Notes under the pieces: generated by a model
Database searches by the model: none
What the model was told of the DNA's origin: nothing
Seen by the model: only the letters and a program-made list of their open reading frames with translations
DNA from: Candidatus Hydrogenedentota bacterium
GTDB lineage: Bacteria; Hydrogenedentota; Hydrogenedentia; Hydrogenedentales; SLHB01
Reading direction: 5' to 3'
Assembly (NCBI GenBank): GCA_016215105.1
Contig: JACRLJ010000015.1
Location: forward strand, 65,438-129,437
DNA length: 64,000 bases
Shown here: positions 1 to 64,000 of the stretch, in pieces
Layout: every line of letters begins with the position of its first letter
How positions within the stretch are numbered: position 1 is the first letter of the stretch
Translations under genes and position numbers: made by a program

Positions 1-55
1 TATACACGTCTTACCACTATCTACAAACCCTTCGACGCGGTCTTGCGCCCCGATG

Positions 56-2695
56 TCACCCGCCGCTGCTGTCTCCACCGACTCCGACCTCGACACTCAC
101 CAACGTGTTCGGGGTTTCGGGCGCGGCGCCGTCGAACCGGACTTCTTCAATGTAGAGAATCTGCCGGATGTCTTCGATGGTGCTGCGTAGCGATTCGAGG
201 ATGGAGGCCTCGGCGCCGAGTGAGACGTATTTCACCGGGGCCTTCATGCTCAGATTGGCTTGGGTCTTGGCCATGCGGACCGCGCCGAGCACCTGAACCA
301 GCGCCCGGTAGGTATCGGCGTGTTTCGGCGCGGGAATCGCCGCGAACTCGGCGAGACTCGGCCAGGGGCTGGTGTGGACGGACGCGCCCATGCCGGGGTC
401 GTTCGCGTAACACCACTGCCAGACCTCTTCGGTGAGGTAGGGGGTGTAGGGCGCGAGCAGACGCACCAGCGCGCGGTGCACCAAGCGCAAGGTGGACGCC
501 GCGGAGAGCCGCCCTTCGGTCAAGCCCTCATCGTAGGCGCGGGCTTTGGCCAGTTCGAGGTAGTTGTCGCAGAACACCTGCCAGAAAAACTCCTCTGACA
601 ATGACAGCGCCTGGGCGTAGTCGAATTGATCAAAAGCGGCGGTCGCGCGCTCGATCACGGGACGCAACTCGGCAATCACCGCGCGATCCGTCTCGTGCGT
701 GATCTTGTCCGGACCCAGCAGCGCCGGGTCAATGTCGTCGAACCGGCCAATGGCGAATTTGCTGGCGTTGAACAACTTGGTACACAGCTTCTTGCCGACC
801 TTGAATATTTGCTCGTCGTACGCGGTATCCACGCCGAGCCGCGCGCGGGCGGCCCAGTAGCGGACGCTGTCCGCGCCAAACTCGTCTATTAGCGGTTCGG
901 GCGTTACCACGTTGCCCTGGCTCTTGGACATCTTCTTGCGATCCGGATCGAGAATCCAGCCGCTGATCACCACGTTTTTCCACGGGATTTCACGCTCGTG
1001 CAGGTAGGCCTTCACGATGGTGTAGAACGCCCAGGTCCGAATGATTTCGTGACTCTGCGGGCGAATGTCCATGGGAAACAACTTCTGGCGGCGGTCCGGG
1101 TCCAACGGGCCGTGCGTCGCGATCTGCGGCGTTAACGAACTCGTCGCCCAGGTATCGAGCACATCGGGATCGCCGGTGAATCCGCCGGGCACGTCGCGCT
1201 GGTCGGCGGTGTAGCCATCCGGCGCGTCGTCCAACGGGTCAATCGGCAGTTGTTCCTTGCGCGGACGAATGGGCTGGTCGAAGAGCGTTTCACCGCTGTC
1301 GGCCACCCGGTACCACACCGGGATCGGAACTCCAAAGAAGCGCTGACGGCTCAGGCACCAGTCTTGATTCAGTCCTTCGACCCAGTGCTGATAGCGCGTG
1401 GCCATATAGCTCGGATGCCATGCGATCTTACGGCCCTGTTCGAGCAATGCGTCCCGGTGGTCCAAAATGCGCGTGAACCATTGCCGCGCGGGGATGAGTT
1501 CGAGCGGTCGGTCACCCTTCTCGAAGAACTTCACGGCGTGGGTAATTGCCTCTTCGGGCCGGTCAATGACGTTGCCCGCCTCGGCCGCGAGTTCGACGAT
1601 AATCTTACGCGCCTGTTTCACGTACTTGCCGTGAATCTGTGCGTATACGTGATTCGCCGCCTCGGGATCGAGACTTACGAACGTCTCGCCGTCCGTGGCG
1701 GCAGCGAATCGAACGCCCACCAGATGTCCATCGCGATCTACCACTTGCCGCGTCGGCAGGTTATACGCCTTCCACCATTCGACGTCCGTCTGGTCGCCAA
1801 AGGTACACACCATCACGATGCCGGTCCCTTTTTCCGGTTCGGCTTTTACGTCGGCCTTGATCGGCACGGGCGCGTGGAACAAGGGCGTTACGGCGTTCTT
1901 GCCCACGAGATGCCTGTAACGTTCATCGTCCGGATGCACCAGCACCGCCACGCAGGCGGGAAGCAATTCGGGACGCGTCGTCGCGATGACGACGTGGTCC
2001 TTCGTACCCTCGACGCCGAACCGAAGGAAGTGGTATGCGCTCGGGACCTCCTTGTCCACCAACTCGGCTTGCGCGATGGCGGTACGGAAATCCACATCCC
2101 ATAACACGGGCCGCTCGGCCTGATAGACCTCGCCCTTTTCGAGCAGTTCCAGGAAACTCAATTGCGAAATGCGCCGGCAGTGCTCGTCAATGGTCGCGTA
2201 CTCCTGTTCCCAATCATACGACAACCCCAGCCGCGTCCATAGATGCCGGAACGCCTCTTCGTCTTCCTTTGTAACTTCATCGCACAGGCGGATGAAATCT
2301 TTGCGGTTGATGGGCGTCGGGTCGCCTTTGCGCCCCCGTTCGGGCTTGAAATTGGGGTCATGATGGACGTGCGGCTCGCACTTGACGTTGAACAGGTTTT
2401 GTACGCGCCGTTCAGTCGGCAGGCCATTATCGTCCCAGCCAATAGGAAAGAAAATATTCTTCCCGCGCATGCGCTGATAGCGGACAATGAAGTCCTGATG
2501 CGAGTAACTGAAGAGATGCCCGACGTGCAACGATCCGCTCACCGTCGGCGGCGGCGTGTCGACTACGAAGGTTTCATCGCGTCCCCGCGCGGGGTTCCAG
2601 GAATAGATCCGGTCGGTTTTCCATTGGCTCAGCCAGCGGTTCTCGATGTCCTTGGCGACGTAATTCTTGGGCAATTCTGTCTTAGGCGCGTCCAT
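56..2695 (-). CDS. valS: Valine--tRNA ligase, archaeal-like type
   Basis: Class I aminoacyl-tRNA synthetase that charges tRNA-Val with valine in the cytoplasm. The HIGH-type motif is HVGH at residues 57-60 (context PPTVSGSLHVGH) and the KMSKS loop is exact at 588-592. After the HIGH motif the protein reads GWDDNGLPTERRVQN, which from family knowledge marks the archaeal-like ValRS group; the E. coli type has an HAGIATQ-like stretch there. Length is 879 residues, normal for that group, and the C-terminal third looks like the usual anticodon-binding helical domain. The ATG at 2695 is chosen over a TTG directly before it. The next gene upstream (M50 protease) is on the same strand about 105 bases away, so joint transcription is possible. 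Confidence 0.97.
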   Translation of the reverse strand: MDAPKTELPKNYVAKDIENRWLSQWKTDRIYSWNPARGRDETFVVDTPPPTVSGSLHVGHLFSYSHQDFIVRYQRMRGKNIFFPIGWDDNGLPTERRVQNLFNVKCEPHVHHDPNFKPERGRKGDPTPINRKDFIRLCDEVTKEDEEAFRHLWTRLGLSYDWEQEYATIDEHCRRISQLSFLELLEKGEVYQAERPVLWDVDFRTAIAQAELVDKEVPSAYHFLRFGVEGTKDHVVIATTRPELLPACVAVLVHPDDERYRHLVGKNAVTPLFHAPVPIKADVKAEPEKGTGIVMVCTFGDQTDVEWWKAYNLPTRQVVDRDGHLVGVRFAAATDGETFVSLDPEAANHVYAQIHGKYVKQARKIIVELAAEAGNVIDRPEEAITHAVKFFEKGDRPLELIPARQWFTRILDHRDALLEQGRKIAWHPSYMATRYQHWVEGLNQDWCLSRQRFFGVPIPVWYRVADSGETLFDQPIRPRKEQLPIDPLDDAPDGYTADQRDVPGGFTGDPDVLDTWATSSLTPQIATHGPLDPDRRQKLFPMDIRPQSHEIIRTWAFYTIVKAYLHEREIPWKNVVISGWILDPDRKKMSKSQGNVVTPEPLIDEFGADSVRYWAARARLGVDTAYDEQIFKVGKKLCTKLFNASKFAIGRFDDIDPALLGPDKITHETDRAVIAELRPVIERATAAFDQFDYAQALSLSEEFFWQVFCDNYLELAKARAYDEGLTEGRLSAASTLRLVHRALVRLLAPYTPYLTEEVWQWCYANDPGMGASVHTSPWPSLAEFAAIPAPKHADTYRALVQVLGAVRMAKTQANLSMKAPVKYVSLGAEASILESLRSTIEDIRQILYIEEVRFDGAAPETPNTLVSVEVGVGGDSSGG

Positions 2696-2800
2696 CAAAT
2701 ACTCCCACAGTCACCCCATAGATGCATACGGATAAAAGAAAAACACGACAACTCCCCGCCGAGCAATGAGTAACCTTTGGATGCGGCAGGAACTGACTAC

Positions 2801-3451
2801 CTACACCCAAAACACGAAGCGCTGGACACCGATGAGCAAGTACTCAACCGGGACACCAATTATCCCAGATTTTTGGACCAGGACAAGCACGATGATGATA
2901 CCGAACGGTCCAATCTGTTCGAGTACGCGTTGCCCACCGGCAGGGAGAAAGTAGTGCAGCACGTAGTGTCCATCTAGCGGCGGTATCGGCAGCAAGTTGA
3001 ACACCATAAGGACGATATTCATCATGATGAACGTGAACGCTATGTCCAAGATGATGTTCGAATCCAGGATGTGGTCCGGTCCCATTACGAGGACGGCGCC
3101 CCGAAGCAGCACCATGCCTATCACCGCCAGCAGGAGATTGGACACGGGCCCGGCCAGCGCGATTTTGACTGGGTCCAGGCGGATGTCCCGTAGATTCCTG
3201 GGGTTGAAGGGCACGGGTTTAGCCCAGCCGATGAGGTATGGAATATGGGTAACGAACATCAGCAAGGGCATGACCACCGTTCCTATGGGGTCGATATGCG
3301 CCAGAGGATTCATGCTAATACGCCCCATGAGTCTCGCTGACGGATCGCCGCACCGGTCCGCCATAAAGGCGTGCGCCGCCTCGTGAAAGCACAGCGAAAA
3401 CAGCAGGCAGGCGTATTGAAGCAGAATCTGACCTGGATCGATGTCAAACAT
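2801..3451 (-). CDS. Site-2-protease-like membrane metalloprotease (peptidase M50)
   Basis: Polytopic inner-membrane zinc protease of 216 residues, close to the short form of the family. The zinc-binding HEAAH lies at 23-27 inside the first membrane helix, and the third-ligand motif NLLPIPPLDG at 152-161 sits in a later helix; both are diagnostic of M50/S2P proteases. There is no PDZ or CBS domain, so this is the minimal form, whose substrate cannot be inferred. Several hydrophobic stretches (about 10-30, 55-75, 95-120, 135-155) fit four to six membrane helices. It lies just upstream of valS on the same strand. No strong ribosome binding site is visible before the ATG. Confidence 0.9.
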   Translation of the reverse strand: MFDIDPGQILLQYACLLFSLCFHEAAHAFMADRCGDPSARLMGRISMNPLAHIDPIGTVVMPLLMFVTHIPYLIGWAKPVPFNPRNLRDIRLDPVKIALAGPVSNLLLAVIGMVLLRGAVLVMGPDHILDSNIILDIAFTFIMMNIVLMVFNLLPIPPLDGHYVLHYFLPAGGQRVLEQIGPFGIIIVLVLVQKSGIIGVPVEYLLIGVQRFVFWV

Positions 3452-3957
3452 GGTGTAGAAGGGACCTCGGTGCGTTGAGAGTGGAGCGATGCTCCATGTT
3501 AGGTGGAGCCGTCACGGACGTGTCTGCCCCAACCCGGCGGCGTTCGTACCGCATCCCAGAGGGACAAAACGTACCCACAGACCAGTTCCAAACCCTCTTG
3601 AGACTGAATGGAGAAAGTATACCCGAACCTGGGACTTGAATCAAAAGCGGACTGATAGACTCGCGTCAAGAATCACTCTAAAGGCCCGAACCGGGGTAGA
3701 CGGGAATACTGGAGGTCGGCTGGCGGGCCAAACTGGCCGTCCGTTACCGTCGACATGCGCCGGGGTATTCGGCTTGGCAGAACTGCGAAATTTGATACTC
3801 CGAACACTCGGTTTAGCCCCAGAACGGAGGAGTCCTAGCGCAACCCGCGCGGCCCCTGGGAGGTGACCACCGAATAGCGCCGCAACCGAGCGGGTCCGAC
3901 CCGCTACGCCAGGATCCCTCCGACACATAGTCCCCTAACTCTCTTTACAGGAATCTC
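3452..3957. other. Gene-free interval between M50 protease and HU promoter
   Basis: About 500 bases between divergent genes. Short open frames on both strands have no recognisable protein features and no convincing ribosome binding sites. I see no tRNA, repeat or clear hairpin here. The promoter for the M50 gene should lie at the left end but no good consensus was found. Confidence 0.5.
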
Positions 3958-3986
3958 TTGCAAGCCACGGGCACAATACGTATAAT
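3958..3986 (+). promoter_or_regulatory. Sigma-70-type promoter of the HU-like gene
   Basis: TTGCAA at 3958-3963 and a perfect TATAAT at 3981-3986, spaced 17 bases. The start of transcription would fall near 3993, giving a leader of about 75 bases before the HU-like start codon. Confidence 0.75.
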
Positions 3987-4066
3987 AGGCGATGTACTCA
4001 TAATCAGTTACGTTGGTTTATTCTAGTGGCTTTGTACTTTGCCCGGCCGGCAGGAGGGTGTCGCAC

Positions 4067-4450
4067 GTGACGATGACTAAACGCGAACTGGTGATTCGAG
4101 TTGCGAGCAAACTCGGAATGACGCAAAGTGACGTGGCAAAGATCATCGAAGGAACGTTTGATACCATTTCTCGAACCTTGGCCGAAGGTAAGCGCTGGGA
4201 ACTACGGGACTTCGGAGTGTTTGAGGTACGGACGCGCGCGTCACGCATTGGCCGTAACCCCCGTACCGGGGATCAGGTTCCTGTACCCGAGCGCCGCGTC
4301 GTGACGTTCCGGCCAGGAAAGCACATGAAAGAACTTATCGGTGGTGTCGCGGGCGATGACGGCGACGGCGAGATCGGTGACGCCGAAATAGTGGACAGCG
4401 CCCCTGCCAATCCGGCCGACCCTGGCGACGGACAAGGCGCAAGTTTCTGA
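4067..4450 (+). CDS. HU/IHF-family DNA-binding protein with acidic C-terminal tail
   Basis: Nucleoid-associated DNA-bending protein of about 127 residues. The HU fold is plain at residues 3-91: TKRELVIRVASK start, then WELRDFGVFEVRTRASR, then the DNA-binding arm GRNPRTG (62-68) and FRPGKHMK (81-88). Typical HU ends near residue 90; here about 36 more residues follow, rich in Asp, Glu, Gly and Ala. Start choice: a GGAGGG at 4053-4058 is 8 bases before the GTG at 4067, whereas the ATG at 4073 is 14 bases away; either is possible. A strong promoter lies upstream. It is monocistronic as far as can be seen. Whether it is the main HU of the cell or a specialised paralogue cannot be told from this window. 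Confidence 0.93.
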   Translation: MTMTKRELVIRVASKLGMTQSDVAKIIEGTFDTISRTLAEGKRWELRDFGVFEVRTRASRIGRNPRTGDQVPVPERRVVTFRPGKHMKELIGGVAGDDGDGEIGDAEIVDSAPANPADPGDGQGASF

Positions 4451-4721
4451 CGGATGCATGCTGCGCGACTTGGATTCCCGCGCCAAGTGACTCCGAAAGC
4501 TACGCGGCCCGCGCCACGAAGTCCGACCCTGTGTCGCCCGTTCGTTTCCCTAAGTCGTTCCGCGCCAGCCTTGTGATCGAGTAGCGCCGACTCACAATCG
4601 CTTGGTAGCCTTTCACTTCCGGCGGCGAAACCGGCCGCAACGCCGTGTAATTCCGGTTATTGCTCTTACCGCAGCCGCATTCATTGACCTCGCCCCTCTT
4701 CCCGGTTATCATCCACTCAGT

Positions 4722-5414
4722 ATGAGAATCCTTGCCGCAGACACCACCACATCCATTAACACGGTAGCGCTGTGCGAAAAAGACCGTGTCCTGGCGGAAA
4801 CCTTCGTTGATTGCGGACGCAGGCACTCGGAACGCCTCATGGCTACCGTCGACTGGATTTTGACCGAGGCGGGAATGCCGCTCGACGAAGTTCAGGCGTT
4901 GGCGATCTCGATCGGACCCGGTTCGTTCACGGGTTTGCGTGTCGGCGCCGCAGCCTGGAAGGGGCTGGCTTTCGCCAAGAATCTTCCTCTCGTTGCGGTA
5001 CCCACCCTGGATGCCATGACCCATCTATCGGCGTTTCGCAATGCGGTGGTCTGTACTCTGCTAGACGCCAAGATGGGGGAAGTATTCGGAGCGGTCTATC
5101 AGTTCGAGGACGGGCGCCGCAGCAAGACGCAGCCGGACCGGGTATGCGCCGTCGAACGGATTGTGGAAGGCATGACCGGCGAGGTCATCTTCCTGGGTGA
5201 CGGCGCAACGCGCTATCGCGAGCGCATCGAATCCGTCGTACCCGGAGCGGTGTTTGCGCCATCGACCTGTTCACGTCCGCGCGCGTCGGCCGTCGCCGCC
5301 GAGGCGTTCAACCTGCTGGCGCGGGGCGCATGCGCGGACCCGGCATTGGTTGCGCCCGTTTACTTGCGCGAAGCGCAGGCGTCCGTGCCGCGCCAGAGTG
5401 TGGCCGCCCCATGA
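4722..5414 (+). CDS. tsaB: tRNA threonylcarbamoyladenosine biosynthesis protein TsaB
   Basis: Non-catalytic partner of TsaD in making the universal t6A37 modification of ANN-decoding tRNAs. ASKHA-fold protein of 230 residues. The N-terminal nucleotide-binding-like loop MRILAADTTT is followed by GPGSFTGLRVG at 65-75, the hallmark of the TsaB/TsaD family. The ATG at 4722 is chosen because homology begins exactly there; an upstream in-frame extension to 4602 has no family character. Its stop overlaps the start of rimI by four bases (ATGA), the usual tsaB-rimI pairing, so the two are translationally coupled. The 270 bases upstream hold no clear gene. Confidence 0.95.
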   Translation: MRILAADTTTSINTVALCEKDRVLAETFVDCGRRHSERLMATVDWILTEAGMPLDEVQALAISIGPGSFTGLRVGAAAWKGLAFAKNLPLVAVPTLDAMTHLSAFRNAVVCTLLDAKMGEVFGAVYQFEDGRRSKTQPDRVCAVERIVEGMTGEVIFLGDGATRYRERIESVVPGAVFAPSTCSRPRASAVAAEAFNLLARGACADPALVAPVYLREAQASVPRQSVAAP

Positions 5415-5872
5415 TCGCCCGCGAAACAACGCCGTTGACGTTCGTTCCCGTTCAGGAGGAGCACCTGCCGGACATCATGGCCATATCCGCGGACGCCTAT
5501 CCCGACTCGTGGACCGAAGGAATGTTTCGAGATGAATTCGGAAATCATCTATCCCATTTCTACGTGGCATTTGACGGAGCCACCCTGGTAGGCTATGCAG
5601 GATTCTGGCTGGTGGCGGATGAGGTCCACATCACCACGATCGCCGTTAGACTGGACCGGCGCGGGCGCGGATATGGCCGGCAGCTCATGGACCATCTGCT
5701 AGAGTCGGCCGGGGCGCTGGGCGCGACGCTCGCCGCATTGGAAGTACGAGCTACGAATGCGCCCGCGATCAACTTGTATACCGCTTTGGGATTCAGAATC
5801 GCAGGGCGGCGCAAGGGCTATTACTCCAAGACGAACGAAGACGCGATCGTCATGATGAAGGATTTGAGCTAG
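5411..5872 (+). CDS. rimI: Ribosomal protein S18 alanine N-acetyltransferase
   Basis: GNAT-fold acetyltransferase that acetylates the N-terminus of ribosomal protein S18. 153 residues, the usual length. The acetyl-CoA pyrophosphate loop is RRGRGYG at 83-89, and the family block EVRATNAPAINLYTALGF spans 111-128, followed by GRRKGYY at 132-138, all typical of RimI. It starts within the tsaB stop (ATGA at 5411-5414). Its TAG stop at 5870-5872 coincides with the left end of a palindromic repeat element, which probably forms the 3' end of the tsaB-rimI transcript. Confidence 0.93.
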   Translation: MIARETTPLTFVPVQEEHLPDIMAISADAYPDSWTEGMFRDEFGNHLSHFYVAFDGATLVGYAGFWLVADEVHITTIAVRLDRRGRGYGRQLMDHLLESAGALGATLAALEVRATNAPAINLYTALGFRIAGRRKGYYSKTNEDAIVMMKDLS

Positions 5873-6017
5873 GAGTTCGGCCAGAAAGCCGGCTAATTGA
5901 CGCGGCGCGGCCAGAAAGCATCTGCACGTTGTTTAACACCATCGCTCGATTTTGCCGGGTTTTGGTAAAAGGAGGCTTTCTGGCCGCGCCTCTAGAGTTC
6001 CTCGTTGAGGGATTCCT
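5871..6017 (+). repeat. Dispersed hairpin element, copy A (full length)
   Basis: About 147 bases between rimI and the GH116-like gene. A perfect 16-bp inverted repeat (GGCGCGGCCAGAAAGC at 5904-5919, its complement at 5975-5990) encloses 55 bases. A second CGGCCAGAAAGCCGG mini-hairpin lies at about 5879-5893. The right end is GGATTCCT at 6010-6017; the matching left end is degraded (AGGAGTTC at 5871). The same structure, with the same 55-base loop and much of the loop sequence, recurs at 52934-53071, and a deleted form at 10959-11000. It is non-coding. It resembles a MITE or REP-type element and could also act as a transcription terminator. Confidence 0.85.
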
Positions 6018-6057
6018 GGCATGAATTGGTCCGCGAGTTTGCAGCAGTTGGGGCGAC

Positions 6058-8652
6058 ATGGCAAGTAACATCAACGTAGCAAGCGTTCCCGAGGACGAAC
6101 CATCGGGTGTGCCGATGGGCGGCGTCGGCGCCGGTTGCATCGAAATGGGCCGCGACGGCCGTTTTCGCAATATCACGATCAATAACAACCGCAGTACGGC
6201 GGATCGCATCGCGGTGGCGCCGGGGTCGTTTCTCGCCGTGCGCGCCGGCGTGAAAGGCAAAGTGTTTACGCGGATTCTGCAGCCGGAATCCAGCGCGGCC
6301 TTTGGACAAGCCGGCATTATCCCCTCGTACACACCGTCCGAACAGCTTTCCTGGCGTGGCCTTTACCCGTGCTCGCACTACCATTTGGACGACCCGAAAT
6401 TCCCGCTCGACGTTTCCTGGAGCGCCATGGCGCCGATCATTCCCTATGACACGGAAGCCTCCTCGCTCCCGGCGCTGTTCATCGCATTTTTCATTACCAA
6501 TCCGGGAGAAACCGCGGTAGATGTCTCGGCGCTCGTCAACTGGGAGAATCTCTGCGGATGCGCGCGGGACCATTTCCCGGAGCGGCGGGGACCCGTGCTG
6601 CCCGTAGTGTTGAAGCGGGAAGACGAAGCCGAGCAGGAAGAAGCCGAAGCCGCCGAAGGCCCTCCGCGCCCCGCAGGTCTCGAGTTTGGCTTTCATGGCG
6701 AACTTCGCGACAACGCGGAAGGCAACTACTGTCTGGTCGCAAAGCAACAGCAGGGAGTGGACGTATCATTGCTGGCATGGGACGAGCGCAGTCCCGATGA
6801 ATTGATTCACTTCTGGGAGGAATTTCACGACCAGGGCCGGCTGCGAAATCACCTGTCACGCAACGAGACCAGCCATTCCGGCGCCGTATGTTGCTCGCTA
6901 ACGCTCGAGCCGAAGACTTCGCGGCGTCTGATCTACGTGTTGACCTGGTATTGCCCGCGATTTGTCGTCGAGGGCGTCGATCTCGGCAACGGCTATACGA
7001 ATCGGTTCCGGGGCGCGGTGCAGGCCGCGGAAACGTGTTTGAAGTACCACAAGTACTTCCTCAACTCCGTCGAGGCGTGGCAGAAACGGATATTCTCGTC
7101 GTCGCTGCCCCGATGGTTCTGCAAAATGCTGGTCAACAACAATTGCGTGTTCTCGACCAACACCCTCTACACCAAGGATGAGCGCTTCGCGATGTTCGAG
7201 TCCCCGAGCGAGCCGCTGACCGGCTCGCTGGATCGACTCCTATACAGCTCGCTGGCGACGTTGCTCTTCTTTCCCGATTTTGCCCATCGCGAGCTTCTTC
7301 AATTTGCTATCGCCAAGGACCCGGCCGCGCCCGGACGCATCTACCGCTCACTGGGCGCTCTGTGCGCGCACAAGCCGCAGCACGGCCCGCGAGATCAAAT
7401 GGATATCAATCCGGTGTTCATTTTGCTCGCCTACCGGAACTACGCCACGACCGGAAATCTGGTCATACTTCGGAATACGTGGCCGCGAATCAAAGAGGCC
7501 TTCGGATATGTGCTCGCCCAGGATAGCGACGGCGACGGCCTGCCCGAACAATCGGGTTGCTCGAACACGTTTGACGGCTGGGCGGTGTACGGCGTTGACA
7601 GCTACACTTCGAGCCTGTGGCTGGCCGCGCTGCGCGCCTACGCCAAACTCGCCACGGCGTTGGGACACAAAGACGAAACGAAACGCGCAAACACCGTATT
7701 GGCAAAGGCGGTGGACGCTTTCGAGGAGCGGTTATGGAATGCGGATGGCGGCGCCTATCGGCTCTTTCACGAGAAACCCGCTCACGGCGCCGGCCTCGCC
7801 GCCGCCAGCGAAACCTGTTGCAGCGCGCAATTGGCCGGCCAGTGGTTCGCCGATTTCCTGTGCCTGGGCCACCTGCTCCCGGACGAGCATCTCGATTCCG
7901 CAATTCGCGCTATGAGCAAACTGTTGGAAAAACCGGGCGGCGTGGCGCACGGTCTGCTGCCTGACGGCGCGGCGCCGGTGAATCCCCCCTCGGCAGAGGA
8001 GAATTTGGATCCCGACAGGACCTGGCCCGCACTGTATGTCGCGTATTACTCGAGCTTGATGATTTACCATGGCAAGGTAGATCGGGGACTGCACAACGTG
8101 CAGAAGGTTTACCAGAACATTCATGTTACGCGCAGCATTCCGTACAACCAGCCGTTCGCGTGGGATATCAAGACCAACAGTCCCTCGAGTCATGGCATGG
8201 AGCGGCACATGGCGGCCACGTCGATATGGTATGCGTTCTACGCGGTGCAGGGCTTTCACATGAACTTGCCCGAACAAACGCTGTGGATACGGCCAAACCT
8301 GCCAAAGAACGTAGATCGGCTGAGCACGCCGCTCTTTACGCCGTCGTGCTTTGGCTGGCTCACGTATAAGGAAGAACGCGCCAAAGGCTACATGCAGACC
8401 GTTGAGCTCGCACTGGACAGTCCCGTTCCCGCCAAGATAATCGTGCTGCGAATTCCCACATGGGTCGAGGAGGTGACGGTCCGGTGCGTGTCCACCGCGG
8501 GCGAAGAACCGACGCGGCACATGCTAGGGTTTGACGGCGCCGATCATTTGGTCGAGATCCAGCCCAGCCATCCAATCGTGGTGGGCAACTCGCTGACCAT
8601 AACCGTGACAGGAACCCGGTTTGGAAAACGGCCCACACCGGGGACGACATGA
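6058..8652 (+). CDS. GH116-like beta-glucosidase (GBA2/DUF608 family)
   Basis: Predicted retaining beta-glycosidase of 864 residues related to the bile-acid beta-glucosidase/glucosylceramidase GBA2 family. The N-terminal beta domain carries GVPMGGVGAGCIEMGRDGRF (about 17-36), characteristic of GBA2_N. The C-terminal (alpha/alpha)6 barrel holds DGDGLPEQSG, then NTFDGW near 504-509 and YGVDSYTSSLWLAALRAYAK; in characterised GH116 enzymes the Asp of the NT(Y/F)D motif is the acid/base. The segment FESPSEP at about 380 lies where the nucleophile Glu is expected, but that assignment is tentative. No signal peptide is visible, so a cytoplasmic role on imported glycosides is likely. The substrate is unknown. 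It stands alone, 33 bases before coaE. Confidence 0.85.
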   Translation: MASNINVASVPEDEPSGVPMGGVGAGCIEMGRDGRFRNITINNNRSTADRIAVAPGSFLAVRAGVKGKVFTRILQPESSAAFGQAGIIPSYTPSEQLSWRGLYPCSHYHLDDPKFPLDVSWSAMAPIIPYDTEASSLPALFIAFFITNPGETAVDVSALVNWENLCGCARDHFPERRGPVLPVVLKREDEAEQEEAEAAEGPPRPAGLEFGFHGELRDNAEGNYCLVAKQQQGVDVSLLAWDERSPDELIHFWEEFHDQGRLRNHLSRNETSHSGAVCCSLTLEPKTSRRLIYVLTWYCPRFVVEGVDLGNGYTNRFRGAVQAAETCLKYHKYFLNSVEAWQKRIFSSSLPRWFCKMLVNNNCVFSTNTLYTKDERFAMFESPSEPLTGSLDRLLYSSLATLLFFPDFAHRELLQFAIAKDPAAPGRIYRSLGALCAHKPQHGPRDQMDINPVFILLAYRNYATTGNLVILRNTWPRIKEAFGYVLAQDSDGDGLPEQSGCSNTFDGWAVYGVDSYTSSLWLAALRAYAKLATALGHKDETKRANTVLAKAVDAFEERLWNADGGAYRLFHEKPAHGAGLAAASETCCSAQLAGQWFADFLCLGHLLPDEHLDSAIRAMSKLLEKPGGVAHGLLPDGAAPVNPPSAEENLDPDRTWPALYVAYYSSLMIYHGKVDRGLHNVQKVYQNIHVTRSIPYNQPFAWDIKTNSPSSHGMERHMAATSIWYAFYAVQGFHMNLPEQTLWIRPNLPKNVDRLSTPLFTPSCFGWLTYKEERAKGYMQTVELALDSPVPAKIIVLRIPTWVEEVTVRCVSTAGEEPTRHMLGFDGADHLVEIQPSHPIVVGNSLTITVTGTRFGKRPTPGTT

Positions 8653-8685
8653 GCCGGAAGAATGCGCGGGATTGTTGAATCGGAG

Positions 8686-9294
8686 ATGAAGATCTACGGA
8701 TTGACAGGCGGCATTGGCAGTGGCAAGTCGGAGGCCGCCCGCCAGTTTGCCGCGCGGGGAATTCCGGTCATTGACGCGGACGCCATCGGCCACGCGGTGA
8801 TTGCGCCGGGTGGCGCGGCAGTCGAGCACGTGATTAATGCGTTCGGTTCCGGCGTCCTTACCGATGGTATAATTGATAGGAAGAAGGTTGGCGCACGGGT
8901 GTTTTCAGACCCCGAGGCGCTTGCGCGCCTGAACGCGCTCGTTCATCCGATGATCTACGCGGAAGTCATGAAGCGGTGCGCGGTCCTGGCCGAAGAAGGC
9001 CACGGCGTGGTCATCATCGAGGCGGCGCTGCTTGCGGAGAACGGCGCCAAGGAGCCGTTTCTCGCGGGGCTCATCGTGGTCACGAGCCCTGCCGCGGTGC
9101 GCATCGAACGGCTCGTTTCGAGCCGAGGCATGAGCAGAACAGAAGCAGAACAACGTATCGCAGCGCAAGCGCCCCCGGAGCGCAAGGCCGCATTCGCGAA
9201 CTGGGTAGTCGAAAACGACGGTACGATTGAGCAGCTACGCGCGCGAATTGACCGCATCGCGCATGAGATAGACCATGGCCAAGACCCTGACTAG
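8686..9294 (+). CDS. coaE: Dephospho-CoA kinase
   Basis: Last step of coenzyme A synthesis: phosphorylates the 3'-hydroxyl of dephospho-CoA with ATP. P-loop GGIGSGKS at residues 8-15, then the family motif IPVIDADAIGHAV (29-41) and the lid region further on. 202 residues, standard. The ATG at 8686 places the family's N-terminus (MKIYGLTGG) right; an in-frame ATG at 8662 would add eight unrelated residues. Its end overlaps the next gene by 20 bases, suggesting coupled translation with the zinc-ribbon protein. Confidence 0.95.
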   Translation: MKIYGLTGGIGSGKSEAARQFAARGIPVIDADAIGHAVIAPGGAAVEHVINAFGSGVLTDGIIDRKKVGARVFSDPEALARLNALVHPMIYAEVMKRCAVLAEEGHGVVIIEAALLAENGAKEPFLAGLIVVTSPAAVRIERLVSSRGMSRTEAEQRIAAQAPPERKAAFANWVVENDGTIEQLRARIDRIAHEIDHGQDPD

Positions 9295-9718
9295 GTGTCC
9301 CGATTGTGGACGGCTCTTCGGCTCGCGCCCCGGCGTGATCCGCTGCTCCGCGTGCGAGACGGAAAGCACGGGACAGAATTCTCGCGCGGACGAGGTACGG
9401 AACAGCGCCACCGGTTCTCCTGTCGAAAGCGTTGGGAACTCTACTTCCACCTTCATCCGAAACGTTCCTCCGTGCGTCCGATGCGGAAAGCATCCCGTGC
9501 AAGCCGGATCGGACTTTTGTCTCGAGTGCCGCCTCGTACTGAACCGCGCCTTTGGCGACGCCACCGACGAGCTATTCGCCAAGTTTGCGGCCATCGAATA
9601 CGAACCGCGCGTTCCCCATCCGGCAAACGCGGCGGATATGGTGTCCGCGCTCCGCGAGAAACGTTCCCGAAGCGGTCTACGCGTCGAGGATTTGGCTCCC
9701 CAGCGCGGACTCATCTAA
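9275..9718 (+). CDS. Small two-zinc-ribbon protein of unknown function
   Basis: 147 residues. Two CxxC pairs form a first ribbon (CPDC about 8-11, CSAC about 24-27) and two more a second (CVRC about 67-70, CLEC about 82-85), separated by a low-complexity Ser/Asn/Thr-rich linker. The C-terminal part contains a predicted helix (ATDELFAKFAAIEYEPRVPH). I do not recognise the family. The 20-base overlap with coaE suggests the pair is expressed together, but the ribbons alone do not show a link to CoA metabolism. Such ribbons usually bind zinc and mediate protein or nucleic-acid contacts. Confidence 0.75.
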   Translation: MAKTLTRCPDCGRLFGSRPGVIRCSACETESTGQNSRADEVRNSATGSPVESVGNSTSTFIRNVPPCVRCGKHPVQAGSDFCLECRLVLNRAFGDATDELFAKFAAIEYEPRVPHPANAADMVSALREKRSRSGLRVEDLAPQRGLI

Positions 9719-9891
9719 GTATTCCCTGCTGCCGCCATTACGGGCCGAAGCGCTATTTGTTTTGGTGCTCGCTCCCCTGATAGCATGCGGCGTCTGTCAC
9801 GGGGCCTCTTGTCCGTTCGAGTCTTGGGGATCGTGATTTGTCTGCAGTCCCAGCGCCCATACGCGCGTCACGAAAGTAGCGGCAGTAACCC

Positions 9892-10909
9892 ATGAAGAAA
9901 TACATTCAAAGCGGCGTCGGCGTGCTGATAGGCGTTGCGCTGGTCTATTTTGCTTTCAAAGATACGAACTGGGGGGAAGTATTCGCGTCGATCCGGCACG
10001 TTAGTCCGGGGTGGCTGGTCATCAGCATCTGCATTGCCGTGGCCAGTTTTTTCACGCGCGCCCAGCGTTGGGCCTATATCGTTCGCGTGGCCCAGCCGGT
10101 TTCTTTCCGGCATCTGTTCAGCGCCACGCAGATTGGATTCCTGGTCAACTTCACTATCCCGGTCCGCCTCGGTGAACTGGTGCGCGCGTTATGCCGGTCT
10201 CATTGCCGTGATGGCGGTTACCTTGATCGGTTTTCCCATTACCCGCGACGTCACGATACCAAAGGGTACGTTCGGCCCCGAACCGATAGTACTGTCGGCG
10301 GCGCAGGTGAAGCACGGCGAAGTCCTTGCCGGAATCGGACTCGTCGCGCTGGTCGCCGCCCTCGTTACGCTTTACCTCAACCAGAGACTCGTCCTGCGAA
10401 TTTCGGATGCGGCGCTTGGCGCGTTCTCGAAGAAGCTCGCGGAGAAGGTCCATGGCATGATCGAGCACTTTGCCGAAGGTCTACACATCTTCCGCAGAGG
10501 CGCCGACCTCGCGAAGTCCGTATTGTGGTCGCTGGCAACGTGGGGTTGTTTTGTGCTGTGCGCCTGCACATTCATGCAGGCCTTCGGTATTACGTGGTTC
10601 TGGTATACGCCGTTTGTCTTGCAGACGCTGCTCGCCGTTTTCTTGATCGCGCCGATCATGCCGGGCATGGTCGGTCAATTCCATATACCGATCGTCTTGG
10701 CGATAGTGGCCACCAGTCCTCAGACAACGCCCTCCGATGCGAAGGCCGTGGCGATTGTGGCCCACCTGCTCAATTTGATCCCGATCATTGTGAGCGGACT
10801 CATTTGCCTTTACATGGAGAATCTGGGGCTAACGGAGTTGGGCCGTGACATCAGGCATGCCGAGGACGATGAGGCAGCCGGCGCCAAGACCTCCTCAAAT
10901 GGAGAATGA
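9892..10909 (+). pseudogene. Frame-broken lysylphosphatidylglycerol synthase/flippase-like membrane protein (UPF0104)
   Basis: The first frame (from ATG 9892) gives a good N-terminus: a membrane helix, SIRHVSPGWLVISICIAVAS, the RAQRW motif and RLGELVRAL near residue 99, all typical of the LPG_synthase_TM/UPF0104 family. At about 10185-10195 the family sequence jumps to another frame and resumes as GLIAVMAVTLIGFPITRD, running to a stop at 10909 with further membrane helices and MPGMVGQFHIPIVLAI. In intact relatives a few dozen residues separate the GELVRA motif from the next membrane helix; they are missing here. The lesion is thus an internal deletion, not a simple slip, and frameshifting could not restore it. 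It is either a true pseudogene or a local assembly error. Confidence 0.8.
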
Positions 10910-10958
10910 GGCGCCCGGCCCGTCGCGCCGAACGCCCCATTCTACGAGGGAACCGAGT

Positions 10959-11000
10959 CTAGAGGCGCGGCCAGAAAGCTAGGTTTCTGGCCGGATTCCT
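10959..11000 (-). repeat. Dispersed hairpin element, copy C (internally deleted)
   Basis: Reads in the opposite direction to copies A and B. In its own direction it starts AGGAATCCGGCCAGAAA, then directly joins GCTTTCTGGCCGCGCCTCTAG, the right arm seen in copies A and B. The 55-base loop and the second-arm region are gone, leaving a compact hairpin. It ends three bases from the stop codon of the EF-hand gene and about 50 bases after the flippase-like gene, between two convergent genes, so it would serve well as a bidirectional terminator. Confidence 0.8.
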
Positions 11001-11003
11001 AAT

Positions 11004-11693
11004 CTACTGCGGCGCCTTGACGGCGCCGGCCCGGGCGCCTTTCGCGCCAGGCTTTCCCTGATGCGGTCTATCTTCGGGCGATAGCACGCCGTCGTGATTG
11101 GTGTCCATCGTGTCGAAACGTTCCTTTGTCAGATTCGGCCTGACGACTTTGAGCTCGTCTAGTGTCACTTTGCCATCGTGATTCGCATCGGCCTGCTTGA
11201 ACACCTCAGCGCGATTTCCCGCTCCCCCGCCGCGCGGCTTGTCATCGGCGGAAAGGAAACCATCGTGATTCTTATCGAGCATATTGAAGCGCTCTTGAGT
11301 CATCTTCGGAGCGACCGCGCGCAACTCATCAAACGAGGACTTCCCGTCGTGGTTCGCATCCGCGCGCGTCGCCAACTCCTCCAAGCGATTCCCGCCTTGC
11401 CCCGGACCATCTCCCTCTGCCTGCGGGCGATCTTCCTTGGTTAGAACTCCGTCTCCGGTGTGATCCATCTCTTTGTACCGCTCTGTCGTAAGCTGCGGAA
11501 TGACGGCCTTCAACTCCTCATAGGTCACCTTTCCATCGCCATTCTTGTCCGCTTTCTGGATTGCACGCCCAATGTTCGGCCCTTCCTTCCCTTGTCCTGG
11601 CGCGCCCGCGTTCGGTCCAGGTTCCGCCATCGCGCAATACGCGACGCTAGCCGCCACCGACAACGTCAATGCACATATCCTGTATGGTCGCAT
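11004..11693 (-). CDS. Exported protein with six EF-hand calcium loops
   Basis: Predicted periplasmic or secreted calcium-binding protein. From ATG 11693 (GGGAG ribosome site about 8 bases upstream) it begins with a signal peptide (RPYRICALTLSVAASVAYCAMA) and gives 229 residues. Six canonical 12-residue EF loops follow in three pairs: DKNGDGKVTYEE, DHTGDGVLTKED, DANHDGKSSFDE, DKNHDGFLSADD, DANHDGKVTLDE and DTNHDGVLSPED. Each pair is joined by a conserved xLTxERFxxMD linker, so the protein arose by triplication of an EF pair. A Gly/Pro/Lys-rich stretch flanks the pairs. No enzymatic domain is present; calcium buffering or a structural role is inferred. It is divergent from the galactokinase gene. 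Confidence 0.88.
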   Translation of the reverse strand: MRPYRICALTLSVAASVAYCAMAEPGPNAGAPGQGKEGPNIGRAIQKADKNGDGKVTYEELKAVIPQLTTERYKEMDHTGDGVLTKEDRPQAEGDGPGQGGNRLEELATRADANHDGKSSFDELRAVAPKMTQERFNMLDKNHDGFLSADDKPRGGGAGNRAEVFKQADANHDGKVTLDELKVVRPNLTKERFDTMDTNHDGVLSPEDRPHQGKPGAKGARAGAVKAPQ

Positions 11694-11846
11694 ACCTATT
11701 CTCCCTATCCGGCGCGTTTCCTGCGCCAATCAACCGGTTGAACACCGAAGCGCACTCAGGGTTCCGCCAGCGTTGCCTCGTTGACCGATGCCACAACGGA
11801 GGCTACAATCGCCCGGCAATCGTCAATCAACGAGGAATCACGCTTC

Positions 11847-13211
11847 ATGACGACTCTTTCGCAATTGATACCGGCGTTTTGCGCTGAATTTCCAGACGCG
11901 CCTTCGCCACGCATCTGCCAGGCGCCCGGACGGATCAATCTGATCGGCGAGCACACGGACTATAACGGCATCCCTGTGCTTCCCATGGCGATCGATCTCC
12001 AAATCCGTATCGCGTTCGCGCCCGGACCCGGATCGCGGGTACGTCTGCGCGGCGATGGCGCATTCTTCCCTCCTGCCGAGTTCGCCAATGGCCATCAAAT
12101 TCCGGCCTCACCCACCGGCTCGTGGGACAATTACTGCAAGGCGGCCATCCAGGGAATCAACGAGCACTTCACACCGGATTCCTTTCCGGGACTGGATATT
12201 TTGGTTTCCGGCGACATTCCGATAGCCGCCGGCCTAAGTTCGTCGTCCGCGCTGGTCGTCGCCTGCGCGCTTGCGTATTTGGCTGTCTTGGACAAAGAGC
12301 TGGAACGCGATATTTCGCGGCGCAAACTTGCCAACGTGCTCGCGGACGCCGAACACTACGTCGGCACACGGGGCGGCGGCATGGACCAGGCCATCATTCT
12401 GCTTGGACAACGCGGCGAGGCCACCAAGATCGACTTCTTTCCGCTCCGAACGGAACAAGTTCCTCTGCCGGAAGGGTACGATATCGTCGCCTGCAACTCG
12501 ATGGTCAAAGCCGCCAAGACCGGCGAAGCGCTACACCGCTACAACGAGGGTCCTCTCACGTGCCAGCTTATTCGGGCGCTTGTCGAGAAGCAGTTGCAGG
12601 AGGATTTCGGCGAAGAGGTGCGAGTCGAACGCCTTGGTGACCTATGGTCGGGCAACCTTTGCTTAACCCATCCGGAGGTAAGTGACCTTCTTTCCAAGAC
12701 ATTTCCGAAAGAGTACGTTACGCTGGACGAGGCCGCGTCACGGCTGGCGGCCACCCCCGCATCAATTCGGAAGCGCTGGCTGGGAGAACTTCCTGAGCCT
12801 GAACACGGCTTCCGGCTGCAGGCCCGCGCCCGCCATCAACGCACCGAATACCAACGCGTCGAAGCGGCGCGCGATGCGCTACTCGCGGGCGAGCCCGGCG
12901 AACTTGGCCGCCTCATGAACGAATCGCACGAAAGCTGCGCCCGGGACTACGCCGTAAGTTGCCCTGAACTGGACCAACTGGTCACGGTGGCCCGTTCAGC
13001 CGGAGCCGTGGGCGCACGCCTTACCGGGGCTGGGTTTGGAGGATGCACCGTAAATCTCGTGCCGTCTCCGCGCACCGCGTCCTTCATCGAGCGCGTAAAA
13101 CGGGACTACTATGGCGAGTTCCTGGGTAAGCGCCCGGAAGACTTCCCGGCCAGCGCCGTTGCTGTACTTTCGCCAAGCGATTGCGCCGGATACGTGTCCC
13201 CGGGCCGCTAA
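11847..13211 (+). CDS. Galactokinase / GalNAc-kinase-like GHMP kinase
   Basis: GHMP-superfamily sugar kinase of 454 residues that phosphorylates galactose, or possibly N-acetylgalactosamine, at C1. The galactokinase signature GRINLIGEHTDY is at 28-39, the phosphate loop PIAAGLSSSSA at 125-135, and the catalytic Asp in GGGMDQ at 180; GAGFGGC follows near 395. It is longer than the roughly 380-residue bacterial GalK because of an insertion at about 265-340 (a TLDEAASRLAATPASIRKR helix pair and a QARARHQRTEYQRV segment), which resembles human GALK2 and yeast Gal1. Start: GAGGA is 10 bases before ATG 11847. No other Leloir genes are adjacent. The substrate preference is unresolved. Confidence 0.9.
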   Translation: MTTLSQLIPAFCAEFPDAPSPRICQAPGRINLIGEHTDYNGIPVLPMAIDLQIRIAFAPGPGSRVRLRGDGAFFPPAEFANGHQIPASPTGSWDNYCKAAIQGINEHFTPDSFPGLDILVSGDIPIAAGLSSSSALVVACALAYLAVLDKELERDISRRKLANVLADAEHYVGTRGGGMDQAIILLGQRGEATKIDFFPLRTEQVPLPEGYDIVACNSMVKAAKTGEALHRYNEGPLTCQLIRALVEKQLQEDFGEEVRVERLGDLWSGNLCLTHPEVSDLLSKTFPKEYVTLDEAASRLAATPASIRKRWLGELPEPEHGFRLQARARHQRTEYQRVEAARDALLAGEPGELGRLMNESHESCARDYAVSCPELDQLVTVARSAGAVGARLTGAGFGGCTVNLVPSPRTASFIERVKRDYYGEFLGKRPEDFPASAVAVLSPSDCAGYVSPGR

Positions 13212-13603
13212 GCCGCCGCAGGCCGGTTTCGCGGATCAGTTCCGACGGCGTCAAGTCAATAGTAAGTCCTCTCAGTCCAATTGATTAGACGTCGATGGCT
13301 TGAATTCTTGTATTCGCGTATCCGATTCCATAGAATACGGTTGTCGGACGCCTCCGCGACAATTTCGACACTCGACGGCGTCACAGCGCAGCGAAGGATA
13401 CCGGTGGGTTCCTAATTGCAGAGACTACACCAGGAGCGGGACAGAGGTATGATGTCCACGCGCCGGTTCGAATTGGGTTGAGGTAGTGTTCGCCGTGGCT
13501 GGGGTTGCCGCGGGTGTTGCATGGTTCTCGACTCGATGGCCGCGGCCACGAGCAGGAACAGGCAGCCTGCCCAGCATTGGTAGCCCTGCGAGGAGCATGA
13601 CCA
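13212..13603. other. Gene-free interval before the B-box/TPR gene
   Basis: About 390 bases with no convincing gene. Only a ribosome binding site (AGGAG at 13591-13595) serving the next gene is clear. No well-spaced promoter, tRNA or repeat was seen. Confidence 0.45.
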
Positions 13604-14575
13604 ATGAAGTGCCCGAATCACTCCCGGAACGAAGTAACTGGGTACTGCGCGACCTGCGGGGCGTTCGGTTGTCCCGAATGCCTCAAAGCGCACGAGGGCA
13701 AGCTTCTGTGCCCGACGCACTACCGGCCGATCGCGATTAGGCTGGAGGAGGAACGCAGGCGCGAGGATGTCCGGCGAAGGCATGCCCGCCAGCGGTTGGT
13801 GGTGCGTTTTGCCGATGGGCGTTTGCTCTGCGGCGTAGCGTTCGCCCTGAACGTAAAGGACACGGGATTTCATTTGGACTTGTGTGACAAGAACGACACC
13901 ACGACCGGAGAGACGGTTCAGATCCGCTTTTCGGAGTTGAAAGCGGTGTTCTTTGTACGAAGCTTTGACGGTAAACACGACAAGACCACTCCGCCGCCGC
14001 GCGAATTTCCGCCGGAAGGAAGCGAACTGGTCGTGAAGTTCAAAGACGGTGAGTTACTCCGAGGCTACACTCCTCAACGCTATGACCAGGACGATCCGCG
14101 CTTCCACCTCATCCCGCTGGATCCAAAATCGAACAATCTCAGTGTACTGATTGAACGCCGCGCCATCGTGGGCGTGTATACGCCAGAAGAATTCCAAGAG
14201 ATAAAGAACCAGGAACGGCAGGTCTCGAAGACACCCGAAGGCGTTACCACCACGCTCAGTCAGGAAGAGACGATGGGGGATTTCTACTTTGAAACGCGAA
14301 ATTATGCGGCCGCCATCGAGCAATACACGCTGGCCTTGAGGAAATTCCCCCAGACGCCGCGGTTACGCAAGAAGATCGCTTCATCTGATTACAATGTCGG
14401 AGTTCAATTCATCAAGCGCCGCCAGTACCCGCAGGCGCTGGAACAGATGGAAAAGGTGATGAAGGCCGATCCGCGCAACAGTCACGCGCACAAGAAGATT
14501 CAGCAACTTCGGCATATCATCAAGAAGATGGCCGATGCGGGTCCGGTCGAAGGTGAATTGGAGGAGAGTCTCTAG
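13604..14575 (+). CDS. B-box-like zinc finger, duplicated beta domain and TPR protein
   Basis: 323 residues, function unknown. Residues 1-42 hold a B-box-like zinc finger: C3, H6, C15, C18, C23, C26, then a second Cys/His pair (CPTHY). Two related beta segments follow, each starting with the same pattern (VVRFADGRLLCG about 66-77; VVKFKDGELLRG about 145-156), suggesting an internal duplication. The C-terminal 110 residues are two TPR-type helical repeats (GDFYFETRNYAAAIEQY; GVQFIKRRQYPQALEQM). No signal peptide or membrane segment, so it should be cytoplasmic. The arrangement suggests an adaptor or scaffold. AGGAG lies 8 bases before the ATG. Confidence 0.8.
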   Translation: MKCPNHSRNEVTGYCATCGAFGCPECLKAHEGKLLCPTHYRPIAIRLEEERRREDVRRRHARQRLVVRFADGRLLCGVAFALNVKDTGFHLDLCDKNDTTTGETVQIRFSELKAVFFVRSFDGKHDKTTPPPREFPPEGSELVVKFKDGELLRGYTPQRYDQDDPRFHLIPLDPKSNNLSVLIERRAIVGVYTPEEFQEIKNQERQVSKTPEGVTTTLSQEETMGDFYFETRNYAAAIEQYTLALRKFPQTPRLRKKIASSDYNVGVQFIKRRQYPQALEQMEKVMKADPRNSHAHKKIQQLRHIIKKMADAGPVEGELEESL

Positions 14576-14765
14576 ATTCGGAATTCGAGGCGCAATCGCT
14601 GGAATCCGGCCATCAATGTCGTCTCACAACGAGGAGACTTCTCTTGGCCGCTGGCCGCGCATCGGCGATCTTGACGTGTAAGAACTACTAGCTATTGCCT
14701 TCAAAGCGGTAACACCGTTGACCGTGGCGTCGCGGCTTGGCCGCGTTAGGATGTTGATTACCTGT

Positions 14766-15503
14766 ATGCTCATTGCGATTATTGCGGACCTGCACTCCAA
14801 TCTGGAGGCCACTAGCAGCGTCTTCAGGGAAATAGATAAGCGGCGGCCTGACCAGATCGTGTGCCTCGGAGATTTGACCGGGTACAACGCGAATCCAAAC
14901 GAGGTGGTGGATATCATCCGCGCCCGCGAGATACCGTCCGTAATGGGCAATCACGATGCGGCGGCGTGTGGTCTCGAAGATCCCTGGTTCTTCCGCGCGG
15001 CGGCCAAGCGCGCGATCGAATGGCAGCTCGAGACGTTGCGCGATGACAACAAGAAGTGGCTCGCCAGCGCCCCGGAACAAATCAACTTCAGCCGCCGCTA
15101 TCTTGGCGTCCACGGCTCGCCGAGCAGCCGAGACGACTACATCATTGACTGGCTGGATGCGATGCGGCAACTCGAGTTTCTCGCGGGCCGCGACATCAAC
15201 GTGTGCTTTTTCGGACACAGCCATCGCGCGTCGTTCTTCAGTGAGAAGCGCACGACGCAGCCCGTCGTCGGCAACAGCAATAACATACACCAACTGCAGT
15301 CCACGGACCGGTACTTCATCAACCCGGGCGCCGTGGGACAGCCCCGCGACAGCGATCCACGCGCCGCGTTCGGCCTCTTCGATTCCGACAAACTTACGTT
15401 TGAATTCTGCCGCGTGGAATACGACATTCCATCGTGCCAGCGGAAGATCATCCAGGCGGGCCTGCCCATCGAGCTCGCCAGCCGCCTCGCCAAGGGAAAA
15501 TGA
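14766..15503 (+). CDS. Calcineurin-like metallophosphoesterase (YfcE/MJ0936 type)
   Basis: 245 residues. Metal-binding motifs in order: IADLHSN near the N-terminus, CLGDLTGY, MGNHDAA, then GHSHRA and a final VHGSPS/INPGAVGQPRD block; this is the pattern of the small MJ0936/YfcE-type phosphodiesterases. The ATG at 14766 gives the family start; an ATG at 14751 is also in frame and closer to an AGG. Its TGA overlaps the ATG of the dGTPase gene (15500-15503), so the two are coupled. A nucleotide or cyclic-nucleotide substrate is plausible from the neighbours but is inference. Confidence 0.87.
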   Translation: MLIAIIADLHSNLEATSSVFREIDKRRPDQIVCLGDLTGYNANPNEVVDIIRAREIPSVMGNHDAAACGLEDPWFFRAAAKRAIEWQLETLRDDNKKWLASAPEQINFSRRYLGVHGSPSSRDDYIIDWLDAMRQLEFLAGRDINVCFFGHSHRASFFSEKRTTQPVVGNSNNIHQLQSTDRYFINPGAVGQPRDSDPRAAFGLFDSDKLTFEFCRVEYDIPSCQRKIIQAGLPIELASRLAKGK

Positions 15504-16534
15504 TGGCGCCCGCGACCGTTCGCGAACAACTGGAGGAGCGGGAGCGCCGGACCCTTCGACCTCACGCCATGCTCGTCAGCAATTCGAAGGGCCGTCTGCG
15601 CCCCGAGCCGGAACACGAGTACCGAACCGCATTCCAACGGGACCGGGATCGTATTCTCCACACCAAAGCGTTCCGCCGCCTGAAACACAAGACTCAGGTC
15701 TTTCTTGCGCCGGAAGGCGACCACTACCGCACACGCCTGACCCACACGCTTGAAGTGTCCCAAATCGCGCGAAGCGTGGGGCGCGCGCTCATGCTCAACG
15801 AGGACTTGATCGAGGCCATCGCGCTGGGGCACGACCTCGGACACACGCCGTTTGGGCACGCGGGCGAGGCCGTTCTGAACGAAGTCTATGAACCTGGGTT
15901 TCTGCACTATGAACAGAGCCTGCGCGTCGTGGATAAACTCGAGGCGACCCGCCACGGCCGCGGTCTCAATCTCACGTTTGAAGTGCGCGACGGAATCCTC
16001 CATCACTCCAAAGGAAAGAGCATTCTGCTAGGCAGGGAAAGCGAACACGCCAGCACCCTCGAGGGCGATGTGGTGAGCGTTAGCGACGCCATTGCCTATA
16101 TCAACCACGATATTGATGACGCCATCCGCGCCGGCGTGATCTTCATGAGCGATCTTCCCCAGGCGGCCGTTCGCCAACTCGGCGCGACACCTTCAGAACG
16201 CATCAATACCATGGTGGTCGGCCTAATCAAGGGCAGTTCGGAATCGGCAATTGGGATGGAGCGGGAGGCGCTCGAGGCGACGAACGAGTTGCGCGCCTAC
16301 ATGTACAATACCGTATACCCGTGCGAGGCCATCGGACGCGAAATCGCCAAGGCCAAGAAACTCCTCCGCGAGCTCTACTTCCATCTGCTCGAGCATCCTG
16401 CGGACGGCAGCGACGACGGAGACCCGTCGGATTCGCTCGAACGGCGGACGGTGGACTTCGTGGCGGGCATGACCGACCAGTTCGCGCTGCAGCTCTACCA
16501 GCGCATATTCCTGCCGTCCACAGGAAGACCATGA
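15500..16534 (+). CDS. Deoxyguanosinetriphosphate triphosphohydrolase-like protein
   Basis: HD-domain dNTPase that splits dGTP (or other dNTPs) into the deoxynucleoside and triphosphate. 344 residues, the shorter bacterial dGTPase-like type. Metal ligands: H82 in the RLTHTLEVSQIAR motif, HD at 111-112 in HDLGHTPFGH (111-120), and a later Asp in DAIAYINHDIDDA. The family N-terminal block RTAFQRDRDRILHTKAFRRL is present at 42-61. Two ATGs (15500, 15503) are possible; the first overlaps the stop of the metallophosphoesterase. Its own stop overlaps the start of a purine nucleoside phosphorylase, whose substrate is the product of this reaction. Confidence 0.93.
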   Translation: MMAPATVREQLEERERRTLRPHAMLVSNSKGRLRPEPEHEYRTAFQRDRDRILHTKAFRRLKHKTQVFLAPEGDHYRTRLTHTLEVSQIARSVGRALMLNEDLIEAIALGHDLGHTPFGHAGEAVLNEVYEPGFLHYEQSLRVVDKLEATRHGRGLNLTFEVRDGILHHSKGKSILLGRESEHASTLEGDVVSVSDAIAYINHDIDDAIRAGVIFMSDLPQAAVRQLGATPSERINTMVVGLIKGSSESAIGMEREALEATNELRAYMYNTVYPCEAIGREIAKAKKLLRELYFHLLEHPADGSDDGDPSDSLERRTVDFVAGMTDQFALQLYQRIFLPSTGRP

Positions 16535-17226
16535 GCGAAACAGACCCCGTGGGTATTGTCGCGGGCTCTGGCGTCTCACTGGGTCCACTGCTGGAAATCA
16601 TCGAATGGAAACGGGGTTTCGGCGAATTCGCCGGGCTGCCTCCTTCCCGAGTCGCCGGTCACGAGGGTAGTTTTGCCCGCGGCGTGTGCCGCGGCAGGCC
16701 ACTCATCCTCCAGTCAGGGCGATTACACTTCTATGAGGGCTGGTCTTACGCTCAAGTAACACGCACGGTCGATATCCTGCGCGAGTTGGGCGCGTCAACA
16801 ATTCTGTTTACCAATGCGGCGGGAGGTCTTACGCCGGATACGGCTCCCGGCGACCTTATGACCGTAGACCGGATACTGACTTGGCCATGCCGCGGCTGGC
16901 CGGAGCGTCCGGATGAACTGGCTCCGGACATCGTGATACCGGGAACTCGATTCCGCGGGACCTACATTTGGGTCCACGGCCCCAATTACGAGACGCGCGC
17001 GGAAATCCACGCCTTTCAGTCGCTTGGAGCCGCCGCCGTTGGGATGAGCGCCGCGCCTGAACTCCGGCGCGCCCGCGAATTGGGCATTCGCTCGGCGGTC
17101 GTGTCGTGCATCACCAATAACTGCTGTAGACCCGAGCGACTCACGCACGACCATGTCCTGCAGACAGCGAGTCAGGCGTCAGCTCGGCTCATCACGCTGA
17201 TTGTTGACGCGCTGCCATTTCTTTGA
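16531..17226 (+). CDS. Purine nucleoside phosphorylase, trimeric type
   Basis: Splits purine (deoxy)nucleosides with phosphate to give the free base and (deoxy)ribose 1-phosphate. 231 residues, a little shorter than the usual 260-290. Motifs: GRLHFYEG 63-70, TNAAGGL 94-100, GPNYETRAE 150-158, GMSAAPE 171-177 and ITNNC 194-198, matching the PNP/MTAP family (the latter usually reads ITN plus a small residue). The nearly invariant Asn is N195 or N196. ATG 16531 overlaps the dGTPase stop by four bases, and the earlier in-frame sequence is the shadow of that gene. Specificity for guanosine/inosine versus 5'-methylthioadenosine is not certain. Confidence 0.9.
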   Translation: MSETDPVGIVAGSGVSLGPLLEIIEWKRGFGEFAGLPPSRVAGHEGSFARGVCRGRPLILQSGRLHFYEGWSYAQVTRTVDILRELGASTILFTNAAGGLTPDTAPGDLMTVDRILTWPCRGWPERPDELAPDIVIPGTRFRGTYIWVHGPNYETRAEIHAFQSLGAAAVGMSAAPELRRARELGIRSAVVSCITNNCCRPERLTHDHVLQTASQASARLITLIVDALPFL

Positions 17227-17245
17227 CACACGCGTGGGTCGTCCA

Positions 17246-17848
17246 TTACACCTCGGCGAAGTGTTGGGCGGTAAACCGGTACAGCTTGTATTCGGCAAGC
17301 CGCCACGCGCCGTCGGGATAGCCCGCTTTCCGGCAGACCGCCGACAGGAATTGCGCCACGCCCCACCCCTGTTCGACCGCGACCTGCGGCAGCAGTATTC
17401 CGCCGCGCATCGGAGGCTGCTCGATGTACAGCCCGTCACGCCCTATCACGATCTCGCTCAGGTCGTGAACCCGTTTGAATGGCTTCTCCGGGGTGTCGCC
17501 GTGCCCCAACGCGGATATCTCGATGGTGATTGACGGGGCCTCGGCCAGTGTCACCGGCGCAAAACGGCAGTCGTGCGCCGCCGCATTGACCGTGTTAAGC
17601 TGTACCGCTCTCGCGAGCGGTTCGAGATTGGCGGCATAGCCCACGCAACCGCGCAGTTCACCGCGATTGCGCAACGTCACGAACGCGCCATGGAGTTCGC
17701 GCAGAGTGTCTGTAAGGGTGTAGGTGTCAAGTCCGGGCAGACTCCGGTCGGCGAGATACTCCGTCAAGGTATCTCTCGCGATTTTCAGCAAGAGGGCTTG
17801 CTCGCTTTCGGTAAGGTAGTCCTCGCTTGTCGAAAACTCTGTACTCAT
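17246..17848 (-). CDS. AMMECR1 domain protein
   Basis: 200 residues from ATG 17848. The signature RGELRGCVG is at 62-70, followed by AVQLNTVNAAAHDCRF and the EISALG and GGILLPQVA blocks typical of the AMMECR1 domain. The fold is widespread in archaea, bacteria and eukaryotes, and its biochemical role is unsettled; a nucleotide-related or radical-chemistry role has been proposed because it is often encoded next to Memo and radical-SAM genes. Neither partner is adjacent here. The gene is convergent with the nucleoside phosphorylase, 19 bases away. Confidence 0.9.
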   Translation of the reverse strand: MSTEFSTSEDYLTESEQALLLKIARDTLTEYLADRSLPGLDTYTLTDTLRELHGAFVTLRNRGELRGCVGYAANLEPLARAVQLNTVNAAAHDCRFAPVTLAEAPSITIEISALGHGDTPEKPFKRVHDLSEIVIGRDGLYIEQPPMRGGILLPQVAVEQGWGVAQFLSAVCRKAGYPDGAWRLAEYKLYRFTAQHFAEV

Positions 17849-17960
17849 GGTCCACTTCCCCGTCTCTTTCTCCTTACAGCATATCATAGATATCTAGGCT
17901 GCAACGGGATCACGGGTCAGGACGGCCTGGTCATTGAATAACGCCGCGCGAATCCCAGGT

Positions 17961-17990
17961 TTGACCCCTGACGCGTCCGGCTGCTATACT
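17961..17990 (+). promoter_or_regulatory. Promoter of the pgsA-der-plsY operon
   Basis: TTGACC at 17961-17966 and TATACT at 17985-17990 with an 18-base spacer; a TG one base before the -10 makes it an extended -10 promoter. It leaves a leader of about 220 bases before the pgsA start, in which I see no strong structure. The 371 bases from 17849 to 18219 otherwise hold no gene. Confidence 0.7.
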
Positions 17991-18219
17991 ACGGGCTCCG
18001 TAAAGCCGCCCAAAAGCTTGACCTAGGGCGATTCAGCGCACCCACATAGACACTGGTCTGACCGCTACGCTGGATGAGGCCGATTTACGGTCCAAACGTG
18101 TGACTCTACCGGCTCTGCCCCGAATCGCGCCGCGAAACGTGAGGAAGGACACTGAAACAGAAGCCTCCGCATAGACTGAGTTGCACTGCCGGCGCCGCTG
18201 GTGGCCAAAGGGTATTTCC

Positions 18220-18771
18220 GTGACCCTCGCAAACCGCATCACAATCGTGCGATTGGTGTTGATTCCCGTGTTTGCGGTGCTGGTCATGAGCTATACGCGC
18301 GAAGAGCAGTGGTACCGCATCGCGGCGCTCGTTACATTTGCCGTCGCGGCGGCGTCGGATGCGCTCGATGGTTTCGTAGCCCGCGCGTACAATCAGAAGA
18401 CCAAACTCGGCGCGGTACTCGATCCATTGGCCGACAAATTGATGGTCAATATCGCGTTTGTGTTTCTGGCGGTGAACCACCAGTTTCTTACCCCCATTCC
18501 GGCGTGGTTTCCGGTAATAATACTTAGCCGGGACGTCATCATCGTGCTGGGTTCGTATCTCATCAACGAGTTCTTCGGACCGGTCCGGGTTCGCCCTCGC
18601 ATGACGGGAAAGTTGACCACGGTACTCCAAATGGCCACGATTATCGCGGTGTTGCTGGAGTGGCGGTTTACGTATGAGTTGATCGTAGCAACCCTGGTGA
18701 TTGCTGTGATTTCGTTTTTTGATTACCTATATGTCGGTATACGTCAAATCGGCAATGAGGACTCGATGTAA
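18220..18771 (+). CDS. pgsA: CDP-diacylglycerol--glycerol-3-phosphate 3-phosphatidyltransferase
   Basis: Inner-membrane enzyme making phosphatidylglycerol phosphate, the first committed step to phosphatidylglycerol and cardiolipin. 183 residues. The CDP-alcohol phosphotransferase motif is complete at about 47-72: DALDGFVAR, eight residues, G, three, D, three, D. Four to five membrane helices are visible. GTG 18220 is chosen as start: AAAGGG lies 7 bases upstream and the family N-terminus (TLANRITIVRL) begins there. The stop overlaps the der start by one base. Confidence 0.93.
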   Translation: MTLANRITIVRLVLIPVFAVLVMSYTREEQWYRIAALVTFAVAAASDALDGFVARAYNQKTKLGAVLDPLADKLMVNIAFVFLAVNHQFLTPIPAWFPVIILSRDVIIVLGSYLINEFFGPVRVRPRMTGKLTTVLQMATIIAVLLEWRFTYELIVATLVIAVISFFDYLYVGIRQIGNEDSM

Positions 18772-20123
18772 TGTCATCCAAATCTAAGTTGCCACTCGTC
18801 GCAATCTGCGGACGCCCCAACGTCGGCAAGTCGACGCTATTCAATCGGATCACGCGCAAACAAAGCGCCATCGTACACGACGAGGAAGGAATCACCCGCG
18901 ACCGCGCCTACGCCAAGGCGGAGTATGAAGGCCGCTCTTTCCGGGTTGTCGACACGGGCGGCATCGTGGACAACCCCGCTGAACCCATCATGAAGAAGAT
19001 GCAGGAACAGGTTCGGGCGGCGTTGACCGAGGCAAAGGTTATCATCTTCGTGTTGGACGGCCAGCAAGAGCTAACCCGCGGCGACCTCGAGATCCGGGAC
19101 GAACTCTTCAAATTCAGCAAACCGGTCGTGCTGGCCGTCAACAAGCTCGATAACGCCACGATGGAACAGAATCGGGTGGACTTCTATGCGCTTGGCATGG
19201 GCGAACCCTACGCCATCTCCTCCGGACACGGTCTCGGCATCAGCGAACTGATGGACGCCGTCGTCGCGCGCCTTCCGGAGCCGGGCGAATCGCCGCTCGA
19301 GCCGGTCGAGGAATCCGCGCGCCCCATCACCAAGGTGGCCATCATTGGACGTCCGAACGTCGGAAAGTCCTCGTTTGTCAACGCGATTCTCAACGAAGAG
19401 CGCACCATCGTGGACGACACGCCCGGCACGACGCGCGACGCAATCGACATCGAGTTTCATTGGCGCGGCAAGGACTATCTGCTGATTGACACCGCGGGCA
19501 TGCGCAAGAAGGCCGGTATCACGCGCTTCGTCGAGCGATTCAGTGTCAGCCGTTCACTCCGCGCAGTGCAGCGGGCCGATGTCTGCATGGTGATGATCGA
19601 CGCGGTCGAAGGACTGAGCGAGCAGGACAAGCGGATCACCGGTTACGCCCACGAGAGCGGCGCCGCGATGATCATGGCGTGGAGCAAATGGGACCTCGTC
19701 GAGGACAAAGAGGCCCGATTCAAGGCCATCGCGGAGGAGATCGATCTCAAAGCCCCGTTCCTGAAGTATGTCCCATACTTCACACTCTCCAACTTGACTC
19801 GGCAGCGGTTGTTTTCCGCGTTCGAGTACATTGACCGTGTCGCCGCCGCCGCAAGACTGCGCGTGCCAACCGCGGACTTGAACCGCCTGATGGACGATGT
19901 CCGCGCGATGCGCACACCGTCCGGCGCGCGCGGGAAACACGCCAAGGTGAAATACGCGACCCAGGTCAGCGTGAAACCATCGACGTTTGTGTTGTTCGTC
20001 AATCAAAAGAAACTATTCCACTTCAGTTATGTGCGCTTCATAGAAAATCAAATCCGCGAGAAGTACGGGTTCGAGGGCGTACCCATTCAAATCGAGTTGC
20101 GCGAAGGAGCGCCGCGGGAATGA
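18771..20123 (+). CDS. der: Ribosome biogenesis GTPase Der (EngA)
   Basis: Double-GTPase-domain protein essential for 50S subunit assembly. 450 residues, normal. The first G1 motif GRPNVGKS is at 14-21, the second at 193-200; each domain also carries its G3 (DTGG; DTAG) and NKLD/SKWD G4 motif. A KH-like C-terminal domain ends the protein (KVKYATQVSVKPSTFVLFVN region). It is flanked by phospholipid genes and overlaps both: one base with pgsA, four with plsY. Confidence 0.97.
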   Translation: MSSKSKLPLVAICGRPNVGKSTLFNRITRKQSAIVHDEEGITRDRAYAKAEYEGRSFRVVDTGGIVDNPAEPIMKKMQEQVRAALTEAKVIIFVLDGQQELTRGDLEIRDELFKFSKPVVLAVNKLDNATMEQNRVDFYALGMGEPYAISSGHGLGISELMDAVVARLPEPGESPLEPVEESARPITKVAIIGRPNVGKSSFVNAILNEERTIVDDTPGTTRDAIDIEFHWRGKDYLLIDTAGMRKKAGITRFVERFSVSRSLRAVQRADVCMVMIDAVEGLSEQDKRITGYAHESGAAMIMAWSKWDLVEDKEARFKAIAEEIDLKAPFLKYVPYFTLSNLTRQRLFSAFEYIDRVAAAARLRVPTADLNRLMDDVRAMRTPSGARGKHAKVKYATQVSVKPSTFVLFVNQKKLFHFSYVRFIENQIREKYGFEGVPIQIELREGAPRE

Positions 20124-20698
20124 CCCTCGCCGGCGCGGTGCTGTTGTCTTATCTGCTCGGGTCTATTCCTACCGGACTCTGGCTGGGCCGGACGTTGCGT
20201 GGCGTGGACATCCGTGAACACGGCAGCAAGAATATCGGCGCCACGAACACTATGCGTGTCCTGGGCAAGAGCCTGGGCGCGTTGGCGCTCGCGGGTGACA
20301 TGGGTAAGGGCCTGATCGCGGTCGCGGTAGTCGCCCGGATAAGTCCGCTTTCGTACGCTCCGCTGGCATGTGGCTTGGCCGCGATCGTCGGCCACACTAT
20401 CTCCGTGTTTTGTAGATTTCGGGGCGGCAAAGGTGTGGCAACGGCCGGCGGCGCGTTCCTGGGCTTGTGCCCCATCCCGACAGCAATCGCGATCATGGTG
20501 TTTGCGGCGGTCGTGGCCGTCACGCGCATGGTCAGCGCGGGGTCTATCGCGGCGTCGATCGCGCTAATCACCGCCATCTACGTTCTTCCAAACGACTGGC
20601 CGCTGCGCGTCGTCGTTACACTGGTCGGTCTATTGGTCATCATCCGCCACCGCTCGAATATCCAGCGCATCCTGCGCGGTGAAGAAAACAAAGTCTAG
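20120..20698 (+). CDS. plsY: Acyl-phosphate glycerol-3-phosphate acyltransferase
   Basis: Integral-membrane enzyme that acylates glycerol 3-phosphate from acyl-phosphate, the first step of phospholipid synthesis. 192 residues. The three conserved loops are present: GSKNIGATNTMRVLGK (about 35-50), GHTISVFCRFRGGKGVAT (about 92-109) and IRHRSNIQRILRGEE near the C-terminus. With pgsA in the same operon it supplies and uses phospholipid intermediates. The ATG overlaps the der stop (ATGA). Confidence 0.95.
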   Translation: MTLAGAVLLSYLLGSIPTGLWLGRTLRGVDIREHGSKNIGATNTMRVLGKSLGALALAGDMGKGLIAVAVVARISPLSYAPLACGLAAIVGHTISVFCRFRGGKGVATAGGAFLGLCPIPTAIAIMVFAAVVAVTRMVSAGSIAASIALITAIYVLPNDWPLRVVVTLVGLLVIIRHRSNIQRILRGEENKV

Positions 20699-20783
20699 CG
20701 GGGGAATGCGCCGCAATCTTGGTTTTCGATCCAATTACACCCGATGAGGATCCCTGGATACGTGTGGATCGGCCAAGGCGCCA

Positions 20784-21110
20784 TTACCAACTCCATTGGT
20801 GTTTGAGTCGAACCTTGCCCCCCTCCTGCGCCGAAACATCCGCGCTGAGACCATGCTGATCATCGCCAATATTGAATTGGGGCTTCCCGGCTTCGTTCAG
20901 CCGGATGGCGGTACGGGGTTTCTTTTCTTTCTCACGGCGCTCGGCTTCGGGCTCGACAGTTTGCTTTGGAGCGTCGCGGCTATTCTGGCTGCGCTGGTGC
21001 TGCTGGACCCAGTCCGCGCTAAACGGCCGAGGCGCGCTTGGTCCCGGCTTCAGCAGACACGCCGGCAGCGCTATGCCGCAAAAAACCAGCGCGATCCAAC
21101 GCGTGCCCAT
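20784..21110 (-). CDS. Putative small lipoprotein
   Basis: 108 residues. The N-terminus is a short positively charged signal sequence ending in a lipobox (GIALPAC, Cys18), after which a charged Pro/Glu/Lys-rich linker leads to a C-terminal segment that looks like beta strands (GLSADVSAQEGGKVRLKHQW). No known domain is recognised. An AAGG sequence lies about 9 bases before the ATG. A longer reading frame on the opposite strand has no protein character. The gene is convergent with plsY and downstream of the large propeller protein, about 228 bases apart. Support rests mainly on the lipobox. Confidence 0.55.
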   Translation of the reverse strand: MGTRWIALVFCGIALPACLLKPGPSAPRPFSADWVQQHQRSQNSRDAPKQTVEPEAERREKEKKPRTAIRLNEAGKPQFNIGDDQHGLSADVSAQEGGKVRLKHQWSW

Positions 21111-21338
21111 ACCAGCGCCTTTTCACGTCTACGCTCCCCGCGTCGACGGCCTCCCACGAGACTATTATACACCCAATGGAGGGCTGTGGAAGTTCGCGCC
21201 GGGACCGCGGAACCCGTCAGACAGGGCTATGGCTACAAGCCCGGGCTTATGGTGGCGCGGCAGCCGGCGCTCGTCGAGCGCGGGCGTACTTGGGCAATCC
21301 GGACACGCCGAGAAAGGCGGCGGGCGCACCGGCGACCT

Positions 21339-24300
21339 TCATTCCTTGTTGGAGATCTTGACTTCGACAACAGCGACATCGCCCGGCGCGAGATGGGCAT
21401 TGAGCGCGCCAGCCTGCCGATTCCAGGTCATCTCTCCTCGTCGCGGCGCAAAGGAAAGCAACACTTTGTCCTTGAATTTGAGGAGACAGTCGCGGGCGCC
21501 GGCCATATTGATGTTCATGGGACGCGTGGGTGTCTTGGTGACGCCGTTATTGTTGATAAGACCAATGATCCATGCGTCCGGCGTCCGATTGATCATCATC
21601 TCAACATCGCCGGTTAGGGACACCGGCAGAAACGCGTCCGAAAGCGCCCGCAAGAGTACGTCGGCAAGCGGCACGAGCCGTTCGCGTTCGTCCAGCCAGT
21701 GTTCGGTTCCCGAAACAATGAGGACTCCATTCCCCACGCGGCGCCAGGCGAGAATCGGAGCACCCGTCTCGGTCCACGCCAGAATCTCCGTACGGCGAGA
21801 CGGCGTTAGGCGCCGGAAGCGAAATGGCGCGCTTAGCGGAGGCGCCGCGCCCAAGGCGGTCTGGATTTCCGTGGCGAACCCCAGCGACGAATCCATCCCC
21901 AGGCCGAGAAAGCTGCCCGGCAATTGCTGCGCCAGCGCGCCGTCCATTACCAAGACCCCGCCTTGCTTTACATAGTCGATCAAGGAATCCCGCTGGGGCC
22001 TGCTCAGCGTCATGGCGCCCAGTGGCCACACGACGCCGTAATGATTAAGCGCGTCCCCTTGCGCGTGGTTCGTTATAACGTCGAAGATGTCTCCGTAAGG
22101 ACCGTTCGCGAGATAGCCGCGTTCGAAGTCCAGCCGCCCGCCCCACGGAAACACTTGGGCAAACACCATTTCAAGCGATTGATCGGCGCGGGTCCGTGGC
22201 CAGATTCCGTAGATGTCTTCGCGAGGCCTCCAACCGTGATCGAAGTCCAGCATAAACGCGATGGGCGTGAACGGGACGCCTCGTTGCGGAAACGTGCGCG
22301 AGTACGTGTACCATTCTTTCATAGCGGATCCAAACGGCGACGGCGAAAATCTTCCCCGAGCGGTTTCCTGAACGAAGATCGATCCGTTATGCGCGTCCGA
22401 CTCGTGATGCACGAAGGAGGCCCCAGCCAGGTGCGCCGCCATTTCAAGGCGGTACTCAAGATTGGGCGAGTGGCCGCAATTGGGACCAGTCGCCATGTCG
22501 GGCGGAGCCCAGTGGACCGGTCTACCGTCAGCAAAAAGGCGTGTGTCGGTCACGGCGCCTCGAAACCAGTTGGAGAGATAGGCGCCCCAAGGCCGCCCGC
22601 CATATTCACGCGCGGCGCCGCGGAGGAAGGCGAACTGGAGTGATGCGCAGGGAATGTTCTCGCCGATCTCGGCGTAGCACATTGGAGCGCCCCACTCATA
22701 GGCCTGATGATGAAACAGGCAGTATCCCTCGCCCGCATAGATGCGCCCGTGGGAAAGGTCCTGGACCTCGTCGTAGTAGGACTTAAGAAGAGAGGTCGCG
22801 TCGGCGCGCGATTCCGGCGCGCTTGCGGCGTTTTCGAGCCGGGATTTCCACGCGGCGTAGGCCCACTCATGAACCGGGAACCCCAGGAAGCGATCTCCCG
22901 GCATCGAGACGATAGCGTCTACGTCGCCGGCAGTATAGGGCGCCTCGGGCCGGAAGTAGTCATTCATCACGAAGAAAGGCTTGGTGTCCCGCGCTATCGT
23001 GTCCCACGCGGGATGGCGCGGACCAAACGGCGCTGAAGCCGAGGCGGCAATTCGCGGAATCGCTTCGGATATGAAGGGCTCGCCCGCCAATCCGAATGTC
23101 TTCCACAAATCCGGCATGAATCGCGCGACATGCCACGAGTCGCGCCCTTGAATCGCAGGCAGGCGCCACACGTCCGGCAGCGCATACGACGCGCCACGTT
23201 CGCTGAGCGCAGCGAAGAAGTTCTCCGGCGAGGTCAGATCGATTGGCTTTGAATTGGGCGAGCGAATCGGAAGCGCCGACGCGGAAAGCAGCCGTTTCCC
23301 TTTGCGGTCATACAACCCCAGGTCCAGTGTAAGGACGCCTTGGTCGCGATGGATGAACGGCACTCCAACCCGGGTTGAGGTTAAGTCTTGCGAGGTGGAT
23401 CCCGCAATAGCGCCATCCACCCGAACTACCGCCCGCGCCGCCGCGACTCGGGGCTGCCGGCCAATATCTACGATAGCAAAGCCAAATGGCATATTCGGCG
23501 CGTAATCCGTCACCGAAACCATGCGTGTCGAGGCAGTCTTGCGTGTTGGCGCCTCGGACGGAAAGTCGCGGGCGGGCACAATGGGCTCGACCGCGCCGTC
23601 GAACGCCGCGTTCGACCGAGGATGGGTCCATCCGGTCTTGGCCCGAGTCGCATAGCAGTAAGTCTGCCCGCAATCGGTCGCGGCTAGCAGCTCGAGCGTT
23701 TCGCCCGGTCTGACGTTCGCGAGTGTCAGCCCCTCTCGAGCGCAGCCCTGCATCTCGACGCGCTCTTTCACGACGCCATCCAACGTCGTCACCAGAAACG
23801 ACCAATCTTGCGCGGCTACGAGTATTTCTGGCGCGCCGTCGCCGTCGACATCCGCCACCAAGGGCCGCGGCACATAGCTGCCTTTGGGCAGCGCCGCACG
23901 GCGCGCAATCTGTCCAGAACCATCCAGAATCGCGATGTCCCCTTGTTCACTCACTGCAACAACGGCCCGGCCTTCACCGGGTGTTACCTCCGCGAGCGCG
24001 GGTGTTCCCAGCGCGGCGCCGCCCGCGTGCGCCCGCCATTGTTCCGAGCCATCCAGCGCATCAATGGCGTAGAGCCACCCTTCCCTGTCACTGATCAGGA
24101 CGGAGGCGCGATGTTGTCCGAGAAATGCGACGAGCGGGTCCGACAGTGACGGAAACGCGGGGCTGGGGTAGTCCATACGAAACCGCCACAACGGCCAGCC
24201 GCGGCCGCCGACGGCGTGCAGGACACCGTCGCTAGACACTACGTACACCACGGCCTCCTCGGCGTACACCGGCGCGACCGCGGGAGAACTGTCAATATGC

Positions 24301-24815
24301 GATCCGGTTTGATACTGCCACAACGGGTTCAGTCCGAGATCGAAGGCAGTTACAATGCCGTTCCTCCGCCCGACGACGACGCCCTGCTCGCCGTTGCGGC
24401 GCAAGTCGGCGAAACACGGCGAGGTCCCGATCCGGGGCTCTCCTTCCAGGTCGGCGCGCAGGTTCAAGCCGCTCTGGAGATCGGATAGGTAGAGCGCCCC
24501 TGTCGAATCCTGATACGCGAAAAGCGGGCGCTTCTGTGAGGCCGGCGCCGCTGTCGCGACACATCCTTCCATCCAGTTCTCACGGACGAAGGAGTTCAGG
24601 AGAGCGCCATCGGGGCCGATAATCTTGACGGCGCCGTCGAAGCGCGTTGTCAACACGATACGTTTAGACCCGTCGCCCTGGAGATCGGCCACCGTGGGAA
24701 GGCTTCGCGCGGCGGACTCGGTGGGACACTTCCAAAGAAGGTCAAGGCCAAATGCGCACGGCGCTATCAGCCAAAGCAACCCTACCCAGGCGACCCTCAC
24801 ACCAATCTCCTTCAC
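21339..24815 (-). CDS. Exported propeller plus glycosidase-like large protein
   Basis: 1158 residues starting at GTG 24815 with a signal peptide (VRVAWVGLLWLIAPCAFG). Residues about 25-400 are a PQQ/FG-GAP-type beta-propeller of repeated blades (PTVADLQGDGSKRIVL; SSPAVAPVYAEEAVVYVVSSDG; RPLVADVDGDGAPEILVAA). Then comes a beta segment (about 430-510), and residues 520-900 look like a glycoside-hydrolase barrel, rich in Trp, His and acidic residues (HEWAYAAW, YAGEGYCLFHHQAYEWG, FVHHESDAHNGSIF). From about 930 a glutamine-amidotransferase-like segment (RDSLIDYVKQGGVLVMDGA), common after such barrels, precedes a terminal beta domain. I cannot assign a GH family. Likely periplasmic or secreted polysaccharide processing, by inference. 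Confidence 0.75.
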   Translation of the reverse strand: MKEIGVRVAWVGLLWLIAPCAFGLDLLWKCPTESAARSLPTVADLQGDGSKRIVLTTRFDGAVKIIGPDGALLNSFVRENWMEGCVATAAPASQKRPLFAYQDSTGALYLSDLQSGLNLRADLEGEPRIGTSPCFADLRRNGEQGVVVGRRNGIVTAFDLGLNPLWQYQTGSHIDSSPAVAPVYAEEAVVYVVSSDGVLHAVGGRGWPLWRFRMDYPSPAFPSLSDPLVAFLGQHRASVLISDREGWLYAIDALDGSEQWRAHAGGAALGTPALAEVTPGEGRAVVAVSEQGDIAILDGSGQIARRAALPKGSYVPRPLVADVDGDGAPEILVAAQDWSFLVTTLDGVVKERVEMQGCAREGLTLANVRPGETLELLAATDCGQTYCYATRAKTGWTHPRSNAAFDGAVEPIVPARDFPSEAPTRKTASTRMVSVTDYAPNMPFGFAIVDIGRQPRVAAARAVVRVDGAIAGSTSQDLTSTRVGVPFIHRDQGVLTLDLGLYDRKGKRLLSASALPIRSPNSKPIDLTSPENFFAALSERGASYALPDVWRLPAIQGRDSWHVARFMPDLWKTFGLAGEPFISEAIPRIAASASAPFGPRHPAWDTIARDTKPFFVMNDYFRPEAPYTAGDVDAIVSMPGDRFLGFPVHEWAYAAWKSRLENAASAPESRADATSLLKSYYDEVQDLSHGRIYAGEGYCLFHHQAYEWGAPMCYAEIGENIPCASLQFAFLRGAAREYGGRPWGAYLSNWFRGAVTDTRLFADGRPVHWAPPDMATGPNCGHSPNLEYRLEMAAHLAGASFVHHESDAHNGSIFVQETARGRFSPSPFGSAMKEWYTYSRTFPQRGVPFTPIAFMLDFDHGWRPREDIYGIWPRTRADQSLEMVFAQVFPWGGRLDFERGYLANGPYGDIFDVITNHAQGDALNHYGVVWPLGAMTLSRPQRDSLIDYVKQGGVLVMDGALAQQLPGSFLGLGMDSSLGFATEIQTALGAAPPLSAPFRFRRLTPSRRTEILAWTETGAPILAWRRVGNGVLIVSGTEHWLDERERLVPLADVLLRALSDAFLPVSLTGDVEMMINRTPDAWIIGLINNNGVTKTPTRPMNINMAGARDCLLKFKDKVLLSFAPRRGEMTWNRQAGALNAHLAPGDVAVVEVKISNKE

Positions 24816-25015
24816 GCCGACGAATTCCCGCGGTGGCTCCGCAAGTCCGTAGGACTTCCGCTATTGTACCTGCTCGCGGCAGACCTTGCCAAAAATCGTG
24901 GCCCTGCAACGGTTTGGAACCGAGGACCGTGCCTCGTAGAACTTCTCAGGACCAGACCTCGGCGGCCAGCGCCTGGCGCCAACGGCGCCGGGGTGGCGGT
25001 ACTTGGAATTGCCGA

Positions 25016-25044
25016 TTGGATTTTCCATCGAATTCTGGTATACT
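25016..25044 (+). promoter_or_regulatory. Promoter of the mreB-rodA operon
   Basis: TTGGAT at 25016-25021 and TATACT at 25039-25044, 17 bases apart, with a TG one base upstream of the -10 (extended -10). The leader to the mreB start is about 90 bases. The rest of 24816-25141, between divergent genes, contains nothing else I can support. Confidence 0.65.
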
Positions 25045-25120
25045 CCGTCGAATTTGCTGTGGTGTTTCTAAATCCTTGTTTTCAAGTAGGTTATCCATTT
25101 TCCCGCCCGATACCGGGTAG

Positions 25121-26170
<1,050 letters not shown>

Positions 26171-26222
26171 GCGCCGGGACTACCCAGCAGTCATCAGGCT
26201 GAACCAGGGCGAGCGTTAGCCA

Positions 26223-27164
26223 TTGTCTATTCCACGCCGCATACGCGAATACCGTCCGGTGGTTATTCTGTGCATCATCGTCGCGCTGTCGCTGGCGTCG
26301 TTGGCCTCCGGCACGCGTTCCAACATCATCAGCAGGGGCCTGAAGACGTCGGTGTCGGTGATTTCCTACCCGTTCCTGAAGGCGATGAGCGCGGTCAGCC
26401 ACGCGAAAGACTACGCCGTCGGATTTGTCCTCTACTACGACGACACCGTTCAAGAAAACGGGGAACTGCGGCGTCAACAAGCCGACCTGCTGACTCAGAC
26501 GAAAGATCGCAAGGAAATTCTCACCGAAAATGCGCGGCTGCGCAAACTCCTGGAGTTCGAGCGTCCGCTGGCGAGTCTTGCGCTCGAACCGGTGGAAATC
26601 GTGGGCGGCGCCTTCGAATTGGAGGGCACACTCTTGGTTGACCGTGGTTCCTGGCACGGCATCAAGGTGGGCATGTGCGCCATGACTCCCGACGGCGTCG
26701 TGGGACGCGTCACGGATGTGGGCCCGTTCATCTCATCCGTATCCACCCTCCAGAAGGCCGATTGCAGAATCAGCGCGATGATTCGCCGCAATCGCGTCCG
26801 CGGCATCGTTCGCGGCAGCGGAAGCAGTCTCACGCCCATCTGCACCCTGGACTACATTGACATCAAAGAGGACGTCAAAGTGGGTGACGAGGTGGTCACC
26901 AGCCCGGAAAGCCAGTTTCCCGCCGGATACCCCATCGGGAAAATCGTTGCCGTGCATGGCGGCGAAGATTCCGACGAGCGCGCCTTGCTCAAATCCGCCG
27001 AAGTGAAGCCCGCCGCCAATCCCTATCATCTCGATGAGCTGTTTGTCGTCCGGAGGGGCACTCCGTCACACGAAGAGTTGGCGGGCGCGGCCCAGATCGA
27101 GGTGGCGCCGGCGGGAAAAGCCGGACCGGACAGCAAGACGATGCAAGAACGGTACGCGCCGTGA
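26223..27164 (+). CDS. mreC: Rod-shape-determining protein MreC
   Basis: Periplasmic scaffold of the elongasome anchored by one membrane helix (about 12-30). A coiled-coil stretch at about 75-110 (VQENGELRRQQADLL, ILTENARLRKLLEF) is followed by the two beta-barrel domains with the family motifs VDRGSWHGIKVGM and GDEVVTSPESQFPAGYPIG. 313 residues; start TTG 26223, since no ATG or GTG gives the membrane anchor. The C-terminal 30 residues are low complexity. Spaced 9 bases from mreD. Confidence 0.95.
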   Translation: MSIPRRIREYRPVVILCIIVALSLASLASGTRSNIISRGLKTSVSVISYPFLKAMSAVSHAKDYAVGFVLYYDDTVQENGELRRQQADLLTQTKDRKEILTENARLRKLLEFERPLASLALEPVEIVGGAFELEGTLLVDRGSWHGIKVGMCAMTPDGVVGRVTDVGPFISSVSTLQKADCRISAMIRRNRVRGIVRGSGSSLTPICTLDYIDIKEDVKVGDEVVTSPESQFPAGYPIGKIVAVHGGEDSDERALLKSAEVKPAANPYHLDELFVVRRGTPSHEELAGAAQIEVAPAGKAGPDSKTMQERYAP

Positions 27165-27173
27165 GTACAGACT

Positions 27174-27680
27174 ATGTATAGAGCAATCGCTTGGGCGCTG
27201 GCCATCATCGCGGCGGCGCTGGTTCAGACGACATGGCTGAGCGTCATCAAGGTGGAAGGGGTGATTCCCAATCTTCCATTGCTGCTCGTGGTGTACTTTG
27301 CGGTGAACGACGGTGAAGAACGAGCGATGTTTACCGGTCTTATCGCGGGAGTTTTCCGGGATGTCGCAGGCGATACCACGCTCGGCCACTACGTCCTGTG
27401 CAATGTCCTCGTGGGCTACTTGGCCGCGCGGATTTCGCATCGACTGGTAACCGACCACCCTGCGGTAAAGACCGGCCTGGTGTTCTCCGCCGCGCTCGTT
27501 CACGGTATGCTGTATACGCTGCTCCTCTACGTTCAGAAGCCGGACATTGGGGCCATCCACATGATTTTGAATGTGGTCGTTCCGGAATCGTTGTATACCG
27601 CCATCGTCACGCCTGTGGTATTCTTCTTCCTGGCGCTCTGCTTTGGCCGCCGGCTCTCTCATCCCGCAGGAGCGACATAA
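27174..27680 (+). CDS. mreD: Rod-shape-determining membrane protein MreD
   Basis: Polytopic inner-membrane protein of 168 residues with five or so helices; partner of MreC. The sequence is divergent as usual for MreD, but the block PNLPLLLVVYFAVNDGEERAM followed by GLIAGVFRDVAGDTTLGHY matches the family's conserved loop. The position between mreC and mrdA supports the call. The AGGAG in its last codons serves the next gene's GTG start. Confidence 0.92.
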   Translation: MYRAIAWALAIIAAALVQTTWLSVIKVEGVIPNLPLLLVVYFAVNDGEERAMFTGLIAGVFRDVAGDTTLGHYVLCNVLVGYLAARISHRLVTDHPAVKTGLVFSAALVHGMLYTLLLYVQKPDIGAIHMILNVVVPESLYTAIVTPVVFFFLALCFGRRLSHPAGAT

Positions 27681-29587
27681 GTGCTGACCGCGCCCGACAA
27701 GAAACGGTACGAGGGGATTGAGCGCAGGGTCCTTCACATGGGCCTCGTCTTACTCGCCGCGTTCTCGTTGCTCGGGGTCCGGCTGTGGTACCTGCAAATG
27801 GTCAACTGGCGGGATGCCCAAGGACGTGACGCAGCGGATTTGGTTGCCAAGTACCGGCTGCGTCGCGAGATCCTGAAAGCGCCCCGCGGCATGATCTACG
27901 GGCGCGATCCGAGCATCGTGTTGGCCGACAATCAGGCCTCCTGCGATCTGATGCTGGTCCCCGCCGACTGTCAGAATCCCGAAGAAGTGAGCGAGCGTTT
28001 GGCGTCACTGGTTTCGATATCTGCGGATGACCTGCTGGCGAAAATCGAACTCGCCAAGAAACAGCGCAAGGCGTACACGCAGATTCTGGTGAAACGCGAC
28101 ATCTCCAAGACTGAAATCGCCCGCGTGGAAGAGAGTTTGTATGATTTGCCGGAGGTGTTCACCATGTTCCGGCCACAGCGCCGGTATTGGTACGGCAAGA
28201 CGGCTGGCCAGTTGCTCGGATATCTCAGCGAGATTGGGCCAGAGGAACTCGAACGCAAGTCCGAACAGTACGATATGGGAGATCTTATCGGGCGGGACGG
28301 CCTCGAAGCGAAGTACGAAGATGACCTCCGCGGCAAGTCGGGCCAGATCCTGGTGGTGCGTTATGCGTCGGGCGATCCCCAGTTGCGCACCGATGAACTT
28401 GGAAGCCCTTTCATCTACAAGGATACGAAAGGCCGCCGGCTCGTAGAGGCAGAGGGTACGGGACGGAAACCTGAGGCGGGCGGGGCCATTCACACCACGC
28501 TCGATATTGGCCTGCAGACGAAGGCCGAGAAACTCCTCGAGGGCCAGATCGGCGCAATTTGCGTCTTGAACGCCGACACCGGAGAAGTCCTGGCCCTCGC
28601 CAGCCATCCCGGATACGACCCCAGCGCGTTCATCAACCGGAGCCGCGCCCGCGAACGTATGGACATCTTGCAAGACACCACGCTGCACCCCATGCTCAAT
28701 CGCTGTTTCCAGGCGGCCTACCCGCCGGGCTCGGTATTCAAAGTCCTGCTCGCCTCGGCCGCCCTCGAAGAGGGCGCCATCACGGAAAGCACCACGTTCA
28801 ATTGCCCCGGCCACTATACCCTTCCCACGGGAGGCCGGTCGTGGTCATGCTGGCAACATAGCGGCCACGGAGGGGTGTCAGTGGTCGGCGCGCTGACCAT
28901 TTCCTGCGATGTGTTCTTCTACAACGTCGGTCTGAAGCTGGGTGTGGACAAGATCAATAAGTACGGCGAGCTGATGGGCTTGGGCCGCCGGACAGGCTTG
29001 GACTTGCCCAAGGAAGACAAAGGGCTTGTACCGTCGCCGGAATGGAAGAAAGAGCTGGTCGCGCGGACCGACCCCAATCCCTACGAACAAAAGTGGTATC
29101 CGGGAGACACGTTGAATCTCGCCATTGGCCAAGGCTCGATGAGCGCCACGCCACTTCAATGCACCGTACTCATGGCTTCAATTATCAACGGAGGACGCCG
29201 GGTCCGGCCGTACATCAATCAAGAACTTGGCCCGGAGGTTTCGGAACCATTCCTGAGCGAAAAGACGCTGGAAATTGTCCGGCGCGGCATGCGCGCGTGC
29301 GTTGAAAAGGACGATTATCCCAGCGGCACGGGACGCATGGCCAAGATTCCCGGATTGGTGGTCCTCGGGAAAACAGGGTCCGCGCAAATGGTGGGCAACG
29401 AACAACTCAAGAAGGCGTTCTCGAGCAACCGGTGCGAATCGCCATCACCGTACTGGTCGAGCACGGCATGCACGGCAGCACCGGCGCCGCCCCGCTCGCG
29501 AAAGAAATTCTTACGTACTATTATGGAGATCCAAAGGCCGAGGCCGTGAAGGTGGCCTCGAGTGGCCGGGAGCAAACACCGCAGTGA
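27681..29587 (+). pseudogene. mrdA: Penicillin-binding protein 2, interrupted by an internal frame-shifting deletion
   Basis: Transpeptidase of the elongasome. GTG 27681 has AGGAG 8 bases upstream. Catalytic motifs: SVFK at 351-354, SCD at 408-410 and KTG at 564-566. The first frame then runs QMVGNEQLKKA and degenerates. The expected C-terminus resumes in another frame near 29420: VLEQPVRIAITVLVEHGMHG, then PLAKEILTYYYGDPK, ending at TGA 29585-29587, exactly overlapping the GTG of rodA. What is missing is the roughly 20-residue segment with the HAWFV-type motif found after KTG in PBP2 proteins. The net shift corresponds to a loss of 3n+1 bases. Since the gene is normally essential in rods and everything else is preserved, a consensus or assembly error is as likely as true loss. 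Confidence 0.88.
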
Positions 29588-30765
29588 CCCACCTAGCGAA
29601 GAATGCGAATTTCGCCGATGCCCACATCGGGGTATTTGACTTGGGGAACGTGCGGCGGATTGACTGGCTATTGACGCTGCTGACGCTACTTCTCGTTGGC
29701 GCCGGCCTGCTGACGTTATATGCCGCCACCCGCAGCGCGGACAGCGCCACGCCGTATTATCAGAAACAGATCGTCTTCTTTCTTGCCGGAAGCTGCGCCG
29801 CGATCTTGATCGTATGTATCGATCACCGGTTTCTCGTGACGCTCGCGCCGATTATGTATGTCGCGGCCATTCTCATGCTGTTGGGCGTTCTCCTGCACGG
29901 CACGCAAGCCAAGGGTGGACAGCGCTGGCTCGTACTCGGACCGTTTCGCGTGCAGCCATCCGAACAATGCAAGATCATCATGGTATATTCGCTGGCGTGG
30001 TACTTCACCACGGTCCAGCAGCGCATCCGTCAGTTGCCGTACTTTCTGTTGACCTTTGTAATCACCGCGATTCCGGCAATCTTGATTCTGAAGCAGCCCA
30101 ATCTCAGTACCGCCGCCTCGATGGCGCCCATCACCATCGGCATGCTCTATGTGGCCGGCTGCAAAAAGTGGCACCTGATCGCTCTCGTACTAATCGGGCT
30201 TGCGGCGATCCCCTTCGCATACTTCCATCTCAAGGATTACCAGCGCACGCGTGTAGACACGTTTCTGGGCATCAGCGCGGAAACGGACGACAAGGACGCT
30301 CAATCCAAACAGGACGATATCGCGATGAGCAGCGGGTGGCAAACGCTCCAGGCGAGTATCTCGATAGGCAGCGGGGGCCTTACAGGAAAAGGGTTCGGCA
30401 AAGTCACTCCGACGGAATTGAGCTTTCTTCCGGAGTACCACAATGACCTCATCTTCTCCGTCTTGGCGGAAGAGCACGGGTTTATCGGGAGCATCATCCT
30501 CATCGGAGGTTTCGCTGCGTTTCTCATGCGAGGCCTGTTTCATGCGGCGGACAATCCGGACATGTCCGGCGCGTTGGTGGCCACGGGAGCGGTGGCCATT
30601 CTCGCGTTTCACGTGTTTGTGAACATCGCGATGACCATCGGCCTAATGCCGGTGACGGGCATTCCGCTGCCTTTTCTGAGCTATGGCGGATCGTTCTACT
30701 TGACAACCATGCTGTGTGTGGGCATCTTACTTAACGCGAGTATTCGGAAGGGGTTCTTTGGGTAG
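29584..30765 (+). CDS. rodA: Rod-shape-determining SEDS glycosyltransferase RodA
   Basis: Peptidoglycan polymerase of the SEDS family working with PBP2. 393 residues with about ten membrane helices. Family motifs include GGQRWLVLGPFRVQPSE, LKQPNLSTA (the usual KQPDLGTA, with Asp to Asn), GLTGKGFGK, FLPEYHNDLIFSVLAEEHGFIG and PLPFLSYGGS. GTG 29584 is the start because it overlaps the restored mrdA stop and lies just before the first family-like residues; the long in-frame extension upstream is shadow of mrdA. Fifth gene of the operon. Confidence 0.95.
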   Translation: MTHLAKNANFADAHIGVFDLGNVRRIDWLLTLLTLLLVGAGLLTLYAATRSADSATPYYQKQIVFFLAGSCAAILIVCIDHRFLVTLAPIMYVAAILMLLGVLLHGTQAKGGQRWLVLGPFRVQPSEQCKIIMVYSLAWYFTTVQQRIRQLPYFLLTFVITAIPAILILKQPNLSTAASMAPITIGMLYVAGCKKWHLIALVLIGLAAIPFAYFHLKDYQRTRVDTFLGISAETDDKDAQSKQDDIAMSSGWQTLQASISIGSGGLTGKGFGKVTPTELSFLPEYHNDLIFSVLAEEHGFIGSIILIGGFAAFLMRGLFHAADNPDMSGALVATGAVAILAFHVFVNIAMTIGLMPVTGIPLPFLSYGGSFYLTTMLCVGILLNASIRKGFFG

Positions 30766-30822
30766 CCGCAACGCAGTGCGAGGCGGGACGCACTCCAAGG
30801 CCCCCGCGGACAGGATCGGGAG

Positions 30823-31494
30823 ATGGGAACAATGCGCGTAAAATTGGCCCGTGACGCGCGCGCGGGAGCCTTATCCCATCAAGAGTATATCGAGGCGTTG
30901 CAGGAGGCCGTGATGCGCTCGGAACTGCCGGTCGCTCGCAGTGGCGGATCGGCGCCCCGATTCCGAATCACGTCCGGCCCCCCGCTACGGCCGGGTCAGA
31001 CCAGCCGCTGCGAATACGTGGATTTTGAGATGTGCCGGCCGTTGAGCGGGGCGGAGTTCGGCCGGCGCTTGGCCGAAACGCTCCCCGCGGGTATCGAACT
31101 GGTATGGCAAAAGCGCCTTCCGGCGGGCGCGCTTCACTTGATGGCGTGTGTCGAGTCTCTGTCCTATGAAATAGGGGGACAATTCGATCCGCAACGGGCC
31201 GCGCTGTTCAACGCGGCGGAACACTGGCCCGCGACACGGAAACGAACCAAGAAAGAACAGACCTTTGATCTGAAACGGAGCGTCACTCGGCTCGACGTTC
31301 ATCCTGGCGGCCTTTCGATGCGCATCACCGTGCTAGCGGAAGGCACGCCAAAACCGGAGGATGTTCTCGTATCGGTGTTCGGTATGGAGCCTGAAGAGGC
31401 GCAGCATCTACCCATGGAGCGTACGGCCATCACGCTCAAATCGTCTTCGATGGCCAATTACCAGAGGCGGCTCAGCCGCAACGACGCAGGTTAG
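30823..31494 (+). CDS. TIGR03936/DUF2344 family protein
   Basis: 223 residues. The family start is recognisable (MRVKLARDARAGALSHQEYIE, ALQEAVMRSELPVARS), as are EYVDFEM and the PLSGAEFGRRLAETLPAGIELV stretch. In relatives a YSQGFNPHPKISF-like motif follows LPVA; here it is RSGGSAPRFRITS, so the motif has drifted. Relatives are usually encoded beside, or fused to, a B12-binding radical-SAM protein, followed by rng; rng is here but the radical-SAM gene is not. Function unknown. Confidence 0.8.
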   Translation: MGTMRVKLARDARAGALSHQEYIEALQEAVMRSELPVARSGGSAPRFRITSGPPLRPGQTSRCEYVDFEMCRPLSGAEFGRRLAETLPAGIELVWQKRLPAGALHLMACVESLSYEIGGQFDPQRAALFNAAEHWPATRKRTKKEQTFDLKRSVTRLDVHPGGLSMRITVLAEGTPKPEDVLVSVFGMEPEEAQHLPMERTAITLKSSSMANYQRRLSRNDAG

Positions 31495-31570
31495 AGTATG
31501 ACTTCGTTGCCGCCAACATCCGTGCGACTAGCATGGACGTTGCTGACAAAGAAGCTAACAGGGAGCAATC

Positions 31571-33096
31571 ATGAAGGAATTTGTCATTAACGTTGGCCCG
31601 CTCGAGACGCGCATCGCGTTGCTCGAAGACAATCGTCTGGCGGAATTGACCCTCGAACGCGAAGAGGCCCGCAGCATTGTGGGCAACATCTACAAGGGTC
31701 GGGTGGACGCGATAGTCCCCGGAATTCAGGCCGCGTTCGTGGATATCGGATTCGAGAAGAATGGTTTTCTCTACGTATCCGATATCGCGGGCACCGAGGG
31801 GACCGGGGATTTCGTCTTCGAGGAAGGCACCGCCAAGCCCCGTAATCCCAAGCGCCGCGGCAAGCCGGCCAGTATCGAAAACATTCTCAAGAAGAATCAG
31901 AGCGTCATGGTGCAGGTGAGCAAGGACATGCTCGGCACCAAGGGCTTCCGGCTGACAAATTTCTGCACGCTTCCCGGCCGCTACGTGGTGCTTATGCCGA
32001 CCGTGGCCCAGTTGGGCGTGTCGCGGAAAATCGACGATGACCGTGAACGCGACCGGCTCAAGAAGATCCTCCAAAACGTCCGGCCACCCGGCGTGGGCCT
32101 CATCACGCGGACTGCGGGCGAAGGCAAGACCAAGGCGGAAATACAGGCCGACGTGAAGTATTTGGGAAAGGTCTGGGACAAATCCAAGGCCAAGATGGAA
32201 TCGGAAAAGGCCCCGTGCCTGCTCCACGAAGACCTCTCCCCCATTCTGCGCGTGGTGCGCGATTCCTTCACGGATGACATTGACCGCCTTACGGTGGACA
32301 GCGAATCGGAGTACAGCCGCATCCTCAACTTCCTCGACAGTTTCGCGCCGCACCTGCGCAAGCGCTGCAAGTTCTACCAGGCCAAGCGGCCAATCTTCGA
32401 CAAATACGGCATCGAAGAGGAGATCGAGAAGGCGTTGCGGCGCAACACATCTGCATTGACCAGACCGAAGCGCTGATCGCTATCGACGTAAATACGGGCA
32501 AATTCACGGGGCGCAAACACCTCGAGGACACCGTGTTTAAGACCAACATTGACGCGGCGGAGGAAATCGCACGGCAGGTTCGCCTTCGGGATTTGGGCGG
32601 CATCATCGTGATTGACTTCATTGACATGGAAATCGACAAGAACAAACGCGAATTGCTGCGCAAGCTGCACGAGGCGCTCAAGCAGGATCGCGCCAAGACG
32701 ACCGTGTCTGAAATCAACGAGTTGGGCATGATCGAAATGACCCGCAAACGCGTTCGGCACAACCTGCTCAAGGCGATGTCGCAGCCGTGTCCGTATTGCG
32801 AAGGCGGCGGCCACGTGCGATCGGTTACGACGATGACGTTCGACGTGTTGCGGCGGCTGCAGTCGTTGTTCTGTGACAGCAAAGAACGCCGCGTGGTCCT
32901 GCAAGTCCATCCCGACGTGGCCCGCCGACTCCGCACGGAGAACAAGGACATGCTGGACGACATCGCGCGCGAGTTTGACCGCTAGATTTCGGTCGAATCG
33001 GTCAGCGATTTCCACATTCACGACGTGAAGGTAATCAGTTCGCGATCCCGAAAAGAATTGGCGGCGAGAGGAGGGTCCTCCGCGCCGCCGGAATAA
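31571..33096 (+). pseudogene. rng: Ribonuclease E/G with an internal deletion and an in-frame TAG
   Basis: Endoribonuclease of the RNase E/G family that trims 16S rRNA and decays mRNA. From ATG 31571 the S1 domain (GNIYKGRVDAIVPGIQAAFVDIG) and the RNase H-like region are good until KALRRN at about 32440. The family motif that should follow, VWLKSGG, is missing, and the next residues (ICIDQTEALIAIDVNTGKF) lie in another frame. Comparing with the motif, 22 bases are gone. The zinc-link CPYCEGGG follows. At 32983-32985 an in-frame TAG stops the protein, yet the same frame continues as ISVESVSDFHIHDVKVISS to TAA 33094-33096, a normal RNase G tail. Two lesions suggest decay, but sequence errors must be excluded. 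Confidence 0.88.
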
Positions 33097-33124
33097 GAGT
33101 ACGAATCGCTATCGATTCGAATTC

Positions 33125-34108
33125 CTAGAAGTCGTATTTATCGATATTGCTCTTGTCGAAGACGACAGGTTCGCCGAGGATCACCATATCTCCGTCGAGT
33201 TTGACCTCACCGACACGGCCGGCCTTGAACGTCGGTTGTCCGGGCTTCAACTCGCCTTTGGCGCTGGCCACACCGGCCTGCACCGCCAGGTAACCCAGAT
33301 CCACGGGACTCCATAGCACGAACTGCTTCACGGTGCCGTCTTTGACGTAGTCGCGCATTGCTTTCGGGGTCGCCAGACCCGTAAGAAACACCTTATCGGC
33401 CACACCGGCCTTGCGAACGGCCTCCGCCGCGCCCGGCAGAGCGACCGAAGTAATAGCAAGAATGCCCTGCAAATTCGGGTAGGCTTTCAAGGAATCCGCT
33501 GCGACTTGGGTGGCGAGAGCTTGGTCTTCTTCGGACGCTTTCGGCGTGGCCGAAAGATTGAGCATTTTCGGGTACGCGGTCTGACGGTACTTATCCATCT
33601 CCTTCATCCAGATGTTCTGATTCGAGGCGGTGAGCGACCCGGTGATGATGAGGTACTTCGCTTCCGGACCGGCGCCTTTCGCCAACACGTCCATCAACGA
33701 CTTTGCGACACTGGCCGAAGTGCATTGGTTCACAAACAGGTCCCGGGCATCCTTCCGAGCGTCCGAGTCCCACGTGATCACTTTGATGCCGCGTTTGCGC
33801 GCTTTGGCCAGCGCGGGAGCGATAGCGTCGGGATCGTTCGGCGCAATGGCGATGGCGTCGAATTTCTTGGCGATCCACGTGTCGAGCATCTGGGCTTGAA
33901 GCGTCACATCGTTGGTTACGGGACCGTCGAATACAATCGTGACTCCCAGTTCTTTGCCGGCCTCTTCGGCGCCCTTCTGAGCGGCATTGAAGAAGTCGAT
34001 GCCTTTGAGCTTGGGCATGACCCCTACGGTCATTTTCTTTTCGTCCGCATAGGCTCTTCCCAAGGCTACGACGCCAAGAGCCACCAACAACGCTACCAGT
34101 TTCTTCAT
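33125..34108 (-). CDS. Periplasmic sugar-binding protein of an ABC importer
   Basis: Type I periplasmic binding protein (ribose/rhamnose/AI-2 class). 327 residues from ATG 34108, with a signal peptide (KKLVALLVALGVVALGRAYA) cleaved near residue 22. FFNAAQKGAEEAGKELG and the IAIAPNDPDAIAPALAKARKRGIKVITWDSDA block are typical of the RhaS/LsrB/XylF group. It is the last gene of its operon, its ATG overlapping the permease stop (ATGA), with AGGAG upstream; in most such operons the binding protein comes first. The ligand is unknown; a deoxy-sugar is possible from the RhaS-like features. Confidence 0.92.
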   Translation of the reverse strand: MKKLVALLVALGVVALGRAYADEKKMTVGVMPKLKGIDFFNAAQKGAEEAGKELGVTIVFDGPVTNDVTLQAQMLDTWIAKKFDAIAIAPNDPDAIAPALAKARKRGIKVITWDSDARKDARDLFVNQCTSASVAKSLMDVLAKGAGPEAKYLIITGSLTASNQNIWMKEMDKYRQTAYPKMLNLSATPKASEEDQALATQVAADSLKAYPNLQGILAITSVALPGAAEAVRKAGVADKVFLTGLATPKAMRDYVKDGTVKQFVLWSPVDLGYLAVQAGVASAKGELKPGQPTFKAGRVGEVKLDGDMVILGEPVVFDKSNIDKYDF

Positions 34109-35082
34109 GATTTTGCTCCTCGGTTTGAGGCCACCCACTCGTTGAATATGGTCATCAGAATAAGCAGCGCGCCAATATAGATCACCAATTGCTCGCTCGG
34201 CACACTGGCCATTTCCAGGCCGTACTTTAGAATACCGATGATGAGAAGGCCAAGCAAGGTACCAAGCACGGAGCCCTGCCCTCCGCTCACGCGGGTACCT
34301 CCCACCACGACACAGGCAATCGCGTCGAGCTCGAGACCTTTGCCAGCGTCCGGACGAGCCGACGCGTACAGCGCCGTGTAGAAGATCGACGTGACGCCAC
34401 AGATCAGACCGGTCACCGTATAGAGAAGGAGCTTCATCCGTCCGACGTCAATGGCGGCGAACTGCGAAGCGGTCTCATTTTCTCCGATGCACTCGGTGAA
34501 GCGGCCAACCCACGTCCTGCGAAAGATAACCGCGCCGACGGCAAAGACCGAAGCCAACGCAAACAACGGAACGGGGAAGGCGACGGTGGAGCCGCCAAAT
34601 GGAATCTCGAAAGCGTCGCCCAGACTTAACCACGTGAAGGATTCCGGGAAGTTCCTGATCGGTTCGCCTTTGCTCAGCCCGACGGCCATCCCGCTGTACA
34701 GCGCCATTGTCGCCAGCGTCACCACCAGTGGAGGAACCTTGATGTAACTCGTAATTCCGCCATTAAAGGCTCCGGCCGCCAACCCCGTTAGCACGGCCGC
34801 AGACCCGGCGAATACGAGTGGCCACCCCGCGTCACGATACAGCAGGCCGAGCACGATCCCGCTCAAGCCGACGATCGAGCCGACCGACAGATCAATTCCC
34901 GCAGTCGCGATTATGAACGTCATGGGAACGGCGACCAAACCCGTTATCGTCCAGTAGCGGCAGCGCTCGAGAAGGTTGTACGCGTCCAGAAAGCCTTCGG
35001 TGAAGTAAGCGAACCCGCTGAAGAGGAGGATTAGCGTGAGCAGGAGCGCGCTTTCGCGTCGAAATAGAATGCGCTTGATCAT
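34105..35082 (-). CDS. ABC sugar importer permease
   Basis: Membrane permease of the RbsC/RhaQ family, 325 residues. Repeated hydrophobic helices and the family signature TAGIDLSVGSIVGLSGIVLG are present, as is VVVGGTRVSGGQGSVLGTLLG near the C-terminus. ATG 35082 overlaps the stop of the ATPase-permease fusion by four bases; sequence further upstream in the same frame is shadow of that gene. Because the fusion already supplies one permease, this would be the second half of a heterodimeric membrane channel. Confidence 0.93.
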   Translation of the reverse strand: MIKRILFRRESALLLTLILLFSGFAYFTEGFLDAYNLLERCRYWTITGLVAVPMTFIIATAGIDLSVGSIVGLSGIVLGLLYRDAGWPLVFAGSAAVLTGLAAGAFNGGITSYIKVPPLVVTLATMALYSGMAVGLSKGEPIRNFPESFTWLSLGDAFEIPFGGSTVAFPVPLFALASVFAVGAVIFRRTWVGRFTECIGENETASQFAAIDVGRMKLLLYTVTGLICGVTSIFYTALYASARPDAGKGLELDAIACVVVGGTRVSGGQGSVLGTLLGLLIIGILKYGLEMASVPSEQLVIYIGALLILMTIFNEWVASNRGAKS

Positions 35083-37556
35083 GTGCGCGCGCCCCGGGTT
35101 CGTTGGATCAGCATATCCACAATCACCGCGGCCAGGATAAGCGCGCCTACGAAACTGCTTTGCCAGTACGAACTGGCCTGCGCCAGAACGAGCGCGTTGT
35201 AGAGCAACGCCACGATGAAGGCGCCCAGCAGCGTACCGAGCGCCGAACCGCGTCCGCCGAGAATATTCGTTCCACCAGTCACCGCCGCGGCGATGGCTTT
35301 GAGTTCCATCCCTTCGCCGGTGTTCGCCTGAACCTTTCCGTAGTAGCCGGCCTGGAGGACCGCGGCCAGTCCCACCAGCGCGCCGGATACGCCGAACACC
35401 AGTAGCGTCAGGCGGGCCTTGGACAAGCCGATCAGGCGCGCGGCGCTCTCCGAATTGCCGAGCGCGAGGACACGGCGTCCGGACAGGGTGTAGCGCAGGA
35501 ACAGGTGTACGAGCGCGGTCACGACGATCACGTAATAGCAGATTTTCGGAACGCCGAAGAGGTCGCCGTCCGCCAGGGCGCGGTAGGCGGCAGGCAATTC
35601 CATGATCTCTTTTCCACCCGTGGCGATACGCATCAGACCCCGGTAGATGCTGATGCCGGCCAGCGTTACGATGATGGGGTGAATGCGCGCAAGCAGCGCA
35701 GTGCCGCCGTTCAGGAGCGAGAACACGGTACCCAGAAGCATGCCCAGTCCCAGACACAACACCGGCGGCGCGCCCTGTACCGCGGCGCCGGTAGCCACCG
35801 CGCTGACCAATCCAATCATGGACCCCACCGAGATATCAATGCCGCCCGCGCAAATGATGAGCGTCGCGCCCTGGGCGACGATCGCGGGCAATGCCGCGGT
35901 CGAAAGCACATCGAGAAAATTTTGAACGGTCGCAAATTCGGCCGGCTTGAACCAGGTCATCACGGCTGCGAGGAACACAATGAAGCCCAGCAGGCCGACC
36001 TCGCGAAAGCTGAGCCACCGCGCCAGACGCCCCGGACGCTTTTCCGACTCCGCCGCACGGCGCACCGTTGCCCGAGGCACCGCCGCCGCAGCGATGGTGT
36101 CCTTGCTGTCCACTCGGGGGTTGAACTCGCCGGTCTTGCGTCCCTCGGAAATGGTAATGACGCGGTCGCTCATGGCCAGCACTTCCGGCAATTCGGAACT
36201 GATCATGAGGATTGCGGCGCCCTGCTCGACCATACCGGACATGAGTTTGTGGATTTCGGCCTTCGCGCCCACGTCCACGCCGCGCGTGGGCTCGTCCAGC
36301 AGCAGCACCTTGGGCTTTGTGGATTGCCATCGTCCGAAGACGACCTTCTGCTGATTACCGCCGCTAAGTGTTCCGATAGGCTGCTCGATAGATCCAGCGC
36401 GCACGTTCATGTCGGAAACGACTTGCCGCGCCAGCTTGGTCTCGGCCGCCGCTCGAATCCATCCGAAGTTCGACAGGCGGCGCAGCACGGCCACGCTGGC
36501 GTTGGAGCGAAGCGAATGGCCGCGAAACACGCCCTGCACTAACCGGTCTTCCGGGAGATAGGCCAAACCCGCGCGGACGGCCTGCCGGGGCGAACTCAGT
36601 TCGACCGCTGTCCCGTCAATCTCGACGCTCCCGTGTTTCATTGGTCGAAGACCGAACAGGGTCTGCGCGAACTCGGAGCGTCCCGCGCCGACAAAACCGT
36701 ATATGCCCACAATTTCGCCACGATGCACGTCTACCGAAATGTCCGTAAACGTACCATCCGCCGCCGTCGCCCCTTGGACACGCAGGCAAACTTCGCCGCG
36801 GGACGCTGGCGTCTTCTCATAGAGACTGCTCACCTCGCGGCCGACCATGGAAGAAACCATACGGTCCATGGTGAGACCTTGCGTGCTCACGGTCTCGACC
36901 GTTTCGCCGTCGCGCATAACCGTGACACGATCGCACAGTTCGAGCACTTCCTCGAGGCGATGGCTGACGTAAACGATTCCGACGCCATCCGCCTTGAGCC
37001 GCCGGATCTGTCCGAACAGATTCTTGATTTCATTTTGGGTCAGCGACGCGGTGGGCTCGTCCAAGAATAGAACGCGCGCCTGCTCCGACACGGCGGCGGC
37101 GATTTCGGCCATCATGCGGCGCGCCACGGACAAACCGCCCGCGGGCGCCCGGACGTCAAACGACTCGCCGACCTCACGAATCAGCCGCTCGGCCTCGCTG
37201 TAGACACGCCCCCACTGAATTAGCCCTGCCGGACCGCGGAGCAAGCCGCGCCCGAGGAGCATGTTTTCCGCGAGACTCAATTGCGCGAAGAGGTCAGACT
37301 CTTGATGCACGACAGATATGCCGGAATGCGCCGCGTGACGCGTGCTGGCAAAGGAAACGTTGAAGCCATTGAGTTCTATGGAGCCGGAATCCGGACGAAA
37401 TAGTCCGGTGGCGATATTGATGAGCGTGCTTTTCCCAGCGCCATTTTCACCGACAAGGCCGTGTACTTCCCCGGCCCGGACGTCCAGATTAGCGCAACGC
37501 AGCGCAGGAGCGCCGCCAAAGCTTTTACGTATGTTCGCAAGTTGAAGAACGGACAC
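35079..37556 (-). CDS. ABC importer double-ATPase fused to a permease
   Basis: 825 residues joining two proteins that are normally separate. Residues about 1-495 are an RbsA-type tandem ATPase: Walker A GENGAGKST at 36-44 and Walker B FLDEPTAS in the first half; a degenerate P-loop GFVGAGRSE, signature LSGGNQQK and Walker B LLDEPTRGVD in the second. A charged linker near 495-510 leads to an RbsC-type permease (about 510-825) with CAGGIDISVGSMIGL and VTGGTNILGGRGSALG. GTG 37556 is the start, 12 bases after the aldolase-family gene. The importer would be fusion plus second permease plus binding protein. No stop or frame break lies between the halves, so the fusion is real in this sequence. Confidence 0.93.
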   Translation of the reverse strand: MSVLQLANIRKSFGGAPALRCANLDVRAGEVHGLVGENGAGKSTLINIATGLFRPDSGSIELNGFNVSFASTRHAAHSGISVVHQESDLFAQLSLAENMLLGRGLLRGPAGLIQWGRVYSEAERLIREVGESFDVRAPAGGLSVARRMMAEIAAAVSEQARVLFLDEPTASLTQNEIKNLFGQIRRLKADGVGIVYVSHRLEEVLELCDRVTVMRDGETVETVSTQGLTMDRMVSSMVGREVSSLYEKTPASRGEVCLRVQGATAADGTFTDISVDVHRGEIVGIYGFVGAGRSEFAQTLFGLRPMKHGSVEIDGTAVELSSPRQAVRAGLAYLPEDRLVQGVFRGHSLRSNASVAVLRRLSNFGWIRAAAETKLARQVVSDMNVRAGSIEQPIGTLSGGNQQKVVFGRWQSTKPKVLLLDEPTRGVDVGAKAEIHKLMSGMVEQGAAILMISSELPEVLAMSDRVITISEGRKTGEFNPRVDSKDTIAAAAVPRATVRRAAESEKRPGRLARWLSFREVGLLGFIVFLAAVMTWFKPAEFATVQNFLDVLSTAALPAIVAQGATLIICAGGIDISVGSMIGLVSAVATGAAVQGAPPVLCLGLGMLLGTVFSLLNGGTALLARIHPIIVTLAGISIYRGLMRIATGGKEIMELPAAYRALADGDLFGVPKICYYVIVVTALVHLFLRYTLSGRRVLALGNSESAARLIGLSKARLTLLVFGVSGALVGLAAVLQAGYYGKVQANTGEGMELKAIAAAVTGGTNILGGRGSALGTLLGAFIVALLYNALVLAQASSYWQSSFVGALILAAVIVDMLIQRTRGART

Positions 37557-37568
37557 CGCCGCGCGCGC

Positions 37569-38549
37569 CTAACGGTACTTCGCGAGTTCTCTTTCGAGTA
37601 CCGCCTTATACCGCGTGTAGTCAGCATCGCTGAGGTTCGGTTGCTGGTACTCGCCGTAGGAGGCGCTGAAGGTGGGCCGCCGATAGGGCTTGACCGGGTG
37701 ACCGTTTTCGGTGGCGTACCGCTTGAGAAACTCCACCGGATTGACGGCCTCGTACACGAGCAGATTCGTCGAGCGCTGCGCGTCCATCGCGCCGTCGATA
37801 TCGCCGGCGTCGAAGCGGTCTTGAACGGCTTTGAGAATCTGCGGATTCACGCAGGCGCCCTGGCCGATTACGGCTTTTGCGCCGGAACAGAGGCCCGCGA
37901 AGAAGGCGCACTCGTTGCCGGAGATGAACACGAAATCTTTCCCCCGGACGGCCCAGGTCAAGTCCAGGATATAACCGGCATCGCCAGTCGAGACTTTGAT
38001 GGCATGCACCTTGGGCATGTCCGCCAACTTACGTATCAAATCCACGGTCACGCAGTAGGGCTTGGACATAGCCGGAGGCTGATAGATCATGATGGGCACG
38101 GACACCGCGTCCGAGATCGTCTCGAAATACCGAAGGATAACGTCCGCCTCGGTCTCGCCGGCGCGTGGCCGTATAGCCTCCGGCAGCGTATGAACGACCG
38201 CGGCGGCGCCCTGATCCTGGGCGTACTTGCTTAGTTCCACCGCCTGACGGGTGAACACGGCGGGATCGGGCAACGCGTCGAAGTTCTGATCCCAGATCCC
38301 CGTGCTTCCTACGACCACCGGCGCCTTGCCCGCCAGGTGCTTGCACGCAGTCCGCGTAATCTGCTTCACTTCGTCGTAGTTGTAGGTGTACATCTGGCCC
38401 ATGCCGGAGCGAACAAAGAACGCGCTATTGGCGTTGTTCGCGAGCACGAAATCCAGGAAGTGACGCTGCCCGTCGTCGTCCAGGCTCAAGTCCTCGTTGA
38501 AGGCCGTAAATACATTGGCAATGACCCCGTGGGCCACGTACGTGCTCAT
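37569..38549 (-). CDS. Dihydrodipicolinate synthase/N-acetylneuraminate lyase family aldolase
   Basis: Class I aldolase-superfamily TIM barrel of 326 residues. The Schiff-base lysine is K185 (HAIKVST) and the catalytic tyrosine Y156 (IYQPP); GSTG at 81-84 matches the family's substrate carboxylate region. The family spans DapA, NanA, keto-deoxy-sugar-acid aldolases and others, and the sequence does not decide between them. Its place in an operon with a sugar importer favours a role in catabolising the imported sugar or sugar acid rather than lysine synthesis. ATG 38549 overlaps the stop of the small membrane gene upstream. Confidence 0.9.
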   Translation of the reverse strand: MSTYVAHGVIANVFTAFNEDLSLDDDGQRHFLDFVLANNANSAFFVRSGMGQMYTYNYDEVKQITRTACKHLAGKAPVVVGSTGIWDQNFDALPDPAVFTRQAVELSKYAQDQGAAAVVHTLPEAIRPRAGETEADVILRYFETISDAVSVPIMIYQPPAMSKPYCVTVDLIRKLADMPKVHAIKVSTGDAGYILDLTWAVRGKDFVFISGNECAFFAGLCSGAKAVIGQGACVNPQILKAVQDRFDAGDIDGAMDAQRSTNLLVYEAVNPVEFLKRYATENGHPVKPYRRPTFSASYGEYQQPNLSDADYTRYKAVLERELAKYR

Positions 38550-38931
38550 TTATAGGCTCCTGTCTTAGGCGGCGGCGCATACTTCCGCTTTTTGTTTTTG
38601 GCGTCCGTATCTTTCATCCGTTCCCGCAGATTCTTGAACCGGTGAGGCCGGTTACGGACCACCAGAACCACGATGACTACGAAAAGGACCATTTCCACAT
38701 AGAAAATCCATTGGGGGAAGTAGGCTTGCTGGCGCCAGAACTCGGTGAGGGGAGTCTCCCATCCCGTATCGCGACCGTGTGGAGGCACGCCATGTATATG
38801 ACGCTTTCAATGGCCCACAGGATGGCGGGACCGATTGACCGGCGAAAGACGTAAACAATGGGAAGAAGAAAGATGAACACCACCAGATAGGCCGTCCAGC
38901 GCTCCTGCAGGTGGGCGATCACCGCCTCCAT
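38546..38931 (-). pseudogene. Small two-helix membrane protein, frame-broken
   Basis: From ATG 38931 the first frame gives a helix-rich N-terminus (AYLVVFIFLLPIVYVF, then ILWAIESVIYMACLH). Near 38770-38790 the sense switches to another frame reading RDTGWETPLTEFWRQQAYFP, a second membrane helix (FYVEMVLFVVIVVLVV) and a basic tail ending KKRKYAPPPKTGAYK. Each half alone is implausible; together they look like one protein with a stretch missing between. The second frame's stop overlaps the aldolase start (ATGA), so the gene heads the sugar-importer operon. Family not recognised. True pseudogene or assembly fault, as for the other broken genes here. Confidence 0.65.
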
Positions 38932-39027
38932 AATTTCCCTCCTTCGATCAGACTACGCCGGAGTTTAGCACAGTTGTTTTGACGATGCCAGTCCGACCGG
39001 AGACTTCGGCGCCGTGCCGAATCAGCT

Positions 39028-39381
39028 TCAACCCGAGGAATTCGTGGTCGCCGCCGCCGTGGCTGCTGCGGCTGCGTCGGCCGCGGCGGCCTGGACGACG
39101 AGCGTCTGCGAACTCTGGCCGCGTACCGACACGACGTGAGCCGGTCCGGCGCTGATACCCTTCAGCGGATTGTGCCACTGGATTGCGCCGGTCAAGGGGT
39201 CCAGGCAATACATGTAGCCGTTGGTGGACACGATCAGCCGGTCGTCCTCGAGCAGCAGCGAGACGTAGCCGGAGTGCATGTCGGAGTTTGACCAGACGAT
39301 CTCGCCGGTGTCCCGGTGCAAGGCCACGGCGCGGCCGCTGAGTCCGACGAAGATGAGGTCTTCAATTCGTACGTCGAGCAT
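39028..39381 (-). CDS. Small PQQ-repeat protein with Ala-rich tail
   Basis: 117 residues holding about two blades of a PQQ-type beta-propeller (GRAVALHRDTGEIVWSNS; YMYCLDPLTGAIQWHNPLKG), too few to close a propeller alone, followed by a low-complexity Ala/Thr tail. No signal peptide. GGAGGG lies 8 bases before ATG 39381, so the start is good. It may be a remnant of a longer propeller protein or may assemble as an oligomer; function unknown. Confidence 0.7.
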   Translation of the reverse strand: MLDVRIEDLIFVGLSGRAVALHRDTGEIVWSNSDMHSGYVSLLLEDDRLIVSTNGYMYCLDPLTGAIQWHNPLKGISAGPAHVVSVRGQSSQTLVVQAAAADAAAAATAAATTNSSG

Positions 39382-39449
39382 AGGGAAAGCCCTCCAGTGA
39401 TGCGTTTATTCTACTACAACCGGATCGGCGCGCCGTTGTCCGAGTGGGC

Positions 39450-40673
39450 TCACCTGCTCTTCACTGTTCTTAAGTATGCTTTCAGGAATGCGTCCCAGCC
39501 AGTTGCCTTACTGAAGTCCAACCCCTGGTATAGTGGAGATACGTCACCGATCGGGAAATAGATCGCCAGGCCATGGGAGTTCTTCATGTCCTCACCCTTG
39601 TAGCCTTGCTTCGTAACGTACGCGGTTTGCACGGCCGTGATGACGCCCTTGCACGCAGCGGTGACGGGCGCGTCGGAGCCGGCGTCGACCAGTAATAAGC
39701 AGAAGTCCACGAGGTCAATATTGTCCCGCACCGCATAGGACTGGACCTTGCCGCGAACTGACTGAATGCGCTGTACCGCCGCGGGATCTTTCAGGCTCGC
39801 CTTGAGAGCAGACGCCAAAGCGGCGACGGTCTTGGCCACGTCGTCCGCTTTGGATAGGTCGCACGCCGAATACGTAACGCTGTCCGCCGGGACGTACGAC
39901 GCGAGGTACTTGTCTACAATGAGCGCACTGAGTTTAGCCGGCTTCATTGCCGGATTCTTTGCCAGGGCGCCGAGGATCGTGTTGTACGGCCAGCCCGCGC
40001 CGGGTTCGGTCTGTTCCGAGGCGACCGTGAAGTCCGCGCTCTCACGAATTTGATAACCGACCTCGGCCATGCTCATTAAACACGCGTCCATACCGAGAAT
40101 ATCAAGCTTTCGGCCCAGTAGCTTGGCCGCATCCGCCAGCACCTTTTTCATTTCCTGATTGTCGAGGAAGTCCTTCGCGTTGTCATCGATTAGGATTGCG
40201 CGCGCGGCCATGCTGCCGCGGGCCTTATTAAGCATGTTCCGCACCGGGGTGTGGAACAACGCATGGCATACGCGGCCGCTGGCCAGCCGCCGCAAGGCGC
40301 GGTGCCGCTCGCCTGCGAAAAGGTCTGTATCGTCCCAACCCTGACCGTGGTTCCACAGGACGAGCAGATAGTGCTCGGCGGGATAGTTCGTAACGCCCCA
40401 CAGAATGAAATCGCTCAGGCGCCTCGGATCGCCGGTATTGACACCGCCCAAGGAATCGACGGCGTCGCCGGAGACGATGCCGCCCTTGCGCAGATAGTAG
40501 CGTCTGGCGACGTGGCCCTCGGCGCGATCGAACTCGGCGATGATGTTGATCTTGTTGGTCGAGCCGACCTTCTTCATCTCCACGAGATCCGTAACGCCTT
40601 CCGGATCGAGGTCGTTGTCGCCAGCCATGTACACCATGACCGTCCATGACTTCTTCGTCGTCTTTGACGCCAT
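39450..40673 (-). CDS. Clostripain-family (C11) cysteine protease
   Basis: Caspase-fold cysteine peptidase of 407 residues. The catalytic His is H109 in WNHGQGW and the catalytic Cys C198 in GMDACLMS, both in the context typical of C11 enzymes; the N-terminal block WTVMVYMAGDNDLD is also characteristic. ATG 40673 has AAGGAGG 6 bases upstream, fixing the start, which leaves no signal peptide, so a cytoplasmic location is predicted although many C11 proteases are secreted. Cleavage after Arg or Lys is usual for the family. No partner inhibitor gene is obvious beside it. Confidence 0.92.
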   Translation of the reverse strand: MASKTTKKSWTVMVYMAGDNDLDPEGVTDLVEMKKVGSTNKINIIAEFDRAEGHVARRYYLRKGGIVSGDAVDSLGGVNTGDPRRLSDFILWGVTNYPAEHYLLVLWNHGQGWDDTDLFAGERHRALRRLASGRVCHALFHTPVRNMLNKARGSMAARAILIDDNAKDFLDNQEMKKVLADAAKLLGRKLDILGMDACLMSMAEVGYQIRESADFTVASEQTEPGAGWPYNTILGALAKNPAMKPAKLSALIVDKYLASYVPADSVTYSACDLSKADDVAKTVAALASALKASLKDPAAVQRIQSVRGKVQSYAVRDNIDLVDFCLLLVDAGSDAPVTAACKGVITAVQTAYVTKQGYKGEDMKNSHGLAIYFPIGDVSPLYQGLDFSKATGWDAFLKAYLRTVKSR

Positions 40674-41092
40674 AGGTCGCCTCCTTTTTGTTTCGTGAGT
40701 GGCATAGACGTGACAAACCCCGGAACTACTCCGATGATACACGGAGTTTTGATGCGTCCATGGTACAGCAGTCGCCGCGGGAGCGGCAAACTCCGGCAAA
40801 CGGGGCTGCGGGAATGCCCCTATATACATGGGGCAGCCGTTTCGGGTAAGCGGGGAGTCCCGACAGGCTGAAAAAGGCTGAAGACGCGCCATCTGACGGC
40901 TTTTCGAAACAAGGGGGTACAGGAGATAACCTACTGGACCACAATGGGTTGCGAGATCACGGCGGGAACGCCCGAATTCGTGGTCAGAACCCCATCAAAG
41001 GCGTGAAAAATAGCGTGCGCCGCGCGACAGGTTCAGTCAACCCAGTTCGTGCAGCGCACAAGAGAAGCCGAAGTTGGTTGGAACGCCTACGT
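40674..41092. other. Gene-free interval between C11 protease and PEP-CTERM genes
   Basis: About 420 bases upstream of the C11 protease. Apart from the ribosome binding site at the left edge I see no gene, hairpin pair or promoter that I can support. Open frames here lack coding character. Confidence 0.4.
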
Positions 41093-41806
41093 CTATGCCG
41101 ATTTGCGGTAGCGGCGGATGGCCAGCGCGGCCACTCCGAAACCAAGCAGCGACAGCGACGCGGGTTCCGGCACTACGCGGGACGTGATGGTTACCTCCAT
41201 CAGTAGATCGTTGTAATCCATGTGCCCTTCCGGGTCGTTGAAGGGAAGATCTTCCAATGCGAACAAGTAGGTACCGGGCGTCGGCGTCGAGAAGATGAGC
41301 AGGTGGTCTTCGCCGCCGAGATTGCGCGCAGGTTCCGACAGCCATGCGTAGCCTTGGCTCGGGTCGCCCGGGGTGTGGGCGTAGTCGAAGAAGCCAAAGG
41401 GATCGGTGGTCGAGAACGCCGCAGTGAACCCGGCGCCGCGCAGGTCACCCCAGTAGGGAGCGCCGGAATACGTGTTCGTCACGCCGGACAGGATGTAGTG
41501 ATAGTTCGGCGACGTATCCGGATTGACGGTGTAGTAACCGAAGACTTCCGTGAGGTACGCATTGGCCCACACGCCTTCCACAAACACATCGTAGACCGTG
41601 TCCGGCGCGGGTGTCCAAAACTCGGTGTTGTATTGAATGAGGTCGAGGTCGGCGTTGCTGCTCACTGTCCCCGGGCCGTACAGGTTGTCGTAGATCTGCC
41701 ACAAGCTCAACTCGCCCGTGGATGGCGGCGGGTCCGACGCCACGATAGCCAGCGCGGGCCAGCAGAGCAGAGCAACCAGAATCGCACATCCCCAGCGTAG
41801 TATCAT
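41093..41806 (-). CDS. PEP-CTERM exported protein with DUF4114-like domain
   Basis: 237 residues. ATG 41806 has GGGAGG 8 bases upstream and starts a signal peptide (RWGCAILVALLCWPALA). The body contains the DUF4114-type motif EDLPFNDPEGHMDYNDLLMEV split over about 185-205, often calcium-associated. The C-terminus VPEPASLSLLGFGVAALAIRR plus basic residues is a textbook PEP-CTERM sorting signal, which implies an exosortase and exopolysaccharide-linked export elsewhere in the genome. No exosortase is in the window. Likely a surface or matrix protein. Confidence 0.9.
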   Translation of the reverse strand: MILRWGCAILVALLCWPALAIVASDPPPSTGELSLWQIYDNLYGPGTVSSNADLDLIQYNTEFWTPAPDTVYDVFVEGVWANAYLTEVFGYYTVNPDTSPNYHYILSGVTNTYSGAPYWGDLRGAGFTAAFSTTDPFGFFDYAHTPGDPSQGYAWLSEPARNLGGEDHLLIFSTPTPGTYLFALEDLPFNDPEGHMDYNDLLMEVTITSRVVPEPASLSLLGFGVAALAIRRYRKSA

Positions 41807-42181
41807 GTTCAAGTCCTCCCAATAATACCTTATACCACAGACGCCGCTGTCGTGCTTGAGGGCGTCGTGGGCGTTCATACTCAGCACACGCCGACATCCA
41901 AAGGAAGCGCATTTCGCGTGCCACCAACCCGGCAAATCCCGCAGAAGCGCGTAATGTGTTCGCGCAGAATTGTTTACGGCGCAATTGAAGCGTTTGGATG
42001 TGCGCTGAACTGCGATGAAGAGGCTAGACTTTGCCGCAGCGTCGACAACTAAACGGTCATCAGTGACCAACTATCTATCAAAGGAGTGATATGCCGCGTC
42101 GCCAGGAACGAGATTAGCGAGAATTTCGAGCTAAATTAGAAAAGATGGGCAACTGAGGGTCAGATTAGCTCGGAGGGAGTC
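41807..42181. other. Gene-free interval downstream of the antitoxin-like gene
   Basis: About 375 bases. The place where a toxin would be expected (downstream of the minus-strand antitoxin-like gene) has no intact or recognisable toxin reading frame on either strand. Confidence 0.45.
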
Positions 42182-42397
42182 CTATTGATTTCCTGGATTC
42201 AGACTATACTCCGGCTCGGATTCTCCGTAGGCGCCGGCCAGTGACGCGGCGGATGCAGCGAGCCAGTCACGGCGCTCATCATCTGCGTCCCCCGCCTCGG
42301 CGAGGCACACAAATACCTTGGCCCCGGATGGGTCCTGAATTGGATGCGCCAACTCCAAATGCGTACCGTCCACGACACGGGCTTCAATGACAACCAT
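42182..42397 (-). CDS. Small antitoxin-like protein, apparently unpaired
   Basis: 71 residues beginning VVIEARVVDGTHLELAHPIQ, then a stretch with VFVCLAEAGDADDERRDWLAASAASLAGAYG and EPEYSL at the end. From memory this is the shape of small type II antitoxin-like proteins (a beta N-terminal part plus a DW...AYG...EPEY tail), normally followed by a PIN, RelE or MazF-type toxin. Nothing like that follows. It may be an orphan antitoxin, a remnant, or something else. No clear ribosome binding site was assigned. Confidence 0.55.
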   Translation of the reverse strand: MVVIEARVVDGTHLELAHPIQDPSGAKVFVCLAEAGDADDERRDWLAASAASLAGAYGESEPEYSLNPGNQ

Positions 42398-42576
42398 AGA
42401 ACCTCCTATCGGGGAACATACTTGGCTCTCCGTTGATCCTATGTCTTCCGCAATTCCGTATCAGCATGTTGGAAACCGGCAAGGGCCAGGTAATAATGAA
42501 CACTGATTATTGGAATTCCTGGATCGAAGCGCACTCTGGCGAATAGTCGCGAACGTGAAAACAGAAGGCGAACCCG

Positions 42577-43422
42577 ATGGCGTACTTGTTCGACTATGAT
42601 GCGAGCTGGAAGTCGCTCCTGACGCCGTGTCAGCCGCCGTTCTTCAACGGCTGGACGCCGCGATCCGACGCTGCGCTGTGCGCCGAGCTCTCGCGGCTGG
42701 CCTACTGCGGGGGCGAAGTCATCGGCGAAACGCTGCCTAACATCGGAATGCGTCTCGTCAAAGTCATTGACGAAATGGCCGGTAAGGGCACGTTCGGATT
42801 CCTTGCGAAGGACGAGGCCCGCGCCGTGCTCGTGTTCCGGGGAACGGAGTCCACGGACCCGAGCGACGTGATTGACGATGTGCGGTTCTTCCCGTGCCGC
42901 TGGGAATTCCCGGATGGAACGAGCGCAGAAGTACACAGCGGTTTTGCCGACGCGCTCAATCGCGTTTTGGCCGAATTCGAAGCGGCCGTGGCGGGTATCT
43001 CCGCGCCGCTGATCATCACCGGACACAGCCTCGGCGCCGCGCTGGCGTGTCTCGCGGCCAGCCGTGTGCCCGCCCGCGCGCTGTACACCTTTGGCGGACC
43101 TCGCGTAGGGGATGACGCGTTCTGTCAGAATATGGCCGCCCGCGTAGAGACCCACCGATACCGGCACTGCTGCGACGTGGTGTGCGAAGTTCCCACGCCA
43201 CCGCTATACAAGCACTTCGGAACGCTCCATTACATCGACCGGAACGGGAATTGTTCGGTGGACGTCACGAATGGGCAGATCGTGGCGGATCAGGTGGTCG
43301 CGCAAGCCGAGTATCTGCGCGCGTACGCGTTCCGTCCCGGAAACGTGTTCTCGCGCAGTCTGGCCGACCACACGCCACTGAATTACGTGTCCGCTCTCGC
43401 GAGAATGGCTGATCGCGAGTGA
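42577..43422 (+). CDS. Class 3 lipase family protein
   Basis: Alpha/beta hydrolase of 281 residues. Nucleophile elbow GHSLG with S151; catalytic Asp probably D200 (CCDVVCEVP, the family DxVxxxP motif) and His H265 (ADHTPLNY). The oxyanion strand VLVFRGTES at 84-92 is typical of lipase_3. No signal peptide is seen, so it acts in the cytoplasm or leaves by a signal-less route. It is rich in Cys for a secreted enzyme (about ten), fitting the cytoplasm. The next gene on the same strand is a pentapeptide-repeat protein about 200 bases away. Confidence 0.9.
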   Translation: MAYLFDYDASWKSLLTPCQPPFFNGWTPRSDAALCAELSRLAYCGGEVIGETLPNIGMRLVKVIDEMAGKGTFGFLAKDEARAVLVFRGTESTDPSDVIDDVRFFPCRWEFPDGTSAEVHSGFADALNRVLAEFEAAVAGISAPLIITGHSLGAALACLAASRVPARALYTFGGPRVGDDAFCQNMAARVETHRYRHCCDVVCEVPTPPLYKHFGTLHYIDRNGNCSVDVTNGQIVADQVVAQAEYLRAYAFRPGNVFSRSLADHTPLNYVSALARMADRE

Positions 43423-43627
43423 CGGACAGCTACGGAGACGGAGACGCCGAGGAAGAGGATGAGCGCATCAGATTACGCTCGCGAGAATCATCGGTCGATG
43501 AGTGGGCAGACATCGCCTGCTCATCAATGTCTTTCTAATAGGTAATCCTCACCAGAATTGGGACTTCGAATACGAATTGGATTACGATGGGGGAGCGGAT
43601 CGGATTTGAGGACTAGGAGGATACCTC

Positions 43628-44029
43628 GTGGCGACACCCGTGATTGTGGAACATCTGGAAATTTGCGAGCCGGAAGGACTCTCGGCACAACTGAACGAAG
43701 AGTGCGTTTATCGCTTTGTCAGGTTTACCGGGCTCTCAATGGAGGGAGGTCATATTGACGCCGCATTCCTCACTTGCACGTTCACAAGGATCGACTGGTA
43801 TTGGGGTATTTTTAATTGCGCTGTCTTTGTAGAGTGCCAATTTGAAGACTGCATATTTCTTGGCGCCGCCTTTCCCGACTGCAAGTTCGTCGAGTGCAGT
43901 TTTGTCCGCTGTCGTTTCGCGAAGGACAATATGGGTGGCGATTGCTCGTTTGATGGCGCTAAGTGGTATGGGTGCACCCAGACCGATTGCGAAGGTCTGA
44001 GTGAGCACGTACCTGTGACTCCACAATAA
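43628..44029 (+). CDS. Cys-rich pentapeptide-repeat protein
   Basis: 133 residues from GTG 43628, with AGGAGG about 8 bases upstream. The centre is a run of pentapeptide repeats of the A(D/N)LXX class with Cys in place of the usual residue: NCAVFVECQFEDCIFLGAAF, DCKFVECSFVRCRF. These stack as a right-handed beta-helix, here short (about four coils). Such proteins often mimic DNA or bind partner proteins. Twelve or so Cys line one face. The function is unknown; its place after the lipase is the only context. Confidence 0.8.
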   Translation: MATPVIVEHLEICEPEGLSAQLNEECVYRFVRFTGLSMEGGHIDAAFLTCTFTRIDWYWGIFNCAVFVECQFEDCIFLGAAFPDCKFVECSFVRCRFAKDNMGGDCSFDGAKWYGCTQTDCEGLSEHVPVTPQ

Positions 44030-44193
44030 TCCCCATTGACTCGCGGCCACGCCAAGAGACTGTCCGGAAGAATCGGATACGCGATTGAGTAAATCGGATT
44101 AGCCGGAGACAGCGGACGCCATTGATATTCTGGCTTAGCAAGGGGTTCAATTCTCGAACGCAGAGACGCGGAGATCGCGGAGGATTCTTCTCG

Positions 44194-44395
44194 TTCCCAA
44201 GTTGTACTTGGGAATGCGCATGTCCTGGAAGTTCCACTTCATACTGTTCCTCCGTGCGTCCGTTGCGCACGAGACCCATGGACTGCACGCGGCGCTACAA
44301 AGCACAGCTTTTTGGGCAAGTGCGTTCCCGAGTGCAACTCGGGAACGAGAGGCCTGGGAACGAGAGGCCAAACGAAAGGCTTGGGAGCGAGAGGC
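44194..44395. repeat. Palindromic and tandem repeat cluster
   Basis: Non-coding cluster in the 384-base gap 44030-44413. Hairpin 1: TTCCCAAG, five bases, CTTGGGAA (44194-44214). Hairpin 2: GTTCCCGAGT, three bases, ACTCGGGAAC (44324-44346). Then the unit GGGAACGAGAGGCC occurs twice (44341-44354 and 44356-44369) and a degenerate third time near 44381-44395. The GTTCCCAAG...CTTGGGAAC type of palindrome is, from general knowledge, scattered in many bacterial genomes and generates spurious ORFs reading PSCTWE; I see exactly that translation here. Confidence 0.75.
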
Positions 44396-44413
44396 GGCCG
44401 CCGCCCCCTTGGT

Positions 44414-45745
44414 CTACGCATTCCCCCAGCAACACTTCTTGTATTTCTTACCGCTACCGCAGGGGCAGGGGTCGTTTGGGCCGGGCCTGGATTTTTGGGC
44501 GGGGTGTTGGTCGAGGGCGCGGAGATAGTTCATAACATTGGACGGGGGGCGTTGGTTGTGGAGTTCGTGGGCCATGTAGCGCATCTCGGGGGCAATGTGG
44601 TGGAAGAAGTGTTTGAAGCCGGGGCAGAAGTAGTTTAGGCCCTCCTCCCCTTTCGGCGTCTTGATGAAGCGGTGTTTGGGGCAGCCGCCGTTGCAGACGA
44701 AGCGGACGTCGCAGTCGAGGCAGTATTGGGGGAGCGTGTCCTGTTTGTCGTTCCCGAATTTCTGCTGCTGGGCGGAGGTGACCAAGTCCTTCATCGTGTG
44801 TTCGACGATGTTGCCGAGTTTGTGTTCGGGGTAGACGAAGTGGTCGCAGGAGTAGAGGTCGCCGTTGTGTTCGAGGGCCATGGCCTTGCCGCAGGTGGGG
44901 GCGAACACGCAGAGGGTGGGGTCCATACCGACCCAGGCCTCGAGGGCGATGTCGAACATCTGGACGAAGACGCGGCCCACGTCGTTGCGGACCCATTCGT
45001 CGAATATGGCCGCGAGGAATTTGCCGTATTGCAGGCCGTCGACGGACCACGGGGCGACCTTGGCTTTGGATTCGTCGCCCGGGAGGATGAGGGTTAGTCC
45101 GTCTTCGGTGGGGGCGGCGCTGATGCGTTCGACGATGGGAATGAACTGCATGAACCCGCTGCCGGCGTCTTTGAGGAAGCGATAGACGTCGAGAGGGCGG
45201 GTGGAGTTGGACCGCTGGACGCAGGTGAGGGTGTTGAACTCGACTTGGTTTCGTTTGAGCGCCTCCATGCCGCGCATGACTTTGTCGAAGGTGGGATTGC
45301 CGCCCTTGTCCACGCGGTACTTGTCGTGGAGGTCGCGCGGGCCATCCACGGAGACGCCGACGAGAAACTCATTCTCGTGAAGGAAGCTCCCCCACGCGTC
45401 GTCGAGCAGGACGCCGTTGGTCTGGAAGGCGTTGTGGATGGTTTTTCCGTTGGCATATTTGCGCTGGAGCGCGACGACGCTGCGGAAGAAGTCCACGCCG
45501 AGCAAGGTGGGTTCACCGCCTTGCCAGGCAAAGTGAATTTCGGGCACGTCCTGCGCTTCGATGTACTGCCGGATGTACGCCTCGACCACATCGTCGGGCA
45601 TAGCCCACTTGGACTTCTTCCCGCCGCCGTAGAGATTCTCCTTCTCGAGGTAGAAGCAGTAGGAGCAGTCGAGGTTGCAGAGCGGGCCAGTGGGCTTCGC
45701 CATGACGTGAAAGGCCAAGGGCGCGTTTTCGCGCGTGATTGACAC
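44414..45745 (-). CDS. Radical-SAM sulfatase-maturase-like enzyme with C-terminal SEC-C motif
   Basis: 443 residues from GTG 45745 (AGGAG 8 bases upstream). Radical-SAM cluster motif C23, C27, C30 (CNLDCSYC), then FAWQGGEPTLLG and QTNGVLLD, typical of anaerobic sulfatase-maturating enzymes (anSME), which oxidise an active-site Cys or Ser to formylglycine. The SPASM region with two auxiliary cluster sites is at about 270-375 (CGKAMALEHNGDLYSCDHFVYPE; CLDCDVRFVCNGGCPKHR). The last 20 residues form a SEC-C zinc motif (CPCGSGKKYKKCC) after a proline-rich linker. No sulfatase is encoded in the window, so the substrate may lie elsewhere or differ. Confidence 0.9.
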   Translation of the reverse strand: MSITRENAPLAFHVMAKPTGPLCNLDCSYCFYLEKENLYGGGKKSKWAMPDDVVEAYIRQYIEAQDVPEIHFAWQGGEPTLLGVDFFRSVVALQRKYANGKTIHNAFQTNGVLLDDAWGSFLHENEFLVGVSVDGPRDLHDKYRVDKGGNPTFDKVMRGMEALKRNQVEFNTLTCVQRSNSTRPLDVYRFLKDAGSGFMQFIPIVERISAAPTEDGLTLILPGDESKAKVAPWSVDGLQYGKFLAAIFDEWVRNDVGRVFVQMFDIALEAWVGMDPTLCVFAPTCGKAMALEHNGDLYSCDHFVYPEHKLGNIVEHTMKDLVTSAQQQKFGNDKQDTLPQYCLDCDVRFVCNGGCPKHRFIKTPKGEEGLNYFCPGFKHFFHHIAPEMRYMAHELHNQRPPSNVMNYLRALDQHPAQKSRPGPNDPCPCGSGKKYKKCCWGNA

Positions 45746-45764
45746 GGTAAAGACTCCTGTTCAT

Positions 45765-45869
45765 CCTGAACTCGGCAGTTGGTAAGCAAGGAGAGAGACA
45801 GACCCCGTATTTCGCACAAGACTGCCGTGCGAATTACGAGGTCAGTCCCAGCCAACTGCCGACTTCAGG
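45765..45869 (-). promoter_or_regulatory. Nested inverted repeats in the leader of the radical-SAM gene
   Basis: An outer 18-base inverted repeat (CCTGAACTCGGCAGTTGG at 45765-45782 against CCAACTGCCGACTTCAGG at 45852-45869, 17 of 18 pairing) encloses an inner 12-base one (CGTATTTCGCAC at 45806-45817 against GTGCGAATTACG at 45827-45838, 11 of 12, nine-base loop). It ends about 20 bases before the GTG of the radical-SAM gene, just upstream of its ribosome binding site, so it would fold within that mRNA leader. It could be a regulatory RNA structure or a small mobile palindrome; no known riboswitch is recognised. Confidence 0.6.
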
Positions 45870-46095
45870 TCCATTCGGCTTCGGATAGGTCTGCCGGTCC
45901 GCCGACACCATACCACAGGGGGAGCTTTCCCGGCGACCGAAGCGTCGCACACGCGGGCAACGCTGGAGTCGCGGCCTAACGCGAACGTGCGGACGACGGT
46001 GTGAATCCGCGGAAGATTGAAACGTTGACAACGACCGGAAGGTTTGCGCGGCGCCGGGTTTACGGGCTAGGGCAAAATAAGTAAAACGACCGGAG

Positions 46096-46125
46096 TTGTA
46101 AATATACTTCGTGAGGTGGTAGAAT
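46096..46125 (+). promoter_or_regulatory. Putative promoter of the hemerythrin gene
   Basis: TTGTAA at 46096-46101 and TAGAAT at 46120-46125, 18 bases apart, giving a leader of about 160 bases. The rest of 45870-46294 has no gene I can support. Confidence 0.5.
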
Positions 46126-46294
46126 GAAGTGTCCTGGGGAAGGGACTGGTCAAGAGGGGAAATGACGGGGGCGAATCGCAACGGGGTGACTGGCGCCTTC
46201 TCCTCTGTCACGTGATTCTCGATTCCGTCGTGGCCGAGACAATACTGACCGTCGCAGCCACTCGTAGACAATCCACATGAAAGGAAGTAATGCC

Positions 46295-46702
46295 ATGGCT
46301 CTGTTCAACTGGACCGATTCGTACTCCGTAAAGATCTCCACCGTCGACATTCAGCACAAGAAGCTGGTTGACATGATCAACTCGCTCCACGAAGCGATGA
46401 CGCAAGGCAAGGGCCGTGAAGTCATGAGCGGACTGGTCAACAACCTGGCCACGTACGCCCTTCGTCACTTCGCCGAAGAAGAGAAGTACATGACGCAACA
46501 CGCCTATCCGGACTTCACCGGGCACAAGGCACAGCACGAAGCGTTCAAGCAGAAGGTTGGGGACTTTCAAAAGAAGCTGGCCGAAGGCAAGGCTAACGTT
46601 ACGTTGGAGGTAATGACTTTCCTTAAGGATTGGCTGTCCAAGCACATCCTCGACGTGGATAAGAAGTACGGCCCGTACCTCAACGAGAAGGGCGTGCATT
46701 AG
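46295..46702 (+). CDS. Bacteriohemerythrin
   Basis: Single-domain oxygen-binding di-iron protein of 135 residues. All ligands are in place: H21, H58, E62, H77, H81, H117 and D122, in the order and spacing of the family (DIQHKKL; RHFAEEE; HKAQHEAF; WLSKHILDVDKKY). ATG 46295 has AAGGAAG 7 bases upstream; an ATG at 46277 is less well placed. Cytoplasmic. Likely oxygen sensing, storage or delivery, useful to a microaerophile or anaerobe. Monocistronic between a promoter and a convergent hairpin. Confidence 0.95.
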   Translation: MALFNWTDSYSVKISTVDIQHKKLVDMINSLHEAMTQGKGREVMSGLVNNLATYALRHFAEEEKYMTQHAYPDFTGHKAQHEAFKQKVGDFQKKLAEGKANVTLEVMTFLKDWLSKHILDVDKKYGPYLNEKGVH

Positions 46703-46724
46703 AGGGGGTAATTTATTCCAGATA

Positions 46725-46754
46725 CTTCTTTCTTTTCGCAGGAAAAAAAAGAAG
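46725..46754. terminator. Possible bidirectional terminator
   Basis: CTTCTTTCTTTTC (46725-46737), four-base loop GCAG, GAAAAAAAAGAAG (46742-46754), 12 of 13 pairing, between the convergent hemerythrin and lpxL-like genes. The stem is A/T-rich and so weak, but A and T runs lie on both sides. Confidence 0.4.
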
Positions 46755-46818
46755 CAAAGAAAAGCGAATTGGGTCGCCGGGACCGGCCGATGAGGATATC
46801 CGTCTCAGGTCGAACAGA

Positions 46819-47754
46819 TCACGGCGCTTTCGTTTGGCGCTCTGACTTCTTTTGCCACTCTCGTTCGAGGCGGGGCCGGGGTTTCCAGCGGCGGTGCAGC
46901 CACAACCATTGCTCGGGATATTCGCGAATCACGGATTCGACGAAGTCCTGGCAACGCTGGCTATATTCGACCAAGTCCCGCTGCGGGTCGTTGCTGCGTT
47001 TCACTTCGATCTTCGTCCGAACCGATAGTGTGTAGTGGCCGTGGGCGTCACGCGTCAATGAGATCCCGTATACCGGCACGCGAGCGCGCACGGCGGCCAT
47101 CACCGGCGCGACCGTCGCCCAGCACGGCGCGCCAAAGAAGTTCACCGGGACACCACTGACGCGGGGGCTTTGATCCACCAGGACGCCGACCAGCCAGCCT
47201 TCCTGCAACATGCGAATCATTTCGGGACCCGCGCTCTCCTTGGGTATGGTCTTGTCGAGCCCGGCGGTGCGCGTGCCATTGACCAAGGCGTTGAAGCGGG
47301 GATGGTCGAGAGGCCGCACCACTTCCGCGACGCGATATCCGCTTCCGTGACACGCCGGGGCCATCCATTCCCAGTTGCCGCAATGACCGCTGATGAGCAT
47401 GCCGCCACGGTCGAAATCGATCAGTTCAAGCCCCGTAACCGTGACATAACGTTTCAAGAAGTCCCCGTGGAGCTTGGGTATCTTGGAAAACTCCGCCGCG
47501 ACGATCCCCACGTTCTCGGCGGCGCCCTTCAAGATGCGGCGTTTCTCCGCACGATTCAAAGTCTCACCGTACGCCAAATCGAGATTAGCCATTCCCACCG
47601 TGCGAATGCGGGGCACGATGTAATAGGCGAGCCGGCCTAGAAATCGTCCGAGCAGGCGGCACGCGGCGAGGGGCAGCAACTCCGTGAACTTGGCGAAGGC
47701 CACGCATATCCACGCGACGGCCCATTGCGCGACAGGGTTGCGCCGGCGCGCCAT
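46819..47754 (-). CDS. LpxL/HtrB-family lipid A acyltransferase
   Basis: Inner-membrane late acyltransferase adding a secondary acyl chain to lipid A, or a related acyltransferase. 311 residues. Catalytic HX4E is H124-E129 (SGHCGNWEW); DQSPRVSGVPVNFFGAP and the C-terminal PEQWLWLHRRWK block are diagnostic. One N-terminal membrane anchor. It starts three bases after the stop of the MBL nuclease gene and ends the long minus-strand operon. Confidence 0.93.
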   Translation of the reverse strand: MARRRNPVAQWAVAWICVAFAKFTELLPLAACRLLGRFLGRLAYYIVPRIRTVGMANLDLAYGETLNRAEKRRILKGAAENVGIVAAEFSKIPKLHGDFLKRYVTVTGLELIDFDRGGMLISGHCGNWEWMAPACHGSGYRVAEVVRPLDHPRFNALVNGTRTAGLDKTIPKESAGPEMIRMLQEGWLVGVLVDQSPRVSGVPVNFFGAPCWATVAPVMAAVRARVPVYGISLTRDAHGHYTLSVRTKIEVKRSNDPQRDLVEYSQRCQDFVESVIREYPEQWLWLHRRWKPRPRLEREWQKKSERQTKAP

Positions 47755-47757
47755 GGC

Positions 47758-49125
47758 CTAGGCGTCCAGCGTAACGGTTTGGCCCATGGTGGGAATATAC
47801 TTTCGACACGTGTCCGGACTCGAATCGCTCATCCATTGAATGGCCTTCTCGTCTCCGTGTACGAAAACCAAATTCCGGGGCTTGATGTGATCAATCACGC
47901 TGCGCAGGGCGCGCCGGGGCGCGTGCGCGCTGAAGTGGAAGCTCTGCAAGTTGTCCAGTTCCACCTTGACGGGATGCCCGCTGAGCTCAAACAGATGCGA
48001 AGCGCCTTTCCCGCCATAAAGCAGCTTGTGCCCGAGCGTTTCGGGGTCCAGATAACCGACGAAGAAGATTCCGTGGCGTTTGTCTCTCACCATTTCCTGC
48101 GCGATCATCGCGGAAGGCGTGTTCTCGATCATCATGCCCGATGTGGCGACGATTACGCTAGGCTCGCGCAGCAGTTCCCGTGCGACCCCGCGCTCCCAAA
48201 CATCGCCGATACGCTTGAAAGAGCGCATGGGGCTCAGGTTAGCGCCGGGCTTGAGATACTCGGGAAACTTCTCGTAGATTTCGTAGATGGCGCGTCCCAA
48301 TCCCGAGGCATAGACCGTCGTCTGCGGGAGCGTGCCTTCCTGCTGCAGGCGCGCAACGACGTTCAACAGTTCTTGGGTGCGTCCGAGCGCGAAGGACGGC
48401 GCGAGCACTGATCCGCCCCGCTCGATCACCTTCGCGGCCTCGCGGCCAAACCGTTGGATTTCGTCCTCGAGCACGAGGCCGTCCGCGCGGGGACTGGCGC
48501 CGTAGGTACACTCGATCACCAGCGTATCCACCTTTTCGTCCTCGGAGAGCGGCGTCAATCCGCTCATGAGCTCCTGGTCCGCAACACAGATATCGCCGGT
48601 ATAGAATAGGTTGTGCCCCGGAGTGCGGAGAAGGACGCTGGCGCTGCCCAGGACGTGACCGGAATGATGGAAGCTGGCGCGCACTTCACCGTCAATGGTT
48701 AGCGCGAACTCCTGGTTGAAGCCAAGCCCGTAGGCGCCGCGCAACGCGTCTTCCACTTCGGTATGGGAATACAGCGGATACTCGGTGATTCCGCGTTCGA
48801 GGGCGATGGTGCCCATGACGGACACACTGTTGTGCAGCATGCGGTCCACGATGCTCAGGGTGGGCTTCGTCGCGTAGACGCGCGTGGCCGGAAAGTGGCG
48901 GATCAACACCGGCAACGACCCGCAATGATCGACGTGCCCGTGCGTCACCAATACGCCGTCAGGGGCCTTGCGGATAAGCGAAAAACCGGGCAGGCCGGCC
49001 AAGCCTTCCTTCTTCGGATGGGAGCCGGAATCGAGGACAATTTGCTTGCCGGCGGCGCTGACCAGATAACAGTTCGCCCCCACTTCCGGGCCACCGCCCA
49101 CTGTAGTCCAGGTTATTTTGCTCAA
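47758..49125 (-). CDS. MBL-fold beta-CASP ribonuclease-like protein
   Basis: Metallo-beta-lactamase/beta-CASP nuclease of 455 residues, related to the RNA-processing CPSF73-like exonucleases found in bacteria and archaea. Zinc motif HGHVDH at 61-66, later FHHSGHVLGSASVLL and YTGDI, and beta-CASP motifs including APSFALGRTQELL, VATSGMM and VFVHGD near the end. The start is TTG 49125: GGAGG lies 7 bases upstream, and the first family residues (SKITWTTVGGGPEVG) follow; an ATG seven codons earlier contains that GGAGG in its coding sequence. RNA processing or decay is the likely role. Confidence 0.9.
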   Translation of the reverse strand: MSKITWTTVGGGPEVGANCYLVSAAGKQIVLDSGSHPKKEGLAGLPGFSLIRKAPDGVLVTHGHVDHCGSLPVLIRHFPATRVYATKPTLSIVDRMLHNSVSVMGTIALERGITEYPLYSHTEVEDALRGAYGLGFNQEFALTIDGEVRASFHHSGHVLGSASVLLRTPGHNLFYTGDICVADQELMSGLTPLSEDEKVDTLVIECTYGASPRADGLVLEDEIQRFGREAAKVIERGGSVLAPSFALGRTQELLNVVARLQQEGTLPQTTVYASGLGRAIYEIYEKFPEYLKPGANLSPMRSFKRIGDVWERGVARELLREPSVIVATSGMMIENTPSAMIAQEMVRDKRHGIFFVGYLDPETLGHKLLYGGKGASHLFELSGHPVKVELDNLQSFHFSAHAPRRALRSVIDHIKPRNLVFVHGDEKAIQWMSDSSPDTCRKYIPTMGQTVTLDA

Positions 49126-49253
49126 ACAATTGCCTCCGCGCGGCATTGTAGGGTCGTACCGCGAGATTGTCAAAAAAGCGCAGGTTTCCGGCGGGGCGCA
49201 ACGTGTGATTTCGCGGGCGGTTTGGAGCCGAAACACACGGAAAAGAGGCGCGT

Positions 49254-49859
49254 TTACAGGAAAATCGCCCGGCTGCCATCCATGGCCTCGAACAGGCTGT
49301 GACCGAAGTCCCGCAGCATGGTATCGAGCCTCACCATGGGTAGACCGAGGACATTTTGGTAGCAACCGTTGTAGCGCTCGACCAGCAGGCTGCCGGGACC
49401 GTCCACGGTGTAGGCGCCCGCGCGATCAACTGGATTCACGGCGCGCGCAAAATGGTCAATTTCTTCGGCGGTCAAATGGCGGAACGTCACATCGGTGGCT
49501 TCGTACCCCTCGCTATGGCGGCCGTTCGCGGTATCCACGATGGCGAGGCCGGTCAACACCTGGTGCGTTCGCCCAGAGAGCCGGGCGAGCATTGTGCGCG
49601 CTCCATCGAGATCCTTGGGCTTGCCGAGGACGTGACCACCCAGGAACACCAGCGTGTCCGCGGCGATTACGACGGCCGGCTCCGTCAAGCGGACCGCGAC
49701 GTCGTCTCGTTTCGCGCACGCGTTATGTATGACAACCTTCGAGGGTTCCCCATCAAAAATCTCGTCCGCGCTGCTAGGCACGACTTCGAAGTCGAGGCCA
49801 AGCGCTGCAAGCAGCGCGCTGCGCCGGGGCGAAGCCGACGCCAGGACGAGACGGCTCAC
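49254..49859 (-). CDS. maf: Maf family nucleoside triphosphate pyrophosphatase
   Basis: Hydrolyses non-canonical or excess (d)NTPs and is linked to septation control. 201 residues. N-terminal signature LVLASASPRRSALL, EPAVVIAADTLVFLGG in the middle, and GGAYTV-like RAGAYTVDGPGS near 145. The Asp of AADT is the catalytic base. ATG 49859 overlaps the lolA stop by four bases. Confidence 0.95.
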   Translation of the reverse strand: MSRLVLASASPRRSALLAALGLDFEVVPSSADEIFDGEPSKVVIHNACAKRDDVAVRLTEPAVVIAADTLVFLGGHVLGKPKDLDGARTMLARLSGRTHQVLTGLAIVDTANGRHSEGYEATDVTFRHLTAEEIDHFARAVNPVDRAGAYTVDGPGSLLVERYNGCYQNVLGLPMVRLDTMLRDFGHSLFEAMDGSRAIFL

Positions 49860-50611
49860 GGCGTTTTGAGCTCCTGGGTGGAAATGGTTGGCGGTTTGGC
49901 GTCGGCAGGACGCGGGAACTTGGCCCCGCCGGGACCCACGTCCGCAAGCTTGTTGTCGTTCTCGATAACGGCGGTGCGTTCCGGAACTTCAATCGTCAGG
50001 TCTTTTGGGGCAGTCGCGGAGTTGACCTTGATGTCGGTAATCGATATCTGGGTCCGCGTCTCCTTGTCGTAATTGATGTCGACGTGACATGGCAGGTACC
50101 GGTCGCCGTCCAAGGAAATTCGGACCTCCTCGAAGTACTTGCGCTCCTTCTTGGCAAGATCATCCGCAAAATGTTTGGGGGCCAGATCCAGTCCTTTGGC
50201 GCCGCAGTCTTTTGGGTCCGGCGTGAATTGTTTTATATCGTAGGCCTGTTTCAGGCGCTCCGTATTATCGTCAAACCCGAGGAAGAAGGCCTCGGTTTGC
50301 GGGTCGTTTTCGAGATCGAGTATTTGCAGTTGCTCGGCCTTGATGTTGTATTCATAGACTCTTTGGCCGTCCACAAGATACGTCACCTTGGGATCGTCGT
50401 ACTGGAACAGAATACGGCGCGGTTTGACATAAGTGATCGTGCCTGTCTTCTTTTCGGGTTTTGGATCTTCCGGCGTGATCTGTTCCTGAGTGAATTTCGC
50501 TTCGAGCGTCTGGACACCGTCACGCCGCTTGGCGAACTCGGCGAAGAAGGCGTCGAAATCCGGGTCCGGCTGAGCCGCCGCGGCGAACATCAAGCACAAA
50601 AGGGCCGTCAT
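49856..50611 (-). CDS. lolA: LolA-like periplasmic lipoprotein carrier
   Basis: Carries lipoproteins from the inner to the outer membrane. 251 residues with a short signal peptide (TALLCLMFAAAAQ). The body follows the LolA pattern: VQTLEAKFTQEQ, then GTITYVKPRRILFQYDDP and KVTYLVDGQRVYEYNIKAEQLQ, and the closing INSITD-like ISITDIKVN. About 25 extra residues at the C-terminus. It overlaps both neighbours (divIVA and maf) by four bases. A LolA-like protein confirms an outer membrane. Confidence 0.88.
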   Translation of the reverse strand: MTALLCLMFAAAAQPDPDFDAFFAEFAKRRDGVQTLEAKFTQEQITPEDPKPEKKTGTITYVKPRRILFQYDDPKVTYLVDGQRVYEYNIKAEQLQILDLENDPQTEAFFLGFDDNTERLKQAYDIKQFTPDPKDCGAKGLDLAPKHFADDLAKKERKYFEEVRISLDGDRYLPCHVDINYDKETRTQISITDIKVNSATAPKDLTIEVPERTAVIENDNKLADVGPGGAKFPRPADAKPPTISTQELKTP

Positions 50612-51312
50612 ACCTTCCCCTCCGCATCCACTGCAACGGCGTCAGTGTCGTGCGACGCGCTCACCTCGCCGTGCGTGTCGTTCGGCGATTCATCCATGGA
50701 CGGCTCGGGCGGTCGCGGCGTCTCTTCCTGGAGCGAGGACAGGTCCTCGAACCCGGCGGTATCGAGCGACGGAGAAGGCGGACCGACCTCGAACAGACTG
50801 GCGGGACGCTTCGCAGCGTCCTGGGGGATGAGGCTATCGAGCAAATTCCGATGCGTTTCGAGGATAGCCGTCATTTCGACGCGCAGCCGATTTCGCTGCT
50901 GTTGCAGCAGAAGAATATCCTGTGACAAGGCCAAGGGGATCTTGGACGCCTCCAAATGCGCCTGCGCCCGTTTCATCCGGGCTTCTTCGAGAAGCAGATT
51001 GGCCTCGCGTTTGGCGGCCTCGATGACATCTTCCCCAAATTTCTGAGACGAGACCAGCGCGTTCCGAAGCGAGGCCTCCATTTGCCGGTATTCCTCGAGC
51101 CGTTCGCGTTGCTCTTCGCTCTCTTCTTTGAGCGCCCGCACCTGTTGAATCAGTTTCTCGAAGGCGTCCGCCACGTGTTCGAGGAATTCATCGACATCGT
51201 TGGTGTTGTAGCCTCCCACCGCCGCGCGCTTGAACTCCTTGCTGAGCAAATCGCTCGGGGTCAAAGCCGCCTCGCCGCCAAAAACTTCCTGGATGATCTT
51301 TTCTTTTTTCAT
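50608..51312 (-). CDS. DivIVA-domain coiled-coil protein
   Basis: 234 residues from ATG 51312 (AGGAAC upstream). The N-terminal DivIVA-type motif is LTPSDLLSKEFKRAAVGGYNTNDVDEFLEHV (about 18-48), the membrane-curvature-sensing segment, followed by a long coiled coil to about residue 150 and a disordered acidic tail. It would mark poles or septa. Next to proC, as divIVA often is in the proC-ylmG-divIVA neighbourhoods of other bacteria; such domains are less common in Gram-negative rods. Confidence 0.9.
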   Translation of the reverse strand: MKKEKIIQEVFGGEAALTPSDLLSKEFKRAAVGGYNTNDVDEFLEHVADAFEKLIQQVRALKEESEEQRERLEEYRQMEASLRNALVSSQKFGEDVIEAAKREANLLLEEARMKRAQAHLEASKIPLALSQDILLLQQQRNRLRVEMTAILETHRNLLDSLIPQDAAKRPASLFEVGPPSPSLDTAGFEDLSSLQEETPRPPEPSMDESPNDTHGEVSASHDTDAVAVDAEGKV

Positions 51313-51357
51313 ACTCGTTCCTGTGGCCGCGCCGAGATGGCGCATCGAAGCGGAAGA

Positions 51358-52167
51358 CTATGCGCCCAGCTCGCGAGAGCGGGCCGCGGCCGCCTGGTAC
51401 CCAGCGCGAATTACCTGCTCAAACCCCTCGGCGCGGAACCGGGCAATCGCCGCCTCCGTCGTGCCGCCTTTCGACGTTACTTTCGCGCGAGGGACCTCCG
51501 CGGATTCATGGGACTCCACCAACAGGCGGCCTGCGCCGAACAGCGTCTGAGCGGCCAAGCGCGCCGCCTGTTCCTCAGGCATCCCCTCCGCGACGGCGGC
51601 CCGCACCAGGCACTCCACCATGTAAAAGAAATAGGCCGGTCCGCTTCCGCTCAAGGCCGTTACCGCGTCGATGGCCGATTCCGGCGCCATTTCGGCGATC
51701 CCAACGGACTCGAAAATGGCGCGCGCGAGGCGGCCGTCTTCGGCGGTACACGTGTTGCTGACGGCAATCGCCGCGGCGCCGGCATTCACCAGCGCAGGTG
51801 TATTGGGCATGACCCGGACGACGCGGACGCCCGCGCCCAAACGCTCCTGAATGAATCGAATCGAGATTCCCGCCGCGATCGAGATGACCAGCGTCTTGGG
51901 AGACAGCGCCGGCGCCAGTTCCCGCAGCGCCGCGTCCATCGTCTGCGGCTTGAGGGCCAAGATAAGTGTGGAACTCGCGCGGGCCAACTCTTCGGTCGAT
52001 GCGGCGACCACAATTCCAAGTGACTCCGCCTGTTGGCGCTTCACTTCGTCAACGTCAAACGCAATGACGTGTTTTCCGGAGACGCGCCCCGCCTCGATGA
52101 GGCCCGCGGCGATGGCGCCGCCCATGTTCCCGAAACCGAGAAATCCCAACGTGCCGTTCAGCATCAT
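51358..52167 (-). CDS. proC: Pyrroline-5-carboxylate reductase
   Basis: Last step of proline synthesis: reduces pyrroline-5-carboxylate with NAD(P)H. 269 residues. Nucleotide fold GFLGFGNMGGAI at 8-19; VRVMPNTPALVNAGAAAI in the middle; the substrate motif ALSGSGPAYFFYMVE and the signature SKGGTTEAAIARF near the C-terminus. ATG 52167 overlaps the NAGS-like gene stop. Cytoplasmic. Confidence 0.97.
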   Translation of the reverse strand: MMLNGTLGFLGFGNMGGAIAAGLIEAGRVSGKHVIAFDVDEVKRQQAESLGIVVAASTEELARASSTLILALKPQTMDAALRELAPALSPKTLVISIAAGISIRFIQERLGAGVRVVRVMPNTPALVNAGAAAIAVSNTCTAEDGRLARAIFESVGIAEMAPESAIDAVTALSGSGPAYFFYMVECLVRAAVAEGMPEEQAARLAAQTLFGAGRLLVESHESAEVPRAKVTSKGGTTEAAIARFRAEGFEQVIRAGYQAAAARSRELGA

Positions 52168-52688
52168 CCGAGATCGCTTTCGTCCGCCGCCGGAACGGTG
52201 TCCGCGCCGCCGGCGTTTACGTCGCGCACCATTGCAATCTCATCACACTCTGGAAATAGATGGCACCGCACACAGTCGTTGAACACCTTGGTGGGCAGCG
52301 AGCGCCGATCAACTTCGTGAAATCCCAAACGCTGGAAAAAGCCATTCACACGGGTCAGGGCGTACACGCGCGAAATCCCCAGCGCGCGCGCCTCTACAAG
52401 ACAGGCCTCGACCAGATGCGCGCCAATACCGCTCCCGCGCAGATCCTCACGAACCACCAGTGAGCGCACTTCGGCGAGTTCCCGCATGTCCACGTGCAGG
52501 GCGCAGCATCCGCCAACGCCTTGCTCGTCCACATACACATGGAAATCCCGGATGCCCTCGTAAAGTTCCATCAAGGCGCGCGGAAGCATGGCGCCTTGTT
52601 TTACACCGGCGTCGATCAGGCTCTTGATCCCGGAAACCTGTTGTACGGTTGGCTTGCAGATACATCGTTGTGAAACGACCTGGCTCAT
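52164..52688 (-). CDS. GNAT acetyltransferase, short N-acetylglutamate-synthase-like
   Basis: 174 residues. The start KPTVQQVSGIKSLIDAG followed by MLPRALMELYEGIRDF, and the end LPTKVFNDCVRCHLFPECDEIAM with four Cys, match the short stand-alone N-acetyltransferases that make N-acetylglutamate for arginine synthesis. The acetyl-CoA loop is REDLRGSGIGAHL. Its partner proC uses another glutamate-derived intermediate, which supports an amino-acid role. First gene of the minus-strand operon running to lpxL. Confidence 0.85.
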   Translation of the reverse strand: MSQVVSQRCICKPTVQQVSGIKSLIDAGVKQGAMLPRALMELYEGIRDFHVYVDEQGVGGCCALHVDMRELAEVRSLVVREDLRGSGIGAHLVEACLVEARALGISRVYALTRVNGFFQRLGFHEVDRRSLPTKVFNDCVRCHLFPECDEIAMVRDVNAGGADTVPAADESDLG

Positions 52689-52933
52689 GGTCTACTCTCT
52701 CACTTGCACGGTTCTCACGGCGATTCGCGGGTTCAATGGCGGATAAGCCATAGTCCCAATGTCACGCGCGCCGCTTCATCGCAGGCCGCATCACGCGGCG
52801 GCGATAGTGTATCACATCGGCGGCGCGCACCGCATTTCCCGCGTGTCACCCTGCGTTTCCGCGGACTGATGGTAACGCGTGATATGGTAAGTGCAACTGC
52901 GAGCGTAGCGCGACAGGGCCGGGAGAGTCTGCT

Positions 52934-53071
52934 AGGAATCCAGCCAGAAAGTCCGCTTATTGACGCGGCGCGGCCAGAAAGCATCTGCGCGTTGGTCAAT
53001 ACCATCGCTGGCTCGTGCGGAGTCTTGTTACGTGGAGGCTTTCTGGCCGCGCCTCTAGCGCCGGGATTCCT
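52934..53071 (+). repeat. Dispersed hairpin element, copy B (full length)
   Basis: 138 bases between terminal inverted repeats AGGAATCC (52934-52941) and GGATTCCT (53064-53071). The inner perfect 16-bp stem GGCGCGGCCAGAAAGC is at 52967-52982 with its complement at 53038-53053 and a 55-base loop, the same geometry as copy A; a half-stem CAGCCAGAAAG lies near the left end. It sits in the 629-base gap between the divergent NAGS-like and GH36-like genes, whose remaining sequence holds only a possible -10 element. Confidence 0.87.
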
Positions 53072-53118
53072 GCGATCCGAGAACGGTCTTCGGGATGAGT
53101 TTCGCCGCCAGAGTGGTG

Positions 53119-53124
53119 TATAAT
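53119..53124 (+). promoter_or_regulatory. Possible -10 element of the GH36-like gene
   Basis: A perfect TATAAT preceded by GTGG, about 50 bases after repeat copy B, without a convincing -35 at the right distance. It would leave a leader of about 190 bases before 53318. Confidence 0.35.
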
Positions 53125-53317
53125 TCGCCCTTCGTGGACCGGGGCCAACGTACGGCCCTCTCAAGTCCGGCATCCTTTCGGAAAAAACTACGGCGATAAA
53201 CTCGAGTCGTTTGTGCTTCCTTGTCCATTTCGTCCGAGCGAACCGGCTACGGCGGCGACAAGCAAGCAACACTGTTGACTGTGCAATTGCGGCTAAGCCG
53301 CCTTAGGAGCGAATCAG

Positions 53318-55648
53318 ATGAAGTCCCGTTTGTCATTTTGGTCTTGGTTCCCGATCTATTGTGCGCTGGCGCTATGCTGGGCAGGACCGGCCTTCGCAGC
53401 GGACGCGGAAGCGAAGCCAAAGGCCTCGAAACCGGCGCCCGCCCAGGCGGCAAAGCCCCAAGCGGCAAAGCCCGCAGACGGGAAACCGGCTGCAACTGTG
53501 GCGAAGCCCTCGACAAAGGCCTCGTCAAAGTCCGGGTCGAAGGCGGCGCCGAAAGCCCCCGCCAAAGCGGCGAAACCGGCAAAGCCCGTCAAGAAAGACG
53601 AGGGGACGATAGACAACGATTCGCCGTGGACGCTTCGCAACCACTATTCCTCCAGCATTGACGGCAGCAAACTTTACTACGCCGACGACAACGCCGACAT
53701 CGCACTCGAGTTCACCGACATCGGGATGATGGTCAAACATACCGGATTCTCGATCACGTTCGCCGATGGGCGCACCATCACCGCCGCGGATTTCGGACGG
53801 GGCTTTTCGTCGCGCGGGCCGTTTGAATCGGCGTACGGCAAGGGTACGCGCTACTCCGTGGACCTGCCGGAGAAGAATGGCATGAAGATCCACCACGCGA
53901 TCAGCATCCATGACAATAGGCCGTCCATCTTGGTTCAAGTGGAAATCGAGAATACCGGTTCGACTCCATTGGAAATCAGCGGAATAACACCCCTCTCGAT
54001 TTCGCCTGGGAATCTGCTGCACATCGGTGACGACGCGGAAATTAGCCAACGTCCCTTGGCTCAGCACGGGCCTTTCACCGCGTTCGACAAGAAGGCCCCC
54101 TCGGCGCTGGCAATAGTTCGCGATCGCGCGGCAAAGCACACGCTTGCGTTCGGGGCGCTGTCGCAAGGCGTCGCGACGACCGCGGTCAACGTCGAAGGCG
54201 GCGCTGCCGCACACGCCGATGTCGTGAGCAGCTTTTCTCCCGCAATCACCTTGGCGCCCGGTCAGAAGCTGGCTGCGGACCCCGTTTGGCTATGCTACCG
54301 TGTGGCCGAGCCTATAAAAGTTGACATGTATTACTCATGGACGCGAAGCATGATGCCGCACTCCAAGGACGCCGACAAGTTCCCCGATTCCTGGGTATCC
54401 GTTGACCCAGCGGCGGGCGCTGACAAGCTCTATGCCGCGGCAAAGGAATGGTCGGGCGCAGGAGTGAAGCACGCGCTGGTGCCCGCCGGTTGGGAGTCCA
54501 AGCCCGGATCGCTTCAGGGCGCGCCGGGGCTGTACCCCAGAGAGATGAGTAAAGTCGCTAAAGAACTCACGACCAGAAATATGACGCCAGGTATCACGGT
54601 GGATCCGCTGGCCTCGGAGGGTGGTGACGCCGAGTGGACCGCGCCCGGAGGCGACGGTCAGGTCTGGCTCAATTTGACCAATCCGAAGGCCAAAGAACAC
54701 GCGGTTGCAAGGCTAAGACCCCTGGTCTCGGCCGGGTTCGCATTCTTCGCGGTCGCTCCGTCTCCAATTCCAGACACGGTGTTGAAGCAATTCAATATTA
54801 CGCGGCGGCAGGCGGAGTGTCTGGCCTACGAGGTGATGGATGCGGCCGCCAAAGGCGTGCCCGTGGTTGCGCCTCCGGTCTCCTCGATGGATTCCGAGCT
54901 GGGCGGCTGGCTTAACGCCGCGGCGGCCTCGAGCCGGATGCGGGAGTATGGCGTAGTGTCCGGGGCGGTGCGTATTGACGCGGCGTCGTTCAAGAATGTT
55001 GACGATAGCCTCGCCGCCGCAATCACGTTGTATGGCGGCCCCATCGAGCTATATGGTGAGCCCAATTCGCAGACCGTGAACCAACTGGCGGCGGTGTTCC
55101 CCCGCCCGGCGCTCACCGGACGTCCGCTGGATGCGGCGAGGAACGCTCCCAAGCTCTGGCAGGTTCACGTGCAGTCCGAAGAGAACCGGGGTGACGCGGT
55201 GGTGGCGTTCCCTGGCGCGGGCGCCTGGAACGTAAACGAGATGGACCGGGATGAAAAACAACCGGTGAAGGTGTGGCGCGCCGATAGCGGCGAATTCGTG
55301 GACACGGCGGACAAATCGGTTCCCGCCTCGGACCGGCTGACGATCTACGGAGTAACGCCCGAAGCAACGCACCCGGTTATCATGGGCGCCTCCTCGCGGA
55401 TTGATCTCTTGTTTGCCGATTTGGTTTCGCTTACGTGGGACGAGCGCGGCGGGACCCTCAAAGGACAATTCGCGGGAAGCAATCGGAAGCCGGGAACGGC
55501 CTACGTCTATGTGCCGGCGGGATGGAGTCTCAAATCTGGCTCGGCGGGCAAGACGAAATTGACCCTGTCGGATGGCAAGTCGGTTATTGCGATTCCAGTC
55601 GAGACCGGGACGGGCGCGCGATTCGAGCTCGCTTTCGTGCGCGAATAG
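53318..55648 (+). CDS. Exported GH36-like (alpha-galactosidase-fold) protein with Ala-Lys-Pro linker
   Basis: 776 residues. Signal peptide to about residue 27 (cleavage AFA-AD), then an Ala/Lys/Pro/Ser-rich linker to about 95. A beta-supersandwich (about 100-340) resembles the N-domain of GH36/GH31-type enzymes (DNRPSILVQVEIENTGSTPL). A TIM-barrel-like part follows (about 345-590) with GWESKPGS, then LNLTNPKAKEHAVARLRPLV, which resembles the LDLTNPEVQ stretch of GH36. After it relatives read I(K)WD, giving the nucleophile; here it reads FFAVAPSPIP, with no Asp. A terminal beta domain completes the fold. It looks like a GH36-type enzyme with a changed active site. The family call is by pattern only. 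Confidence 0.65.
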   Translation: MKSRLSFWSWFPIYCALALCWAGPAFAADAEAKPKASKPAPAQAAKPQAAKPADGKPAATVAKPSTKASSKSGSKAAPKAPAKAAKPAKPVKKDEGTIDNDSPWTLRNHYSSSIDGSKLYYADDNADIALEFTDIGMMVKHTGFSITFADGRTITAADFGRGFSSRGPFESAYGKGTRYSVDLPEKNGMKIHHAISIHDNRPSILVQVEIENTGSTPLEISGITPLSISPGNLLHIGDDAEISQRPLAQHGPFTAFDKKAPSALAIVRDRAAKHTLAFGALSQGVATTAVNVEGGAAAHADVVSSFSPAITLAPGQKLAADPVWLCYRVAEPIKVDMYYSWTRSMMPHSKDADKFPDSWVSVDPAAGADKLYAAAKEWSGAGVKHALVPAGWESKPGSLQGAPGLYPREMSKVAKELTTRNMTPGITVDPLASEGGDAEWTAPGGDGQVWLNLTNPKAKEHAVARLRPLVSAGFAFFAVAPSPIPDTVLKQFNITRRQAECLAYEVMDAAAKGVPVVAPPVSSMDSELGGWLNAAAASSRMREYGVVSGAVRIDAASFKNVDDSLAAAITLYGGPIELYGEPNSQTVNQLAAVFPRPALTGRPLDAARNAPKLWQVHVQSEENRGDAVVAFPGAGAWNVNEMDRDEKQPVKVWRADSGEFVDTADKSVPASDRLTIYGVTPEATHPVIMGASSRIDLLFADLVSLTWDERGGTLKGQFAGSNRKPGTAYVYVPAGWSLKSGSAGKTKLTLSDGKSVIAIPVETGTGARFELAFVRE

Positions 55649-55740
55649 GCGGTTGCGCCTCCACACTTCAGGCCGTAGTTGTAATGGCGCCGGGTGGCCG
55701 GGTACCGTGGTGTTATAGTGTTGATTGTGGGATGGGCGCT

Positions 55741-57414
55741 ATGCGCTACGGATCGTTGGCAAAACGGGTTGGAAACGCGGTGCGTCTGGCCGAAGTGGTC
55801 CAGGTGTTGGTCCGCCATGGCTTCGCCGACCTAGTCCGCCGTACGGGGCTGCACGAAGGCATACCGGCGCGTCTGTTGCGCGGTCTGCGCCTAATCGACG
55901 CGCCCAGCGGCGAGCCCGAAACCTTGGGAGCCCGCCTGTCCGCCGCATTCAGTGAGCTTGGACCGACGTTTATCAAGTTTGGGCAGGTAATGAGCACGCG
56001 GCCTGATCTCGTCGGCGTCGAAGTGGCCGCCGACCTTGGACGCTTGCAGGACCGTGTTGCGCCGCTGCCGTTCGCCGACATGGAGCCGGTAATCGCCGAT
56101 TCGCTCAAGGCGCCGGTGGCGGACATCTTCGCGGAGTTTGATAAGGAACCCGTGGCGGCCGCGTCGCTCAGCCAGGTGTACCGTGCGCGCCTCAAGACCG
56201 GCGAGGCCGTCGCCGTCAAAGTGCAGAGGCCGGGGGCCCTCAACACGATCGAATCGGATCTGAGCCTGATGCGCCGGATCGCGGAATGGCTGACTGAACA
56301 CGTACACGATCTGACCTGGATCGACCCCGTCGGCGCAGTGGATGAGTTTGCGCGGTCCGTTCGCCGCGAACTCGACTTTACCACCGAAGCGCGCGTCATC
56401 GATCGCTTCCGCAAGAACTTCGACGGTTCGCAACACGTTTTCGTGCCCCGGACCTTTCCCCAATATACCGCCACACGCGTTCTGACGATGGACTGGATTG
56501 ACGGGGCGCGCGTCGATCAGCTTGACGAGTATCCTGCGCGCCACAGTGACCCGAAGCGGGTCGCGGCCATTGGCTGCGAAGCGCTGTGCCAGCAGGTTTT
56601 CGACCATCGGCTGTTTCACGCCGACCCTCATCCCGGCAATATCCTGGTGTTGAGCGACAACCGGATCGCATTCTTGGATTACGGCATGGTGGGGCATCTC
56701 GAACGCTCCGACGCCGCCACCATCACCGACTTGCTGCGCGCGATCATTCGCGAAGACGCAGACGGTTGCGTCAATGCGATGCTTGCGCTGACCATGTCCA
56801 TCGATGTCGAGCGCCGGGAGGCCCTGGTCCATGAAGTGTCCGAGTATCTGGTGTTCGAGGCGCAGACCATCGTGAGCGGTGGCCAGGTTGGCCGCGCAAT
56901 CGAACGCGCGACAGAGCTTCTGCGGCGAAATCGCCTCGAACTCGCGCCACGATTCTCGTTGCTGCTAAAAGCGTTGGCGACCATCGAAAATGTCGGCCAC
57001 ACGCTTGATCCGGACCTTGACATGATCCCGATCATGCAGCCTTTCGTGGAGCGCATCGTGGCGGCCCGCTACGCGCCGGCGCAGCTCATGCTGGAAGCGC
57101 AATCCAATCTGTCTACCGTCCTGCGCTTGGGCCAAACGATTCCGCGCGACGTCCAATCCGTTCTGCGAATGCTGCGTCGAGGGCAACTCAAGATTCAACT
57201 CAATCATGAAGGGCTGAATCACTTGGCGTCCGTGACCGACGCCGCAAGCAACCGCATCGCGTTTGGCGTCATCACCGGCTCGCTAATTATCGGTTCGAGC
57301 CTCTTGATCACGACTAACGCCAGCGCGCGCAGCCTGGGTATGATAGGGTACATTATCGCCGGACTGCTGGGATTGGGTTTGGTGATCTCGATTCTGCGTT
57401 CAAAGAATTACTGA
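55741..57414 (+). CDS. UbiB/ABC1-family atypical kinase
   Basis: 557 residues from ATG 55741 (ATG 55732 is also in frame). The family's KxGQ motif is FIKFGQVMSTRPD, the Ala-rich loop AAASLSQVYRA, the lysine VAVKVQRPG, the catalytic HADPHPGN at 293-300 and FLDYG. Two hydrophobic C-terminal helices anchor it. UbiB proteins support ubiquinone or other isoprenoid-lipid synthesis. The next gene, ispE, makes isoprenoid precursors 46 bases downstream, which fits that role. Confidence 0.93.
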   Translation: MRYGSLAKRVGNAVRLAEVVQVLVRHGFADLVRRTGLHEGIPARLLRGLRLIDAPSGEPETLGARLSAAFSELGPTFIKFGQVMSTRPDLVGVEVAADLGRLQDRVAPLPFADMEPVIADSLKAPVADIFAEFDKEPVAAASLSQVYRARLKTGEAVAVKVQRPGALNTIESDLSLMRRIAEWLTEHVHDLTWIDPVGAVDEFARSVRRELDFTTEARVIDRFRKNFDGSQHVFVPRTFPQYTATRVLTMDWIDGARVDQLDEYPARHSDPKRVAAIGCEALCQQVFDHRLFHADPHPGNILVLSDNRIAFLDYGMVGHLERSDAATITDLLRAIIREDADGCVNAMLALTMSIDVERREALVHEVSEYLVFEAQTIVSGGQVGRAIERATELLRRNRLELAPRFSLLLKALATIENVGHTLDPDLDMIPIMQPFVERIVAARYAPAQLMLEAQSNLSTVLRLGQTIPRDVQSVLRMLRRGQLKIQLNHEGLNHLASVTDAASNRIAFGVITGSLIIGSSLLITTNASARSLGMIGYIIAGLLGLGLVISILRSKNY

Positions 57415-57460
57415 CGACTATGGGAAACTCGATTTCGATGGAAGCCAAAGGCCGATAACT

Positions 57461-58354
57461 GTGTCCACACCAATCGTCTATTACTCGTACGCGAAACTGA
57501 ACCTCTACCTCGACGTGCTCGGCCGGCGCCGGGATGGATACCACAACATCGAAACGATCTTTCAAAGCGTGAGCCTTCGAGACACGCTCCGCTTCACCGA
57601 GGCCCGCTCGGGCATTTCGCTGGAGTGTTCGACGCCCGAGTTGGACACCGGAGAGGGCAACCTCGCATACCGCGCAGCGGCGCTTCTCCAGAACTGGACT
57701 GGCTGCGCGCGCGGCGCGCTCATCCAGATCGAAAAATCTATTCCCATCGCGGCAGGATTGGCCGGTGGCTCCGGAGACGCGGCCACCACATTGGTCGCGC
57801 TAAATCACCTGTGGGACCTGCATCTGCCGGCGGGACACATCCGCAGGCTGGCCTTCGAACTCGGTTCGGATGTGCCGTATTGCACGATCGGCGGCACGAT
57901 GGCCGCGACGCGACGCGGCGAGGAAATGGCGGCGCTGGCGCCGCTGCCAAGGACCTGGTTTGTTCTGATTCACCCGTCCATCGCGGTCAGCACCAGCCGC
58001 GTCTACAACAGCCCAGATCTTACGTACAGCGGGGAGAAGCCCTTTGCCGGACGCACCCGCTCGTTCCGGGCGGCCGTGCGCGCGCTCGCGCAAGGCAATC
58101 CGGGACTCGCCGTGTTCAACCGGATGGAAGGGCCGGTGTTTAAGGACCACCCAAGTCTGGCTGCCGCGAAACAACGCCTTCTGGACGCGGGTTGCCTCGC
58201 CGCGGCCATGAGCGGAAGCGGCCCCACGATATTCGGTGTGTGCCGGACAAAATCCCAAGCAGCCAAGATCGCTGAAGCATTGCGCGACGCCCCACCCGAT
58301 TGCCGCATGTCTGTGGTATCCAACGTGCCTGTCGGAGTCGAGCGCGTACAGTAG
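57461..58354 (+). CDS. ispE: 4-diphosphocytidyl-2-C-methyl-D-erythritol kinase
   Basis: Fourth step of the MEP isoprenoid pathway; GHMP kinase of 297 residues. N-terminal AKLNLYLDVLGRRRDGYHNI, ATP loop PIAAGLAGGSGDAA at about 95-108, and the C-terminal MSGSGPTIFGV motif are complete. GTG 57461 starts the protein. It follows the UbiB-type kinase gene closely and is followed by an exported protein. Confidence 0.96.
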   Translation: MSTPIVYYSYAKLNLYLDVLGRRRDGYHNIETIFQSVSLRDTLRFTEARSGISLECSTPELDTGEGNLAYRAAALLQNWTGCARGALIQIEKSIPIAAGLAGGSGDAATTLVALNHLWDLHLPAGHIRRLAFELGSDVPYCTIGGTMAATRRGEEMAALAPLPRTWFVLIHPSIAVSTSRVYNSPDLTYSGEKPFAGRTRSFRAAVRALAQGNPGLAVFNRMEGPVFKDHPSLAAAKQRLLDAGCLAAAMSGSGPTIFGVCRTKSQAAKIAEALRDAPPDCRMSVVSNVPVGVERVQ

Positions 58355-58385
58355 ATCCTCCCACCATGTATGCCAGGAGAACCTT

Positions 58386-59546
58386 GTGAACAAGCCAATT
58401 ACGATTCAACGTGTTTCGCCCCTTCTACACTTCGGGAGTTGGTTTTGCGTCATCGTGTTGACCAGCGCAGCGGCGGTCCTGGCTGCCCCAGACGCGTTCG
58501 GCGAACAAGAACCGAAGCAGGCGCCCGATCCTCATGCAGGCTCGAAGTTTATCCCGCTCGACCTCCGGTCCGTGGCAAACGTGGACCCGATGGCCAAGGA
58601 GGACCCCTTCGGTCTCGGTCCGGAGCCACCCAATCGCCCCTATCTGTGGGTCGAGGCCGAAACACTCAACAAGCAGGACGGCGCCTTTGGGCCGGAGGCC
58701 CGCGCCGGGGCGTCCGGCGGGCAATTGCTGGGAAAAGGGTTTGGCGCCAAACCGGCAAACTGGGCCGAATGGTATTTTGATCTGCCGTTCCAGACCGAGA
58801 AAGGTCAGCTCTATCTGCGCGCTGCGCGTGAAAAGCAGAATCCCAGCGCGGTGCTTCAAGTAACACTCGACGGTAGAAACGTCTGCACCTTCTTTATCCC
58901 GCTTACGGGCGGTCCAGGTGACCAGGAAAAGGATTTTGGGCCGGAACTGGCCCGCGCCGAACTGGGGCACATCGAAATGGGGCGTCACGTGCTTCGCATC
59001 ACGACGTCCAACGCGGGAGATGATATCAATCTCGACGGGTTCTGGTTGTCGGACGATCAGCAGGATTTCCAGAATCGAATCGATGATCAGCGGCGCGTGC
59101 CGCCGCCCGCCCGGCCTCATATGCTCGTGTATCCCTTTGGCCCCATCCAAATTCACGGGGTTGCGTTCGACCTCCTGGACCCGGCGAAGAATGGCGGCAA
59201 GGGGATACTTGTATCCGGAAGCGCTCCGGCCGCGCCTGTCCCCTGCGCGGGTGTCCAAGGTCAACATCTCCAAGTCCTTGGAGCCGGTATCACGGAAGAC
59301 ACCGAGATCGAGGTGACCGTGGCGTACAACGACGGCGCATCGCAATCTCAGAAGATCCACTTGGGAACCTTGTTCACACGCAAGCCGAAGCAGCCTGTCG
59401 CCCGGTTCGGGCTCGAGCGCTGGGGCTATCTCGCATCGGTGTCAATTCAAGATAAACCACTGCGCGAAATCAGGTTCGGAAAGGGTTCCAGCCGCTACGT
59501 CATCGTTGCCGCAACGCTCGAGTCCCGACCGCCGGTCGGCCGATAA
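58386..59546 (+). CDS. Exported protein with CBM-like N-terminal domain
   Basis: 386 residues from GTG 58386 (AGGAG 6 bases upstream). A signal peptide (CVIVLTSAAAVLAAPDAFG) is followed by a Pro-rich spacer and then a beta-sandwich-like region starting LWVEAETLNKQDG, the EAE pattern of carbohydrate-binding modules, with WAEWYFDLPF and GRHVLRITTSNAGDDINLDGFWLSDD, all typical of CBM6/CBM35-like domains (about 75-225). The rest is a second beta domain without a family match. No catalytic domain is seen. Probably a periplasmic or surface glycan-binding protein. Confidence 0.7.
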   Translation: MNKPITIQRVSPLLHFGSWFCVIVLTSAAAVLAAPDAFGEQEPKQAPDPHAGSKFIPLDLRSVANVDPMAKEDPFGLGPEPPNRPYLWVEAETLNKQDGAFGPEARAGASGGQLLGKGFGAKPANWAEWYFDLPFQTEKGQLYLRAAREKQNPSAVLQVTLDGRNVCTFFIPLTGGPGDQEKDFGPELARAELGHIEMGRHVLRITTSNAGDDINLDGFWLSDDQQDFQNRIDDQRRVPPPARPHMLVYPFGPIQIHGVAFDLLDPAKNGGKGILVSGSAPAAPVPCAGVQGQHLQVLGAGITEDTEIEVTVAYNDGASQSQKIHLGTLFTRKPKQPVARFGLERWGYLASVSIQDKPLREIRFGKGSSRYVIVAATLESRPPVGR

Positions 59547-59757
59547 GCTTGACACTATTCCTGGCGTAGCCTACACTTGAGCGTTACTGAACAGAACTCA
59601 AGCTATCAGCAGTTCCCGTAGCCTCGGCTGGCGCTTGGATATGCGAGGATTCGTACGACGGCTTGGTTCGATTCGCCCAGTTGGCGGGCTGCATTCGCCC
59701 TAAAAGATACGATCTTGTTGACCCGGTTCGTTCGCGCGCCATGGAGTTGTCACGAAG

Positions 59758-61251
59758 ATGTTACAGGTAGTGTGCTCGTGCGGAAACCGCATGAGAGTCC
59801 CCGATTCCGGCTTGGGCAAAATGCTAACGTGCGCGAAATGTGGCGCCAAGCGTACGCTGACGCCGCAGAACACGCTGCCGTTGGCGGAAGACGCCGCCAA
59901 AGGCATGGCCCCAGCTCCGTCAGCGGCGGCGCGAAAGCGCATCGGCGAAATGTTGCTCGAGGCCGGAAGCATTACGCGAGCCCAACTCGATGAGGCGCTG
60001 AAGCTTCAAGCGAGTGGCTCCGGAAAGATCGTGGACACGCTGATTTCGCTTGGCCACCTCACTCACGAGGCCTTCGTGCGGTTTCTATCCAGCCAGCCGG
60101 GCGTCGCCAGTATCGACCTCTCGAATTACGAAATCCCCTCCAATCTGGTGGCGTTGGTCCCGCGTGATTTCGCGCTCAAACACGAAGTATTCCCGATCGA
60201 CCGTTTGGGCAAGCTGCTGACTCTGGGCATGGTATGTCCGCTTGACTCGTCCGCGATCAAAGAACTGGAAGATTTGACGGGACTCCGGGTCAAACCCCTG
60301 CTGTGCGCGCCGGGCGCCGTGCGTGAGTCCATTCGGCGCTACTACCCCGCCAAATCGGGCGAGGACACGGAGGAAGACATCGCCGCGCAGAAGCACCTCA
60401 GCCGCCTCGCCGGTACGATGAAATTGAAAAGTGTCGTCGGGCTTATTCGCCAGATCAACACCTTGCCCGCGCTTCCCGAAACCGTGAATCGTGTTCGCGA
60501 AGCCATGATCAACCCGCTCAGTTCGGTGGCGGAGGTCGGCGAGATTATCAAGATGGACCCGCCGATCGCCGCTAAAGTCCTCAGCGTGTCGAATTCGGCC
60601 GCCTATGGGTTTCCGAGTCGCGTGGACGACGTTGTACTTGGCGTGACGCTGCTAGGTCTGCGGGAAACGTACGCGATTGTGCTGGCCGCCGCAGTGGTGG
60701 ACTTCTTCGAGAGTTCCCGCCGATTCGACTACAAAGCGTTCTGGCTAAGCGCCATGTGCTGCGCCGCCGCCGCCAGGATCACTGCGAAAACGTGCCGACC
60801 CGAGGCGTTGGGCGGGGCGTTTTCGGCGGGCCTCTTGCACGATATCGGCCGGGTCGCGCTGGCCGAAGTGGCCGGTGACCGCTACGCCCAGGTGCCGTCC
60901 TCGCTGCACGGCCTTGATCTCATTGCCGCCGAGGAGGAGGTGTTGGGGATGGCGCACCCGGAGGCAGGGTATGAACTCGCTGCTCACTGGAGTCTGCCCG
61001 CCGGTATCGCCGAAGCCATTCGGTTCCATCACAATCCCGAACGCGCGAGCAAGGAATACGCGGAGACCGTCGCGGTTACCGCCGTCGCGTCCGCGATGGC
61101 CTACGCGGCGTCCGACAGCGAAGAGGACAAAGCCCGATACTTCGAGCGAATCGAAGGTCCGATGGCCACCCTCGATCTCGATCGCGAGTCGGCCGAGGCG
61201 ATTTTCGACGAGTTCCTCTCCCGCCGCGACAGCACCCTGAGAACGTCATAA
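59758..61251 (+). CDS. HDOD regulator with zinc ribbon and MshEN-like domain
   Basis: 497 residues in three parts. Residues 1-30: zinc ribbon with C6, C8, C25, C28. Residues about 60-190: a GspE/MshE N-terminal-like domain (KRIGEMLLEAGSITRAQLDEAL, LISLGHLTHEAFVRFLS), of the kind that binds c-di-GMP in some proteins. Residues about 230-430: an HDOD domain (LPALPETVNRV, SVSNSAAYGF, LLGLRETYAIVL, and LLHDIGRVAL with H361-D362). HDOD proteins are signalling adaptors; here the HD pair is present, although many are degenerate. No membrane segment. The domain combination suggests a cytoplasmic second-messenger response protein. Confidence 0.88.
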   Translation: MLQVVCSCGNRMRVPDSGLGKMLTCAKCGAKRTLTPQNTLPLAEDAAKGMAPAPSAAARKRIGEMLLEAGSITRAQLDEALKLQASGSGKIVDTLISLGHLTHEAFVRFLSSQPGVASIDLSNYEIPSNLVALVPRDFALKHEVFPIDRLGKLLTLGMVCPLDSSAIKELEDLTGLRVKPLLCAPGAVRESIRRYYPAKSGEDTEEDIAAQKHLSRLAGTMKLKSVVGLIRQINTLPALPETVNRVREAMINPLSSVAEVGEIIKMDPPIAAKVLSVSNSAAYGFPSRVDDVVLGVTLLGLRETYAIVLAAAVVDFFESSRRFDYKAFWLSAMCCAAAARITAKTCRPEALGGAFSAGLLHDIGRVALAEVAGDRYAQVPSSLHGLDLIAAEEEVLGMAHPEAGYELAAHWSLPAGIAEAIRFHHNPERASKEYAETVAVTAVASAMAYAASDSEEDKARYFERIEGPMATLDLDRESAEAIFDEFLSRRDSTLRTS

Positions 61252-61319
61252 AGGCGTTAGGCCGCAGGTCTGCCTTCCAACCTGAATCATCATTAGGCCG
61301 ACGCATCCCCTCCGTACCA

Positions 61320-61424
61320 GGCTCCGGCCCAGCCCTGGTTAGGGGCGGCAGACAATAGCCCACGGCGTAAGCCCTGGGACGATCCCACACGCAAAGCCAG
61401 CCCTGTAAGGGCGAAAGATCGCTT
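61320..61424. repeat. Dispersed GC-rich repeat with short hairpins
   Basis: In the gap after the HDOD gene: CCAGCCCTGGTTAGGGGC, a CCCACGGCGTAAGCCCTGGG segment that can pair its ends, and GCCCT-GTA-AGGGC (61400-61412) followed by GAAAGAT. Strings such as AGCCCTGNAAGGGCGAAAGAT recur, from general knowledge, across many genomes of Planctomycetes, Bacteroidetes and related groups as non-coding repeats. Only one copy lies in this window, so the repeat nature is recalled, not shown. Short reading frames through it are not genes. Confidence 0.5.
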
Positions 61425-61438
61425 TTCCTCACCTGGAT

Positions 61439-61963
61439 TCAATCATCGGCCTCCTCCAAGGCGGGATCGAGGACTTTCTCGTAGGCAACACGATACGTGA
61501 CGAATCCGAGCTTCTCGTGAGCCCGTTGCGAGGCACGGTTCTCTATACCTGTTTCGGAGCGTATGACACCGGCGCCGGAAGCGCGGGCGCGTTCTTCGGC
61601 GCATCGAACCATTTCGGAGCCGAATCCCTGGCCACGCCAGGAGGGAACAAGTTCCACATCGCGAATCTCCGCTGCGGTCACTGCATATCCGTCAAATTCC
61701 GTAAAGGTGACCCAGAGAAATCCCACGCCTTCGCCCGTTTCCGTTTCCCAGATACAGGCCACCGTCCGCGCGTCCTCAAGGGACTGCGCGAAATCACGCA
61801 AGAACGTTTCCGGCTGTGGAGTCCGGCGCCATCGGGCGTCGTAACGCTCGAACGGCATCCGCCGCGACCACGGCGTGTCCGATTCGTAGTTGCCCATGGA
61901 ATGCAGAAGCAAGACAAGTTCGCGATCCTGCTCCAAGTCGACTGGGCGCGGCTTGAGCCCCAC
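61439..61963 (-). CDS. GNAT family N-acetyltransferase
   Basis: 174 residues of the GCN5 fold. Acetyl-CoA loop PSWRGQGFGSEMV (about 108-120), the strand EIRDVELVP before it, and the C-terminal ENRASQRAHEKLGFVTYRV block typical of the family. The substrate cannot be told. ATG 61963 has no strong ribosome binding site. It is convergent with the HDOD gene, with the GC-rich repeat between. Confidence 0.88.
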   Translation of the reverse strand: MGLKPRPVDLEQDRELVLLLHSMGNYESDTPWSRRMPFERYDARWRRTPQPETFLRDFAQSLEDARTVACIWETETGEGVGFLWVTFTEFDGYAVTAAEIRDVELVPSWRGQGFGSEMVRCAEERARASGAGVIRSETGIENRASQRAHEKLGFVTYRVAYEKVLDPALEEADD

Positions 61964-62055
61964 GGCTACACTCCTCCCAGGGTTTTGTCCAATCCGTCCT
62001 GTACACTTCTATATGCGCAGGGTTCCCATACGGAGGGCCTAACAGCGCGAAGGGA

Positions 62056-63345
62056 TCAAACGGCCCCGATCAGGTCGTTTGCGATGATGCGGCGCAAGTC
62101 GGAGATAACCAGCCCGATTCCGTGATCCTGCCGCGCCCAGAAGAAGGCGTCGTCCCACGTGTGCATCCCCGTGAATACGCTATCTGAGAACAGCTCGGTC
62201 TTGCGTATGCCGCCCTTCACGTCGATTCCCCTGCTGCCCGTACACACCAAGTCTGGCCCGTGGGGTGTCTCAGCGCCCCGGTAAATGTCGTCGCGCCGCG
62301 ATATCCGCTGGAACACTCTCGTTCCCCGGTATTCGAGGGTGCCCAGTTTCGCGGCGATCTCGTCCAGGACGGCGTCGCTTTCGACCGAACCTTTGGGATA
62401 GCGCCCCCGACGGTGCAAATAAATCCGGCCCGGATCGAGCGCAAACGCCACGGAATCCGCGCTGATGTCCGCGTACGAATCGGGCGGCTCCTTATCGAAG
62501 CGCAGATAGCCTTCTTGCCGAAGCCACGCGTTGACGTGAAACTCGCGGTCAACCCTGCAGAACCCATGGTCCGACATCAGGTAGAGCGCGGCGCCCGGCG
62601 CCTCGCCCAGATATGCCTCGACAGCGGTACGGCACAGCGCGTCGCACTTGTGATAGTACTCGAGCGCCCTGTCCCGCTCCGGCCCGTCCCCATCGCAGGA
62701 CGTCCACAGAAAATGCTGCAAGCGGTCGGTGCCGGTAATCACCAATTCAACGAAGTCCCAGTCTTCCTGCGCGAGAAAATGGCGCAGCGCCTTCTCGCGG
62801 GAGACGAGGCAGGCGTCGAGCTCGCGGAATAGTTTGTCCGAATCCTCGCGGCAGCCGCGTGTGTCCACATCGATTTGATAGCCCAGGTTCTGCAGCGCGG
62901 CAACGTGCGCACGGGGCGACACAGCGCGTTTCAGGTCCACCGCGACAAACCCCGAAACCATGACGCCCGGTATCTCGCGCGCCGGGTAACATCCGGGCTG
63001 GTTGATGACCAGACAACGTTTGCCGCTCGCGCCCAACTCGTCCCACAGCGTGTCAGTCTTGAGCTGGGGAAACGAGGGAAAGGTCACGTCGTACGAACCC
63101 GGCTTGAGATCGGTGAACCCGAATATACCGTGCTCACCGGGATTGGCGCCGGTCATGAAACTCGACCAGTTGACGCTCGAAATCTCCGGCAGGCACACGC
63201 GCATTTGGTGCAGCGTCCCCGTGCGGAACAGCTCGCCCAGGAACGGCATGGTCCCATCGCCCGCAAAGCGCTCGATCAGGCCCTTCGGGACACCGTCCAA
63301 ACCAAGCAACAGCGCGCGGCGTTTCTTCTCTTTATCGGTAAACAT
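62056..63345 (-). CDS. Alkaline phosphatase/phosphodiesterase superfamily hydrolase
   Basis: 429 residues of the type I phosphodiesterase/nucleotide pyrophosphatase class. Metal and nucleophile sites: D17 (LGLDGVP), the nucleophile loop EISSVNWSSFMTGANPGEHG near 54-73, TGTDRLQHFLW (D and H), LMSDHGF, and a final GMHTWDDAFF His. No signal peptide, so it is cytoplasmic, unlike most exported family members. The substrate is unknown; it may be a nucleotide-sugar or phospho-compound. Followed upstream by a SpoU methyltransferase on the same strand. Confidence 0.88.
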   Translation of the reverse strand: MFTDKEKKRRALLLGLDGVPKGLIERFAGDGTMPFLGELFRTGTLHQMRVCLPEISSVNWSSFMTGANPGEHGIFGFTDLKPGSYDVTFPSFPQLKTDTLWDELGASGKRCLVINQPGCYPAREIPGVMVSGFVAVDLKRAVSPRAHVAALQNLGYQIDVDTRGCREDSDKLFRELDACLVSREKALRHFLAQEDWDFVELVITGTDRLQHFLWTSCDGDGPERDRALEYYHKCDALCRTAVEAYLGEAPGAALYLMSDHGFCRVDREFHVNAWLRQEGYLRFDKEPPDSYADISADSVAFALDPGRIYLHRRGRYPKGSVESDAVLDEIAAKLGTLEYRGTRVFQRISRRDDIYRGAETPHGPDLVCTGSRGIDVKGGIRKTELFSDSVFTGMHTWDDAFFWARQDHGIGLVISDLRRIIANDLIGAV

Positions 63346-63405
63346 CGCGGGATGCTACCACAGGGTAAGGGGAGTGTGCGAAATTTCACTTGGAATGTTT
63401 CCCGG

Positions 63406-63939
63406 CTATTCCTCGTTAAGCGCGCCCCACTGCCTCAGGATTTCGTACAGCACCACGCCAAACGCGGTGGCGACGTTGATGGTGTTCTTGTAGCCGTGCA
63501 TGGGGATTTGGACCACGGCGCCGCACTGCGCGAGCGTTTCGGGCTGGATGCCAGTGACTTCGTTTCCGAATACGATCGCCACGGGCAGAGGCCAGGAATA
63601 GGCCACGTGGGACACCGCCCCTTCGGCCACCTCGACGGCGACGATGGGAATATGTTCGGCGCGTAACTGGTCCAGCGCCTGGCTAACATGGTCGTGGTAG
63701 GTCCAGGGAACGTAGTCGAGCGCGCCCAGGGCGGTCTTCTCGAGCTTCACGTGGGGCGGATAGGCGGTCAGGCCGCAGAGGTGAATGTGCGCCGCGGCCC
63801 CGGCGTCGGAGGTGCGGAAGATCGAGCCAACATTAAACGCGCTCCGCAAGTTGTCCAATACGATATGCACGGGATTGCGCGCCAATTGCTTCACGTGCTC
63901 GGGCGGAATATTGGCGTAGTGCGGTTCGAGTTCGCTCAT
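63406..63939 (-). CDS. SpoU/TrmH-family RNA 2'-O-methyltransferase
   Basis: SPOUT-fold SAM-dependent methyltransferase of 177 residues, the short catalytic-domain form. Motif 1 NLRSAFNVGSIFRTSDA (about 30-46), motif 2 IVFGNEVTGI (about 122-131) and motif 3 IPMHGYKNTINVATAFGVVLYE (split by a trefoil knot, about 145-166) are complete. The target (tRNA or rRNA) is not evident. First gene of its strand here; 60 bases of upstream sequence at the window edge contain no clear gene. Confidence 0.94.
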   Translation of the reverse strand: MSELEPHYANIPPEHVKQLARNPVHIVLDNLRSAFNVGSIFRTSDAGAAAHIHLCGLTAYPPHVKLEKTALGALDYVPWTYHDHVSQALDQLRAEHIPIVAVEVAEGAVSHVAYSWPLPVAIVFGNEVTGIQPETLAQCGAVVQIPMHGYKNTINVATAFGVVLYEILRQWGALNEE

Positions 63940-64000
63940 CGTCTCATTCGTCGTTCAAATGCGCCATCGGGTTTGCTACAATTCTCCCAGCATTGGACCA

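Follow-up and report, generated by a model that had tools for sequence, protein, structure and literature searches.

A 121-bp hairpin repeat at CTAG sites in a Hydrogenedentota genome, probably a MITE family

The hairpin repeat and its copies in the window

The window, a stretch of 64,000 nucleotides from Candidatus Hydrogenedentota, contains two full copies and one miniature copy of a hairpin repeat. The full copies are on the forward strand at 5870-5994 (core 5872-5992, AGTTC subfamily) and 52933-53057 (core 52935-53055, 121 bp); the second was delimited by nhmmer and cmsearch together with boundary statistics over 116 copies, and has TA at 52933-52934 and 53056-53057, with CTAG at both junctions. 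Both contain the 16-bp arms GGCGCGGCCAGAAAGC...GCTTTCTGGCCGCGCC, which are perfect and spaced by exactly 55 bases, and the resulting hairpins span 5904-5990 (left arm 5904-5919, forward strand; inverted right arm 5975-5990, reverse strand) and 52967-53053 (left arm 52967-52982, forward; inverted right arm 53038-53053, reverse). The mini form, GGAATCCGGCCAGAAACCTAGCTTTCTGGCCGCGCCTC, is on the reverse strand at 10960-11001 (core 10962-10999, 38 bp), with TA on both sides. The window holds eight matches to the arm at up to three mismatches, compared to 1.84 +/- 1.39 in shuffled sequences; a lone arm lies at position 10964. All three copies are outside genes by the gene model, as an earlier sequence-only reading of this DNA had placed them. 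The copy at 5870-5994 begins on a stop codon: its left TA and the following G make up the TAG (5870-5872) that ends a GNAT (RimI-like) gene lying upstream at 5411-5872. The top protein match is assigned to Candidatus Hydrogenedentota. Both neighboring genes recur in the best Hydrogenedentota relative, where the element is absent; the second gene was recognized by reading the sequence.

The sequence-only reading had described the arms and loop correctly, but its bounds for the two full copies (5871-6017 and 52934-53071) must be replaced by the cores given above. The common right end that it proposed, GGATTCCT, lies outside the element and adjoins only these two of 116 full copies, and is therefore a coincidence. 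The pair AGGAATCC/GGATTCCT was accordingly rejected as the outer ends of the element, its right side being coincidental.

The 121-bp core, GGAATCCGGCCAGAAAGTCGGCTTTTTGACGCGGCGCGGCCAGAAAGC…GCTTTCTGGCCGCGCCTC, was defined with an HMM over the 116 full copies. Its ends are GGAATCCGGCCAGAAAG…CTTTCTGGCCGCGCCTC, flanked on each side by TA within CTAG, with the left boundary falling between TA and GGA(A/G)T(C/T)C and the right boundary between CCTC and TA. Across the full copies, the three bases outside the left end are C (76%), T (84%) and A (83%), and those outside the right end are T (85%), A (85%) and G (91%); sequence beyond the CTAG junctions is random, and the boundaries are sharp. The terminal inverted repeats are GGARTYCGGCCAGAAAG on the left and CTTTCTGGCCGCGCCTC on the right, the outer 7 bp being imperfect. 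Each element carries three GGCCAGAAAG units: an outer left unit, an inner left unit that coincides with the 16-bp left arm, and an inverted unit at the right. The additional unit at the left end had been missed previously; it has the form (A/G)GCCAGAAAG and in the second window copy lies at 52942-52951 on the forward strand, and both sequence and position-wise conservation mark it as conserved in the family.

The single-stranded DNA is predicted to fold into a hairpin (DNA MFE z -3.35). The end units are conserved at 90-98%, compared to 81% for the loop. Arm changes are one-sided in 95 cases and two-sided in 5, only 1 of the latter being compensatory, and RNAalifold likewise finds almost no compensatory change. 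The predominance of one-sided changes points to recognition of DNA, by a protein, rather than to a selected RNA stem. An RNA function was rejected on this near absence of compensation and on the lack of an Rfam match, the element matching no family in that search. Within the window, Rfam matches a single locus, an Acido-Lenti-1 RNA (RF01687) at 61331-61378 on the reverse strand, at 40.1 bits. Changes private to a single copy amount to 0.019-0.024 in the arms and 0.058 in the loop, or about 2.5-3 times fewer in the arms, a comparison that favors selection on the arms somewhat but is confounded by lineage structure; the constancy of the arms may reflect either that structure or continuing selection.

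Copies, forms and placement in the genome

A genome-wide search for the arm in both orientations, as the earlier reading had recommended, found 86 occurrences on each strand and none for the reversed control. A covariance model trained on 30 copies detects at least 149 copies of the hairpin repeat in the 6.68-Mb assembly of 171 contigs, a lower bound because 150 candidates were scored. These counts contradict the outcome that would have refuted the earlier reading, a lack of further copies. An HMM search of the 2.15 Mb surrounding copies gave 116 full and 66 partial copies, and copies occur in both orientations. Two interleaved subfamilies, AATCC and AGTTC, have median divergences from their own consensus of 9.5% and 8.3%, and the nearest pair of copies is 3.3% apart; these values give no sign of very recent activity.

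Several shorter forms accompany the full element. The third window copy had been taken for a single deleted copy with matching ends. Its ends do match, but the 38-bp form has spread: the palindrome GGAATCCGGCCAGAAAGTCGGCTTTCTGGCCGCGCCTC, with the same ends as the full element, occupies at least 10 sites (10 at no more than one mismatch in the hairpin core). Some elements are shortened between their two direct GGCCAGAAAG units, and one 76-bp form (C130) has almost lost the hairpin loop. Numerous copies consist of a left end alone, about 41 bp long and stopping near the hairpin base, and solo right ends are few. The stop point of the solo left ends is uniform, as at C107_33875 position 9141, C41_29501 position 1722 and C154_3594 position 7547.

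None of the 116 full copies lies within a predicted gene, with two overlapping a predicted gene edge, under a gene model that is 82% coding. The 1435 CTAG sites outside elements comprise 743 coding sites, 563 intergenic sites and 129 that overlap a stop codon, and relative to this distribution the absence of copies from genes is highly significant (0/116 versus 743/1435 coding, p 3e-35). CTAG is itself 4.8-fold under-represented in the genome sample (1629 seen versus about 7832 expected from base composition). Junctions fall on a TAG stop in 24 of 116 cases, compared to 129 of 692 non-coding CTAG sites (p 0.61), and this share is as expected from random insertion at non-coding CTAG. In two cases the copy separates a pair of convergent genes and has a stop codon at either end. 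Because its first base is G and its last is C, an element inserted into CTAG rebuilds TAG on both sides; insertions at stop codons would thereby do no harm and persist, while insertions within genes would be removed.

Judged by sequence searches, the family is species-restricted. Among 59 relatives of the same order there is no copy, except for one 24-base match at chance level, and a search of 67 other genomes from the phylum revealed no mini-hairpin. The exact right end was not found in the scanned public genomes or in viral contigs, and no match was found on plasmids, viruses and plasmids being covered by one search each.

Insertion sites and target duplication

Three copies sit within other repeats that have empty sister sites in the same genome, and these provide a direct comparison of the target before and after insertion. 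At all three loci the empty sister has one NTAG and the filled site has two TA(G), answering the earlier call for target-site duplications with a doubled TA (or TAG). The C166 copy has empty sisters ACGATCTAGCTCC with the empty site TCTAGCTCC, and its filled site reads TCTC before the element and TGGCTC after it; these junctions are CTAG with TA doubled and later mutated. The C103 copy, filled as GCGTA-element-TAGCC, equals its empty sister plus one element and one TA. Its target is of the GTAG type, with G preceding the left TA and the C of the element preceding the right TA. The C78 copy has the target TTAG, and its right junction is nevertheless CTAG. From these junctions it follows that the target supplies the base before the left-hand TA, and the element the right-hand C. 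Two copies stand in tandem with one TAG in common.

The outer bases are unequal, with C at 76% on the left and G at 91% on the right (p 0.002). This mismatch, along with the CTAG right junctions at GTAG and TTAG empty sites, excludes a 4-bp CTAG duplication in the style of the IS5 group or IS701. The duplication may then be 2 bp (TA) or 3 bp (TAG), or the TAG may be carried by the element. The first of these resembles the TA duplication of IS630/Tc1-type elements, here with a strong preference for CTAG. The earlier proposal of a mobile or amplified element is borne out by the copy number, the sharp ends, the random flanks and the empty sites.

Interpretation, partner enzyme and related systems

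The best account of these properties is that the 121-bp repeat is a MITE family that inserts in intergenic DNA at NTAG, mostly CTAG, with a transposase acting in trans, and we put the probability of this reading at roughly three in four. The repeat is short, non-coding and multicopy, with defined ends and terminal inverted repeats, and filled sites have two TA (or TAG) where empty sites have one. A transposase supplied in trans would bind the tandem pair of GGCCAGAAAG units at the left and the inverted one at the right, cut at the ends and link the element to the TA within CTAG. The likeliest enzyme would be an IS5/IS427-like or IS630-like DDE transposase, as these kinds generate TA duplications of 2 bp. 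The autonomous source may since have been lost, or may be unassembled, leaving the copies to drift. Three points argue against the MITE reading: the search for a transposase gene with these ends was negative, the asymmetry of the outer bases exceeds the prediction for a simple TA target, and solo left ends near 41 bp in length are more numerous than is usual for cut-and-paste transposition.

The earlier reading had suggested searching for a RAYT or DDE transposase with matching ends, and none was found in the genome. No transposase gene lies between matching ends in this draft genome (95% complete), and none of the listed right ends outside full copies borders a transposase. The IS630 domain PF13358 and the IS5-type helix-turn-helix domain PF13340 are both absent from the genome; PF01609 has six matches, none with element ends nearby, and the single match to PF13546 is a broken fragment, also with no element ends nearby. 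Partners of the IS630, IS5 and IS701 types were rejected on these domain searches, which were negative or gave genes that lacked matching ends. With no DDE partner found, the MITE is an orphan, and the partner transposase is therefore lost, unassembled or unrecognized.

Both the asymmetric target bases and the truncation near the hairpin base would fit transposition through a single strand, as in REPINs or BIMEs, in which two inverted REP units and a spacer are spread single-stranded by a RAYT (a Y1 tyrosine transposase). On that view CTAG would serve as the tetranucleotide for cleavage or guidance, with no duplication of the target. The 16-bp inverted arms, the spacer, the hairpin fold, the singletons and doublets, and the intergenic placement are all shared with REPINs (PMC3116915), and the genome has 13 Y1/RAYT genes. 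Where RAYT flanks hold REP-like repeats, however, these are unrelated palindromes: seven R27 matches surround L064, R31 lies on both sides of L063, R29 surrounds L061 and L062, and others occur as well. Among the loci with REP-like flanks the 121-bp family never flanks a RAYT/Y1 gene as a pair, and it comes near only one Y1 gene, as a stray left-end fragment at about the chance level. Furthermore, both junctions have CTAG rather than the GTAG or CGTC tags of REPs (PMC3733652), and TA is doubled there. A RAYT partnership was rejected on the presence of other REP-like families beside the RAYTs, and spread of this kind is unlikely; of the two classes named earlier, MITE or REP, the first is retained. 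The RAYT/Y1 genes L060-L064, L052, L054, L056 and L059, with differing REP-like palindrome families in their flanks, form a compact natural RAYT-REP set.

The low rate of change in the arms, private changes included, could instead mean that the repeat is a functional intergenic element, such as a protein-binding hairpin or an RNA stabilizer or terminator, selected by the host and spread by duplication without a transposase. We consider this very improbable: placement follows the availability of CTAG and not gene ends as such, compensated arm changes are rare, no Rfam family matches, relatives have no copies, and the empty sites reveal discrete insertion. It is also unlikely that an uncharacterized enzyme integrates the element in fixed orientation at NTAG, CTAG above all, with the element supplying the terminal C (or CTAG), both neighboring genes keeping a TAG stop, and the arms still being selected through a host protein.

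As a MITE, the family has close parallels among known repeats. ERIC (also IRU or RU-1) is a 127-bp enterobacterial repeat with TA at its termini and a target duplication (PMC2229807). It resembles the 121-bp family in near-equal length, intergenic location, copy number, hairpin, duplicated terminal TA and lack of its own transposase gene; in a comparison of such features, the new family differs by its 16-bp perfect arms (ERIC has a 7-bp TIR), its CTAG target and its tandem left unit. RUP of Streptococcus pneumoniae (107 bp, 108 copies) is likewise a short intergenic repeat with a TA target, but is mobilized by IS630-Spn1 (PMC2229807), a partner type whose domain is missing here. The Correia or NEMIS elements of Neisseria are MITEs with TIRs of about 24 bp, a TA duplication and forms of 107 and 155 bp, comparable to the 38- and 121-bp forms described above; no relation was found, and the CTAG target and two left units are distinctive. 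The IS5 family offers short TIRs, a 2-bp duplication in most IS427-group elements of a published survey (PMC3281130) and the use of CTAG in the IS5 group (PMC9241763), whereas this genome has no matching full-length IS or IS5-type transposase with the same ends, and the 4-bp duplication of the IS5 group is excluded.

Our verdict is an orphan MITE family, restricted to one species and comparable to ERIC, RUP or Correia, and not a new kind of system. We found no paper on MITEs in Hydrogenedentota, and the family appears to be undescribed in this little-studied phylum. Its value lies in unusually clean evidence for the target CTAG and for tolerance of insertion, with stop codons rebuilt on both sides. 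As the genome also harbors several RAYT-REP systems, it offers a natural and useful comparison of MITEs with REPINs. Two other repeats were seen in the merged genome sample: a 78-bp repeat with GGGGACAGACACGCTTTTC-like sequence (40 matches), and a 62-bp palindrome, TTCTTTGTCCGCAAC...GTTGCGGACAAAGAA (17 matches).
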